From a bacterium (GTDB lineage: Bacteria; Patescibacteriota; Gracilibacteria; Peribacterales; Peribacteraceae), in assembly GCA_029558515.1 (NCBI GenBank), contig JAKQEM010000040.1, positions 1-47,985 of the forward strand: DNA of 47,985 nt. Direction: 5' to 3'. How positions within the stretch are numbered: the first letter of the stretch is position 1; each line of letters starts with the position of its first letter. The notes under the pieces are model-generated. The model was given only the letters and a program-made list of their open reading frames with translations. It did not search any database and was not told where the DNA came from. This document shows, in pieces, positions 1 through 47,985 of the stretch. The position numbers and the translations under genes were made by a program.

Positions 1-822
1 CCCGTCCCCGTCATTATCAATCCCATCCTGACACTGCGCCTTGGGGTTCGTCTCATCGTCATCGTACGGACCGGAGCAGGAGAAGTCATTGGGGAAGTCC
101 GTGGCACCGTCTTGATCATTATCAATCCCGTCCGAGCACTGCGTCGGAGAGGGTGTGAACTCCACCCAGCTCTGTTTGCCGGCCCATTTCGAATTTAAGA
201 TATAGAGCCGGTCGCCGGCTTTCACGTCGATGGTGTAGTTCTTCAAAGTGCCCGGACAGCCGTACGCTGCGGATGTCACATGCGCGGAGAGCTTCTTGAT
301 CTGTCCACCGTCCCGATTGCAAAGTATGGCTCCGTGTTGGGGGATGCTGCTGTAGCAGCAGGGTGCCGTGTGCAACTTGCTGGGATCCTGTTTGCAATAG
401 GCTTTGGCTTCGTTATCACAAGCAATCAGCATCTGCTTCGATCCATCGGGTTTGAGGACGTTCACTACCCCGTTGTCATCACCGAAGAGTGTCCGGATGG
501 ATCCGTCGCAGGGAATGAGCACCTCCTTTGTCACGCCCTTGGGGTCTCCTGCTTTCGTATCAAAGATGCGCACCGCTATGCAGCCGGGCGTATTGGTGCT
601 CATCGGGGCACTTTCACCTTCCGCAGCTTGTGTTATCTCCATCTCTTCCATTTGCGTCTTAAGCGTTTCTTCATCGACTGGCGTTTCTTCCTGCTCCCAG
701 GTGCCCGTTTGTGCCAGTGCGGTGCGATCGGCAAGAAGTGCCGGAGCATCGGTCAATGACAGAAAAACTGCCACGAGCACGAGAGATGCGAAGAACTTTC
801 GAACAGGAGTGGCACTCACCAT
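1..822 (-). CDS. Secreted protein with thrombospondin-type-3-like DxDxDG repeats (3' end beyond window)
   Basis: The frame stays open from an ATG at 820-822 (minus strand) to the left edge, giving 274 codons with no stop, so the C-terminus is missing. Residues 1-32 look like a signal peptide (Arg-Lys, a hydrophobic core, then an Ala-rich cleavage region). A Cys-containing globular part follows. After about residue 225, DGIDNDQDG and DGIDNDGDG motifs lie about 37 residues apart with paired Cys, as in calcium-binding thrombospondin type 3 repeats of bacterial surface proteins. The role is probably cell-surface or adhesive; this is inference. The start is the only in-frame ATG ahead of the signal peptide, and no strong ribosome site is visible. 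Confidence 0.8.
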   Translation of the reverse strand, partial: MVSATPVRKFFASLVLVAVFLSLTDAPALLADRTALAQTGTWEQEETPVDEETLKTQMEEMEITQAAEGESAPMSTNTPGCIAVRIFDTKAGDPKGVTKEVLIPCDGSIRTLFGDDNGVVNVLKPDGSKQMLIACDNEAKAYCKQDPSKLHTAPCCYSSIPQHGAILCNRDGGQIKKLSAHVTSAAYGCPGTLKNYTIDVKAGDRLYILNSKWAGKQSWVEFTPSPTQCSDGIDNDQDGATDFPNDFSCSGPYDDDETNPKAQCQDGIDNDGDG

Positions 823-1148
823 AGGGCTTATGGGGAAAGTGGGAGACAAAAAGGGGATGAGGATATCACTCTCTGCCGTGTTGTCAACTTCATTTCCCAA
901 GTGCGGATAGACGTAGAGACGCCATTTACGTTGCTCTATGACAGTAGGTGCTCTGTTCTTTCCATTTCAATATTGTATAATCATATTAAATTTTCTTGAT
1001 GGATTTTCGAAACGTGACAGTAGAGCCATGAGAATGACCATGTTCGTCAGAGTGCATTCTTTACTCATGAGTACGGAAGAGATAGGGAATGGAAGAAAAG
1101 AGGAGTATTCGCACATCTGATGCAAAGTGGTATATTTCGACTGTGCGA
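823..1148. other. Intergenic region before tRNA-Gln
   Basis: This 326-base gap separates the divergent secreted-protein gene and tRNA-Gln. It is AT-richer than its surroundings. A TATAAT-like hexamer lies at 976-981 on the plus strand, but no good -35 box sits at the right distance. Short open frames exist on both strands without domain signals. I see no convincing gene here. Confidence 0.5.
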
Positions 1149-1223
1149 TGGGGAGTCGCCAAGTGGTAAGGCAACGGCCTTTGGAGCCGTCATTCGGGGG
1201 TTCGAATCCCTCCTCCCCAGCCA
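1149..1223 (+). tRNA. tRNA-Gln(UUG)
   Basis: The acceptor arms TGGGGAG (1149-1155) and CTCCCCA pair fully. The anticodon stem-loop is ACGGC-CTTTGGA-GCCGT with anticodon TTG. The T-loop is GGTTCGAATCC, and the discriminator G and CCA end are encoded. 75 nt in all. Confidence 0.95.
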
Positions 1224-1358
1224 TGTAGTATGGTGCGTAGCGCTGCTCGGAAGTTGTTTTACTGAGAAATGTGCACAGAACGAAGAGGAGGTCGTGAGAT
1301 TTGCTTGCACCCCGAGAGGAACTTGGGTACCCTCCCGCCACATTCACCCGTTTTCCTC

Positions 1359-1673
1359 ATGTTCGCAGTCGTTTCCATCGCCGGCTTCCAGGAAAAAGTG
1401 AAGGTCGGGGATACCTTGACGGTTTCTTCGTTGGACGCGGAGGAGAAGAAGAAGGTGACCTTTGGAAATGTACTGATGCTCGTGGACGATGCCGGTGCGG
1501 TGCGCATCGGTTCGCCGTTCATCGAGGGTGCTTCGGTGGAGGCGAAGGTTCTTGCGCACGGACACGACAAGAAAGTACGCGTGTTCAAAATGCGTCGTCG
1601 CAAACGTTACATGCGCACGCGGGGTCACAAGCAAGGACATACGAAGATTGAAGTGACGAAGATCAATGCGTAG
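1359..1673 (+). CDS. rplU: Large ribosomal subunit protein bL21
   Basis: A 104-residue protein starting MFAVVSIAGFQEKVKVGD and ending with the basic L21 tail (MRRRKRYMRTRGHKQGHT). It is the usual family length and binds 23S rRNA in the large subunit. An upstream in-frame extension back to 1269 is discarded because it has no L21 similarity. In most bacteria rpmA (L27) follows directly. Here the next gene is tgt on the other strand, so the L21-L27 operon is broken. Confidence 0.95.
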   Translation: MFAVVSIAGFQEKVKVGDTLTVSSLDAEEKKKVTFGNVLMLVDDAGAVRIGSPFIEGASVEAKVLAHGHDKKVRVFKMRRRKRYMRTRGHKQGHTKIEVTKINA

Positions 1674-1675
1674 TG

Positions 1676-1744
1676 ATGAGTTTTGAGTCCTGAGTGATAC
1701 GTATCGGAAACAGATTACTCACAACTAACAACTCATAACTCATT
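1676..1744. repeat. GAGTnnT heptamer repeats in inverted arrangement between rplU and tgt
   Basis: Three GAGT-type 7-mers (GAGTTTT, GAGTCCT, GAGTGAT) start just after the rplU stop. About 20 bases further on, four related 7-mers lie in the opposite orientation (read on the minus strand: GAGTTAT, GAGTTGT, TAGTTGT, GAGTAAT) and run up to the tgt stop. The two arms can pair imperfectly, so the block may act as a bidirectional 3' end for the two convergent genes. Confidence 0.7.
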
Positions 1745-2842
1745 CTATATTTTCATATCATTGCGCAGCGTTTGCATTGCTTCAAGCATCACTCCCATGT
1801 TCTGCATGCAGGCGATGGTTTCCGCCGCTCGCTCTTTTGCATGGAAGAGATGTGAGAGATAACTCTTCGTATGCGACGTGCTGAGCGGGGACGGTGAATC
1901 CGGATCAATCGGCGTGTGATCGCGCACGAAGCGGCTCTGCAAGATCCGAATCGTGGAACCGTCACTGAGGTGGATGGTACCGTGACGCGCTTCGCGCATC
2001 GGGAGCACGCAATCAAAGATATCGATGCCTTTGGTAACGGCCGTGCGCATTTGGTTGATGCGACCCACACCCATCAAATACCGGGGTTTGTTTTCCGGCA
2101 GGAGGGGGCAGACCGTATCGAGAATATCAAACATCTCTGCTTCCGTTTCCCCCACGGCGAGCCCGCCGATTGCGTAACCGTCGAAACCGATTGCCTGCAG
2201 TTCTTCCGCACATTTGATCCGCAGGTCGCGCTCCAGGCCGCCTTGGACGATGCCGAAAAGCAACGGACGTTGATTCGTTGGTTCGTTACTTCGTTGATTT
2301 GTTGCGCGGGAGCGATGAATTTCTTCATAATGAATCTTGCACTCCTTCGCCCAGCGCAGTGTGCGGTCCACTGCGCCAATCTGCTTTTGTCTTGGAGCCG
2401 TGGAAGGCGGGCACTCATCGAAGCACATGATGATATCCGCGCCCAATTTATGTTGGATTTCCATCGCTTCCTTCGGTCCCAGGAAGAGCGGACGCCCGTC
2501 AATGTGCGATCGAAAGTGCACGCCGTGCTCTTCGATTCTTCGAATGCTTTTCAAAGAAAACACTTGGAATCCGCCGGAATCAGTCAGAATGGGACCGTCC
2601 CACCCGATGAAGTCATGCAGTCCGCCGGCTTCCTTGACGACATCTTCCCCCGGCATGAGGTGCAGATGGTAGGTGTTGCAGAGCAGCACCTGCGATCCCA
2701 ATGCACGCAGATCTTCCAGCGTAATTCCGCGCATCGCTCCTCCCGTTCCGACCGGGAAAAACACAGGTGTGTCGATGGCGCCGTGGGCGGTCTGCAAGGA
2801 CCCGCGGCGGCCGCGTGCCGTCGTTGCGAGCAGAGTAAACAT
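1745..2842 (-). CDS. tgt: Queuine/preQ1 tRNA-ribosyltransferase lacking the zinc site
   Basis: TGT exchanges G34 of GUN-anticodon tRNAs for queuine or its precursor. 365 residues, near the usual 370-380. Visible landmarks are TDSGGFQVFSL with catalytic D88, the pocket motif MCFDECPP around 140, GIVQGG, GGLAVGE, and the nucleophile D277 in DIFDCVLPM. The structural zinc motif CxCx2C-x25-H is replaced by S316, S318, S321 and Q347 at the same spacing. Residues 181-192 (TNQRSNEPTNQR) come from an octamer repeat inside the gene (2268-2304). The family assignment is secure. Loss of zinc is read directly from the sequence. Whether the enzyme is active is unknown. Confidence 0.93.
   Translation of the reverse strand: MFTLLATTARGRRGSLQTAHGAIDTPVFFPVGTGGAMRGITLEDLRALGSQVLLCNTYHLHLMPGEDVVKEAGGLHDFIGWDGPILTDSGGFQVFSLKSIRRIEEHGVHFRSHIDGRPLFLGPKEAMEIQHKLGADIIMCFDECPPSTAPRQKQIGAVDRTLRWAKECKIHYEEIHRSRATNQRSNEPTNQRPLLFGIVQGGLERDLRIKCAEELQAIGFDGYAIGGLAVGETEAEMFDILDTVCPLLPENKPRYLMGVGRINQMRTAVTKGIDIFDCVLPMREARHGTIHLSDGSTIRILQSRFVRDHTPIDPDSPSPLSTSHTKSYLSHLFHAKERAAETIACMQNMGVMLEAMQTLRNDMKI
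2268..2304. repeat. Octamer tandem repeat inside tgt
   Basis: Four CGTTnnTT units in a row followed by TGTTG. In the tgt frame (minus strand) this encodes a polar Thr/Asn/Gln/Arg/Glu/Pro stretch just before the conserved GIVQGG motif. The unit length is not a multiple of 3, so gain or loss of one unit would shift the frame. Confidence 0.8.
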
Positions 2843-2966
2843 GGATGTCCGTTACCCATCATGTGCACTTCTTTCCTCTCGTGCAAGTGTATATACGTTG
2901 TCTCGCATCACGGGGCGATGGCACACTGTCCACCGTAGATTTTCTCTCGCCTTCCCCCCACTCCCT

Positions 2967-3572
2967 ATGTGCTGCGGTCTTTCGGATCCCCGTTCCATTG
3001 TGCGTCTTCTTCTGCGCATGTCGTTGGGCCTTTCCCTCACATTCGTCGGCTTTACTCATTACCGCGATCCGGAATTTGCCATGCAGGTCGGTGCGGGCTT
3101 GGGCGTACTGAGTCCCCTCGGGTATGCGTGGGGCCTCGTGCTCCCCGGTCTGTACATTCTTGGCGGACTTCTGCTGGTCTTTGGCATCTTCCCCGCTGTC
3201 GCCACCTATGCGGTCGGCATCGCGCTTGCTTCCATTCCCGCAGGACTCTTGTTGAAATCCGCCATGGGAACGCTACCGCTCGAATCTTCTATGCCCGCGG
3301 CGCTCAATGCGCTCATCTGGTTGCTTGCGCTCACCTTCAGTCTGCCGCGTTGTTGCTGTCCCACAAAGGTGATGCCACCCATGACGCCCGTTCCCGCAGC
3401 CAGGCCCGTGCCTCCCGCTCCCGCCGTTTCGATGCCCAAGCTGATTGCTTCCAAACCCGCTGCCAAGAAGGCACCGACGAAGAAGACGGCTCCCAAGCCG
3501 GCTGTTTCCCGGTCCATTCCGGTGAGGAAGTCCGCTCCGTCTCCCACGCCGAAGGGGGGATTGGATGTGTGA
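2967..3572 (+). CDS. DoxX-like small membrane protein with Ala/Pro/Lys-rich tail
   Basis: 201 residues. Four hydrophobic segments span roughly residues 8-135, with the early motif SLGLSLTFVGFTHYRDPEF resembling DoxX-family first helices. From about 145 the protein is a low-complexity cytosolic or external tail rich in Ala, Pro and Lys (PAAKKAPTKKTAPKPA). The ATG at 2967 is chosen because the longer frame from 2673 runs antisense through tgt. DoxX proteins are linked to redox or respiratory membrane functions, but the substrate here is not predictable. Confidence 0.65.
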   Translation: MCCGLSDPRSIVRLLLRMSLGLSLTFVGFTHYRDPEFAMQVGAGLGVLSPLGYAWGLVLPGLYILGGLLLVFGIFPAVATYAVGIALASIPAGLLLKSAMGTLPLESSMPAALNALIWLLALTFSLPRCCCPTKVMPPMTPVPAARPVPPAPAVSMPKLIASKPAAKKAPTKKTAPKPAVSRSIPVRKSAPSPTPKGGLDV

Positions 3573-3575
3573 GAT

Positions 3576-3610
3576 GAGTTGTGAGTTATGAGATTTGAGT
3601 GATGAATGTT
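3576..3610. repeat. GAGT heptamer tandem repeat after the DoxX-like gene
   Basis: Five 7-mers (GAGTTGT, GAGTTAT, GAGATTT, GAGTGAT, GAATGTT) begin three bases after the stop codon and run to the terminator hairpin. Confidence 0.75.
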
Positions 3611-3617
3611 TGTAGTA

Positions 3618-3646
3618 AAAAGGGATCACACGTCGTGGTCCCTTTT
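3618..3646. terminator. Bidirectional Rho-independent terminator
   Basis: A 12-bp stem (AAAAGGGATCAC with GTGGTCCCTTTT, one T-G wobble) with a 5-base loop. A-tracts and T-tracts are built into the stem on both strands. It serves the convergent DoxX-like gene (plus) and clpP (minus). Confidence 0.8.
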
Positions 3647-3667
3647 CATGATGCGATGATTGAATGC

Positions 3668-4303
3668 TTAGTCCACGATCCGATCGATGAGTCCGTAGTC
3701 CAACGCTTCTTGCGCAGTGAGAAACTTATCGCGCTCGGTATCCAGCTTCACTTGATCCACATTGCGTCCGGTGTGCTGCGCAATGAGTTCATTGAGCGTG
3801 TTCTTCATCTTCACGATGTGTTCCGCGTGGATCGCGATATCCGTCGCCTGGCCTTCCGTGCCACCGAGCGGTTGGTGAATCATGATTTCGGCATGTTTCA
3901 GGGCAAATCGCTTTCCCTTCTTTCCGCTCATGAGAATGATCGCTCCGCCGCTGGCCGCCATACCGAGGCAGACCGTGGAGACATCGGGTTTGATGTGTTG
4001 CATGGTGTCGTACATCGCCATCGTCGAGGTCACTTGGCCGCCGGGAGAATTGACGTAGAAGGTGATGTCCTTCTTCGAATCCTCTTTTTCCAGAAAGAGA
4101 AACTGCGCGATGATCGAATTGGCGATGTCATCGTTGATCGCAGTGCCGAGGAACACGATGCGCTCTTCCAACAGGCGCGAGTAGATGTCATACACTCGTT
4201 CGCCAAACTGCGTCTTTTCTATGACGGTGGGGATGACGAAGTTCTGCGGGGTGATAGAACCGCGAGTGATGCCTTTGTAGATGGATTGAATGCGGGGGTC
4301 CAT
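3668..4303 (-). CDS. clpP: ATP-dependent Clp protease proteolytic subunit
   Basis: 211 residues. ClpP forms the tetradecameric serine-protease chamber fed by ClpX or ClpA. The catalytic triad is present at family spacing: S118 in GMAASGGA, H143 in MIHQPLGG and D192 in DTERDKF. The residue after the catalytic Ser is Gly rather than the usual Met. The first ~30 residues form an extended N-terminal or propeptide region. No clpX is adjacent. The downstream end falls at the bidirectional terminator. Confidence 0.95.
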
Positions 4304-4389
4304 GAGGAGGGAAGGAAGGAGTGTAGAGTTGAAAGTTGAAAGTTGACGAGCGAAGGACGGGGAAATAGATACTGATGGGGGAGAAATGC

Positions 4390-4428
4390 ACCCTTCGGCT
4401 CGTCAGCTGAGGCTGACTCACTCAGGGT
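4390..4428. repeat. Hairpin unit upstream of clpP
   Basis: Inner stem GTCAGC/GCTGAC with loop TGAG (4402-4417), outer ACCCT/AGGGT pairing (4390-4394 with 4424-4428). It resembles dispersed hairpin units with CCCTTCGGCTCG...CAGGG and could lie in the clpP leader. No function is shown. Confidence 0.45.
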
Positions 4429-4528
4429 AAAAAATGAGAAATGATTCATGGAATGCTTGTTATCAGTATACAGATTTTCGATGCTTTGCGGCAGTGTACA
4501 AGAACGGTTTTCGTGGCGATGGAGAGAG

Positions 4529-4726
4529 ATGATAATTATACTTACCATTTTCGTTATAGAATTGACATTGATATTGCTCTGTAGCACCCTAAAGTCATGG
4601 AAACACAGGGCGCTATGGCACAGGGAGGGACGGAAAAGGATCCTCCTACAGTTGAATCGATTGCAGCATACTGTCGACGCATACTTGAAGAGCATGCAAG
4701 CGATATTACTTTTCGAATGGCAGTAA
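4529..4726 (+). CDS. Possible small single-span membrane protein
   Basis: A 65-residue frame starting MIIILTIFVIELTLILLC, with a strong N-terminal membrane segment followed by a basic tail. GGAGAGAG stands just before the ATG. It lies in an otherwise empty 474-base gap between clpP and miaA (4304-4777) and is AT-rich. No family is recognised. It could be a chance frame; the remainder of the gap holds GTTGAAA repeats and the hairpin at 4390. Confidence 0.25.
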   Translation: MIIILTIFVIELTLILLCSTLKSWKHRALWHREGRKRILLQLNRLQHTVDAYLKSMQAILLFEWQ

Positions 4727-4777
4727 GGCTAAATGCTTCCGGGCATGCGTAATGCTTTATTATTGAATCGACATTGA

Positions 4778-5764
4778 GTGCGGTACGCTGTGTCCGTGCC
4801 CACTCTTAATCTTTCCGATTGGCCTGTTATCATTGTCGATCACCTTCGATCATCCGATCAGCCGTTGATCGTGATCGTCGGGCCGACTGCGGGGGGGAAG
4901 ACAGCGTTCTCTTTGGACATCGCGGAGCACATTGCGCACACGTCTGCGCAGCATGGATGGGATCATGCGGAGATCATCAACGCAGATTCGCGGCAGCTGT
5001 ATCGCTTTATGAACATCGGGACGGCGAAAATCACCGAGAAGGAGAAGAGGGGAGTGGTGCATCATTTGCTCGATGTGCTCCATCCCGATGAAGAGGCGAC
5101 GATCGCGTGGTACAAGGAGGAAGCGACGAAGGTGATTGCCGATTGCCATCGAAGGAAAGTCGTGCCGCTCTTGGTGGGAGGATCGATGCTCTACATTTCC
5201 GTCGTGGTCGACGGACTGGATCCGCTCCCCAAAGCAGATCCCGCACTTCGCAAACGCATCGAAGAGGAGTATGACAAAGACGACGGTTGGACGCTCTTTG
5301 AGAAGTTGGAGAAGATCGATCCCGCCACCGCGCACGCATTTGATAAGCAGAACAAAGTCTACGTCGTCCGCGCGATGGAGCTCTACGAGATGACGGGTAT
5401 CGCACCATCGAAACTCAAAAAGACGATCCCGCCGCCGTATCAAACGTTGATGTTGGGGCTTCGTTGGCCGCGGGAAACGATCGTCAAACGCATCGATGAA
5501 CGTGTGCGGCAGATGCTGCGATCGGGTTGGATTGAGGAAGTCGAGGGATTGATGGATCGTGGCTACGGTCCGCAGCATCCCGGCATGAAAAGCCACGGGT
5601 ACAAGGAAATCATGATGTGGCTGTCATCGGAAGAGCGTCACATCGATGAATTGGCCGATGTCATAGCGCGTAAGACGCGTGCTTATGCAAAAAGGCAGAT
5701 GACGTGGTGGGATCAAGAAGAGAGGGTTTTGTGGATGGGTGCGATGCAGATGATTGGCTCATGA
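4778..5764 (+). CDS. miaA: tRNA dimethylallyltransferase
   Basis: MiaA transfers a dimethylallyl group to N6 of A37 in tRNAs reading UNN codons. 328 residues. The P-loop GPTAGGKT is at 35-42 and the DSRQLY motif, with the general-base Asp, at 70-75. GGSMLY replaces the usual GGTGLY. The RxxWPR-type and GYKE regions follow, with a C-terminal ARKTRAYAKRQMTWW motif typical of MiaA. The GTG at 4778 is used; a second GTG at 4796 is possible because the N-terminus before the P-loop is longer than usual. Confidence 0.93.
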   Translation: MRYAVSVPTLNLSDWPVIIVDHLRSSDQPLIVIVGPTAGGKTAFSLDIAEHIAHTSAQHGWDHAEIINADSRQLYRFMNIGTAKITEKEKRGVVHHLLDVLHPDEEATIAWYKEEATKVIADCHRRKVVPLLVGGSMLYISVVVDGLDPLPKADPALRKRIEEEYDKDDGWTLFEKLEKIDPATAHAFDKQNKVYVVRAMELYEMTGIAPSKLKKTIPPPYQTLMLGLRWPRETIVKRIDERVRQMLRSGWIEEVEGLMDRGYGPQHPGMKSHGYKEIMMWLSSEERHIDELADVIARKTRAYAKRQMTWWDQEERVLWMGAMQMIGS

Positions 5765-5767
5765 GTG

Positions 5768-6937
5768 TTATTTTTGCGTCGGAATGATTGCATAGTTTGT
5801 TCCATTGGTGATTACTGTTGCTTGGGCTGCATTTGCAACCATCTTGAATGCATTTCCAGAGTCCAGAATCACTGTTCCGCCATTCCGCAAACAGTGCATG
5901 GCAAAACGTGTGATTTGATGTTGCATGGATTGCACACAATGATAATTCCCATTTGGAATAAATACCCTCATCTCAGGTGCAATGATAGTGCCTAATTCAT
6001 CACGTGGTTGAAGGGGTGCCACAATGCATGGTCGTTGATTTTCATTCGCCTTATCAACTGTATCTTGGATTGTGCATGCACTGTATACGGGGAGATGCAA
6101 TCCTTCTTGAGGTGTCTTCCCCAAGACTCTTACCATTCTTTCAGTTTGGTTCGGTCCGATGTTATATGCAATTCGCTCTTCCTCTGTAACGAGACACATC
6201 TGGGCGAAGCGTCGCACTTGATAAAGGAGTGGCTTGATGGCTGTTTTCGTCTCTATTAAGCCGAATTCCATTTGGAGTGCATCGTCAACAGAGAACTGGT
6301 TGCTTTCCCGGAAATCCCGATGCATTCGTTGGGTGGCATCCAGACTACCGAAAGCAGACACGTGGCGTGATCGGAGGCTGAACATATCATTGGACACTCT
6401 TCCGCCAGTAAAATTTACTGGGTAGTGTAACTGAGCATTTTTATCGTATACATCTATGTACAATTCTTCATTTTGATTCGGATGTTCTGTCATACTGCCT
6501 TGATAATAATCGGCAAATCGTGTTTGATAATTCGGAACGATCAGGTGATGTACTTTGTGAGGATCGTAGCCATTTTTTTCCAACCTTGCATGTTTAACGA
6601 GCGCCTGATCATGACATTGTGCGCGTGTTTCATCGATCGTTTTATCGATAGTTTCAAGAGTGCAAGAAGGGCTGGGCATAGTATCTACATTGCCAATCCA
6701 ATCTGACCAACCCTGGCTTGTGCGTACCAATGCTTCGTTTGTACCTGCATTTGAAAGTATTCGTCTTAAGAAGGTGCGTTGTCTGTTTGTAAGGCTCTTT
6801 CCAGATTCCAATGTGATAAATGGTGGGATGTATTTGCGAAGCTTTCTATCATCAATGAAATGTTCATAGATCGCAGGTTTGCTCCCGCGTGCTCTGATTG
6901 CGGATTCCAATGCGCTATTCATGCTAATACTAAACAT
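5768..6937 (-). CDS. Divergent PEP synthase/PPDK-type ATP-binding domain protein
   Basis: 389 residues, AT-richer than its neighbours. I read a faint PPDK_N (ATP-grasp) pattern. IPPFITLESG resembles the VPPGFVIT region, LVRTSQGWSDWIGNVDT resembles VRSS...D..G..DT, and DALQMEFGLIETKT...LLYQVRRFA resembles the DIEFxID...LLQxRP end of that domain. The C-terminal 110 residues are unassigned. If correct, it would bind ATP, but the phosphohistidine domain is not recognisable. It is convergent with miaA, three bases apart. Acquisition by transfer is plausible from base composition. The family call is tentative. Confidence 0.6.
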   Translation of the reverse strand: MFSISMNSALESAIRARGSKPAIYEHFIDDRKLRKYIPPFITLESGKSLTNRQRTFLRRILSNAGTNEALVRTSQGWSDWIGNVDTMPSPSCTLETIDKTIDETRAQCHDQALVKHARLEKNGYDPHKVHHLIVPNYQTRFADYYQGSMTEHPNQNEELYIDVYDKNAQLHYPVNFTGGRVSNDMFSLRSRHVSAFGSLDATQRMHRDFRESNQFSVDDALQMEFGLIETKTAIKPLLYQVRRFAQMCLVTEEERIAYNIGPNQTERMVRVLGKTPQEGLHLPVYSACTIQDTVDKANENQRPCIVAPLQPRDELGTIIAPEMRVFIPNGNYHCVQSMQHQITRFAMHCLRNGGTVILDSGNAFKMVANAAQATVITNGTNYAIIPTQK

Positions 6938-6964
6938 TATAGTTTATTATCCGTCAATGTCCAT

Positions 6965-7330
6965 CTAAAACTTAAACACGTCGTGCTCCTTTTCGATTCT
7001 CTGCTTCATCTGCCAGAGCTGCTCGATCATCGTTTGCAGCTGCGGTGATGCATTCGGCGTGTGAGTTGATCGATAAAATCCTTCGATCAGGCGCAGCTGC
7101 TCGGCGAGGTTCATGAGCGCGAGGTCGACTTTGTCCCGCCATTCCTCCGACAATGCGTCGTAGACGTCATGCTTCAGGAATGTCTGCGGATCGGACGCAT
7201 CGATTTCCTTGCGATCAAGCATGCCGATGATGGTTTTCAGAAAGTCGGCGTGTTCATCATCCATGTCTCCCGCGATGGCTTTTCCTGCCTGTTTCTGCTT
7301 CTCCTCCGGGAGGTTGCCATTCGTGCCCAT
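6965..7330 (-). CDS. Hypothetical soluble helical protein
   Basis: 121 residues with the ATG at 7328-7330, charged and predicted mostly helical, with no membrane segment. I do not recognise a family. The frame could be extended upstream to 7399, but the extra N-terminus is encoded by the AATGAGAAATGCAAA repeat block and is unlikely to be real. It is divergent from recG. Confidence 0.6.
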   Translation of the reverse strand: MGTNGNLPEEKQKQAGKAIAGDMDDEHADFLKTIIGMLDRKEIDASDPQTFLKHDVYDALSEEWRDKVDLALMNLAEQLRLIEGFYRSTHTPNASPQLQTMIEQLWQMKQRIEKEHDVFKF

Positions 7331-7371
7331 GAGCGTCGTGAAGTCGGTCACGGGTTTGATTGTAGAATGGA

Positions 7372-7464
7372 AATGAGAAATGCAAAATGAGAAATGCAAA
7401 ATGGACCCTGAACATGAGAGATTCGAATCGAGAAACGAGTAAACGAGAAACGAGCAACAAATTT
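7372..7464. repeat. Two short tandem repeat blocks in the recG upstream region
   Basis: The first block (7372-7402) has two copies of AAATGAGAAATGCAA. The second (about 7429-7464) has AACGAGNA octamer units. Both lie between the divergent hypothetical gene and recG and are out of the preferred reading frames. Confidence 0.6.
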
Positions 7465-7506
7465 CGCAAGTGGACGTCCGTACACTCCCTGCTATACTTG
7501 AGCCGC

Positions 7507-9543
7507 ATGAAACTCTCCACGCCGCTTAGCTCGGTCCTTCGGACCACCGACGATCACATCGTCGCACTGCAGGGCATGGGGCTTCATACAGTTGAGGATT
7601 TGCTTCTGTATCTGCCCCGGGCACATGAGGATTTGAGCCGGATCATCCTGCTTCGGGATGTGCCGCTTGAGGAAAAGGTGTCGGTGCGCGGCACGGTCGG
7701 CGCGCTGAAGATCACGCGTTTACGGGGCGGAAGGGTCATCGTTTCGACGATCTTCACCGATACGGAGGGAGCGACGGCGGAAGCGCAGTGGTTCAATCAA
7801 CCGCATGTGAAACGCATGCTGCCCGATGGCAGCGAAGTGGTGCTCACCGGAAAATTAACCGAGAAGCGCAATCGTTTGCTGTTTCAGAGCCCGCAGTTTG
7901 AAATAGCGGGACAACGACCACTCGTCCATGCGGGGCGTCTGGTTCCCATCTATCCGCAGCACGACATCATCAATACCAAATGGTTGCGGGAGAAAATCGT
8001 GTTGCTGAAGGATGCGATTGTGCAATTTTCAGAAACGCTTCCCCTCGAGGTGCTGCAGGAACACGATCTGATGGGTCGCAGCGAGGCGATTGCGGCGATG
8101 CATTTCCCGGAGAATCCCGCGCAGGTGGAGCGCGCGCAGCATCGGATGACATTCGAGGAAATGTACCGGGTCCAGTTGGACGCGCTGGAACGCAGGAAGT
8201 TGTGGCAAGGGGAACATCAAGATCGTCTTGCGGTGCCGATGGACGTGGAACTGATCAAAGCGTTTTTTAGGAGTCTGCACTTTGCGCCGACAGCCAGTCA
8301 GAAGATCGCAATCTATGAAATTCTTCGGGATATGGAGAAGGGGATCGCGATGTCACGACTCTTGGAGGGGGACGTTGGATCGGGCAAGACGCTGGTTGCG
8401 ACGGCCGTGATGGCGACGGTGATGAAGGCTCGGGGGCAGTGCGCGCTCATGGTTCCGACGGAAGTGCTTGCCAAGCAGCATGCGCAGGGCATCGCACGCC
8501 TCCTCATCGATCTGCATGCATTCATTCGAACGCAGACGGGCAAGGAACCGTTCCCCCGCCCCAACGTCGCGCTTCTCACGGGTTCTACTCCCGCGGGGGA
8601 TGCGCTCATGATCAAGCAAGGATTGCAGAACGGTACCATCGATATTGTCATCGGAACGCATGCGCTCATAGAGGAGGGCGTCCGGTTTCATGATCTACGG
8701 CTCGTCATTGTGGATGAACAGCATCGTTTCGGAGTGCAGCAACGTGCACGACTCAAGGAGAAAGGAAATCCTCATTTTCTGGCGATGACGGCAACGCCCA
8801 TTCCGCGGACGCTCGCGCTCACGGCGTACGGCGATCACGATCTTTCTGTGCTTCTGGAAAAGCCCGGTCAACGTAAACCCATCAGTACGAAAGTGGTTGC
8901 TCCCGCGGATCGCAAGACGGTGGAACGCTGGATTGATCATCAGATCGGTGAGGGGAGACAGGCGTTTGTGATCTGCCCGCTCATAGAGGAATCCGAAGCG
9001 GAGGAGATCAAAGATGTGAAAAACGTGGAGCAGGAAGTTCTTCGTTTGAAACAAGGTTTTCCGCATCGGCACATCGCCATGCTGCACGGTCGCATGATCC
9101 CCAAGGAAAAAGAAGCAATCCTGCAGGCGTTTCGCGATCGCGCATTCGATTTGCTCGTGTCCACGTCCGTCATCGAAGTGGGTATCGATATTCCCAACAG
9201 CACCATCATCGTGATCGAAGGCGCGGAGCGATTCGGCCTTGCGCAACTGCATCAGTTTCGCGGCCGGGTGGGACGCAGCGATCATCAGAGCTATTGCTTC
9301 CTGTTCACCACTACGCCGGAGCAAGCCAGGTCGCCGAGACTCCGTGCGATGGAGCAGTACGATTCAGGATTCCAACTGGCGGAGATCGATCTCACATTGC
9401 GCGGGCCCGGAGCGCTCTTCGGGCTGCGTCAGAGCGGCTTGCCCGATTTTCGATTCCCGCACCTCTTCCAACCGGAATTGGTGATGAATGCACGAAAGGC
9501 TGCGGAGAAAATGACGGGGATATCGGCACCCCGGGCTGCGTAG
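7507..9543 (+). CDS. recG: ATP-dependent DNA helicase RecG
   Basis: RecG regresses stalled forks and processes branched DNA. 679 residues, typical length. There is an N-terminal wedge/OB domain (about 50-160) and Walker A GDVGSGKT at 289-296. DEQH is near 402, TATPIPRT follows, and the C-terminal helicase domain carries LLVSTSVIEVGIDIPN and QFRGRVGRS. The start at MKLSTPLSS is chosen because the 40 codons upstream are repeat-derived. Confidence 0.96.
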   Translation: MKLSTPLSSVLRTTDDHIVALQGMGLHTVEDLLLYLPRAHEDLSRIILLRDVPLEEKVSVRGTVGALKITRLRGGRVIVSTIFTDTEGATAEAQWFNQPHVKRMLPDGSEVVLTGKLTEKRNRLLFQSPQFEIAGQRPLVHAGRLVPIYPQHDIINTKWLREKIVLLKDAIVQFSETLPLEVLQEHDLMGRSEAIAAMHFPENPAQVERAQHRMTFEEMYRVQLDALERRKLWQGEHQDRLAVPMDVELIKAFFRSLHFAPTASQKIAIYEILRDMEKGIAMSRLLEGDVGSGKTLVATAVMATVMKARGQCALMVPTEVLAKQHAQGIARLLIDLHAFIRTQTGKEPFPRPNVALLTGSTPAGDALMIKQGLQNGTIDIVIGTHALIEEGVRFHDLRLVIVDEQHRFGVQQRARLKEKGNPHFLAMTATPIPRTLALTAYGDHDLSVLLEKPGQRKPISTKVVAPADRKTVERWIDHQIGEGRQAFVICPLIEESEAEEIKDVKNVEQEVLRLKQGFPHRHIAMLHGRMIPKEKEAILQAFRDRAFDLLVSTSVIEVGIDIPNSTIIVIEGAERFGLAQLHQFRGRVGRSDHQSYCFLFTTTPEQARSPRLRAMEQYDSGFQLAEIDLTLRGPGALFGLRQSGLPDFRFPHLFQPELVMNARKAAEKMTGISAPRAA

Positions 9544-9615
9544 CGGTCAAATCAAGAAGGTGTTGTGCCGTCACCACATTGGGGTAGAATGCACTGGTTT
9601 CCCCCTTCTTTTCCC

Positions 9616-10308
9616 ATGGCAGACGATCAGTCATCGCAGGATCTCGCCTTCGTGCCGCTGCGCCCGGGCGATCCCGTTCCGTCGGAAGGACTGGATCCTT
9701 CGCAGGTGTTCGCCACACCTCCGCCTCCTCCTTCGCAACAGCCGGCGGGTGGGATGGCGGGCGACGGATCTCCGCAAGGTCAAGTCCAGGGACAGACGGG
9801 TGATGATGGGACGGGTGGTGCCATGCCGCCGCAGGATGCCGGCCCGCCTCCGCCGCCTCCCGGTACGGTGGCGACCAAGGAGATGGGGTACGATGATGAG
9901 GATATTCGCGTGCTCGGAGAAGTCGGCGACTATCGTTTTGCGTCCGTTACCGATCGGCTCACCAATGACCATATCACGGTGCCCGCCCATCCGCAGACGC
10001 AGTTTGACGAGCAGGTGTTTCTCTCGTATCTGCGCGGGTCCATCTCCCTCACGCGTGACGAGAAGTGGCGCATCATCCAGGCGATACCCAAGCTCAGCCA
10101 GTTTCAGGTCGATGAACTGCAGAAAATTCTGGATGAGGAACGTCGCAAATTCAGCGAGCTCTCGCCCAAGCACCTCTCGCAGCTCATGAAGCTGGAGCAG
10201 AAGCATGCGCAGGATTGGGTGGATCTGCAGTCGGCGTTCGTGCAGCAGGTGACGCAGCAGCAGGAAGCCAGCCAGGCGGATGACATTCGGAAGCAGTTGG
10301 GACTCTGA
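9616..10308 (+). CDS. Hypothetical protein, Pro-rich N-terminus and helical C-terminus
   Basis: 230 residues. Residues 1-85 are disordered and rich in Pro, Gly and Gln (two Pro runs). From about 110 a compact, partly helical part begins (GDYRFASVTDRL...). The last 100 residues are strongly helical and charged, ending in a Gln-rich coiled coil. There is no signal peptide or membrane segment. It follows recG after 72 bases and may be co-transcribed. No family is recognised; an RNA- or protein-binding role cannot be inferred safely. Confidence 0.7.
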   Translation: MADDQSSQDLAFVPLRPGDPVPSEGLDPSQVFATPPPPPSQQPAGGMAGDGSPQGQVQGQTGDDGTGGAMPPQDAGPPPPPPGTVATKEMGYDDEDIRVLGEVGDYRFASVTDRLTNDHITVPAHPQTQFDEQVFLSYLRGSISLTRDEKWRIIQAIPKLSQFQVDELQKILDEERRKFSELSPKHLSQLMKLEQKHAQDWVDLQSAFVQQVTQQQEASQADDIRKQLGL

Positions 10309-10309
10309 T

Positions 10310-10344
10310 GAGTGATGAGTGGTGAGTGGTGAGTGATGAGTGCT
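10310..10344. repeat. GAGTGRT heptamer tandem repeat
   Basis: Five 7-mers (GAGTGAT, GAGTGGT, GAGTGGT, GAGTGAT, GAGTGCT) starting two bases after the upstream stop codon and ending seven bases before the convergent gene's stop. Confidence 0.8.
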
Positions 10345-10350
10345 TGAAGA

Positions 10351-10890
10351 TCAGGCATTCAAATGAAACAGGACCATCAATGCAACGAAGAGCGTACTCA
10401 GGAGGAATCCTTTGATCACGCCTCCGCCCAGTACGCGATGGATCGATGTGAGCAGGAGGAAGAGGAACGTCCCGAAGGTGAAGCGCAGAACGACGGAGGA
10501 GGTGAAGAGTCCTTCCAAAAACGGGATGTCCGAGGGAAGTTTGTCGTTTCGTTGCAGTGACCCGAGGAGATAGATGAGCCCGTACCACGCAAGCAGCCAT
10601 CCGGCGAAGAGACGCAGCGTATCGAGCAGCGGGACGTACCGCGGCGTGAGTTCCTGTGTGAGAGCGGGCGATACGTCGGATTGTTTGGCGTCCGCATCGG
10701 TGACTGTCCAAGGCAGCGGTGCTCCCGCAAATCCCACGATGGTCGGTGCGCCTTCTTCACGCTGCAGTTCTTCCACAAACAGATGCTTCTTGCGAAGCTG
10801 TTCCCGCGCTTCCTCCGCCGTCGCCGCCGTGACGTTGCCGCGCTCCAGCGTTCCTTCCGTCGTGCGCGCGATGTACGAAAATGATGGCAT
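10351..10890 (-). CDS. Membrane protein with a GspF/PilC-like N-terminal segment
   Basis: 179 residues. The first ~45 residues (MPSFSYIARTTEGTLERGNV...EEAREQLRKKHLFVEEL) closely follow the N-terminus of type II secretion/type IV pilus GspF/PilC proteins. The rest is not the GspF helical domain. It is a variable linker and then three or four hydrophobic helices. It may be a scaffold that borrowed this module. It lies 14 bases after a lipoprotein gene on the same strand, suggesting an operon. Confidence 0.7.
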   Translation of the reverse strand: MPSFSYIARTTEGTLERGNVTAATAEEAREQLRKKHLFVEELQREEGAPTIVGFAGAPLPWTVTDADAKQSDVSPALTQELTPRYVPLLDTLRLFAGWLLAWYGLIYLLGSLQRNDKLPSDIPFLEGLFTSSVVLRFTFGTFLFLLLTSIHRVLGGGVIKGFLLSTLFVALMVLFHLNA

Positions 10891-10904
10891 GGCGGCAGTG
10901 TAGA

Positions 10905-11834
10905 TCAGCTTTCCGACGGACGCACGCCGGCGGTGATGAAGCGTACAGCCTGTTCCAGTACCGCTGGTCCGCGCACTTCGAAGTGGCGACCTCCTTCCCA
11001 GGAGCGGTATCCCACGACCGTGTCTCCCGATACCGTCACCTGTCCGTCCGTCGTTCCGGCTGCTTCCACCGTGCCGTTCATCAGATTGACGACGAGCGGT
11101 CCCTCTCCCAAATTATTCATCTCCAGGGGGCCGATTTCGACGTGCCAGAGCGCGGTGGCGGTGGCGCCGAAGGATTTGAAGTACCAGTTCTTGTGTACGG
11201 GTATGCAGTATTTCCAGTGGGTGGAGCAGTACTCCAAGGTCCAGTTGGACGGATCCGCATTGACTTTCGACATGGTGAGAGCTTTCTCCGTCAGTTCATC
11301 GGATGCTTCCCACGGCGCGACGGATGATGCCTGTTGTGCAACGGAGCTAACGGGTCGGGGGCTGGCCACAGGTGCTGTGGAAGAGGGGATGGAAGGGAGG
11401 GAGGCAACCGGCACATCCGAGATTGCCGATGATTCCGAGGCAGCCGAGGATTCCGAAAGAACCGACGATGCTTGAGATGATGATGCGGACAAGACGCGGA
11501 TGTTTTGCACGCGCATGATCTGGCCGCCTGCTTCCACGGTGGGACGGATGGAGCCGAGAACTTCCACACGCTCGCCGAGATAGTTATCCATGGTTATCGC
11601 ATCGCTCTCCAATAAAATGAATCGTCCGTCATCCAACGTGAGACGATGGGTGCCCTGCATGTAAATGGTGACGCCCGCTTCCTGCAGCGTTCCGCGATAC
11701 AAGACATTGTTCGTTTCGCGGATGGCTTCCGAGGATGCCTGGTTTTCCTCTTCCTCCGGAGGGAGTACGGGAGGGGAGCATGCGATGGTGAAGACGCTGA
11801 GGCCGATAAGGACCAGGAAAGGTAAGTGCTTCAT
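10905..11834 (-). CDS. Ser-rich lipoprotein
   Basis: 309 residues. The signal peptide ends in a lipobox with C19 (TIAC). After it comes a small beta-rich domain (about 45-115, LTLDDGRFILLESDA..., OB-like in look). A Ser/Ala/Pro linker (about 115-175) and a C-terminal globular domain with two Cys (EYCSTHWKYCIPV) follow. It is probably anchored at the outer face of the membrane. No named family is recognised. It is likely first gene of an operon with the GspF-like gene. Confidence 0.75.
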   Translation of the reverse strand: MKHLPFLVLIGLSVFTIACSPPVLPPEEEENQASSEAIRETNNVLYRGTLQEAGVTIYMQGTHRLTLDDGRFILLESDAITMDNYLGERVEVLGSIRPTVEAGGQIMRVQNIRVLSASSSQASSVLSESSAASESSAISDVPVASLPSIPSSTAPVASPRPVSSVAQQASSVAPWEASDELTEKALTMSKVNADPSNWTLEYCSTHWKYCIPVHKNWYFKSFGATATALWHVEIGPLEMNNLGEGPLVVNLMNGTVEAAGTTDGQVTVSGDTVVGYRSWEGGRHFEVRGPAVLEQAVRFITAGVRPSES

Positions 11835-11990
11835 AGGAAATCATAGTCGGAAATGAGAGACGCCAGTATAGCGCGAAGAGGGGAGATGCAATAGGAGGGA
11901 CGAGGTTTGTTAGTCACAAAACACCACTATGCTCGTTCTCTGTCACGTGCGTCTATTTACCATCATTGCATTTCGTCGCTGCGAGCGATG

Positions 11991-12080
11991 TGGCGGAGAG
12001 AGTGGGATTCGAACCCACGGTCCGCTTGCGCGGACACCTGATTTCAAGTCAGGCGCTTTCGACCACTCAGCCATCTCTCC
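11991..12080 (-). tRNA. tRNA-Ser(UGA)
   Basis: On the minus strand GGAGAGA pairs with TCTCTCC, with discriminator G and encoded CCA. The anticodon stem-loop is CCTGA-CTTGAAA-TCAGG with anticodon TGA. A long variable arm (GTCCGCGCAAGCGGAC) marks a class II tRNA-Ser. Confidence 0.95.
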
Positions 12081-12105
12081 GCCTCCAGTATAGCGCAATG
12101 ATTTC

Positions 12106-14460
12106 CTACAGATCGAGTCCGTTTCGCACCGCTCCCAACTGTTCCCGCAATTGATCGTTTGAGGGGATCTTATTTGGGGGACACGTGCGCTTTGCCCAGG
12201 TGTCGCGTAGATGATCCAGCGCGGATGTGTCTTTCGTCAGGGAATCGATGAGCGGGAGGACGGAAGGATAGAAACGACTCTGCCGCGCGTTTTGCAGCAG
12301 TGCGTACACCGATGTCACGAAGGCATCTTCCCCGCCGCAGACTTCCGTGCGGATGGCATCCCGGATGGCATTGAGGACGCTGTCGAGATCCAGACCCGCG
12401 AAGAAGAGAAGATCTTCGGCTTTTGCGGAAGGAAAGTATTGATTCAGCCCCAAGCGCCGCAGGGAGCAGGGGAGTTGGAAATCCGCGATGACATCCGCCA
12501 CTTGTGATGCAAGGCCGCCTTCCGTATTGTGATCTTCCAGTACGAGGAGATGCTGTGTTTCGAACGCCGCGCGAATAATGGGTTGGGCGTCCAGCGGACG
12601 GATGCAGGCGACATTGAGCACGCGGATTTGGATGCGTTCGTCTTTCGGCGATGCACTCAGTTGGTCGGCGGCTTGGATGGCCGTGTGCACCATGGAGCCC
12701 GTCGCGATGATCGTGAGTTTGTCGGTTGCGTCGCCCGCGCCACGAATGCGATCGGCGGTTCCGTGGAACGCGTAGCTTTCATCGTAGAACACGGCGCCAT
12801 CTTCCCGGGTCACTTGCGGATGATCGGTGCGGGGAGAAAAAACAAAAATGCTTTCTGATCCCTCCGCGATCATTTCCATTCCTTTCTCCGCCATGGCAGC
12901 CGCTTGATTGCTGTCCGCCGGCATCCACACTTGCGTGTTGCGGAAGGGGAGATTCAAATAGTTTTGCTCCTGATGCGTTTCGCCGTCTTCGCCGACGCTC
13001 AATCCGACGTGCGTGCAGTCATGCAGCACCGCGCATTTGGTGTGCCCGCAGTTGATATCGATGAGGCGGGCGGAGGCACGCGCTTCATTGGTCGTAAATG
13101 CGCCGAAGGTGTAGGTGACGGGCAAAAGGCCGACTTGTCTCATGCCGGATGCCATCATCAGCATGTTTGCTTCCGCCACTCCCACGTTGATCACCCTGTC
13201 GGGAAATTCCTTCTGCACTTTATCAAACCCGCCCGATCCCGCGAGATCGGCGTGTAAGACGATGATGCGATCATCGGCTTTCATCAGATTTTTCAAGTGA
13301 GTCGCACCGAATTCTTTGCGCGCAGCGGCGGGTTTGTCCGTAACGGTGCGGGCGTAATTGGATGCGGCAAGATTCCAAGGAAGGGACGAGTTGTGAGTTG
13401 TGAGTTGTGAGTTGTGAGTGAATCTTCTGCGATACTTTTCAAAGGTCTTTACTGCATCATCCAACGGCGTGAGTTCCGCGAGTGCTCTCTTCGCTTCGTC
13501 ATTTGTGAGCGGAGCTCCGTGGTAGTTTTTGGAGCCGGTGTTCGATCCTTCCTCCATGAAGGAGATGCCGTGACCCATCGTGGTGTAGTAGCAGAGGAAG
13601 ATCGGTCGACCTTTCCCGATCAGTGCATCTGCTTGGTCAAGAGCCGCTTCCACCTGCGCGGGGTCATTGCCGTTCTGCACTTCGATGACGTGCCAACCCG
13701 ATGCATGAGCAATGGACGCGAAATCCGATGCCATGGTTTTTGAGGGCCTATCGGAGAGCTGAATGTCGTTGAAGTCACCATGTACGATGAGATTGTCTGC
13801 GTGCAGCGCCGATGCGAGACGGAAGGCTTCCATGATTTGTCCTTCCTGGGCATCGCCATCGGCCATGAGGACATCGACTTTGGGGATTGGGGATTGGGGA
13901 TTGGGGATTTGGTGCTTTTTCTGAAGGTACTGCAAGCCGAAGGCGGCACCGAGTGCATTGCTCACACCTTTGCCGAGCGGTCCCGTTCCAAACGGTATGT
14001 CGCCGATGCCTGCTTCGACGTGGCCAGGCAATCCTTCCGCCGTGCGAAACGTTTCAATGATGGATGCGGGATTCGCCAGGCGTTCATCAGTGCCCTCTCT
14101 TCCAAAAAGCCACTGCAACGTGTAGGCAAGCAAGCTGAGATGGCTGGCACTGTATCGCAACGGTTGATCAACTTTGGGATCACGTCGTTTGCTGACGCAG
14201 TAGGCGAAGGTGAATGCAGAGAGGGGTCCGCCGGGATGCCCCGATTGGTGCTCTACCGGCGCGCGTACCGCGATGTGTCGCATGATGGTGTGCGCCGCGT
14301 CGTAGGCCGTTTGATCTTCTTGCGAGAGGGGTTTGGCTTGTTTCGGACCGATCCACATGTGTCCGCCACGTTCCGATGCCGCTAGGACTCTCTGGCACGA
14401 AAGCGGAACGATCGTAGGGTCTTTGCCGATGAGGGAGGAGGTGGCGGGGCGGGAGGGCAT
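12106..14460 (-). CDS. tkt: Transketolase with in-frame short-repeat insertions
   Basis: Thiamine-diphosphate enzyme of the non-oxidative pentose phosphate pathway. 784 residues from the ATG at 14458-14460, longer than the usual 620-680. It shows the substrate His motifs (EHQSGHPGGPLS), the TPP motif MADGDAQEG near 200, MGHGISFMEEGS, and the pyrimidine-domain Glu in GVAEANM. Two stretches come from tandem 7-mers, encoding a Pro/Ile/Asn-rich loop just before the TPP motif (13882-13909) and a Thr/His/Asn/Ser linker between domains (13388-13415). About 90 extra residues follow the C-terminal domain. The open frame continues upstream through the GAGTAACG repeat, but that part is unlikely to be translated. 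Confidence 0.92.
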   Translation of the reverse strand: MPSRPATSSLIGKDPTIVPLSCQRVLAASERGGHMWIGPKQAKPLSQEDQTAYDAAHTIMRHIAVRAPVEHQSGHPGGPLSAFTFAYCVSKRRDPKVDQPLRYSASHLSLLAYTLQWLFGREGTDERLANPASIIETFRTAEGLPGHVEAGIGDIPFGTGPLGKGVSNALGAAFGLQYLQKKHQIPNPQSPIPKVDVLMADGDAQEGQIMEAFRLASALHADNLIVHGDFNDIQLSDRPSKTMASDFASIAHASGWHVIEVQNGNDPAQVEAALDQADALIGKGRPIFLCYYTTMGHGISFMEEGSNTGSKNYHGAPLTNDEAKRALAELTPLDDAVKTFEKYRRRFTHNSQLTTHNSSLPWNLAASNYARTVTDKPAAARKEFGATHLKNLMKADDRIIVLHADLAGSGGFDKVQKEFPDRVINVGVAEANMLMMASGMRQVGLLPVTYTFGAFTTNEARASARLIDINCGHTKCAVLHDCTHVGLSVGEDGETHQEQNYLNLPFRNTQVWMPADSNQAAAMAEKGMEMIAEGSESIFVFSPRTDHPQVTREDGAVFYDESYAFHGTADRIRGAGDATDKLTIIATGSMVHTAIQAADQLSASPKDERIQIRVLNVACIRPLDAQPIIRAAFETQHLLVLEDHNTEGGLASQVADVIADFQLPCSLRRLGLNQYFPSAKAEDLLFFAGLDLDSVLNAIRDAIRTEVCGGEDAFVTSVYALLQNARQSRFYPSVLPLIDSLTKDTSALDHLRDTWAKRTCPPNKIPSNDQLREQLGAVRNGLDL
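13388..13415. repeat. GAGTTGT heptamer x4 inside tkt
   Basis: Four exact GAGTTGT units followed by GAGTGAA. Translated on the minus strand they give the polar linker THNSQLTTHNSS between the PP and Pyr domains of transketolase. Confidence 0.9.
13882..13909. repeat. GGGGATT heptamer x4 inside tkt
   Basis: Four exact GGGGATT units encode IPNPQSPIP immediately before the TPP-binding segment VDVLMADGD. The same 7-mer motif (CCCCAAT on the other strand) is known as a short tandem repeat in cyanobacteria. That parallel is from general knowledge, not a search. Confidence 0.9.
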
Positions 14461-14462
14461 GG

Positions 14463-14550
14463 GAGTAACGGAGTAACGGAATAACGGAGTAACGGAATAA
14501 CGGAGTAACGGAGTAACGGAGTAACAGAGTAAAGGAGTAAAGGAGTAACA
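14463..14550. repeat. GAGTAACG octamer tandem repeat, 11 copies
   Basis: Eleven consecutive 8-mers (GAGTAACG with GAATAACG, GAGTAACA and GAGTAAAG variants) end two bases before the tkt start codon. The block therefore occupies the position of the tkt leader and ribosome-binding region on the minus strand. Confidence 0.9.
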
Positions 14551-14648
14551 GGGTTCAGAAGAGAGTATGGCAAGAAATGTGCGATTGGAGAAGCGGTTTC
14601 CGCAGTTGATCAAAGGTGTATGATGGCGACGATTTTCCCCCTACTCGT

Positions 14649-14918
14649 ATGAAAGTTCTTAAATTCGGTGCAGTCTGGTGTCCCGGCTGTCTGGTGATGA
14701 AGCCGCGATGGAAGGAAATCGAGCAGGAGATGCCATGGTTGCAGACGCAGTACTTTGAGTATGACGATTCTCTTGAAACGGCGAAGAAGTATGATGTGAC
14801 AGAAGATCTGCCTGTCTTCATTTTTCTCGATCGTGATGACAAGGAATTCCTGCGCCTCAAAGGTGAAGTCTCCAAAGAAGAACTCGTTCGTATTCTTTCC
14901 GAGCATAAAGACAGATGA
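14649..14918 (+). CDS. Thioredoxin-like protein
   Basis: 89 residues with a WCPGC redox motif (C11, C14), followed by a thioredoxin-fold pattern and a cis-Pro-like LPVF near residue 57. There is no signal peptide, so it is cytosolic. Its stop overlaps the start of the next gene by 4 bases (ATGA), showing translational coupling with a membrane thiol transporter. It is probably the cytosolic electron donor of that protein. The ATG at 14649 is preferred over an upstream frame start at 14616. Confidence 0.88.
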   Translation: MKVLKFGAVWCPGCLVMKPRWKEIEQEMPWLQTQYFEYDDSLETAKKYDVTEDLPVFIFLDRDDKEFLRLKGEVSKEELVRILSEHKDR

Positions 14919-16132
14919 CCGTTTTTCGTCGCATCTTCCTCGGTATTGCTTTTCTCTGCGTTGTTCTCTTCCCCGTATTCGCATCCGCGCAGCGGACGGT
15001 TCCGGTCTATTTCTTTTGGGGAGACGGATGCCCGCATTGCGAGAATGAGTGGGAATTATTCCGGTCGATCGAGGATCGGTACGCGACTGCCATTCATGAC
15101 TATGAGATCTGGAATGATCGTGAAAACGCTTTGCTGCTTGGATCGGTCGCGCAGGCGCTGGGAGAGAGGGTGAGCGGGGTGCCGTTCACGGTGATCGGCG
15201 ATCAAGTGTTCATGGGATTTTCTTCGGAGCAGACGGGTCGTGCCATCATCGAACGGATTGAAACATGTCTGCGTGACGGCTGTCCTGATTCCGTCGCATC
15301 CATCGTGCGGAATGCAGAGAGTGCGGATGAAGAGCGCGCGACGGGCAAACCTGCATTGCAGCCGGGGGGCACGGAGAATGATCCGTTCATTCTCTCTCTT
15401 CCTTTCCTCGGGGAAGTCGATGTGATGCGCTATTCGCTGCCGGTGCTCACCGCCATCCTTGCCGCGCTCGACGGATTCAATCCGTGCGCCATGTGGACGC
15501 TGCTCTTCCTCCTCAGTTTGTTGATCGGCATGGAAAACCGCATGCGCCGCTGGACGTTGGGAATCGCTTTTCTCGTCGCATCCGCAGCGGTGTATTTCAC
15601 ATTCATGGCGGCATGGCTCAATGTGATTCTCTTCCTCGGATTCCTTTGGTGGATTCGCACGGGCATCGGGATCATCGCGTTGGGCGGTGGTGCGTACTAT
15701 TTGAAGGAATACGTCACGAACAAGGATGGTACGTGCAAGGTGACGGGCGGAGAGCGCCGGCAGCGCGTTTTTCATCGCATTCGCGACATCATCCATGAAC
15801 GATGTTTTTGGCTGGCATTTGTCGGCATCATACTGCTGGCTTTTGCGGTGAATCTCGTCGAACTCATCTGCTCTGCGGGATTGCCCGCCGTGTACACGCA
15901 GGTGCTGGCGCTCAATGATCTTCCGTCCTGGCAGTACTACGCATATTTGCTCCTCTACATTCTGATTTTCTTGCTCGATGATCTCTTCGTCTTCTTCGTG
16001 GCGATGATGACGCTGGAGGTGACCGGCGTGACATCGAAGTACGCGCGTTTCTCGCACCTCATCGGTGGTCTCGTCATGCTCGCCATCGGCGTTCTGCTTA
16101 TCTTTAAGCCGGAGTGGTTGATGTTTGGATAA
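14915..16132 (+). CDS. Thioredoxin-CcdA/DsbD-like transmembrane thiol-redox protein
   Basis: 405 residues. A signal peptide (1-25) leads to an exported glutaredoxin/thioredoxin domain with CPHC (C39-C42) and a GVPFTVIGD loop. About six membrane helices follow. The first has DGFNPCAMW (C191) and a later one ELICSAGLP (C about 318), the Cys pair expected in CcdA/DsbD-type electron carriers. It would carry reducing equivalents from the cytosolic thioredoxin encoded just upstream to envelope thiols. Unlike DsbD, the single thioredoxin domain is N-terminal. Confidence 0.85.
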   Translation: MTVFRRIFLGIAFLCVVLFPVFASAQRTVPVYFFWGDGCPHCENEWELFRSIEDRYATAIHDYEIWNDRENALLLGSVAQALGERVSGVPFTVIGDQVFMGFSSEQTGRAIIERIETCLRDGCPDSVASIVRNAESADEERATGKPALQPGGTENDPFILSLPFLGEVDVMRYSLPVLTAILAALDGFNPCAMWTLLFLLSLLIGMENRMRRWTLGIAFLVASAAVYFTFMAAWLNVILFLGFLWWIRTGIGIIALGGGAYYLKEYVTNKDGTCKVTGGERRQRVFHRIRDIIHERCFWLAFVGIILLAFAVNLVELICSAGLPAVYTQVLALNDLPSWQYYAYLLLYILIFLLDDLFVFFVAMMTLEVTGVTSKYARFSHLIGGLVMLAIGVLLIFKPEWLMFG

Positions 16133-16523
16133 CACTCAATTGATAGGGTATTCTTTCGATATGAAGAATGTTTCTATACTTGGTCAGTCGTATTCGTCGT
16201 TCAGCTCCATCACAAAAATATTTATAAGTGTTTTTCTGATGGTAATTTTTGTTCTTGCCGGTTTTCGCTTCGTAATGCCATTGGCTGATTATGCATTGTC
16301 CTCATTTCAATGGATATTTGATTATTACCCTGAAGATGTGGATCCAGTGTACTTTTTATCTCTGATTGTGGCAGATCTCTTGTTTGCTGTTTCCATGACA
16401 GTGTTCGTTCTTCGAATTTTTGGGACACGGTTATCAAATGCAATTGTTTGGATTTGCATCAGTTATGTGCTCCTCATATCTTTCACTTGGCTGATTTTCT
16501 TAGTTGGATTTTGGATAGTGTGA
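16125..16523 (+). CDS. AT-rich small membrane protein
   Basis: Up to 132 residues (start at 16125 overlapping the previous gene by 8 bases, or an ATG at 16161). There are three or four hydrophobic helices. Base composition is clearly lower in GC than the gene before it. It sits exactly between the 3' end of the DsbD-like gene and a degraded second copy of that 3' end, so it looks like an insertion. No family is recognised. Confidence 0.55.
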   Translation: MDNTQLIGYSFDMKNVSILGQSYSSFSSITKIFISVFLMVIFVLAGFRFVMPLADYALSSFQWIFDYYPEDVDPVYFLSLIVADLLFAVSMTVFVLRIFGTRLSNAIVWICISYVLLISFTWLIFLVGFWIV

Positions 16524-16524
16524 T

Positions 16525-16594
16525 ATCGGCGGACTTGTGATGCTTTGGATCGGACTGCTGCTGGATTTGAGTCGGAGTGGTTGATGTTTGGGTG
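16525..16594 (+). pseudogene. Remnant of a second DsbD-like C-terminus
   Basis: ATCGGCGGACTTGTGATGCT translates to IGGLVML and aligns with the last 24 codons of the upstream gene (16061-16132, IGGLVMLAIGVLLI...). The first part differs mainly at silent sites and the last 18 bases are identical. A one-base deletion in the middle shifts the frame. It is a fragment without its own start. Confidence 0.6.
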
Positions 16595-16734
16595 AAGACG
16601 AATGAATAATTGATCATTGATAATGAAGAATTGAGGATGGAGGAAATGGAGGAGGTGAGGGGGTGAGGAGGGTTGAGACGGATGTTGTGTAAATGATATT
16701 TTTGGTTTATGGTATGCGATGTTACTCTTTCCCC

Positions 16735-16962
16735 ATGATTAATATGGAAAGTCCTGAGATAAGACTGACTGATGCAGAATTGGTTGAATTAGCTGAAACA
16801 CTTGTGAGATTTCCTGATGCACCTGCGCAGCCCGGAGTGATGACTGTTGATGAAGCGGTGAATGAGGTTGTTGACCGTGTGTTGTACTTTGGCCTTGATC
16901 TTAATGGTCTTTCTCCCGAACTGAGTAGTTTGGTTATAAAGACAGGAGATATCGGAGCATGA
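16735..16962 (+). CDS. Small acidic hypothetical protein
   Basis: 75 residues from the ATG at 16735 (an ATG at 16744 is equally possible). It is acidic and helix-rich (LTDAELVELAETLVRF), with no membrane segment or Cys. The region before it (16600-16690) is low-complexity TTGATNATT-like and GGAG-rich repeat DNA. No family is recognised. Its codon pattern is plausible but evidence is thin. Confidence 0.45.
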   Translation: MINMESPEIRLTDAELVELAETLVRFPDAPAQPGVMTVDEAVNEVVDRVLYFGLDLNGLSPELSSLVIKTGDIGA

Positions 16963-16979
16963 TCTATGTTTTCTTGTTT

Positions 16980-17807
16980 TCAAGGGTATCTCACTATCAT
17001 CATCCTCTTCTCTCCATTCTCAATCGTCTCCTTGCTTCCCGTCCAATCATGGATCGCATCCATGATCACGGATTTTCGGTAGGAATAGTATTCGCCGCGG
17101 CGCGTGCCGACGTCGTGCGTCAGGAAATTCTTTGCATCGTAACCGACGATGACGAGCATATGGTACGGAGGGCCGTCACCCGAGTAGTAGGGGTTTCCGA
17201 GCATCCGGCCTGCCAGTGGCACGATGACGGGAATGCCCTGCGCAAGTTCCGCTTCGATTCGTTCTGTCGTAACTTCCGTGTTCTCCACGATGGTGGATTC
17301 GTAGCCGTAGTACTCCCGCGCGACGATTGCCAATTTCTCAATGCGAATGTCCTGCGGAAGGCCGCGCAGTGTTTCCCACTCGACGAGATCTAGAATGGAT
17401 TGCTGCATGACTGATATGTCGAGCGGTTGTTTTGAAAGATAGTGATGCACGAGGATCAACGACGCTTCCTCGCAGGCTTCCTGAAACGGATCACCCCAGT
17501 CGCCGGTGGGGGCTTGGGTGGCGAACGGGAGAACGATTCTGACGGAAGGGGGAAGGGCGTCGGGAGCGGACGACACAGTTGCATCCGACCCGCCCGAACG
17601 ATCCGACCGTTCGGATCGGGCGGGGGAATCCGATGAAACCGAAGCAACCGAGGGGTCAAGGCGTGGTGAGGAAGGCAAGGAATCAATGGACGAAGAAGAG
17701 ACGGAAGCTTTATCGATACGGATGGGTTCGGTGAGTATCGTTGCTTGTTGCGCGGTGCAGGCCGCAAGGAGCAGCAAGGAGCCGACGGTGACGAATGCGA
17801 ATCGCAT
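16980..17807 (-). CDS. Lipoprotein with C39-like cysteine peptidase domain
   Basis: 275 residues. The signal peptide has lipobox LAAC (C17). A Ser/Asp/Arg-rich linker runs from about 35 to 90. A peptidase C39-like domain follows: IVLPFATQAPTGDWGDPFQEACEEAS with nucleophile C112, and PPYHMLVIVGYD with H216. Proteins of this family (PF13529 type) are exported papain-fold hydrolases or inactive binders. The Cys-His pair is intact here, so activity is plausible. The substrate is unknown. Confidence 0.8.
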   Translation of the reverse strand: MRFAFVTVGSLLLLAACTAQQATILTEPIRIDKASVSSSSIDSLPSSPRLDPSVASVSSDSPARSERSDRSGGSDATVSSAPDALPPSVRIVLPFATQAPTGDWGDPFQEACEEASLILVHHYLSKQPLDISVMQQSILDLVEWETLRGLPQDIRIEKLAIVAREYYGYESTIVENTEVTTERIEAELAQGIPVIVPLAGRMLGNPYYSGDGPPYHMLVIVGYDAKNFLTHDVGTRRGEYYSYRKSVIMDAIHDWTGSKETIENGEKRMMIVRYP

Positions 17808-17912
17808 GGGAGGGTATCATCCAAACTTCGGAGTGATTGCGCAAGTCTCCACAGGTAATTTCGTGCGCAATGTATTGTTCTCTCCTATAGTGTCCGCGTT
17901 CCCTCATCTTGT

Positions 17913-18557
17913 ATGAAACTCTTCCTTGATACCGCCAACGTCGACCATGTCCGGGAGATCGCAGCTTTGGGCATTCTCGACGGCGTCACGACCAATCCGT
18001 CCCTCGTTTTGAAGGAGGGGAAGGATTTCAAGGAAACGGTGCTCGCAATGTGTGAGCTCGTCAAAGAAGTGAGCGCGCAGGTGACGGCAACGGACGTTGA
18101 GGGGATGAAGACCCAAGCATTGGAATATGCGGGTTGGCACAAGCACGTTGTGGTGAAGGTGCCGATGACGACCGAGGGGCTCAAGACCGTGCGGTTTCTC
18201 TCCGGAAAGCAGATCAAGACGAATGTGACGCTCGTCTTTTCCGTTCCGCAGGCGATTCTCGCGGCGAAGGCCGGCGCGACGATGATCAGCCCGTTCGTCG
18301 GCCGCATCGACGATACCGGTGGGGACGGTATGCTCCTGATTGCCGATATCTTGGAAGCATGGCGTCACTACGATTTCGACACGCAGGTGCTCGTCGCGTC
18401 CGTGCGCAAGCCGGAACACGTTACGCGCGCCGCGACGATGGGTGCGCACATCTGCACCATACCGTTTGCCGTATTTCAACATCTTTCTCAGCATCCTCTG
18501 ACGGATGCCGGTCTGAAGAAATTTCTTGATGACTGGGAAAAAACGAAGCAATCATGA
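17913..18557 (+). CDS. tal: Transaldolase, small TalC/FSA-type
   Basis: 214 residues, the length of the short transaldolase subfamily. FLDTANVDHVREI at the N-terminus, TTNPSL, the Schiff-base Lys in VVVKVPMTTEG (about K82), TNVTLVFS and the C-terminal GAHICTIPF are all present. It moves the dihydroxyacetone unit between sugar phosphates. The stop overlaps the gnd start by 4 bases, so the two pentose phosphate genes are translationally coupled. A fructose-6-phosphate aldolase activity cannot be excluded from sequence alone. Confidence 0.93.
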   Translation: MKLFLDTANVDHVREIAALGILDGVTTNPSLVLKEGKDFKETVLAMCELVKEVSAQVTATDVEGMKTQALEYAGWHKHVVVKVPMTTEGLKTVRFLSGKQIKTNVTLVFSVPQAILAAKAGATMISPFVGRIDDTGGDGMLLIADILEAWRHYDFDTQVLVASVRKPEHVTRAATMGAHICTIPFAVFQHLSQHPLTDAGLKKFLDDWEKTKQS

Positions 18558-19969
18558 CCATGCATCTTGGCATCGTCGGCCTGGGGACCATGGGCGCAAA
18601 TCTTGCGCGGAATGCAGCGAGAAACGGAGCGACGGTCGCCGTCTACAATCGGACGCCTCAGAAGACGGATGCGTTCGCGGCCGAGTACGGGAAGGAAGGG
18701 ACATTCATTCCATGCAAGACATACGCGGAGCTTGCGCGTGCGCTGCCATCCCCTCGGTCGATTCTGCTGATGGTGAAAGCCGGACCGGATACCGATGCGG
18801 TCATCGAGGACCTTCTGCCACATTTGGAAAATGGAGATTGCATCATCGATGCGGGAAACAGTCATTATCGGGATACCGAACGACGAGAAAAGTTTTTGCG
18901 TGAGCAGGGGATTGCGTTCATCGGGATGGGGGTGAGCGGGGGGGAAGAAGGTGCGTTGAAAGGCCCCAGTATGATGCCGGGAGGTGACAGAGCAGCAGTG
19001 GAACGCTTGATGTCGCTCTTCTCCGCAATGGCCGCGGAGGACGGAGACGGTGGTACGTGTATCGCGTACATGGGATCGGGCGGCGCGGGGCACTTCGTGA
19101 AAATGGTGCACAACGGCATCGAGTACGGCATCATGCAGCTGATCGCGGAGACCTACGACGTTCTGAAACACGTGGGCGGATTTTCCAATGAACAACTGGC
19201 AGAGACGTTTGCTGCCTGGGACAAGCAACCGGGATTGTCATCGTTTCTCATCGAGATCACTGCGGATATTTTTACAAAGAAAGATACGGAAACGGGCGCA
19301 GATCTTATTGATATGATCAAAGACGGTGCCGGGCAGAAGGGGACGGGGAAATGGACGACGGAGGCGGCAATGACCCTGGGAGAGGCGACTCCCACCATCG
19401 ATGCGGCGGTAACTGCACGCATTCTTTCCAGCAGTCCCCGGCGGATTGCGCGCAATCGGTCAAAATTCCCGGCGGAACTGGTGCAGCAAGATATTCCTGC
19501 ATCCGCCACCGTGCAGGAGTGGATGGCAGCGGCACTGGAATGTTCCTTCATCTGTACGTACAATCAGGGATTCCATCTGATCGAACGCGCATCTGAAACA
19601 TTGGGTTGGAACGTATCTCTGGCGGAGGTTGCCCGCATCTGGCGTGGCGGGTGTATTATCCGTTCCTCGCTTCTTCCCACATACCAGCGAGCCTGCAATC
19701 CGAACGAGACAGAAGCAGCCCTGGTTGTAGAACAGGAAATTATTGGTCGTTTCGCAGATGGGCGGCAGGAGCAGTGGAGGTCACTCGTGTGTCTCGCGCA
19801 ATCACAAGGGATTCCCATTCCGGCACTCGCCGCCACGCTCAGCTATTACGACACCATCCGGAGTGATCATCTCCCGCAGAACCTCATTCAAGCTCAGCGC
19901 GATTACTTCGGCGCACACGGGTTTGAGAGGATGGATAGAGAAGGAGTTTTTCATGGTGCATGGAAGTAG
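18554..19969 (+). CDS. gnd: 6-phosphogluconate dehydrogenase, decarboxylating
   Basis: 471 residues, full length for the long (dimeric) form. The Rossmann motif IVGLGTMGANLARN is near the N-terminus, with NRTP after beta 2. The catalytic region KMVHNGIEYG, then GAGQKGTGKWT and the IWRGGCIIRS motif follow. It oxidises 6-phosphogluconate to ribulose 5-phosphate with NADP. It is coupled to tal. No zwf or pgl is visible in this window. Confidence 0.96.
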   Translation: MTMHLGIVGLGTMGANLARNAARNGATVAVYNRTPQKTDAFAAEYGKEGTFIPCKTYAELARALPSPRSILLMVKAGPDTDAVIEDLLPHLENGDCIIDAGNSHYRDTERREKFLREQGIAFIGMGVSGGEEGALKGPSMMPGGDRAAVERLMSLFSAMAAEDGDGGTCIAYMGSGGAGHFVKMVHNGIEYGIMQLIAETYDVLKHVGGFSNEQLAETFAAWDKQPGLSSFLIEITADIFTKKDTETGADLIDMIKDGAGQKGTGKWTTEAAMTLGEATPTIDAAVTARILSSSPRRIARNRSKFPAELVQQDIPASATVQEWMAAALECSFICTYNQGFHLIERASETLGWNVSLAEVARIWRGGCIIRSSLLPTYQRACNPNETEAALVVEQEIIGRFADGRQEQWRSLVCLAQSQGIPIPALAATLSYYDTIRSDHLPQNLIQAQRDYFGAHGFERMDREGVFHGAWK

Positions 19970-19974
19970 ATTTT

Positions 19975-20002
19975 CCACCTTTGTCTGTCGCAACAAAGGT
20001 GG
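19975..20002 (+). terminator. Hairpin just after gnd
   Basis: Perfect 10-bp stem CCACCTTTGT/ACAAAGGTGG with an 8-base loop, starting six bases after the gnd stop. There is no T-tract, so it may be an intrinsic terminator of weak type or an mRNA 3'-end protector. Confidence 0.45.
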
Positions 20003-20040
20003 AGCCAAAATGCGACCGCGCGCAACAACCTCTCCGCCCG

Positions 20041-20105
20041 CCCCGCGGCTCAACGTTTTCGTCTTCCAAGGCTTCAGACGAAAACGTCTCGCAAACGCTG
20101 CGGGG
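20041..20105. repeat. Long composite hairpin
   Basis: Inner stem of 11 bp (20054-20064 with 20076-20086, CGTTTTCGTCT/AGACGAAAACG) inside an outer CCCCGC/GCGGGG pairing. It has no coding signal on either strand. It looks like a dispersed palindromic unit. Confidence 0.6.
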
Positions 20106-20163
20106 CTTCCTCTTCACCCCCCGTGCGCGCGGACCCCTCCGTCATGCGTCAAGATAGATCTTG

Positions 20164-20203
20164 TCTCCTCTCACTGTGGGGGAGAGGTCGAGGGCGAGGG
20201 CAT
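20164..20203. repeat. CTCTC...GGAGAG palindromic unit (REP-like)
   Basis: The pattern CTCTCACTGTGGGGGAGAG followed by a GAGGGCGAGGG tail resembles widespread palindromic intergenic units. It sits directly at the 3' end of the ROK kinase gene. Confidence 0.45.
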
Positions 20204-20209
20204 TTTCAA

Positions 20210-21094
20210 TTATTCATTATCTATTTCATTCATCACCAGCAGCGCCGCTCCTCTCGTCGCCGCGTCTTTCAGTTTCCGGATCGCAAATTGCGGCAGGGGA
20301 GTATCACGAAGTGTCCATTGCAGCATTTCCGTATGAATGGCGGGCAGATAGGATTCCAGTGCGCGGCCGGTGCTTCCGCCGAAAACGATAATGGACGGAT
20401 TGAGCACGTACGTCAGATTGGTGCATAACCATGCCGCTTCTTTGATGATGGAGGGATGGAGAAATGCGCAGGCCTCTCCCGCCAGCAGATCTTCCGGTTT
20501 TTTCGCCGCTTCGCAACGTTTTTTCATCGCTGTACCTGAGAGGAATTGTTCCGTTTCGCCACGTCGGTCATCGGTCGCGTACGGCGGTTGACCGGGCAGG
20601 AGGAGCGTGTGACCCAGTTCGCCCGCGCAACCACTCGAGCCCTCGAATAGTTTTCCATCGATCACGATGCCGCCTCCCACGCCCGTGCCCATGGTGATGC
20701 CGACGACGACGTCGTGCCCCTTACCGGCACCTTCCAATGCTTCCGCCAGCGCGAACGTTTGCGAATCATTGCCGACTGAGACGCGCAGACCTGTCTTTTG
20801 CTCGAGCAGCGCTTGGAGATGCGTGCCTTCCGCGCCCGGAATATTGGGAAGTCGAAGAATGATGCCGTCGGGTTGCTTCACGAATCCCGGGACACCGATG
20901 CCGATGGCGGCTGCTTCATCCGTGTGCAGTTCCTCTATGAGGCGCAGGACATCCTGCAGCACCGCAGAAAATCCCTCCGACGCACGCGTCTGAATGGTCA
21001 ATTGTCGGATGGGTGTGCGATGGTCGTCGTCATACAAAGCCGCGATGCATTTGGTTCCGCCGATGTCGATCGCAATGATGTGACGCCGTGTCAT
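20210..21094 (-). CDS. ROK-family sugar kinase lacking the zinc-binding Cys motif
   Basis: 294 residues. It shows the ATP phosphate motif IAIDIGGTKC at 7-16, GIGVPGFV, catalytic Asp in VGNDSQTFALAE, GITMGTGVGGGIVIDG and GELGH. The ROK zinc motif CxCGxxGCxE that normally follows GH is replaced by PGQPPYATDDRRGETE, with all three Cys gone and the His kept. Likely a glucokinase or related hexose kinase feeding the neighbouring pentose phosphate genes; the sugar is inferred, not shown. Confidence 0.88.
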   Translation of the reverse strand: MTRRHIIAIDIGGTKCIAALYDDDHRTPIRQLTIQTRASEGFSAVLQDVLRLIEELHTDEAAAIGIGVPGFVKQPDGIILRLPNIPGAEGTHLQALLEQKTGLRVSVGNDSQTFALAEALEGAGKGHDVVVGITMGTGVGGGIVIDGKLFEGSSGCAGELGHTLLLPGQPPYATDDRRGETEQFLSGTAMKKRCEAAKKPEDLLAGEACAFLHPSIIKEAAWLCTNLTYVLNPSIIVFGGSTGRALESYLPAIHTEMLQWTLRDTPLPQFAIRKLKDAATRGAALLVMNEIDNE

Positions 21095-21218
21095 GCGGGC
21101 GACTGTACCACGAGCCGGTGCGCCGCGATACGTTCATACATTTTGTGGAGATAATGAGTGACAAATACGAGGGGTTGTATTAGCATTCTTGGTTCCTGCC
21201 CATTCCCCCTATTCATCT

Positions 21219-21743
21219 ATGAGTCGTGCTGTTCAATCATCGGCTCGAAAGTTGGAATTTAAGGAAGCCTACGACGCGTATGCCGAGGCGATCGTTCGGC
21301 ATTGTCAGTATCGCGTGTTTGATCGCGAACGCGCGCGCGATCTTGCGCAAGAAACATTTACGCGCACCTGGATGTACATGTTGCGCGGTGGCGAAATTCG
21401 TAACATGCGGGCGTTTCTGTATCGCATAGCGAACAATTTGATCATTGATGAATCGCGCAAGCAGCGGGAGTCGTCACTGAATCATTTGCAGGAACAGGGA
21501 TTCGATCCCGGCCAGGACGATGATGCCGATCGGACGCGTGCGCGTATCGATTCAAAACCCGTTCTCAAGGCACTGAGTAAGATCGACAATCGCTACCGTT
21601 CCATTCTCGTCATGCGGTACGTGCACGGACTGCCTCCGCGCGATATCGCACTGCGCACCGGGGAATCTTCGAATACCGTCTCGGTGCGTATCTATCGCGG
21701 TCTGCACCAGCTGCGCTCCCAACTCGATGCAAACAGGGTTTGA
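21219..21743 (+). CDS. ECF-type RNA polymerase sigma factor
   Basis: 174 residues. Region 2 is around 15-85 (AYDAYAEAIVRHCQYRV...ARDLAQETFTRTWMYM...MRAFLYRIANNLIIDESRK). Region 4 is about 110-170 (LSKIDNRYRSILVMRYVHGLPPRDIALRTGESSNTVSVRIYRGLHQLR). There is no anti-sigma gene next to it. The ATG at 21219 places the usual short N-terminus before region 2. The following nuclease gene starts 18 bases after the stop. Confidence 0.9.
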   Translation: MSRAVQSSARKLEFKEAYDAYAEAIVRHCQYRVFDRERARDLAQETFTRTWMYMLRGGEIRNMRAFLYRIANNLIIDESRKQRESSLNHLQEQGFDPGQDDDADRTRARIDSKPVLKALSKIDNRYRSILVMRYVHGLPPRDIALRTGESSNTVSVRIYRGLHQLRSQLDANRV

Positions 21744-21761
21744 TGTCATGCGTGGTGTATC

Positions 21762-22523
21762 ATGCGGTTCATGGCCGCCACCCGCGCATTCTTTCGTCCC
21801 GGGGCACAAGGGAATTCCGGTCCCTATCCCCTCAGCCGTACCAAGCTGCAACTGTTCCTGGACTGTCCACGTTGTTTCCATCTGGACAGACGAACCGGTG
21901 TCGTCCGGCCGGACAGTGCGTTTTACTCCCTGAATCTTGCGGTCGATGCGTTGCTCAAGCGGGAGTTTGATTTCTGGCGTCTGCGCGGAGAACCGCATCC
22001 CGTCATGCAACTCTTTGGCATCGATGCGGTGCCGCTGCGGCACAGAGATCTTGCCTTGTGGCGCGATACGCCCACGGGCGTCCGTTCCGTCCATCCACAG
22101 AGCGGGTTTGAGGTCTTCGGCATCGTGGATGATCTCTGGCAGCATGAGGACGGTTCGATCGTCGTCGTGGATTACAAGGCAACGAGTACGAGCGGACCGA
22201 TCACTCTCGATGATCGAGACGGGTATAAACGGCAGATGGAGGTGTACCAATGGTTGCTGCGCCGTCAGGGTTTGATCGTTTCGGATACGGCGTATTTCCT
22301 CTTCGCCAATGCCAATCGGGAGCGAGAGTCATTTGATCGCAGGCTCGATTTCACGCTCAGCATTCTGCCGTATGTCGGTTCCGATAACTGGGTGGAAGAT
22401 GCGCTGATCGCCGCGAAGGAGTGCCTGATGACGGACAACCCGCCGGCCTCGTCCGCGGACTGTGCATGGTGCGCATACCGGAGGAAAGCGGGGGAGGAGA
22501 CGGATAAGCTACACATTGTATAG
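21762..22523 (+). CDS. PD-(D/E)XK nuclease-family protein, RecB/Cas4-like
   Basis: 253 residues. Features: SRTKLQLFLDCPRCF near the N-terminus, the nuclease core GIVDDLW...SIVVVDYKAT, the QxxxY-like YKRQMEVYQWLLRR, and a C-terminal CAWCAYRR. The two CxxC pairs frame the nuclease core as the four Fe-S Cys do in AddB/Cas4-type enzymes. No CRISPR or cas genes are present, so a DNA-repair or standalone role is likelier than CRISPR adaptation. It is probably co-transcribed with the sigma factor. Confidence 0.85.
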   Translation: MRFMAATRAFFRPGAQGNSGPYPLSRTKLQLFLDCPRCFHLDRRTGVVRPDSAFYSLNLAVDALLKREFDFWRLRGEPHPVMQLFGIDAVPLRHRDLALWRDTPTGVRSVHPQSGFEVFGIVDDLWQHEDGSIVVVDYKATSTSGPITLDDRDGYKRQMEVYQWLLRRQGLIVSDTAYFLFANANRERESFDRRLDFTLSILPYVGSDNWVEDALIAAKECLMTDNPPASSADCAWCAYRRKAGEETDKLHIV

Positions 22524-22535
22524 ACTGTCATCCGT

Positions 22536-23231
22536 ATGAAGGTCTCCATTGTCATTCCTTGTTTCAACGAACGGAATACGATTGTTCCTCTTCTGCGAAC
22601 AATCGAACAAGTGGATTTGGGCAACATGCAGAAGGAGATCATTCTGATCGATGACTGTTCGATCGACGGAACGAGACAGGTGCTGCGGGAGATCGAAAAA
22701 CAAACCTCGCATACCGTTTTGTATCATGATGTGAATCGTGGGAAGGGGAGTGCTCTCCGGACAGGATTCCAACGAGTGACAGGTGATGTTGTCATCGTTC
22801 AGGATGCGGATTTGGAGTACGATCCCCGAGATTACCCGCAGCTTCTCCGGCCGATCCAAAGCGGCGCGGCTCAAGTCGTGTACGGATCGCGCGAGCGTAA
22901 CGAGAAGAATGTCTCCCATTCCGGTTATACGTTTTATGCCGGCGGTCTCTTTCTGACATGGCTGACGAATGCTCTGTACGGATCGTCACTGACGGATGAA
23001 TCCACTTGCTACAAAGTATTTTCCGCCGAACTGTTGCGTACCATTCCGCTGCAGTGTCGACGATTTGAATTTTGCCCCGAGGTCACGGCAAATATTTTGC
23101 GTCGCGGCATTCCCATCGTAGAGGTGCCCATTTCCTACGTTCCTCGGAGCATCAAGGATGGCAAGAAGATCAAATTTCGCGACGGCCTCCATGCCATCTG
23201 GACTCTCGTCAAATACCGATTCTTCCGGTAA
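22536..23231 (+). CDS. Family 2 glycosyltransferase, dolichol-phosphate-mannose-synthase-like
   Basis: 231 residues. A GT-A fold: VSIVIPCFNERNTI at the N-terminus, LIDDCSIDGT, DVNRGKGSALRTGF, and the DAD metal motif in VIVQDADLEYDP. ESTCYKVFSAELL follows. No C-terminal membrane helices, so the soluble DPM1/polyprenyl-phosphate glycosyltransferase type. It probably charges a lipid carrier with a sugar for surface glycans. It starts 12 bases after the nuclease gene. Confidence 0.9.
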   Translation: MKVSIVIPCFNERNTIVPLLRTIEQVDLGNMQKEIILIDDCSIDGTRQVLREIEKQTSHTVLYHDVNRGKGSALRTGFQRVTGDVVIVQDADLEYDPRDYPQLLRPIQSGAAQVVYGSRERNEKNVSHSGYTFYAGGLFLTWLTNALYGSSLTDESTCYKVFSAELLRTIPLQCRRFEFCPEVTANILRRGIPIVEVPISYVPRSIKDGKKIKFRDGLHAIWTLVKYRFFR

Positions 23232-23267
23232 GGACGCATGTTCCCTTCACCACTGTCGGTTTTCGTC

Positions 23268-23359
23268 TGGCGGAGAGGGAGGGATTCGAACCCTCGATAC
23301 GGTTTTACCCGTATACCACATTAGCAGTGTGGTGCTTTCGGCCGCTCAGCCACCTCTCC
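23268..23359 (-). tRNA. tRNA-Ser(GCU)
   Basis: On the minus strand GGAGAGG pairs with CCTCTCC, with discriminator G and encoded CCA. The anticodon stem-loop is CCACA-CTGCTAA-TGTGG with anticodon GCT. A long variable arm (ATACGGGTAAAACCGTAT) is present. Confidence 0.95.
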
Positions 23360-23406
23360 TTGCGTTCGCAGTATACGGAGGTGTCATGGTGCGGGGAAGG
23401 GTAATC

Positions 23407-23961
23407 CTACAGCTCCAAGATCCCCATGCTGATGGCATCGATATCCACGTCGTCCACTGTGATCACTTGCATCCCGGAGTCATGCAGCGCGAGTGATTGT
23501 TCCAAAATCGTCAGGATGTCATCCGAGACCAGAATGCAGCCCATACTGGCATAGCGATTGTCTTTGGCTAAAATTTCTTCGATGTTGGACGTGGCGTGAA
23601 TGCCGTACTGCGTCCGACCCCATTGTTCGTGATTCAGGCGGAAGAAGCGCCCGGTGTTGCCATAGGTTGCGCGGTCCCCCTGTTTGTACTCCAAGGATTG
23701 AATGGTCCATCGGGCCCGGGGAGTGGCTGCGTTGTAGACTTTTCCGATGTAGCGCACCGTGCGACGCTGCCCGGTCCCCACGGGAAAGGATGTATAGAAT
23801 CCGTCGAGACCGATCAAGTAGCCGCGATTATTCCGTATGTCGACGATCAGTCTGTCCTTGGCTTTGGGTACCCATGCGTCAGGTTGCACGTAGGGTGAGG
23901 TGAGGATGGGCGCTGCCGCGGAAACCGTATAGCCGAAGAGGAGCGTCAGTAAGAGGTGCAA
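23407..23961 (-). CDS. L,D-transpeptidase (YkuD family), exported
   Basis: 184 residues with an N-terminal signal segment (1-17). The YkuD catalytic region is complete: H122 in YGIHATSN and C142 in YASMGCILVSDD (S/T-x-G-C motif). DRLIVDIRNNRGYL is the usual first strand and PVGTGQRRT the glycine-rich turn. It would make 3-3 cross-links or attach proteins to peptidoglycan outside the membrane. Confidence 0.9.
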   Translation of the reverse strand: MHLLLTLLFGYTVSAAAPILTSPYVQPDAWVPKAKDRLIVDIRNNRGYLIGLDGFYTSFPVGTGQRRTVRYIGKVYNAATPRARWTIQSLEYKQGDRATYGNTGRFFRLNHEQWGRTQYGIHATSNIEEILAKDNRYASMGCILVSDDILTILEQSLALHDSGMQVITVDDVDIDAISMGILEL

Positions 23962-24101
23962 AGTGTGTTACTATAACTAAAATCACATAGCTGTCAATCA
24001 CTCGCAATGATGCTGTTTTTGGAGAAAAAGCTCTATACCTCACTATTCTGCCATTTTCTGAGTACAAAATGTGTACAAGAAGGGGAGTACACTGCACGTC
24101 G

Positions 24102-25007
24102 ATGCCGGCATCCTCACATCATATTCCCGTTTTGCTCTCCACCGTGCTTGCCTCTCTTGCACCTCAATCCGGAGATAGTGTGCTCGATGCAACCTTGGGG
24201 TTGGGCGGGCATGCGGAAGCGTTGCTTCGGGCCACGTCTCCCCACGGCACATTGGTCGGTTTGGACGCCGATGCGAAAAATCTTGCGTCATCGCAGGAGC
24301 GGTTGTCTTCATTTGATGGCAGGACCACGTTTTATCACTGCAATTTCGGGAAACTTGCGCAGTTGCAGCTGCCTCCGTTTGACATCATCTTGGCGGATCT
24401 TGGTCTCAGTTCGCCGCACATCGATGATCCCGCTCGTGGATTCACCTTTCGTGAGCCTGCTCCCCTCGATCTTCGATTTGATTCCTCGACGGGGATGACG
24501 GCGTCGGAGCTTCTTCGTCAGTCCGATGTTTCTGCGATCAAAGTCATTCTGCGAGATTTCGGAGAGCTGTTTCGGGATGCGCATCGCCTTGCGATTACCC
24601 TTGCCGGTCAATCGTTTGAGAAGACGACGGATCTTGTGCATGCCGTGGAGCAACTCCTGGGATATCGTGCGAAGCGCATATTGCCGCAAATCTTTCAAGC
24701 ACTGCGCATCGCGGTGAATGACGAACTTACCATGCTGGACGCTTTTCTCGCGGAGGCGCCGCTCCTTCTCAAACCGGGAGGACGCATCGGCATGATCAGT
24801 TTTCACTCGCTGGAGGATCGGCGCGTAAAACAAGCATTTCGGGCGCTATCCACTTCCGTCAAGGATCCGGTGACCGGGCAGGTGGCGGTGCCTGCATCCT
24901 TTGTTGAGCTTTCCCGCAAACCGATGGTTGCATCGCCGGAGGAATGCGCGGATAATCCGAGAGCGCGCAGTGCAAAGTTTCGCGTTCTCCGTCGTGTTTC
25001 GTCCTGA
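24102..25007 (+). CDS. rsmH: 16S rRNA (cytosine-1402-N4)-methyltransferase
   Basis: 301 residues, the family length. SAM site DATLGLGGHAEALL and GLDADAKNL, then ILADLGLSSPHIDDPARGFTF, LPQIFQALRIAVNDE and GMISFHSLEDRRVKQAF. The ATG at 24102 follows an AAGGGGAG stretch. As in the dcw cluster, an ftsL-like gene follows 9 bases later, but mraZ upstream and ftsI downstream are absent. Confidence 0.95.
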   Translation: MPASSHHIPVLLSTVLASLAPQSGDSVLDATLGLGGHAEALLRATSPHGTLVGLDADAKNLASSQERLSSFDGRTTFYHCNFGKLAQLQLPPFDIILADLGLSSPHIDDPARGFTFREPAPLDLRFDSSTGMTASELLRQSDVSAIKVILRDFGELFRDAHRLAITLAGQSFEKTTDLVHAVEQLLGYRAKRILPQIFQALRIAVNDELTMLDAFLAEAPLLLKPGGRIGMISFHSLEDRRVKQAFRALSTSVKDPVTGQVAVPASFVELSRKPMVASPEECADNPRARSAKFRVLRRVSS

Positions 25008-25016
25008 AGTATTCCT

Positions 25017-25382
25017 GTGCTCAACCGTCTTCCCCAACGATCGCAGGCTTCCGTGCGCCGTTTGTCCCTCGGATCGCTCGTCGATCAGGGGACGGTGCTA
25101 CTGATGGCGGCCATTGGCTCTCTGATTTTGCTCCTGGCGCTTCTCATTCTTTTCCACGAGAACGCCAACGCCACCAAGGGCTACCGTCTGCGCACATTGG
25201 AGTACGAACGGTCCAAGTTGTTGCTGGAAAAAGAAGTATTGAAGATGCAGATTGCCGAGGAGCAATCACTGGAGACGCTGCAACAGGACAAGCACATTGT
25301 CAGTATGCCCCCGGCGCGCAGACCGCGATACGTGGACGGGGAGCGGGAGGTGGCAATGAAGAATCACCGGAACGCAGAGTAA
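25017..25382 (+). CDS. ftsL: FtsL-like cell division protein
   Basis: 121 residues from a GTG. Short cytosolic N-terminus, a single membrane helix (about 28-46), then a coiled coil (about 52-90) and a Pro/Arg-rich tail. Topology and its position right behind rsmH match FtsL, which bridges FtsB/FtsQ and the septal peptidoglycan synthase. The family has little sequence conservation, so the name rests on topology and context. Confidence 0.72.
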   Translation: MLNRLPQRSQASVRRLSLGSLVDQGTVLLMAAIGSLILLLALLILFHENANATKGYRLRTLEYERSKLLLEKEVLKMQIAEEQSLETLQQDKHIVSMPPARRPRYVDGEREVAMKNHRNAE

Positions 25383-25448
25383 GGATCTACAAAGACGATC
25401 GTGTTTGTTGAGCGTAGTTGGATATCTAGTTCTCCGTCGAACGTCTCC

Positions 25449-26858
25449 TCATAACGCCCTTCTGATCTGCACCGTGCGCGCGCTTCCGCCGATGGATTTG
25501 GCGTCGGTCACGGCGACGATGGCGGCGGTATCTTCGACGAGTCCCGCCTGGTCCACTGCTTGCAGTGCGCGCTGGAGCGTAATTTCCGGATCTTCATCGT
25601 AGGCGATGGTGAGCGGGATGACGCCGTGCGTGAGTTGCAGAGCATGCTTTACTTCCTCCGTTTCGGTGAATGCGATGATGGGAACGCCCGGGCGCAGGGT
25701 GCTGATGGCTTGGGCAGTTGCGCCGCTTTGCGTGATGACGAGGATGGCGGGAGCACGCAGGGACACAGCCATGCGAGCGGCGGCTTCCGCCAGCGCTTGA
25801 CGGTCGCCAAACGCACAGGCAAGAGGCAGCTGATCGTTCCGGTACGGCAGGTTCTTCTCGGTTTCGATGATCACGTGGGCCATGGCTCGGACGGACTCAT
25901 TGGGGAAGGCACCCGCCGCAGTTTCGGCGGACAGCATCGTTGCATCCGCCCGGGTGGTGACAGCGTGCGCGATGTCGGTCACTTCGGCGCGGGTGGGCAT
26001 GGGGCTCTTGATCATGCTCTCCAACATGTGCGTGGCGACGATGACAGGTTTGCCCGCCTGCCTGCACTTGGTGACGATTCTATCCTGCACGGCCGGAACG
26101 CGTTCGAAGGGAATCTCCACGCCCAAGTCGCCGCGCGCCACCATGACAGCGTCCGATGCCGCGATGATGGCATCGATGTTGTCCACCGCATGCCGCGTCT
26201 CCACTTTGGTGATGATGCGCAGATGGCCGCGCTTCTTGCGAATGTGCGCACGCACTTCTTCCACTTCGTCCGCGGTGCGAATGAAGGACAGTGCCACGAA
26301 ATCCGCCTGTTCCTCCATTGCCATATCCAAATCTTTCCAATCTTCCTCCGTGAGAGCCGGCAGGCTGACGAATGCGCCGGGAAGATTGACGTGGCGACGA
26401 GAGCCGATGGAACCCGCATTGCGCGCTTTCCCTACCGCCGCGCCGTCGTCGATCACGTCCACCAAATCGAAAACGATGTTGCCGTTGTCCAGAATGATCG
26501 CTTCCGCATCCGTGACGTCTTTCCCGATGAATGGATAGTTCACGCGAATGACAGGCATCGTGCGCTCTTTCGCTTCGGCAAACGTGAACAGTACTTCTTG
26601 TCCTGCCGTAATCGCGATGGGTTCTTTGACATCGCTCGTGCGAATATCGGATCCGCGGTTGTCCGTGATGGTGGCGATGGAGAGTCCGTGTCGTTCATTC
26701 AGCGCGCGGACCATGCGGACGGCCGTTCGATGCGACTCGTCGTTTCCGTGAGAGAGGTTGATGCGGGCGATGTCCATGCCTTCCTTTGCAAGCGCCAGCA
26801 ATTTCTCCTCCGTATCGCTGGAGGGACCCAGGGTGCAAATGATTTTTGTGAGACGCAT
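25449..26858 (-). CDS. pyk: Pyruvate kinase
   Basis: 469 residues from MRLTKIICTLGPSS. Present are ARINLSHG, the catalytic Lys/Glu in IITKVETRHAVDNID, the metal/substrate motif VMVARGDLGVEIP, ATHMLESM (Gln of ATQMLESM replaced by His) and SAETAAGAFP. A C-terminal allosteric domain follows. The usual DTKGPEIRTG loop reads DNRGSDIRTS. It makes pyruvate and ATP from PEP. An upstream in-frame ATG at 26915 is less likely, because MRLTKI is the family start. Confidence 0.93.
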   Translation of the reverse strand: MRLTKIICTLGPSSDTEEKLLALAKEGMDIARINLSHGNDESHRTAVRMVRALNERHGLSIATITDNRGSDIRTSDVKEPIAITAGQEVLFTFAEAKERTMPVIRVNYPFIGKDVTDAEAIILDNGNIVFDLVDVIDDGAAVGKARNAGSIGSRRHVNLPGAFVSLPALTEEDWKDLDMAMEEQADFVALSFIRTADEVEEVRAHIRKKRGHLRIITKVETRHAVDNIDAIIAASDAVMVARGDLGVEIPFERVPAVQDRIVTKCRQAGKPVIVATHMLESMIKSPMPTRAEVTDIAHAVTTRADATMLSAETAAGAFPNESVRAMAHVIIETEKNLPYRNDQLPLACAFGDRQALAEAAARMAVSLRAPAILVITQSGATAQAISTLRPGVPIIAFTETEEVKHALQLTHGVIPLTIAYDEDPEITLQRALQAVDQAGLVEDTAAIVAVTDAKSIGGSARTVQIRRAL

Positions 26859-26959
26859 GGACGGGTGAGATGGATGTACTGCACATATCATAGCGGAAAT
26901 GCCGTTTTTCACCAAGGGAGAGTCTGGAAGGGATTTCTATGGTGTGGTATACTGCTTAG

Positions 26960-28357
26960 ATGCCTCTGCACAAAAAAATGCAGGCGACACTGATAGCACT
27001 CAGCATGGGGCTGATTCTCGGTGTCTTCGTATTTCAAGCAGAAATTGCGTTGCGGGATTCCATCGGAAGCAAACAGTGGACGATGCATCGCCAGATTGCA
27101 TTCGGGTATGGAGAGCCGGTTTGCCCCAACGGCGTGGTCGAAGCCGGGGAGGAATGTGACGATGACAATACCGACAATACGGATTATTGCGTCGGTTCCT
27201 GTCAGGATGCCGAGTGCGGCGATACGTACGTGTGTTCCGATGCGCTCACGTGCATCACCGGCCCGACGGGCGGCGTGGAAGCATGTGATGACGGGAACGT
27301 TTCGAATTTGGATGCTTGTCTCACTACATGTGCGCAGGCCGCGTGCGGCGACGGGTACGTGGAGACGGGCGTTGAGGACTGTGACGACGGCAATGAAATT
27401 CCGGCAGACGGCTGCGAACCGGTGACGTGTACGGTGACGGACGGATATTCCTGCACGGGAACCGCGCCGAGCGTCTGCACGCAAAACAGCTCTTCCAGCG
27501 TCGCGTCTTCCTCCGTTGCGCCTGATTCCTCCTCAGTAGCACCCGATTCGTCCTCTGCAGAACCGGATTCCTCTTCCGCAGCTCCGGATTCCTCTTCCGC
27601 AGCTCCGGATTCCTCTTCAGTAGCACCCGATTCGTCCTCTGCAGAACCGGATTCCTCTTCCGCCATTCCGGATTCCTCTTCAGTAGCACCCGATTCGTCC
27701 TCTGCAGAACCGGATTCCTCTTCAGTAGCACCCGATTCCTCTTCCGCAGCTCCGGATTCCTCCTCCGTGGTCCCTGACTCCTCTTCGCCTTCTTCGGTGC
27801 TTGCGCCTTCTTCATCCGAGGCGACGGGCGGCGGTGGCATTGCGGGCGGCCATACCTTTACACCGTATCCAAAGATTCCAGTACAGGACATCACCGTGGG
27901 ATGCGGCAACGGCATCGTGGAACCGGACGGAGGTGAAGAGTGTGACATCGGGAGAATGAATGGCGTTTCTCCCTCTTGCAGTATTGCTTGTAAGTCGGCG
28001 TTCTGCGGTGACGGTATCGTGCAGCCGGAAACGGAAGAGTGCGAGCCGGATCGTGGCGGTGACGGATCCTACGTCCTGCCTCCTTGCGGTGGAAAATTGT
28101 GCTTGCCTCCTACCTGCGATGCATCGCAGTGTTATGGTGGCTGCCGTTGGGTGTTTTCTCCGAAGTGCGCCGCCGGACGGAAAACCTCTATGTCTCCCAT
28201 TCCTTCCGCCGATTTTCGCGCAAGTCTCCTGGGAGGAAGCAATCAGCTGCCGGGAGAGGACGTGCCGGTCGTCGGGAACGAGTCATGGTTGATGCGTCTC
28301 CTGGAGTCGGTGCTCAATGCCATTGATTCCTTTTTCCGGGTGATGACGGGCAGATGA
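26960..28357 (+). CDS. Secreted DUF4215 Cys-rich protein with (PDSSSxx)13 stalk
   Basis: 465 residues. An N-terminal hydrophobic segment (about 10-28) acts as a signal or anchor. Cys-rich repeats follow, of the form CGDGYVETGVEDCDDGN...DGC (about 52-170 and again 310-375), as in DUF4215/Myxococcus Cys-rich repeats. Between them lies a stalk of 13 heptapeptides PDSSS[AV][AEIV]. There is a second Cys cluster near 370-400 and a hydrophobic helix near the C-terminus. Probably a cell-surface protein whose stalk length can change by slippage. Confidence 0.85.
   Translation: MPLHKKMQATLIALSMGLILGVFVFQAEIALRDSIGSKQWTMHRQIAFGYGEPVCPNGVVEAGEECDDDNTDNTDYCVGSCQDAECGDTYVCSDALTCITGPTGGVEACDDGNVSNLDACLTTCAQAACGDGYVETGVEDCDDGNEIPADGCEPVTCTVTDGYSCTGTAPSVCTQNSSSSVASSSVAPDSSSVAPDSSSAEPDSSSAAPDSSSAAPDSSSVAPDSSSAEPDSSSAIPDSSSVAPDSSSAEPDSSSVAPDSSSAAPDSSSVVPDSSSPSSVLAPSSSEATGGGGIAGGHTFTPYPKIPVQDITVGCGNGIVEPDGGEECDIGRMNGVSPSCSIACKSAFCGDGIVQPETEECEPDRGGDGSYVLPPCGGKLCLPPTCDASQCYGGCRWVFSPKCAAGRKTSMSPIPSADFRASLLGGSNQLPGEDVPVVGNESWLMRLLESVLNAIDSFFRVMTGR
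27515..27787 (+). repeat. 21-bp tandem repeat, 13 copies
   Basis: 273 bases equal exactly 13 units of 21 bp encoding (V/A)(A/E/I/V)PDSSS. Units differ at a few codon positions but keep the frame, and higher-order blocks recur within the array. Confidence 0.95.
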
Positions 28358-28372
28358 CGCACCGGGAAAAAA
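28331..28372. terminator. Terminator-like hairpin overlapping the DUF4215 gene end
   Basis: TTTTTCCGGGTG pairs with CACCGGGAAAAA with one central mismatch. The stop codon lies in the loop. A- and T-tracts at the stem foot suit termination in both directions. Confidence 0.45.
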
Positions 28373-28442
28373 GTCCTTCATTTCGCTGCTTTCCGCGTCC
28401 GTCACGTGTAGTCTCCGACCTCTTATTCTTTCCGATTTTCCG

Positions 28443-28562
28443 ATGGACATGTTCAATCAAATTCTTCCGGTTCTCATATTCTTTAATGCGGCCGTTTTGA
28501 TGTTCCATCTGACCCGTCATCGTGCTCCATTGATGCAGGAGGAGACTGGAAGCGAGAAATAA
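28443..28562 (+). CDS. Small single-span membrane peptide
   Basis: 39 residues starting MDMFNQILPVLIFFNAAV: one membrane helix followed by a His/Arg then Glu-rich tail, ending at TAA. The layout (short N-terminus, helix, charged tail) looks deliberate, but no ribosome site or homolog is known to me. It lies in the 288-base gap between the DUF4215 gene and tRNA-Arg. Confidence 0.35.
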   Translation: MDMFNQILPVLIFFNAAVLMFHLTRHRAPLMQEETGSEK

Positions 28563-28645
28563 GATCCCGGGCTTTAGCATCGAAGTCGATCTTCTCTGTA
28601 TTCACGGCATGCAATGAGCGAGTCTTCAGGAGCGAATGAGTCGAA

Positions 28646-28722
28646 TGGTACCCCGGACAGGATTCGAACCTGTGACCCGCAGCTTAGAAGGCTGCTGCTC
28701 TATCCACCTGAGCTACCGGGGC
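28646..28722 (-). tRNA. tRNA-Arg(UCU)
   Basis: On the minus strand GCCCCGG pairs with CCGGGGT (G-T at the first pair), with encoded CCA. The anticodon stem-loop is GCAGC-CTTCTAA-GCTGC with anticodon TCT. The T-arm is CAGGTTCGAATCCTG. Confidence 0.93.
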
Positions 28723-28866
28723 TTGCCGTATGAGAAGGATCTGAATGCTTTCCGTCCGGAGTTCCACGCATCGGACTAGAGCGGAGCTACGGAACACAGA
28801 CTCAGTATAGACGCCGGCCCGATGGCTTGTATACTTCCGTCAGCCCCTCTTTTCACCCCATACTCC

Positions 28867-29580
28867 ATGACTCCCTACAAGCGCGTGATGCTCAAAATTT
28901 CCGGAGAAGCGATGTCAAAAGAAGGTAAGGGGCAAGGAATTCACCAGCCGACCTTGTATGAAGTGGCCCGGTCCATCGCAGCGGTAGCGAAGCAGGGAAT
29001 GCAGGTGGTGGTTGTGACGGGCGGAGGGAACATTTGGCGCTATCGAGATACGACCGGCGTGGGCATCGAACGGACGGCCAGCGACATGATGGGTATGCTT
29101 GCGACCGTGATGAACGCCGTCGCCCTGCAGACCGCGTTGGAGCACCACGGGGTGGATACGCGCATTCTTTCCGCCGTGCAGGTGCCGCAGATCGCGGAGC
29201 CGTACATTCGTCGCCGCGCCATTCGTCACCTGGAGAAGGGCCGTGTGGTGCTTTGCGCGGGAGGAACGGGCAATCCTTTTTTTACGACGGATTCCGCAGC
29301 CGCCTTGCGCGCGCTGGAACTGGGTTGCGACTGTTTGCTCAAGGCGACCAATGTTGATGGCATCTATGACAAGGATCCCAATGAACACAAGGATGCACAA
29401 CTCTTGAAGACACTGACGTACCGGGATGCATTGGAACAGCACCTCAATGTGATGGACCAGGCGGCGTTCAGCCTTTGTCAGGATCAAAATCTTCCCATTC
29501 GCGTGTTCAATTTCTCCGATCGGTCCAACCTGTTGAAAGCGGCGATGGGGGAAGATATCGGGACGGTGGTGGGAGCGTAG
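28867..29580 (+). CDS. pyrH: UMP kinase
   Basis: 237 residues, usual length. VMLKISGEAMS at the start, VTGGGNIWRY, RTASDMMGMLATVMNA, FFTTDSAAALRALE and KATNVDGIYDKDP mark an amino-acid-kinase-fold UMP kinase. It phosphorylates UMP to UDP. pyrH-frr order is conserved across bacteria, but rpsB-tsf are not upstream. The ATG at 28867 is chosen over the frame start at 28822 by family alignment. Confidence 0.96.
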   Translation: MTPYKRVMLKISGEAMSKEGKGQGIHQPTLYEVARSIAAVAKQGMQVVVVTGGGNIWRYRDTTGVGIERTASDMMGMLATVMNAVALQTALEHHGVDTRILSAVQVPQIAEPYIRRRAIRHLEKGRVVLCAGGTGNPFFTTDSAAALRALELGCDCLLKATNVDGIYDKDPNEHKDAQLLKTLTYRDALEQHLNVMDQAAFSLCQDQNLPIRVFNFSDRSNLLKAAMGEDIGTVVGA

Positions 29581-29585
29581 GGACG

Positions 29586-29640
29586 AAGGATTACAAGGAC
29601 TACAAGGACTACAAGGAAATTTGAAATCTTTGTAATCCTT
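29586..29640. repeat. Nonamer repeats with hairpin between pyrH and frr
   Basis: AAGGATTAC, AAGGACTAC, AAGGACTAC, AAGGAAAT in tandem. The first unit pairs perfectly over 11 bp (AAGGATTACAA, 29586-29596) with TTGTAATCCTT at 29630-29640. Confidence 0.7.
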
Positions 29641-29703
29641 GATTTCTTTGTCATCCTTTTTCCTGTCTTGGTACCACTTCAATTCGTGCTACAATCGGGT
29701 CCT

Positions 29704-30246
29704 ATGCCAGACGCACGCATCTCCGCTTTTCATGCGGAAGTCGACAAGGTGATTCAGTATCTTCTCGCCGAGTATGCCAAGCTCCAGACGGGCCGCGCGA
29801 ATGCGTCGCTGGTGGAGCACATTGACGTGGACGTGTACGGGCAGAAGATGCAGATGCGCGCCGTCGCCGGCATCAGCATTTCGGATGGCAGAACCATCGT
29901 CATCCAGCCATGGGATCGCAGCGCATTGCAGGCGGTGGAGAAAGCGATACGGCAGGCGGATATCGGGATCAATCCGGTCAATGACGGATCGGTGATTCGT
30001 CTCAATCTTCCTCCGATGACGGAGGAGCGCAGGCAGCAGCTCGTGAAGATCGTGCAGAAACTGTCCGAAGAAGCGCGCATCTCGGTGCGTCAGGCGCGTC
30101 AGAAAGCGCATGATGACATCAAAGGAGAATCCAATGAAACATTGCGCGACAGTTTGCAGGATCAGTTGCAGAAGGAGGTGGACGGCGCCAACGCGCGCAT
30201 CGATGAAGCGAAGGAGAAGAAGGAGGAAGAGGTGATGAAGGTGTAG
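29704..30246 (+). CDS. frr: Ribosome recycling factor
   Basis: 180 residues. Family features are LQTGRANASLVEHIDVDVYG, AGISISDGRTIVIQPWD, IGINPVNDGSVIRLNLPPMTEERR and a long C-terminal helix with RQARQKAHDDIKG. With EF-G it splits post-termination ribosomes. The start at 29704 matches the family N-terminus. Confidence 0.96.
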   Translation: MPDARISAFHAEVDKVIQYLLAEYAKLQTGRANASLVEHIDVDVYGQKMQMRAVAGISISDGRTIVIQPWDRSALQAVEKAIRQADIGINPVNDGSVIRLNLPPMTEERRQQLVKIVQKLSEEARISVRQARQKAHDDIKGESNETLRDSLQDQLQKEVDGANARIDEAKEKKEEEVMKV

Positions 30247-30350
30247 CGAGAGGTGGGAAAAGTGAGGAAAGGCAGAAAAGGCAGAGATGGTTCATAAAGG
30301 AACGAATGCCACATATTGACAAATCATTATAAATCATTTATCATTTATCT

Positions 30351-30995
30351 ATGGATAAACTCAATGAGGGGTATACCATTCCTATCCAGAGGCAACCAAG
30401 TCCTGATGGGCAATTAAATTCTTCTTCGCATGTCAGTCGAAGACGTTTTCTGTCTTCAATTGCCACAGCCACGCTATTTGGTGGGATTGCTTGTCGCCCA
30501 AGATCTGAATTGGCAATTACTGCACAACGTTTCAGAGATGCGGATAGAGAAGTTATTGGTCCATTGCCTGACATTGACACAGTTCGATCAGTCATTTCTC
30601 GTGATTATAAGAATGTGCGCGATTTGAATGTGAAACCTATTGGTACGGCAATATGTAGCTCATGTTTTTCTGAAGGATTTAACAAAGCAAACAAAGGTGA
30701 AATATTCAAAGTACACTATTCTCTGTGTCTTAGACCTTCTTTTCAACATAACAATACTACCATTCCAGAGATTTTAGCTTTCTCCGTTCAATATAATGAT
30801 CAATCTCAATGGCCAGAATATCTTCAAGGAGTGCAAGTTTCATTTTTTTGTGCGGGCATGAAAATTGCCTCCGGAGTAACAGGTCGGTCTGGTAATGTAG
30901 AAATTGAGATCAATCCTGAGGATGCCCATGGGCCATTCTCAGTTCAAATTGATTCTGTTGATGAAATGAGATGGAGCGATGCCTATGGAAATTAG
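30351..30995 (+). CDS. Putative Tat-exported lipoprotein, AT-rich
   Basis: 214 residues. A twin-arginine signal SRRRFLSSIATATLFGGIAC (about 29-48) combines an RRxFL motif with a lipobox Cys. The mature part has a CSSC pair near 102-105 and a beta-sandwich-like C-terminus (GVQVSFFCAGMKIASGVTGRSGNVEIEI), similar in look to carboxypeptidase-regulatory/CNA-B modules. GC content is clearly below that of the neighbours. The function is unknown. No tatABC genes are in the window. Confidence 0.65.
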   Translation: MDKLNEGYTIPIQRQPSPDGQLNSSSHVSRRRFLSSIATATLFGGIACRPRSELAITAQRFRDADREVIGPLPDIDTVRSVISRDYKNVRDLNVKPIGTAICSSCFSEGFNKANKGEIFKVHYSLCLRPSFQHNNTTIPEILAFSVQYNDQSQWPEYLQGVQVSFFCAGMKIASGVTGRSGNVEIEINPEDAHGPFSVQIDSVDEMRWSDAYGN

Positions 30996-31153
30996 TTGAT
31001 CCAATTGCGCACTTACTTACGCCGATTCGAAGATGGCGGGTTGGGTTTTCGTTTACTTCCTGGATATCGATGAGCAGGGCCATTCGTACACGACGCATAC
31101 ATCGACGTGGCCAATGGTTAGTATGAGGTCATCGCAGCTATACTGCCGTCGCT

Positions 31154-31606
31154 ATGCCTGCACTTCGACTGATGGCTCATAACATCCGTTCCCTCTGGAA
31201 CGTGGGAGCGTTCTTCCGGACGTGCGACGCTTTGGGGGTAGAGCATCTGTATCTGACGGGGTACACCGCCCATCCGCCGCGCAAGGAGATTACGAAGACC
31301 GCCATTGGCGCGGAGCAGTGGGTGCCGTGGGAGCACAGTCGCGATCCGCTTCCCATTATTCAATCCTTGAAGCAAGAGGGGTGGCAGATCGTGTCATTGG
31401 AACTCACTCCCGATGCCGTCGATCTGGCGACTTTTGTGCCGATGGAAAAGGTGTGTCTCGTCGTCGGGCATGAATTGACGGGGGTGCTGGAAGGCATTCT
31501 CGCGCTCAGTGACGCAGTCGTGCAGATTCCCATGCTCGGAAAAAAAGAGTCCCTGAATGTGTCCGTGGCGACGGGGATCGCGCTATGGCGGTTAGGAACA
31601 CAGTAG
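31154..31606 (+). CDS. SpoU/TrmH-family RNA 2'-O-methyltransferase
   Basis: 150 residues, a minimal SPOUT domain without an N-terminal RNA-binding extension. Motif 1 is NIRSLWNVGAFFRTCDALGV, motif 2 VCLVVGHELTGV and motif 3 IPMLGKKESLNVSVATGIALW, which form the trefoil-knot SAM site. The RNA target (tRNA or rRNA) cannot be told from the sequence. Confidence 0.9.
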   Translation: MPALRLMAHNIRSLWNVGAFFRTCDALGVEHLYLTGYTAHPPRKEITKTAIGAEQWVPWEHSRDPLPIIQSLKQEGWQIVSLELTPDAVDLATFVPMEKVCLVVGHELTGVLEGILALSDAVVQIPMLGKKESLNVSVATGIALWRLGTQ

Positions 31607-31678
31607 ATGTTCAGAACGCGTATGCATCGCCCCGCGATGGTGAGCGTGTTGCGGATTCCACAAGCCTAATGCATCAAT

Positions 31679-32875
31679 CTACGCCACCTGCTTGAACCGT
31701 TCCCATTTGACCGAGAGCACTGCGCCGAAGCCTGCGAAGACCGCGAGGACGACGATGATCCAGCCGAGGAACGGGATGACCCAGAGGAATTTCAGCAGGA
31801 TCCAGATGCCAAGCGCCGCGAAGTAGACCGCGACAGGGTGCCAGGGCTTCTTCTTGGTCGACCATTGCTTTTCCGCCCAGCGTGCCAGCACCATCGCCGT
31901 GAGGATTTGTGCGAAGAGCAGCGTGAGAAAGTAGCACGCAGCCACTGCCAGCGCGAGCGGCAGACCGATGATCGTGATCATGAGGAGCAGGATGACGATG
32001 GGCGTGAGGAGGAAGAAGATAAGACCCCACAGCACACTCATGCCGGGTCCGGTGCGCAGGCGCATCGCACTGTCGATGATGAATGTGCGGGTGGAGAACT
32101 GGAACACGGCGATGCTGAGCGCGGCGGAAAAGAGCGCAAACAGAGAGATGATGCCGAGGATGCCGACGACGCCTGCGGACGTGGGTTCCTCCTCTGACAC
32201 CGGTTCCCGCATTTTCAATGCTTCATCGTACACAGAGGTTCCGGCGACGCTCGCACCGATCTCCTGCACACCGCTCCGGCTCCAGTAGCGAAGTTCCCCT
32301 CCGATACGGGCCGCCGGATCGATCGTGAGTTTTTTTGCCGCAGCAATGGCATTGCCGCCTACGCTTCCGCGCAGCGTGATGTTTTCTCCGCGCAAGTCGG
32401 CTGTTCCCGTCGATGTTCCCAAATAGACGATGTCCTCTCCGGAGACTTTTGCGTTTCCGCGGATCGTTCCCTCGATGCGCACCATTCCGCCTCCCAGCAG
32501 CAGATTGCCTTCGATGACGGCGTCGGGTCCGACGTATACCGTACCTCCCGCCAATAGAAGATCTCCGCCGATCGTGCCGTTCACCGTCACGTTCCCTCCT
32601 GCGATGCGTACGTCATCGCCCACGGCGCCGTTAATCGTCAGATTCGATCCGGCTGCGAGCACATCACCGCCCACATCCGCCTGCACCGTGATTTGGTTCC
32701 CCGCAATGAATAAATCGTCCGGCACCGATTCCGTGACGTTGAGAAAATTGCCTGCCGTGTAGATGTCATTGCCCAGTTGCATCTTCGCCGCGTTGTCGTC
32801 GTTGCTGAATTGCTGCGCTGCGACGGCGACGGGGATCAGAAAGAGGACGGATGAGAGAGTGAGGAGGCGCTTCAT
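31679..32875 (-). CDS. Bactofilin-like beta-helix protein with C-terminal membrane domain
   Basis: 398 residues. There is a signal peptide (1-20). From about 45 to 210 a series of six-residue-like repeats rich in Gly/Ala/Asn (GGDVLAAGSNLTINGAVGDDVRIAGGNVTVNG...) predicts a right-handed beta helix as in polymer-forming bactofilins. Four membrane helices follow (about 240-390). Probably an envelope-anchored scaffold with the helix outside the cell. The start at MKRLLTL is chosen by the signal peptide. Confidence 0.8.
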   Translation of the reverse strand: MKRLLTLSSVLFLIPVAVAAQQFSNDDNAAKMQLGNDIYTAGNFLNVTESVPDDLFIAGNQITVQADVGGDVLAAGSNLTINGAVGDDVRIAGGNVTVNGTIGGDLLLAGGTVYVGPDAVIEGNLLLGGGMVRIEGTIRGNAKVSGEDIVYLGTSTGTADLRGENITLRGSVGGNAIAAAKKLTIDPAARIGGELRYWSRSGVQEIGASVAGTSVYDEALKMREPVSEEEPTSAGVVGILGIISLFALFSAALSIAVFQFSTRTFIIDSAMRLRTGPGMSVLWGLIFFLLTPIVILLLMITIIGLPLALAVAACYFLTLLFAQILTAMVLARWAEKQWSTKKKPWHPVAVYFAALGIWILLKFLWVIPFLGWIIVVLAVFAGFGAVLSVKWERFKQVA

Positions 32876-32961
32876 GGAAGGTGGGGAATGTTCAATGTTC
32901 GATAGTACGCGCTTTGCGTCTGAAGTACATTGCGTACGGGAGAATTTTTGTTCACAAACAC

Positions 32962-35094
32962 TCATACGACGTCCATCGGATCGACGTCGACCGTGACATC
33001 CGTGAGCGGAATATGTGCAAGGAGCTGATGAATATCATTGCCTTTGATGAGAACGTGCCACTCCAGTCCGATGCCAAACAGCGTGGGTGCCACCGTTGCT
33101 TGCGCTTCGACTCCCAGGTGTGTGATGAGGCGCAGCACCGCTTGATGCACGGATCGCGCGCGCGGTTCGGCTTTCTCCCCGGTGATGAGCAGGCGGATCA
33201 TCGGAACGCTTGGCGGGTAGTTCAGCAGGGTGCGCAGGGTGAGTTCCGTTTCCAAATATTCCTCGGTGCGGTGGGCGGCAGCCGCTTGCACTTCCGGCGC
33301 ATCGGGACGGAACGTTTGGATGTACACATCGCCGGGACCGGCTCTGCCGCTGCGTCCCGTGAGTTGCGTGAGGAGTTGGAAGACGCGTTCGCCTGCGCGA
33401 AAGTGCGGCAGGGAGAGGCCGATGTCCGCCACGAGTACGGCCGCAAGCGTCACCATCGGCAGGTCCAATCCTTTCACTACCGATTGCGTGCCCAGCAGGA
33501 TGTCCGCCCGGCGCTCGCGCATGTCATCCAGCACCTGTCGCATCTGTTCAGGATGCTGCAATGTGTCGCTGTCTGCGCGCAGAATCTTTGCCGTCGGAAA
33601 GAGGGACGAAAGGATATTTTCCAATTTCTGCGTTCCCGCGCCCACCGGAAGCAATTGCGTGGAACGGCAGTGGGGACACTCCGCGGGGACTTCCGCGGAC
33701 ACGCCTGCGACGTGATCGAGCAGATACATCCGGTTATCCGGTCCGCGATGGACGGTATAGGGCAATTGCGATACCGGTGAGACCAGACGCTTTCTGCACT
33801 GCAAGCAGAGCATGGCGGACGCCACTCCGCGGCGATTGAGGAAGAGCACCGTCTGTTCCTTCCGCGCCAATCGCTCCTCGATGGCTTGGATGAGCGGCGG
33901 TGAGAAAGGGTAGAGAGATCCGAACCGTACCGTTCCCAGATCGATGACGCGCACGACGGGCAGCGCCCGTTGCATGTATCGCTCGGGCAGTCGTGCCAGA
34001 GTGTAGTGATCCTGTTTTGCACGCGCCCATGCTTCCAGCGATGGCGTTGCGGATCCGAGCACGAGCTTCGCGCCGCTCAGGCTGCAGAGCTTCTCAGCCA
34101 GATCACGCGCGTTGTAGCGCGGCGTCTGTTCGTTTTTGTACGTCCACTCGTGTTCTTCATCGATGATGATGAGACCGGGGCGGGCACACGGCGAGAAGAG
34201 CGCCGATCGTGATCCGATGATGAGCGCCACGGAGCCGCTGCGGATGCGCATCCAGGCATTTCTGCGTGCGGACGAGGTGAGGCGGCTGTGAATGACGGCG
34301 ATGCGCTCCGGCGCAAACATCTTCCGGAAGCGGTGGACGGTGTATTCCGTCAGGAGAATTTCCGGTACCAGCAGTATCGATTGTTTCCCCTGCGCGGCCG
34401 CATCGGCGATCAGCGACGCATAGATTTCGGTCTTGCCGCTGCCCGTGATGCCGAAGAGGAGCGACGGTTTCTCCGATGCCGCGATCATGTCGCACACACG
34501 TTTCTGCTTTGGGCTGAGCAGCGGTCTTGCTTCCGTAGTCTCGAATGCGGTGACGGGAGGAGGGATGTCCGCGGTGCGCTCTTCCTTGATGTATCCCTTC
34601 TCCGTCAGCGAGCGGATGGTGGCGGAGGCGGCGGAGGTCTTGCGTCGCAGAGCATCGCGGGGCAGGGGACCGTGCTCTCGCAGAAAATCCAGAACCACCT
34701 TCTGTCGTACGCCCGGCTTGGCAGGTTCGCTGATGAATGAGCAGAGCATCGTTTCTTTCATGGCGGCATTCCTCCACGGTGCGGCGGGTACGAATGGTGT
34801 CAGAGCACTGCGGAGGGAGCAGTGGTAGTACTCCGCCACCCACCAGAGCGCTTCCACCGCTTCGGGCGTGAGGAGCGGTTGTGTGCCGATGACTTGTTCA
34901 ATGCGGCGCGGCGTGAATGTCTCTTCCGTGTCCGCCGCCACGTTCGTGACATCGACCACGATCCCTTCAATGCTCTTCTTTCGCAGGGGTGCCAGGACCA
35001 ATGATCCGATCACAACGGGCAGACCGCCCGTTTCGTACGTCAGGCCGTCTCCGATGCCGGGGGAACGCGTATTGAGGACGACGAGGCAGCGCAT
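32962..35094 (-). CDS. priA: Primosomal replication restart helicase PriA, one zinc site lost
   Basis: 710 residues. It has an N-terminal 3'-end-binding domain, Walker A GITGSGKTE (216-223), DEEHEWTYKNEQTPRYNARD (312-331), GSATPSLEA, FLNRRG (418-423), GTQSVVKGLDLP and QLTGRSGRAG. Of the eight Cys that bind two zincs in typical PriA, C430, C433, C473 and C476 remain. The inner CPRC/CHHC set is replaced by SPVS (439-442) and LLDH. PriA reloads the replisome at stalled forks. Its partners PriB/DnaT are not visible, as is usual outside enterobacteria. Confidence 0.93.
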   Translation of the reverse strand: MRCLVVLNTRSPGIGDGLTYETGGLPVVIGSLVLAPLRKKSIEGIVVDVTNVAADTEETFTPRRIEQVIGTQPLLTPEAVEALWWVAEYYHCSLRSALTPFVPAAPWRNAAMKETMLCSFISEPAKPGVRQKVVLDFLREHGPLPRDALRRKTSAASATIRSLTEKGYIKEERTADIPPPVTAFETTEARPLLSPKQKRVCDMIAASEKPSLLFGITGSGKTEIYASLIADAAAQGKQSILLVPEILLTEYTVHRFRKMFAPERIAVIHSRLTSSARRNAWMRIRSGSVALIIGSRSALFSPCARPGLIIIDEEHEWTYKNEQTPRYNARDLAEKLCSLSGAKLVLGSATPSLEAWARAKQDHYTLARLPERYMQRALPVVRVIDLGTVRFGSLYPFSPPLIQAIEERLARKEQTVLFLNRRGVASAMLCLQCRKRLVSPVSQLPYTVHRGPDNRMYLLDHVAGVSAEVPAECPHCRSTQLLPVGAGTQKLENILSSLFPTAKILRADSDTLQHPEQMRQVLDDMRERRADILLGTQSVVKGLDLPMVTLAAVLVADIGLSLPHFRAGERVFQLLTQLTGRSGRAGPGDVYIQTFRPDAPEVQAAAAHRTEEYLETELTLRTLLNYPPSVPMIRLLITGEKAEPRARSVHQAVLRLITHLGVEAQATVAPTLFGIGLEWHVLIKGNDIHQLLAHIPLTDVTVDVDPMDVV

Positions 35095-35225
35095 GTGTTC
35101 AGTATGCTACAGTGCGAAGTAGGTGTACAGGGGTACACCGAAATAAATGACGAAACGGTGAGAGAGGGATGACGGATCGGAGGCATCATCCATGCATTTG
35201 GCAGCGGACCCTTCATTTGTGATGA

Positions 35226-35245
35226 GAATGGTCGGGGCGGAGAGA
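35226..35245. repeat. Copy of the tRNA-Pro 3' end (att-like)
   Basis: The 20 bases GAATGGTCGGGGCGGAGAGA recur exactly at 35351-35370, the 3' end of tRNA-Pro (CCA end plus 3' acceptor and T-arm edge). The copies are in direct orientation, 125 bp apart, and the tRNA-proximal copy is intact. Confidence 0.8.
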
Positions 35246-35353
35246 TCCTTCGTCACGTTGTTCCTCAGGACAAGCTCGAACGCATGTGGCCTGCCATGAG
35301 GAGCCATGAACCGCAGCAGTATTGGCTTGCCATGAGCGAGCGCAGCGAACGAA

Positions 35354-35430
35354 TGGTCGGGGCGGAGAGACTCGAACTCTCGGCCTCCTGCTCCCAAAGC
35401 AGGCACTCTAGCCAACTGAGCTACGCCCCG
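35354..35430 (-). tRNA. tRNA-Pro(UGG)
   Basis: On the minus strand CGGGGCG pairs with CGCCCCG, with discriminator A and encoded CCA. The anticodon stem-loop is CCTGC-TTTGGGA-GCAGG with anticodon TGG. The T-arm is GAGAGTTCGAGTCTCTC. Confidence 0.95.
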
Positions 35431-35659
35431 GACTGCGTGTGATGATACAAGAAGAAACGTGGAAATACGAAGCCAACTGCCTGCCACGATAACGCCACGG
35501 CACAGAGGATACCGGCGCAAACAGCCACATTCATCGCAAGTTCCATGTCACACTATAGGTGACAAACCGTCATCCTCTTCGTATAATGCGCTTGAATTCT
35601 GTTTCATTCTTCATAGTTTCCGCTATCCTACTCTCCTTTGTCTGCGTTCTCCCGTCCGT

Positions 35660-37273
35660 ATGGCTCCCATCGCTCGCATACTCTCGGCACTCCTCGTCGC
35701 GTCGCTTCTCCCCGTGGCGGCCCATGCGCAATCGTATCAGTACCCCTACCAGCCGTACATGCAGGTCGGGATTTCCCGTGCGGAATTCGTGCGGATGACG
35801 CTCGATGCCGTCGGAGGGTACGCGTACGATGGAACGCACTGTTTTCGGGATGTGACGAATCAGCCGTACGCCCCGCAGGTGTGCGCCGCCAAGCAGCGGA
35901 GGATTGTCTCCGGTCATCCCGACGGACGGTTTCTTCCCGATGAGCCGGTTCTGTTCATAGAAGCGGCTGCCATCGTGGTGCGGGCGAAAGGAGCGGCGAT
36001 CAGCTATGACGCCGTCTGGTACGCGCCGTATTTGCGGCAGCTCTCCGCATGGAACGCCATACCCGCGTCCGTGCGCAATCTCTTCGAGACGATTTCCCCG
36101 GCCCAGGCGCAGGAATTGGTGCGTGCGGCGATTGACGGCGATCTGGACGATACCGATGATGACGGAGATGACGACGGGGATGACGAGGAATCCGTGACGG
36201 ATTCCGATCGTGATTTGCGCTTGACGGTATCCGGACCGGAGAAAGCAGAACGTGGCGATAGGGTCACCTATACGATTGAGATTGAGAACAAGGACGAGGA
36301 TGACATTCGTATCGATGTGCGTGCGGAACTGGATGAGGACATGACGTTTCGCGACGCGTCGAAGAGCGGCGATGAAGATGATGGAGTCGTGGAATGGGAG
36401 GATCTGCGCATCGACGGCGATGAGAGCGTGGAGCTCGAGTTGGAAGTGCGAGTGCGTTCCGATGCGTGGATCGACGAGACGTTGCGGATGCGCGTGGAAA
36501 CGGAAGATCTGCGCGTGACGAAGGGCCTTACCATAGAAAACGGTGATGCCGAAGAGGACATAGAACTTTCCATTACGGATTCCGACGATCCCATCGAGGA
36601 AGGCGGCACCATCACGTATCGCATACGGATCGAGAATAACGAGAACGATGACATCGAAGTGAACGTGCGCGCGCAGCTGGATGCCGCCATGGACTACGTT
36701 TCCTCCACCGATGACGGTGAGTTGGATGACGATGATGTGCGCTGGGAGGACATCGAAGTGGAGGAGGATGAGACGAAGACCATTCTCTTGACGGTTAAAC
36801 TGAATGAAGACGCGGATGACGGCGACTCGCTGCGTCTGCGCGTGTACGTGGAAGGCCAGTCGGATATCGAAACGACCAAGGTGGATGACGATGATGAGGA
36901 CGACGACGATGACGACGACGACGACGATGATGATTGGGATGTCTCTCTTTCCATCACGGATTCTCCCGATCCCGCCGAAGTGGGTGACATCGTCCGGTAC
37001 CGCATCACCATTCGTAATAATGAGGATCGCGACATCACGTTGGACGTCGACGCGGAACTGGATGAGGGCATGACGTTCTACTCCGCGACGCGCAGCGGAA
37101 GGAAGAGCGGAGATGAAGTGCGTTGGGATTCGCTTAGCATCGATGAGGATGATTCGGAAGTGCTGCTCTTGGACGTGCGCATCAACAATGACGCGGATGA
37201 CGGAGACTCACTGCGCTTGCGCGTGGATGCCGGCAATGATTCGGATACGGAGACGACGGAGATCGAGGATTGA
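35660..37273 (+). CDS. SLH-domain surface protein with three DUF11-like repeats and Asp-rich spacers
   Basis: 537 residues. The signal peptide ends AAHAQS (about 25). An SLH-type domain follows (about 35-130: ISRAEFVRMTLDAVG, FRDV, RIVSGHPDGRFLPDEPV). There are three homologous beta-sandwich repeats of about 100 residues with a shared pattern (SITDSxDPxEEGGTITYRIRIENNxxxDI...LRLRV), as in DUF11/CARDB domains. Acidic spacers separate them, including a run of about 20 Asp/Glu residues before the third repeat. It probably anchors to the wall through SLH and binds calcium; that role is inferred. The ATG at 35660 precedes the signal peptide. Confidence 0.85.
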   Translation: MAPIARILSALLVASLLPVAAHAQSYQYPYQPYMQVGISRAEFVRMTLDAVGGYAYDGTHCFRDVTNQPYAPQVCAAKQRRIVSGHPDGRFLPDEPVLFIEAAAIVVRAKGAAISYDAVWYAPYLRQLSAWNAIPASVRNLFETISPAQAQELVRAAIDGDLDDTDDDGDDDGDDEESVTDSDRDLRLTVSGPEKAERGDRVTYTIEIENKDEDDIRIDVRAELDEDMTFRDASKSGDEDDGVVEWEDLRIDGDESVELELEVRVRSDAWIDETLRMRVETEDLRVTKGLTIENGDAEEDIELSITDSDDPIEEGGTITYRIRIENNENDDIEVNVRAQLDAAMDYVSSTDDGELDDDDVRWEDIEVEEDETKTILLTVKLNEDADDGDSLRLRVYVEGQSDIETTKVDDDDEDDDDDDDDDDDDWDVSLSITDSPDPAEVGDIVRYRITIRNNEDRDITLDVDAELDEGMTFYSATRSGRKSGDEVRWDSLSIDEDDSEVLLLDVRINNDADDGDSLRLRVDAGNDSDTETTEIED

Positions 37274-37302
37274 TTGTTCTCCGTCGGTGGTACGATATCG
37301 CC

Positions 37303-38586
37303 ATGGCAGAAGCAGTTCCTCCATTGGCGTTCCGTTTGCGTCCCACGAGCCTCGATCAGTTTGCGGGACAGGAACACATCGTGGGGGAGGGGAAGCCGCT
37401 TCGGACGGCCATCGAAGGGGATAGGCTTTCCTCCGTGATCTTTTTCGGACCGCCGGGAACGGGCAAAACGACGCTCGCGCGGATCATTGCGGAAACCACC
37501 AAGGCCAATTTCGTGCAGCTCAATGCGGTGCTCAGCGGCGTAAAGGAACTCAAGGAAGTCTGCTTGGAAGCCGCACGCATGCGCAGCACGTTTGGGCAGA
37601 AGACGGTGCTATTCATCGACGAAATTCATCGATTCAACAAGGCGCAGCAGGACGCGCTGCTGCCATTCGTCGAGAATGGAGCGGTCATTTTGATCGGCGC
37701 GACGACGGAGAATCCCTATTTCGAAGTCAACGCCGCTCTCGTGTCCCGCTCCGCGGTGTACTTGCTGCAACCGCACACCCCGGAGCACCTGGTCGCCATC
37801 CTCCGTCGCGCAGTGGCGTCTCCATCGGGATTTGCGGGGAAGGTGACGATCGCCGATGAGGCATTGCATCGCATTGCTGTCATTGCCAACGGCGACGCTC
37901 GCATCGCTCTGAACGCGTTGGAGCTGGCGGTCGCGACGGCGGGCAATCGCATCACGCCGGGGGATGCGCAGCGCATATTCGCCGATCGCGGTGCGCACCG
38001 GTACGATCACAGTGGGGAAGATCACTACGATACGATCTCCGCCTTCATCAAGACGATGCGCGGGAGTGATCCGGACGCCGCGCTGATTTGGTTGTTCAAA
38101 ATGCTGGAAAGCGGCGAGGCTCCGCGGTTTCTGTTTCGTCGCATGACTATTTTTGCGAGTGAGGATATCGGGTTGGCGGATCCCCGCGCGCTGCAGACGG
38201 TCGTCAGCGCATGGCAGGCGTTCGAAATGGTGGGACTGCCGGAAGGGGAGTACTTTCTGGCACATGCCTGCATCTATCTCGCACAGGCACCGAAGAGCAA
38301 TGCCGTCAAACGGGCGATGGAAGGAGCACGTGCTGTTATGAAAAATGCTCCGACGTTGGAGGTGCCCAATCACTTGCGCAATGCGCCCGTCAAAGGCATG
38401 GCGGAGCAAGGGTACGGGAAAGGCTATCTCTATCCTCACGACGCGCCCGAGGGGGTCGTCACCGCCGATTACTTTCCGATCGGCGTTGCGCCCGTTGATC
38501 TCTATATACCTTCAATACGTGGTTTTGAAGCGGATATCGTGGAACGATTGCGCCGGGCCAAACTGAAGATTCGAGGAGAGAGTTGA
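37303..38586 (+). CDS. rarA: Replication-associated recombination protein A (AAA+ ATPase)
   Basis: 427 residues. RPTSLDQFAGQEHIVG, Walker A GPPGTGKTT (49-57), Walker B LFIDEIHRFNKAQQDALLPFVE, sensor IGATTENPYFEVN, and the C-terminal MgsA domain (GSDPDAALIWLFKMLESGE...IYLAQAPKSNAV) are all present. It acts at stalled forks together with SSB. It starts 29 bases after the surface-protein gene but is functionally unrelated to it. Confidence 0.95.
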   Translation: MAEAVPPLAFRLRPTSLDQFAGQEHIVGEGKPLRTAIEGDRLSSVIFFGPPGTGKTTLARIIAETTKANFVQLNAVLSGVKELKEVCLEAARMRSTFGQKTVLFIDEIHRFNKAQQDALLPFVENGAVILIGATTENPYFEVNAALVSRSAVYLLQPHTPEHLVAILRRAVASPSGFAGKVTIADEALHRIAVIANGDARIALNALELAVATAGNRITPGDAQRIFADRGAHRYDHSGEDHYDTISAFIKTMRGSDPDAALIWLFKMLESGEAPRFLFRRMTIFASEDIGLADPRALQTVVSAWQAFEMVGLPEGEYFLAHACIYLAQAPKSNAVKRAMEGARAVMKNAPTLEVPNHLRNAPVKGMAEQGYGKGYLYPHDAPEGVVTADYFPIGVAPVDLYIPSIRGFEADIVERLRRAKLKIRGES

Positions 38587-38618
38587 AATATCATACAAAT
38601 ATGTTATAATATCAATCA

Positions 38619-39221
38619 ATGAAACAACAGCATTCATTTGTCACACGCACGCTCCGGTCGGTGGTGCGGGATCATGAGGATTTGCCCGCCATCCATGCCG
38701 GTATACTCGTTCTTTCGTTTTTGGTCTCCGCCATGTTTCGATTGGGATTCTTCGGTATGCTCATTGCGGTGCGCATGATGGCGGATTTGGTGAAGGGGCG
38801 GGAGGTGGAACGTCGGAAGTGGTTTGGTACCCTGGAGGGCGTTCTGCGGGGGAGTCTCACGGATGTCAGTTTGCTTGCATTCGGTTTCGCGCTTGCGATG
38901 GTGTTCCATCCGGCACTGCTGCCGTCCACGACGGTCGCCGATCTGCCGCTTGCGATTTTTACCTTGACCCGCGGGATCGGCATGACGTTGCCCAAGCTGA
39001 AAATTCTCATCGATTTCCTCCACGTGTTCTTTCATCTGGAGCAATACATGCTCACCAAAAACAGAAGCATCGGAAAATCGCTGACCTTTCCGGAACGTGC
39101 TTCGATTCTGCTTCTCGTGAGTTCCATTGCACTTCTTGCGGTGCTTCCCGTGTTTTTGCCCATTGCCTGGGGAGACTACGTTTCCCTCTTCCTTGCCGAG
39201 TGCGTACCGTGGAGGATGTGA
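38619..39221 (+). CDS. Multi-span membrane protein of unknown function
   Basis: 200 residues with four or five hydrophobic helices (about 25-55, 80-100, 105-125, 165-195). A basic loop (KGREVERRKWF) and a short N-terminal cytosolic region are present. No conserved catalytic pattern or family is recognised. It ends one base before the convergent ZIP transporter gene, so the two share their 3' ends. Confidence 0.7.
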   Translation: MKQQHSFVTRTLRSVVRDHEDLPAIHAGILVLSFLVSAMFRLGFFGMLIAVRMMADLVKGREVERRKWFGTLEGVLRGSLTDVSLLAFGFALAMVFHPALLPSTTVADLPLAIFTLTRGIGMTLPKLKILIDFLHVFFHLEQYMLTKNRSIGKSLTFPERASILLLVSSIALLAVLPVFLPIAWGDYVSLFLAECVPWRM

Positions 39222-39974
39222 TCAATCCAGCAGTGTCATCGCTCCCATCAGCCCGATACCCAGGAGAATGCAGAGGAATTGCAGTGCGGAGCGGCGGATG
39301 TCGTTTTCGCGATGCAGTTCCGGGATGAGATCGGATCCGGCGATGTAGAGGAAATTGCCGGCGGCCAGCGGTAGGATGTAGGCACCCGATTGCGGAATCG
39401 CACTGCCGAATGCCAGGACGATGGCGGCGGCGGCGACTGCGGAAAGTCCCATCAGCGCATTGAATCCGATGGCTCGCGCTCTGCTGAATCCGCTGTAGAG
39501 CAAAATGCCCATGTCGCTCATTTCCTGCGGGATTTCGTGGAGTAAAACGGCGACGGTCGTAGCGAGGCCGACGGGGATGCCGACGGTGAAGCTTCCTGCG
39601 ATCAGCATGCCGTCGAGCGCATTGTGAAAGAAGTCGCCGATGAGGTTCATGGTACCGACGGGATGCGTGTGTTCGACGCACTCGTGATCGTGACAGTGGC
39701 GCCAGTGAATGAATTTCTCCATGATGAACGAGAGGATCACGCCGGCCAGCACCAGAAGCGGCCAGAACGATCCGAGAGCTTCTGTCTCCGTCATTTCCGG
39801 AATCATGTGGAGGAATACGTCACCCAAAAGCGCTCCCACCGAAAAGCTGATGATGAGAAAGAGCATGTGTTGCAGCGTGTTCTGCTTCAAGAGGAGCAGC
39901 AGTGCGCCGACGAGAGAAATCAGGCTGACGATGACGGTGCTCGCGATGGTCAGGAAGGGCACGGAGGTGAACAT
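39222..39974 (-). CDS. ZIP-family metal transporter
   Basis: 250 residues, eight predicted helices. The metal-site helices are intact: FHNALDGMLIAGSF (helix 4, H/N/D) and LLHEIPQEMSDMG (helix 5, H/E/E). A His/Cys-rich loop HWRHCHDHECVEHTHP lies between helices 3 and 4, the usual place for metal-sensing loops. It imports Zn2+ or related divalent ions. The gene lies 24 bases downstream of the Fur-family gene on the same strand, so the two form a regulator-transporter operon. Confidence 0.93.
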   Translation of the reverse strand: MFTSVPFLTIASTVIVSLISLVGALLLLLKQNTLQHMLFLIISFSVGALLGDVFLHMIPEMTETEALGSFWPLLVLAGVILSFIMEKFIHWRHCHDHECVEHTHPVGTMNLIGDFFHNALDGMLIAGSFTVGIPVGLATTVAVLLHEIPQEMSDMGILLYSGFSRARAIGFNALMGLSAVAAAAIVLAFGSAIPQSGAYILPLAAGNFLYIAGSDLIPELHRENDIRRSALQFLCILLGIGLMGAMTLLD

Positions 39975-39998
39975 GGCGGAAGTGAGAAAATGAATAGT

Positions 39999-40421
39999 CT
40001 ATGAAGGGTCGCAAGAGGGGCAGAGCCCGGTGATTTCGATCAGTGGAGCAGGGGAGTGGTACCGATGTTCTTCGGCGATGTCCGTCGCGAGTCGTTGCAG
40101 GTGTTCGTTCTGGAACTCCGTGACGGAACCGCAGTCCCTGCAGCGCAGGTAGCCGTGTGCTCCTTCCGTTTCCGGGTGCTTGCAGAGGGAGAGACGTCCG
40201 CTGCCCAAGCGGTGGAGAATGCCGAGATTCTCAAACTGCTTTGTGATGCGGTAGATGGTGACGGGGTGCACCGTGGATCCGCGTTTTGTCAGATGGTGCT
40301 CGATATCGTACGGGGAAGCGGGAGTTTGCATCTGATGCAGCGCATCGAGGACCAGGCGCCGCTGCATGGTGGCGCGCAGGCCGCTTCGTTCCAGAATCGT
40401 CGTATGTTGGCAGGATGACAT
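39999..40421 (-). CDS. Fur-family metalloregulator, probably zinc-responsive
   Basis: 140 residues from the ATG at 40419-40421 (an ATG at 40445 would add 8). There is an N-terminal winged helix (TMQRRLVLDALHQMQTPASPYDIEHHL...VHPVTIYRITKQFENLGILHRL). The C-terminal dimer domain has two CxxC pairs (CRDC, CPSC) for a structural zinc and several His for the sensing site. Zur is favoured over Fur because the co-transcribed gene is a ZIP transporter. Autoregulation through the palindrome just upstream is likely. Confidence 0.88.
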   Translation of the reverse strand: MSSCQHTTILERSGLRATMQRRLVLDALHQMQTPASPYDIEHHLTKRGSTVHPVTIYRITKQFENLGILHRLGSGRLSLCKHPETEGAHGYLRCRDCGSVTEFQNEHLQRLATDIAEEHRYHSPAPLIEITGLCPSCDPS

Positions 40422-40450
40422 GAGAGCAGAGTAAGGCAACGGCATTGCAG

Positions 40451-40467
40451 ATGCAATACTATTGCAT
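40451..40467. promoter_or_regulatory. 17-bp near-perfect palindrome, probable Zur/Fur operator
   Basis: ATGCAATA-C-TATTGCAT: eight bases each side of one central base, all matching. It lies 29 bases upstream of the regulator's ATG at 40421. On the minus strand it contains TAGTAT, which could be the -10 box. The 8-1-8 (7-1-7 core) form is that of Fur-family operators. The sequence itself is not one of the standard consensus boxes I know. Confidence 0.65.
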
Positions 40468-40487
40468 GAAGAGCGCAGTTACTCCGC

Positions 40488-40545
40488 GCGCAGCGGGCCG
40501 TCCTGCCCACCGTAGCCCAGAGGCGAAGGTGGGAGCCCGCAGCGC
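40488..40545. repeat. Long GC-rich hairpin at the core/accessory junction
   Basis: GCGC-a-GCGGGC (40488-40498) pairs with GCCCGC-a-GCGC (40535-40545). Inside, CCCACC pairs with GGTGGG. It has no T-tract. It looks like a dispersed palindromic unit, and lies between the Zur operator and the first attC-like site. Confidence 0.6.
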
Positions 40546-40554
40546 ACTATTGCG

Positions 40555-40695
40555 GCCGAACGTTTGCGGTTGTGCGATGTTTTGTGGCTGTATAATGGAG
40601 CGAAGCGACACACAGCCGCAAAATATGGGAGAGGAGGCGGTGCATCCATCCAATTTTAAAAGCACCGCCGACGAACCGCATAACCGCTGTTATGT
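40555..40695. repeat. attC-like folded site 1
   Basis: 141 bp. The 3' end box is GTTATGT (40689-40695), the IntI simple-site form G-TT. The 5' box GCCGAAC (40555-40561) is weaker. Inner arms GCGGTTGTGCG (40566-40576) and CGCATAACCGC (40677-40687) pair with one mismatch, leaving a small unpaired spacer. The tip branches into TTTTGTGGCTGT/ACACAGCCGCAAAA and GGCGGTGC/GCACCGCC hairpins. This matches the R''-L''...L'-R' plan of integron attC sites. Confidence 0.6.
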
Positions 40696-40777
40696 AACGT
40701 CAATTTTTTCCCGTATTCCAAGGCACCTGAAGCTTACGTTCTTTTCGGGGCGGGAAAACAACAAACAAGTTGCGTCG

Positions 40778-40826
40778 TTTTGGGCGACGGGCAGAGGGGT
40801 TAGGGGTGAATGCCCGGAGCCCAAAA
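40778..40826 (-). terminator. Hairpin downstream of the RM gene
   Basis: TTTTGGGC-gac-GGGC (40778-40792) pairs with GCCC-gga-GCCCAAAA (40812-40826), 12 bp with an internal loop, 17 bases after the RM stop in its direction. The T run at the 3' stem suits termination. Confidence 0.6.
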
Positions 40827-40842
40827 CAATTAATTACTCTTT

Positions 40843-43800
40843 TTATGATTGAATGATTTTATCTATTTCTTTCATCAAATGATCGGTTTCCATAAGAGCG
40901 ACAATCATTTTTTGGTAATGTTCAATTTCTTCGTTCGTCAGTGTACGTTCTTTACGGTCTTTCAACCACTTTTGTGCCGGTTGATAGCCTCCGATGTAGA
41001 AGTTCCAGGCAATTTCAGGCACGTCACCAAAGTACTGTTCGCTGTTTATAAACACTTTTCCGTTTTTATAAGTGATTTTTTCAATTTCATCCGATCCGGT
41101 CACAGGGTAAGAGGTGATGTATTGAGTTATCTTCGGAGATTCAAGGAGATGAATCAAGCGCAATTCAGAGCCGAGTGCAACAAGAGCTTTAAAGTTTTTT
41201 GCATCTTTTGGGTACGGAATACGTGGGAAGTCTGTTTTGAGAAATTCCTTATACTTTTCTCGGTATGCTGGCGAGTGAAGGACAGCGTATATGTAGTCAA
41301 AAATGTCTTCAGGTGTAATTTTTCCTATAGCCTGCTGGATTAGCACAACAAATTTTTCATTCAGATTTGATGTCTGGACCTCATCTTTATCATATGTATA
41401 TAGCGGAAAAACAGAGCCTCCTCCGCGGTAAAAAATGTTTAAGTCTGTAATGTCTTTTGCTATGAATAGCAAATTCCACTCCATACTTCCGACTACTTGT
41501 CCCTGCCTGCCAGATATAAGAGCAAGATTATTTCGGTTAAATAAATTATGCATGACTCTCATCTGAGAATAGGCCATAAATCCCCTGGAAGTTCCTGTGT
41601 AATACGTATACCTATTGTCAAATGGCCGATAGCTCAAGCTGACAATATTGTTTTCAGAATAATTAGATTTAATGTCCCTGATTGCTCTTTCAAGCACCCA
41701 ATCTCGACTGTCCTTTTTTAAATCGAATAATGACCGTAGGTTAATTTCTGATTCCGTATGGAATTTTTGCACATTTTCCCAAATATCTTTTTTAGTAAAT
41801 GCCACGGCAACATTATCGTTCTTTGTAAGTATTCCAGTGCTGAATTGATCAAATAGTTCATCTAATTTAAATCCGCTTTCATATTTCTCTTTTCCTGCAT
41901 TATTTTTCTTAACAAAGAAGTGCATGTGCTCGTCAGGATTGATTTCAGACCATTCTATGTCGTTGTTTTCTAATGCTGTGAATTTCTCTGTGCGTAGACC
42001 AAACAAATCAGCATGCATTATTTTTGCAAGTTTTCCATTTTTATTATTCTTGAATTTTACTGCCAAAATAATGGATACCCCTTGTTGAATATCAAAAACA
42101 TTTTCATCTTTACCGCCATTGGGTGTTGTTTCCTTCTTTTTTGCGTTTCCATGTAGGTCAAGTATTTGGATGCGGTCAAATGTATTTCGTAAATGCCAAC
42201 GCATCCCACGAAAAGTTGGATTATCCAAATATCCATGCGCGGTAATCATTGCAATAACACCCTCTCCGTTTTTCTCCACCATATTTTCGGCGAATCTAAT
42301 AAACTTCACATAGTCATCATTGATCCATTTACTATTTTTCTCTTTTAGTTTTTCCTTGCCTCCTGGCTCAACTTTATAGACATCATGACCTTTATAAAAT
42401 GCATTACTCGATTCACCAGAATATGGCGGATTACCGATAACAATCATTATTGGCTTATCATTTTTGATTTTTAAAGCCTCTTTAGATTCTTCCGCAATAC
42501 TTTCAGCAAAGCCAAATCCGGTAAAAATATCACCTTGGATACTTCCACCTTCCAGTGAGTTTGTGAGATAAATACCAAGACGCTGATTGAAATACTTGAA
42601 CCCCGTTTTCCTGAAAGCTATTCCTAATTTTAAATGAGCGATGGTATATGGCGTCATCATCAGCTCAAAGCCATGCAGACGCGGGAGCAGATCGTTATGC
42701 ACATATGCCGGCCAGCGTCCCTGCTGGTTGCCTTTAAGTATTCTTTCATAGATTTTCCCGATAATGTCGCTGACGAATGTTCCTGTTCCCACAGCTGGAT
42801 CGAGAATTTGAACTTTGTGAATGCCATCGGCGGTTTTTGAGGTGTCGGCCAGCCCAGAAACAAGACCAAATTCTTTTTCCAACAAATGATCGACCGAACG
42901 GACGATAAACTGGACAACTGGCAACGGCGTATAGTAAGCACCCATTTTTTTACGCAAATCCGCATCGTATTCTTGCAAAAAGTCTTCGTAAAAATGAATA
43001 ACCGGATCGGGTCCTTTTTGCGTTTTGCCCCACAAATCATCCTTAAAATATTCTTTCATTAGTTCTTGAATATCGGCGTGAGAAAAAACCTCGCATAACT
43101 CATTTACAATATATTCAAGACGTTTATCGAAGTTCGGTCCGACGATATGATCAAAAAAGTGCCGGAGAAGCGGATTGGATTTTGGTATCAGATCCCGCGC
43201 CTCTTGCCTGGAAAAATCTTTCTTGGATTCATCATAATAGCGGGCAACAAATAAACCGTACACCAACGTTTGGGCGTACATATCGGCAAAAGCATCTGTG
43301 GTAAGGTCATGGACTAAGAGTTTCTTAATCGTTTCGTAGACGTGAATTAGTTCTGCGTCTCTCTCTGACTGCGTTGCCAGAAACTGCCGGACGTTGTCAC
43401 GGATTCTTTGTGCTCTTCCTCCCATAATTTTCGAGAGATGCTTGCCGGAACGAATTGGTTCTTTCTGAGATTGAGTGAAATCTAAAAGAGTTTTGGCGAC
43501 ATGTTCATAATTTTCCGGCAAAGGGGTTATTATTCGGCTTTTCAGGTCGTAATTTGCTATCTTGATCGGTTCTTCATAACGAAGACCGTTCCTATAGAAT
43601 CGAAATTCGATATAGTCCGTGAGGACTAAATTTGTGTAACCGTAGTATCTTGTCATCTGCTCGGACTTTTCGATTTTATCCAGCGATACGCCAATGTCCT
43701 TTGCTTCAATATAGAGAATTGGCACATCGTTATTAAGAATAACAAAATCAGGCTTATTTCCTTGTTTAGCCCGCGCATCGTGATCTATTCGTTTAACCTT

Positions 43801-43929
43801 GATTGATTCAAAAATGCCTTTGATTAAAATTTCGAAATCGGTGCGATAGCCCATTTCGCTGGTTTCGTCATGAACGAATTTAGATGAAATTGCCTGGATG
43901 TAGTTTTTAAATAAATCTTGCATAGTCAT
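40843..43929 (-). CDS. Single-chain restriction-modification enzyme, type IIG/ISP-like
   Basis: 1028 residues. The N-terminal nuclease has a PD-(D/E)XK core (PDFVILNNDVPILYIEAKD, about 55-73). A helical connector follows. The gamma-class N6-adenine methylase has motif I LDPAVGTGTF (about 376) and motif IV VIGNPPYSG (about 500). A large C-terminal specificity region contains the FPLYTY motif seen in type ISP enzymes. There is no helicase domain, so cleavage would not need translocation. Start: ATG at 43927-43929, or the ATG two codons on. TACAAT at 43949-43954 is a possible -10. Codon use is AT-richer than the core genes. Confidence 0.88.
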   Translation of the reverse strand: MTMQDLFKNYIQAISSKFVHDETSEMGYRTDFEILIKGIFESIKVKRIDHDARAKQGNKPDFVILNNDVPILYIEAKDIGVSLDKIEKSEQMTRYYGYTNLVLTDYIEFRFYRNGLRYEEPIKIANYDLKSRIITPLPENYEHVAKTLLDFTQSQKEPIRSGKHLSKIMGGRAQRIRDNVRQFLATQSERDAELIHVYETIKKLLVHDLTTDAFADMYAQTLVYGLFVARYYDESKKDFSRQEARDLIPKSNPLLRHFFDHIVGPNFDKRLEYIVNELCEVFSHADIQELMKEYFKDDLWGKTQKGPDPVIHFYEDFLQEYDADLRKKMGAYYTPLPVVQFIVRSVDHLLEKEFGLVSGLADTSKTADGIHKVQILDPAVGTGTFVSDIIGKIYERILKGNQQGRWPAYVHNDLLPRLHGFELMMTPYTIAHLKLGIAFRKTGFKYFNQRLGIYLTNSLEGGSIQGDIFTGFGFAESIAEESKEALKIKNDKPIMIVIGNPPYSGESSNAFYKGHDVYKVEPGGKEKLKEKNSKWINDDYVKFIRFAENMVEKNGEGVIAMITAHGYLDNPTFRGMRWHLRNTFDRIQILDLHGNAKKKETTPNGGKDENVFDIQQGVSIILAVKFKNNKNGKLAKIMHADLFGLRTEKFTALENNDIEWSEINPDEHMHFFVKKNNAGKEKYESGFKLDELFDQFSTGILTKNDNVAVAFTKKDIWENVQKFHTESEINLRSLFDLKKDSRDWVLERAIRDIKSNYSENNIVSLSYRPFDNRYTYYTGTSRGFMAYSQMRVMHNLFNRNNLALISGRQGQVVGSMEWNLLFIAKDITDLNIFYRGGGSVFPLYTYDKDEVQTSNLNEKFVVLIQQAIGKITPEDIFDYIYAVLHSPAYREKYKEFLKTDFPRIPYPKDAKNFKALVALGSELRLIHLLESPKITQYITSYPVTGSDEIEKITYKNGKVFINSEQYFGDVPEIAWNFYIGGYQPAQKWLKDRKERTLTNEEIEHYQKMIVALMETDHLMKEIDKIIQS

Positions 43930-44065
43930 TCCAGAGTTAGTGGTTTTAATTGTATTCGCGTTCCCCTCATAAATAAACCGAGCCCAGCAAAGAGAAGCAC
44001 CCAGCCAGAGAATGTGACAATCGGATGTTGCTGCGGTAAAGTTTGAATGCCTGTAAGCCATTCTT

Positions 44066-45661
44066 ATGCAACAGCCTAAACCACACTCTGTACGCTATCC
44101 TGCTCTTATTGCAGACATTGACGCTGGAAGGATCAAGATCCCCAAGTTTCAGCGGGAGTTTGTCTGGAGCGTTGATGCAACTGCAAAACTGCTCGATAGT
44201 ATTTTAAAGGGCTATCCGATTGGAACGTTTATCCTTTGGCAGACGCGAGAGCGCATGTCCAGCATTCGCAATATTGGCGATGCTCAGTTACCGGAGACTC
44301 CCGATGGAGATGCTGTCCAGTTTGTATTGGATGGACAACAGAGAATTACTTCCATTTATGCTGCGCTGAAGGGGATTACTGTTGAGCGTGAAGGTAAGGC
44401 ACACGATTACAAAGATATTTTCGTGAACCTGGATATTGATCCGACTAATCTGGACGAAAGCATCGTAGTCTCTGAAAAGCCACTGGGAATGCATCTCCGA
44501 CTTCATGACTTGCTGAATATGAGAGCCAGCCAGATTGTCGGTTATACAAGTAATGCAACGATTATAGATCGGATAGACAGGTACAAACAGGCATTCGAAA
44601 CGTATGACTTCTCTGCGATTACCATGTCCAACGAATCCGTAGACGATGCGATAGAAGTATTCACACGAATTAATACCGGAGGAACAGAATTAACTCTATT
44701 TGAAATCATGTGCGCGAAAACCTACGACGAGTCACAAGGTTTTGATCTGCGCGAACAATATGATGTGCTTGCCGGACGTATTGCAGAGGCTGGATACGAT
44801 GTACCCAGCTCTACTGTCCTGCAATGTTTGGGCGTGATTCTTGATGGCGAATGTAAGAGAAAAACAATTTTAAAGCTTGATCGTGATCGAATTATCAGTG
44901 CATGGGAAGACATGTCGGAAGCACTCAAAGAGACCGTGGAATACTTCCGCTCAACGTATCGCATACCTGTATCTGGGATATTGCCCTATAACGCCCTCCT
45001 TGTTCCGTTTACGTACTTTTTTTGGAAGAAGAAAGATGTACCAAGTCCCATTCAAGCAAAGTATTTGCAGGAGTTTTTCTGGAAGGCCTCTCTTTCATAT
45101 CATTACTCAAGTGCTGTTGAAACAAAGCTGGGGCAGGACATAAAGCGCGTAGATAGTATTTTGCAAGATGAGAGACCAAAGTATGACTATAAACCGCAAT
45201 TGAATCGGGAAGATCTTGTATCTCAGTCATTCAGCGTGGGGGATAGCTTCTGCAAAGCGATACTCTGTCTCTTCGCATATCATCAACCACTCTCGTTCCA
45301 AAACAACGCTTCCGTGCGTCTCGATAACGCATGGCTGAAGGTTTCTTTCAGCAAAAACTATCATCACTTCTTTCCAAAAGCGTTTTTACGGAAGCAAGGT
45401 ATTGTTGATGCGAATGTGATATTGAATATCGCCTTTGTGGATGATTATCTAAACAAGAGAACTATCAAAGCCCGTGCCCCTTCGGACTATGTAAGGCAAT
45501 TTGAGCAGGACAACCCGCATTTACGCGAAGCGCTGAAATCGCATCTCATTCTTGACCCTGTGGCATTTGGAATTTGGGATGACGATTTTGTGAAGTTTCT
45601 TGAGGAAAGGGCAAAAGTAGTTGAAGAAGAACTGCATAAACGCCTTGAACCAATAACATAA
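44066..45661 (+). CDS. DUF262-HNH nuclease, GmrSD/SspE-like
   Basis: 531 residues. The N-terminal DUF262 domain has FQREFVW (28-34), a P-loop-like KGYPIGTFILW and the signature DGQQR at 89-93, with FTRINTGGTELT near 205. The C-terminal part has HHFFPKAF (about 432) and paired Asn typical of the DUF1524/HNH nuclease. Families with this layout cut modified DNA (GmrSD) or act in phosphorothioate-based defence (SspE). It is divergent from the RM gene across 136 bases, in the same module. Confidence 0.87.
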   Translation: MQQPKPHSVRYPALIADIDAGRIKIPKFQREFVWSVDATAKLLDSILKGYPIGTFILWQTRERMSSIRNIGDAQLPETPDGDAVQFVLDGQQRITSIYAALKGITVEREGKAHDYKDIFVNLDIDPTNLDESIVVSEKPLGMHLRLHDLLNMRASQIVGYTSNATIIDRIDRYKQAFETYDFSAITMSNESVDDAIEVFTRINTGGTELTLFEIMCAKTYDESQGFDLREQYDVLAGRIAEAGYDVPSSTVLQCLGVILDGECKRKTILKLDRDRIISAWEDMSEALKETVEYFRSTYRIPVSGILPYNALLVPFTYFFWKKKDVPSPIQAKYLQEFFWKASLSYHYSSAVETKLGQDIKRVDSILQDERPKYDYKPQLNREDLVSQSFSVGDSFCKAILCLFAYHQPLSFQNNASVRLDNAWLKVSFSKNYHHFFPKAFLRKQGIVDANVILNIAFVDDYLNKRTIKARAPSDYVRQFEQDNPHLREALKSHLILDPVAFGIWDDDFVKFLEERAKVVEEELHKRLEPIT

Positions 45662-45690
45662 ACAACAAACACCCACATCCCCCTATCAAA

Positions 45691-45715
45691 AAAATGAGCC
45701 CCGCCGCAGCGGGGC
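45691..45715 (-). terminator. GC hairpin with A/T tract between DUF262 gene and site 2
   Basis: GCCCCGC (45698-45704) pairs with GCGGGGC (45709-45715), 4-base loop. Read on the minus strand it is followed by CATTTTTTTG, a good terminator for transcripts coming leftwards from module 2. On the plus strand it lies 36 bases after the DUF262 stop. Confidence 0.65.
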
Positions 45716-45809
45716 GAACTCCTCTTTAAAACAACAAACATCCCTCGTTGGGGGCGAAAAGAACGTAAGCGGAACCGGTGCCGCCGGAAGAAGGGAAAAA
45801 ATTTATGTT

Positions 45810-45949
45810 ACATAACGTTTGCGGGTGTGCGAAGCTGGCGGGCTGTAAAATATCCGCGAAGCGGGACAATCCGCCAGTTTGGGCGAATCGGCGCGACTTC
45901 CATTGAAATAAATACGGAGCGCCGATGAGCCGCACACCCGCTGTTATGT
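45810..45949. repeat. attC-like folded site 2
   Basis: 140 bp. Ends ACATAAC (45810-45816) and GTTATGT (45943-45949) are exact inverted copies. Then a GTTT/T unpaired spacer and an 11-bp perfect inner stem GCGGGTGTGCG/CGCACACCCGC. The tip carries two hairpins: CTGGCGG...CCGCCAG enclosing a CCGCGAAGCGG stem, and TCGGCGC...GCGCCGA. Same plan and length as site 1 but largely different sequence, as expected for attC sites conserved by shape. Confidence 0.7.
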
Positions 45950-46031
45950 GATCGTTGGTTATTCCCGACTTCCAAGGCACCCGTAGCTTTTGTTTTTTCG
46001 GGGAGGGGAAACAACATACAAAACAATGACA

Positions 46032-47180
46032 CTACACATCCATGAGATTAGATTCCACCATGTATGGAGAGTTGAAGGTAGTACACTCTCCCACTTTCTT
46101 GCCTGGAACAAGCAGCATTCTTACGGACAAAGGTTTGTTGAGTTTTATCGCAAGAGTTGCTGTATCCAGCAGTATTGCTTCAATCGATTCGATATTCGTA
46201 TTGCCAGGGATTGGGACAACATCGAGCCCGCATCCGCAAACTGCGGAATACAAGAGAAGATTGGATATGTTATAGGCTCCTTCATTTGCTCTTTCTGCCA
46301 AGCCAGCGTCTTCGCAGACAGGCAGCATAAGTCCGGAATATCCACAACGTTTCACCTCGAGGTTCTTGAGGACATCGGTGATCATTCCTGCGACAGTCAA
46401 AGTCCCGGGCTTGCCGAATGTTCCGAGTCCAATATTTTCGAAGGCGAATGCAATGCTTTCTTCGGTCAATAGCCCCGGATTCAGAGATACATCAATACCG
46501 TTGTATCGAATACCCTCTTTCTTTGAAAGAACCTCTGCCAGCTTTTCAACCTTTTTTGCCTCAGACAGAAATCGATCATGGAATAGCCTCTTTGCTGCTT
46601 GCAGGTCTTTCGTTTCTGAGAAGGCATTGAAAGCAATGTCACCGCATTCAAAACCAAGGCCAAATATCGACTCTTTGCCTTCGTGAAATCCGGTCGGAAA
46701 ATAGGGAATTCCACCTGAACAATTTGCCGATGCGCAAAAGCGGAAATTCCCATACCCGTTCTCTGTTTCATTGCCAATACGCTTCATGGTTTGCGCGGCC
46801 TCTCTTGCGTTCTCGAAAAGAATACCCGTATTAAAACTGCCGAGATGCGCAGAGCAGGAGATGATCGAAGTTGCTTTGTTTATTGCTGGAAGCATCTTGA
46901 TACTCTCAGACTTCATCGTTCGACCGATATTGAAGAAGCTGAGTTCACATTTTTTTGCGACTCTCTCAATTTCCACAATAGTTTTAACGGCCTCATCTTC
47001 CGAATCGGTATTGATGTATTCCTCCCATGAATTTGTTGCGACACGAATGGTTTGAACGTCGTATCCTTCCGATTGGAAGAAAGATGCTGCCGTGCGATTG
47101 AATGCTGCTGCCCTTTCGATTGCTGAAATATCTTTGCCTGAAGAAAGATGAATTCCGGTGGTGACAGTGCGTATTTTCAT
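46032..47180 (-). CDS. DUF711 family protein
   Basis: 382 residues from MKIRTVTTGI. Hallmarks are the KIRTVTTG start, the IRVATNSWEEY region, a central NCSGGIPYFPTGFHEG and LGFECGDIAFNAF, and a C-terminal AVCGCGLDVVPIPGNT with closely spaced Cys. The family is widespread, and its biochemical function is not established to my knowledge. Family size is around 400. It sits alone on this strand in module 2, and its transcript would run into site 2. Confidence 0.85.
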   Translation of the reverse strand: MKIRTVTTGIHLSSGKDISAIERAAAFNRTAASFFQSEGYDVQTIRVATNSWEEYINTDSEDEAVKTIVEIERVAKKCELSFFNIGRTMKSESIKMLPAINKATSIISCSAHLGSFNTGILFENAREAAQTMKRIGNETENGYGNFRFCASANCSGGIPYFPTGFHEGKESIFGLGFECGDIAFNAFSETKDLQAAKRLFHDRFLSEAKKVEKLAEVLSKKEGIRYNGIDVSLNPGLLTEESIAFAFENIGLGTFGKPGTLTVAGMITDVLKNLEVKRCGYSGLMLPVCEDAGLAERANEGAYNISNLLLYSAVCGCGLDVVPIPGNTNIESIEAILLDTATLAIKLNKPLSVRMLLVPGKKVGECTTFNSPYMVESNLMDV

Positions 47181-47247
47181 GGATTGAAGTATAGCAGATG
47201 AAAACGCGATCATTTGATGAACTCGCTCACGAGCGTACTATGGAGGT

Positions 47248-47751
47248 GTGATAGTAATAGACATTCTTATTGGTCTTATTCCAGACTTCATCAAGAGCAT
47301 CTTTAAGTGCTTTAAGAGGCCCTGCGAGATCAAATTGGCTCCGTCAGTCCATCCTTCGATTCCAGCGATAATGAATGGCGGCAACATGCAGCAATTTGCG
47401 AATCTTCAAATCCGATTTGGTTCAGAGACTGATCTTGAATTTGTGGATGCGGTTATGTTCATGAAGAACAAGAGAATTCGATGCGAGCAACGTGATTCAA
47501 AGCTCAATGGAGGAAGAGATTGGAATAGCTTTGATGTCAGGGCTGCAGAGATGGAGTTCGTTCCGGATCAAATGATGATGCTGAAGATCAGAGTGGCAGA
47601 TCACCTTGGGCATTGTTGCGAGTTGTCTCTGGAACTTCAGATGAAACAATTCCCGCATCCGGAATACTCCGGTATCAAATCTGGTCGCTGGGAGATACAG
47701 CCAAGAGGAATTTTCAGTATTCGGGGATCAAGACGTAAGAGATTTTTCTAA
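47248..47751 (+). CDS. Hypothetical protein of module 2
   Basis: About 167 residues from a GTG at 47248. GGAGG stands only one base before it, so the true start may be slightly downstream. The N-terminus is hydrophobic (IVIDILIGLIPDFIKSIF), then a soluble beta-rich part with scattered Cys and a basic C-terminus (RGSRRKRFF). No family is recognised. It is divergent from the DUF711 gene across 67 bases. Confidence 0.55.
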   Translation: MIVIDILIGLIPDFIKSIFKCFKRPCEIKLAPSVHPSIPAIMNGGNMQQFANLQIRFGSETDLEFVDAVMFMKNKRIRCEQRDSKLNGGRDWNSFDVRAAEMEFVPDQMMMLKIRVADHLGHCCELSLELQMKQFPHPEYSGIKSGRWEIQPRGIFSIRGSRRKRFF

Positions 47752-47842
47752 ACAACACACATCAAACATCCAACACAAACATGGGGGGACGAAAAAACAA
47801 AAGCGTAGTTGGTGCTGCAGGAAGGAGGGGGAAACCAATGTC

Positions 47843-47985
47843 ACATAATGCCGCGGCGGTTCTGCGACTGAAGACGGCTGATATACTCGTAGGATCAGCC
47901 GGATTTATCGCAGAAGCGCCAGTTTGGCGATGTCGCGAGCCCGAAGCGGTCTGAGGAGTGAGCGATCGTCAAACGGGCGCAGAGC
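47843..47985. repeat. attC-like folded site 3 (cut by window end)
   Basis: 5' box ACATAAT (47843-47849) and inner arm GCGGTTCTGCG (47856-47866). The matching arm begins CGCAGAGC at 47978 and leaves the window. The tip includes CGGCTGAT/ATCAGCCG and a second stem TTTG...CAAA. The final R' box should lie about a dozen bases beyond the edge. Confidence 0.55.

Follow-up and report, generated by a model that had tools for sequence, protein, structure and literature searches.

A probable integron-like cassette array in a Peribacteraceae genome

Cassettes and sites at the end of the window

The window, a stretch of 47,985 nucleotides, is one entire contig (C49) of a 1.31-Mb, 49-contig genome of the Peribacteraceae (CPR/Patescibacteria). 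Its right end holds two modules, at 40561–45815 (M1) and 45816–47848 (M2), together with three sites that resemble the attC sites of integrons (Table 1). Copies of AACAACAAACA sit at the inner borders of M1. The genes of both modules converge on the sites. A terminator-like hairpin was seen within one arm, at approximately 45700–45725.

Table 1. Features at the right end of the window, numbered from its first nucleotide
Feature	Position	Strand	Remarks
ZIP transporter and FUR-family regulator	39222–40445	-	left chromosomal flank
Site 1 (J1), attC	40555–40695	+	left end of the array; left neighbor chromosomal
Left arm (terminal inverted repeat) of cassette M1	40689–40767	+	ends in AACAACAAACA
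M1 gene, Type ISP (type IIG-like) restriction-modification enzyme	40843–43923	-	Type_ISP_C, 3.5e-86
M1 gene, GmrSD-type restriction protein (DUF262)	44066–45661	+	1.5e-30
Right arm of cassette M1	45659–45815	+	holds internal GCCCCGCCGCAGCGGGGC hairpin
Site 2 (J2), attC	45810–45949	+	part of cassette M2
Left arm of cassette M2	45943–46021	+	
M2 gene, DUF711 family protein	46032–47180	-	5e-96
M2 gene, unknown 167-aa protein	47248–47751	+	
Right arm of cassette M2	47749–47848	+	
Site 3 (J3), attC-like	47843–47985	+	start of a gene-less ~215-bp cassette; cut at contig end

The core of site 1 occupies 40561–40688 and is followed by the R' sequence GTTATGT at 40689–40695. On its left side stands GCCGAAC, which is chromosomal flank. 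The left 7-mer of site 3 is ACATAAT, and the cassette boundary there is AA|T. The crossover of site 2 is inferred to lie at AA|C, between 45815 and 45816. As single-stranded DNA, both sites fold far better than their shuffles, with a z value of −3.2 for site 1 and −6.4 for site 2. A covariance model of the site family scored them at 137 and 131 bits, respectively; both sites were included in building this model.

An earlier note on this region, made from the sequence alone, had assigned it to a CPR-like genome, which is correct. It had placed sites 1 and 2 at 40555 and 45810, and both the positions and the folding were confirmed. Its single plan of outer 7-mers (ACATAAC/GTTATGT) for all three sites held only in part, since both 7-mers are intact in site 2 alone. 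The description of two divergent genes per module held for M1 and M2 but is atypical elsewhere: a single ORF is present in 52 of 75 cassettes, with a median site-to-site interval of 851 bp. The earlier note had also proposed a scan with an attC covariance model; the model that was built, from the sites' own family, scored sites 1 and 2 and further sites. What the earlier note missed were arms of 80–150 bp outside its 140-bp sites. Around site 2, the pairing runs on outward through these arms for ~80 bp.

Structure of the site family and of the cassette arms

Seventeen sites of the family were aligned with MAFFT without the use of structure. The consensus contains 35 pairs, 25 of which show changes on both sides. 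Paired cells make up 96.8% of the total, versus 72.1% in column shuffles and 31–42% when the partners are slid by 1–3 columns. Pairing in the family exceeds what chance would give. These compensatory changes bear out the claim that pairing is kept while the sequences diverge, the hallmark of attC sites.

The attC core is ~130 bp long and consists of an outer R box, a 4-versus-1-nt spacer, an 11-bp stem, and two further hairpins. Compared with the consensus RYYYAAC/GTTRRRY, the R boxes keep AAC/GTT and vary at the other positions, and the asymmetric 4/1-nt spacer is present; extrahelical bases were not identified. In the arrays examined closely, cassette boundaries fall at AA|C, and the same point joins cassettes to attI. 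Predicted folding hardly differs between the plus and minus strands of the core (−34 versus −32), so the choice of strand is not explained.

The controls for the attC model were a class 1 integron region and regions downstream of recombinases. At the attC positions of the class 1 integron the model found no match, and it gave one 15-bit match elsewhere in that region. No credible Rfam family was found, the sole match being a spurious IRES inside the DUF711 gene. A plain DNA search with site 2 across 58 relatives returned nothing outside its own genome at the E-value chosen; the wider survey needed a structure model. Local searches later revealed homologous sites in some of those 58 relatives. 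The E-values of the model are rough. Filtering in the phylum survey was stricter, and some sites may have escaped it.

The arm that follows one attC is the reverse complement of the arm that precedes the next attC or attI; the two arms that flank a single attC do not have this relation. For 17 cassettes, the mean match score of arms belonging to one cassette was 23.4. Arms on the two sides of an attC scored 3.3, arms from different arrays 4.2, and shuffled sequences 2.3 (sd 4.0). In 4 of these 17 window-family cassettes the arms matched poorly. In other CPR phyla the match was 13.6 within a cassette versus 7.5 across an attC (p 1e-4), with many poor pairs; a common arm pattern there combines GTTNNNNGATGT at one end with GTTNNNNGAAAT at the opposite end. 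The cassette ends form inverted repeats of 60–90 bp. Since the arms match within a cassette, the mobile unit is inferred to start at the C-GTTT of an attC and to extend as far as the AA that precedes the following site.

Matching arms would also affect folding. In all 16 cases compared, the hairpin predicted for the excised circle is stronger than that predicted for the array (−69 versus −48 kcal/mol). This suggests, without showing it, that matching arms favor the capture of circles; the support comes from fold predictions only.

The ends of M1 recur in other genera. From site 1 onward, its first 265 bp are 95% identical to the start of a cassette from another genus (G070), and its last 103 bp are 96% identical to the end of that cassette. 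Against a cassette in G083, also of another genus, the first 285 bp are 84% identical and the last 158 bp, within the right arm, are 97% identical. The kilobases enclosed by these ends showed no similarity between M1 and the G070 and G083 cassettes. Near-identical ends around unrelated interiors thus indicate that cassettes pass from one genus to another or are reassembled around new payloads.

Recombinase, attI, and distribution across CPR bacteria

Site 3 could be followed beyond the contig end by a search of its own genome. An identical copy of its core (139 bp) lies at C31:1–139, and its right half with a second hairpin lies at the start of C38 and at the end of C24. An attI-like sequence comes after site 3 in both C38 and C24, so that the window array abuts an attI however the contigs join. 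In C38 the order is site, attI-like region, and then the gene of a 270-aa tyrosine recombinase (C38:244–1053). The attI-like copy in C24 has no recombinase nearby; the recombinase that C24 does carry lies 10 kb from the site and, being of the XerC/D type, was rejected as the enzyme of the system. We infer from these copies that site 3 is the attC of a gene-less ~215-bp cassette present at both attI copies. Two further sites were observed in this genome: one at C32:2875–3060 is decayed and has no strong fold, and one at C31:997–1054 is half-diverged. Weak BLAST matches on C45, C35, C29, C47, and C43 were treated as chance.

An S41 peptidase gene on C31 and a glycosyltransferase gene beside the recombinase on C38 are divergent and ~23–42 kb apart in ~10 of 18 relatives. 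This synteny favors a C31–C38 join, and C49 therefore most likely joins C24. The window array thus probably sits at the recombinase-less attI copy, although the join is not proven and C49 is not physically linked to C38. The array occupies one of two attI copies in this genome; the recombinase gene is carried by another contig, beside the same terminal site.

The top NCBIfam model for the C38 recombinase is the integron integrase TIGR02249, at 217 bits and under its cut-off of 265; XerA, XerC, and XerD are the next models. The top PDB match is IntI4 (2a3v), aligned in two pieces that flank the IntI-specific segment. This segment has 5 residues in 76 of 76 CPR recombinases measured, versus 39 residues in IntI1. 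The earlier note had proposed looking for a recombinase with the IntI patch; a recombinase was found, and the patch is absent. The IntI-specific domain has been described as necessary for integron recombination (PMC9668308). Because it is missing in all 76 recombinases, the use of a folded single strand can be proposed only by analogy.

In a tree, the CPR recombinases form one clade (SH-aLRT 96) apart from IntI and nearer to XerA-like and IS91-linked recombinases. The tree contained only two IntI sequences, and the long IntI and Xer branches may distort it, which limits inference on origin. The nearest non-CPR recombinases in a plasmid collection reach up to 42% identity and also lack the IntI patch. 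The genome of the window encodes a separate Xer-type recombinase as well. A viral origin as a phage integrase was rejected, the top-ranked matches in 2.9 million viral contigs being just ~23–34% identical.

Within the family, the recombinase is found at E<=1e-30 in 16 of 74 genomes, that of the window included, the weakest of them being Xer-like. Directly upstream of it, most of these 16 genomes have a conserved region of the AACT..TATRCGA type, to which different cassette ends are joined at AA|C among the relatives. Same-orientation site arrays are present in G067 (six sites), G070 (three strong sites), G011, G017, G025, G083, and G088. The attI-proximal cassettes differ among the relatives examined. 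The earlier note had held that its reading would fall if there were no further sites, no recombinase, and a fixed module order in relatives. None of these applies: sites and a recombinase exist, and the modules at the recombinase differ.

A scan of GTDB with the family recombinase gave 80 loci at 45–78% identity, nearly all in CPR-named lineages (Moran-, Berkel-, Vogel-, Nomura-, Uhr-, Falkow-, Buchanan-, Gottesman-, Roizman-, Wolfe-, Portnoy-, Kerfeld-, Komeili-, Kaiser-, and Zambryskibacteria, WWE3, Dojkabacteria, and others). The attC model applied to these loci was built from window-family sites only. It gave 89 matches in the 80 loci, all on the recombinase strand and all upstream of the recombinase except one weak match (17 bits). 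The attI motif AACTNN..TATNCGA was counted 47 times in 1.42 Mb of strand, and 45 of these occurrences are within 220 bp upstream of a recombinase; by locus, it stands just upstream of the recombinase in 45 of 78. The attI is ~110 bp long, and its sequence is conserved across CPR phyla.

In a phylum survey of 380 genomes, attC sites were found in 58, the recombinase in 44, and both in 35 (Fisher p 9e-26). In 24 surveyed genomes a listed site is 127–5857 bp upstream of the recombinase and on the same strand. Sites without a recombinase match occur in 23 genomes and the reverse in 9, a mismatch that comes in part from assembly fragmentation, from the strictness of the cut-off, or from arrays that stand alone. 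Although most of the relatives are metagenome assemblies, the system is present in many that are independent of one another, one of them a complete chromosome (CP011209.1, locus L131).

Cassette ORFs are read away from attI and the recombinase in 94 of 108 cases. Payloads include the restriction-modification proteins Type ISP, GmrSD, Mrr, TdeIII, HaeIII, and type I specificity, as well as methyltransferases, transporters, TspO, DsbA-like proteins, and many unknowns. Window-family cassettes are larger, with restriction systems among their genes.

Interpretation and rival explanations

We consider it very likely (probability ~0.88) that the end of the window represents a cassette array belonging to an integron-like gene-capture system of CPR bacteria, although no recombination has been observed. 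The earlier note had offered an unusual integron or a new recombination system using DNA hairpins. That proposal is supported, and the evidence falls between the two. At the sequence level, an attI of ~110 bp is followed by the recombinase gene and preceded by the cassette array, in which an attC core, a left arm, at least one gene, and a right arm make up each cassette. The system appears to work like an integron because it combines a dedicated recombinase, whose closest solved relative is IntI4, with an attI, attC-like arrays, and cassettes. In its architecture it qualifies as an integron, but we call it integron-like rather than an IntI integron because the IntI-specific domain is absent, the recombinases form a separate clade, and class 1 attC sites are not matched.

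In the mechanism proposed, the recombinase would cut at AA|C on a folded strand, the plus strand of the window being the equivalent of the attC bottom strand. Cassettes would be excised as circles and inserted at attI. In the circle, matching arms would flank the attC and extend the hairpin to ~280 nt, with a predicted stability far above that of array junctions. This higher stability would favor capture of the circle at attI. The arms of the window family may serve as a frame for varying payloads, often restriction systems. That the site folds as a single strand, which strand is chosen, that circles form, and what the arms do are all matters of inference.

A bolder reading, which we regard as likely, is that CPR bacteria have a phylum-wide integron system of their own. 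A patch-less, Xer-like recombinase would act on a branched, folded attC, and the arms would lengthen the hairpin only in the excised circle. The system would then be a second solution to hairpin-based gene capture, or an ancestor-like form of it, and a main route for the exchange of defense genes in reduced genomes.

CPR bacteria make up a large share of bacterial diversity and have tiny genomes, and their routes of gene gain are poorly understood. A gene-capture platform in many CPR phyla would explain how these bacteria exchange accessory genes, restriction genes among them. Such a platform would further put to the test the view that recombination of folded attC sites needs the IntI-specific domain, and it bears on the origin of integrons from Xer-like recombinases. 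In the literature searched, we found no report of integrons or attC sites in CPR/Patescibacteria, Peribacteria, or Parcubacteria. A groundwater study that applied IntegronFinder to genomes including CPR found Pseudomonadota to be best represented for mobile elements (PMC12259885); CPR integrons are not described in its relevant main-text passages. Such loci would not be reported as complete integrons by tools that demand the IntI domain. This dependence is a possible reason why the CPR systems were missed.

Chromosomal integrons (IntI; Vibrio cholerae IntIA/IntI4, class 1) share with the CPR system a tyrosine recombinase, an attI, and an upstream array of foldable, sequence-diverse sites in the same orientation. 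The crossover beside AAC/GTT, inferred in the CPR case, the mostly single-gene cassettes directed away from attI, and the occurrence of arrays without a nearby integrase are also common to both. However, the CPR recombinase lacks the IntI-specific domain around patch III, and the CPR attC is a conserved, three-way-branched element of ~130 bp with an 11-bp stem. Long matching terminal arms on many cassettes, an attI sequence conserved across phyla, and some cassettes with several or divergent genes are further differences. Archaeal integrons (PMC9668308) likewise extend integron architecture beyond classical bacterial hosts and were found through metagenome-assembled genomes, but the IntIs of archaea reportedly possess the IntI-specific domain, unlike the CPR recombinases. 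The XerA/IS91-linked recombinases of Bacteroidota and Proteobacteria are the nearest non-CPR sequences in the plasmid collection (<=42% identity) and share the absence of the IntI patch. In the loci examined, however, they adjoin transposase or recombinase genes (IS91 family and others), and the attC model had no match in the one such locus searched (L084).

The rival that survives best, though we consider it unlikely, is an ordinary IntI-family integron with a diverged integrase, transferred into CPR bacteria. The same layout of integrase, attI, attC array, and gene orientation speaks for it, as do the TIGR02249 match and the relation to IntI4. Against it, the IntI-specific segment has 5 residues, versus 39 in IntI1, in every one of the 76 CPR recombinases, and these fall in a separate clade nearer to XerA-like and IS91-linked enzymes, with the caveat of long branches. 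In addition, the R boxes retain AAC/GTT only, and the attC model misses class 1 attC sites.

Static remnants, in which a chromosomal Xer/dif-like recombinase coexists with old repeats and no cassettes move at present, are a very improbable explanation. The decayed and half-diverged sites on C32 and C31 are in its favor. However, near-identical cassette ends are found across genera, one cassette is present at two attI copies, attI-proximal cassettes vary among relatives, and a distinct Xer-type recombinase exists in the same genome.

We hold still less confidence in a third rival, in which the modules are transposon- or MITE-like units bounded by long terminal inverted repeats, the 140-bp hairpins being what remains between neighboring insertions. 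It would account for the inverted repeats at the cassette ends and for the same ends around unrelated genes in different genera. However, the hairpin core is conserved with compensatory changes, and the units keep a fixed orientation immediately upstream of a single recombinase, an attI marking the boundary. No recurring transposase family was found among the families listed for 106 cassette proteins, and the boundaries lie at the same AA|C point.

Structured RNA elements or terminators between divergent operons, unrelated to recombination, are all but excluded, although a terminator role could coexist with the integron-like system: the deep conserved pairing, the terminator-like hairpin in one arm, and the convergence of the window genes on the sites would fit, but Rfam gave no credible match, the arms pair within a cassette over kilobases and not across a site, the sites track a tyrosine recombinase phylum-wide, and the cassette boundaries coincide with attI.

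Motifs and repeats within the cassettes

The attC cores carry a conserved TGTATAAT-like motif in the loop of the second hairpin, as seen in the window at about 40590-40598. This motif resembles an extended -10 promoter element, or alternatively an unpaired, conserved recognition sequence. Repeats of the AACAACAAACA type lie on the inner side of the cassette arms, where these meet the payload, and could mark points of payload exchange.

Further sites in the source genome and the phylum

A decayed attC-like junction on contig C32 of the source genome folds poorly, with its arms still recognisable. It is flanked by an LCP-family gene on one side and an MFS transporter gene on the other, with comEC after. 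The single additional attC on contig C30 stands apart from the arrays of this genome.

Coordinates of the repeats and the further attC-like sites (bits, family covariance model of attC)
Feature	Contig (locus)	Position	Strand	Bits
AACAACAAACA-type repeat	window	40755-40767		
AACAACAAACA-type repeat	window	45659-45671		
AACAACAAACA-type repeat	window	45728-45740		
AACAACAAACA-type repeat	window	47749-47761		
Decayed attC-like junction	G000:C32 (L017)	2875-3110		33
Single additional attC	G000:C30 (L289)	37960-38091		71

Across the 380 genomes of the phylum surveyed, 23 (for example, G203 and G115) contain attC-like sites without a recombinase match at the cut-off used. These might correspond to integrase-less arrays (CALIN).

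Recombinase loci and plasmid relatives

The recombinase gene starts less than 300 bp from the locus end in 23 of the 78 loci checked, and this end is often that of the contig. Such positions would fit assembly breaks at repeated sites adjoining attI.

Two groups in the plasmid collection are the closest relatives of the CPR recombinase (loci L283, L284, L286 and L084, both groups together): XerA-like proteins of Bacteroidota, and proteobacterial recombinases whose genes lie directly upstream of IS91-family transposases.
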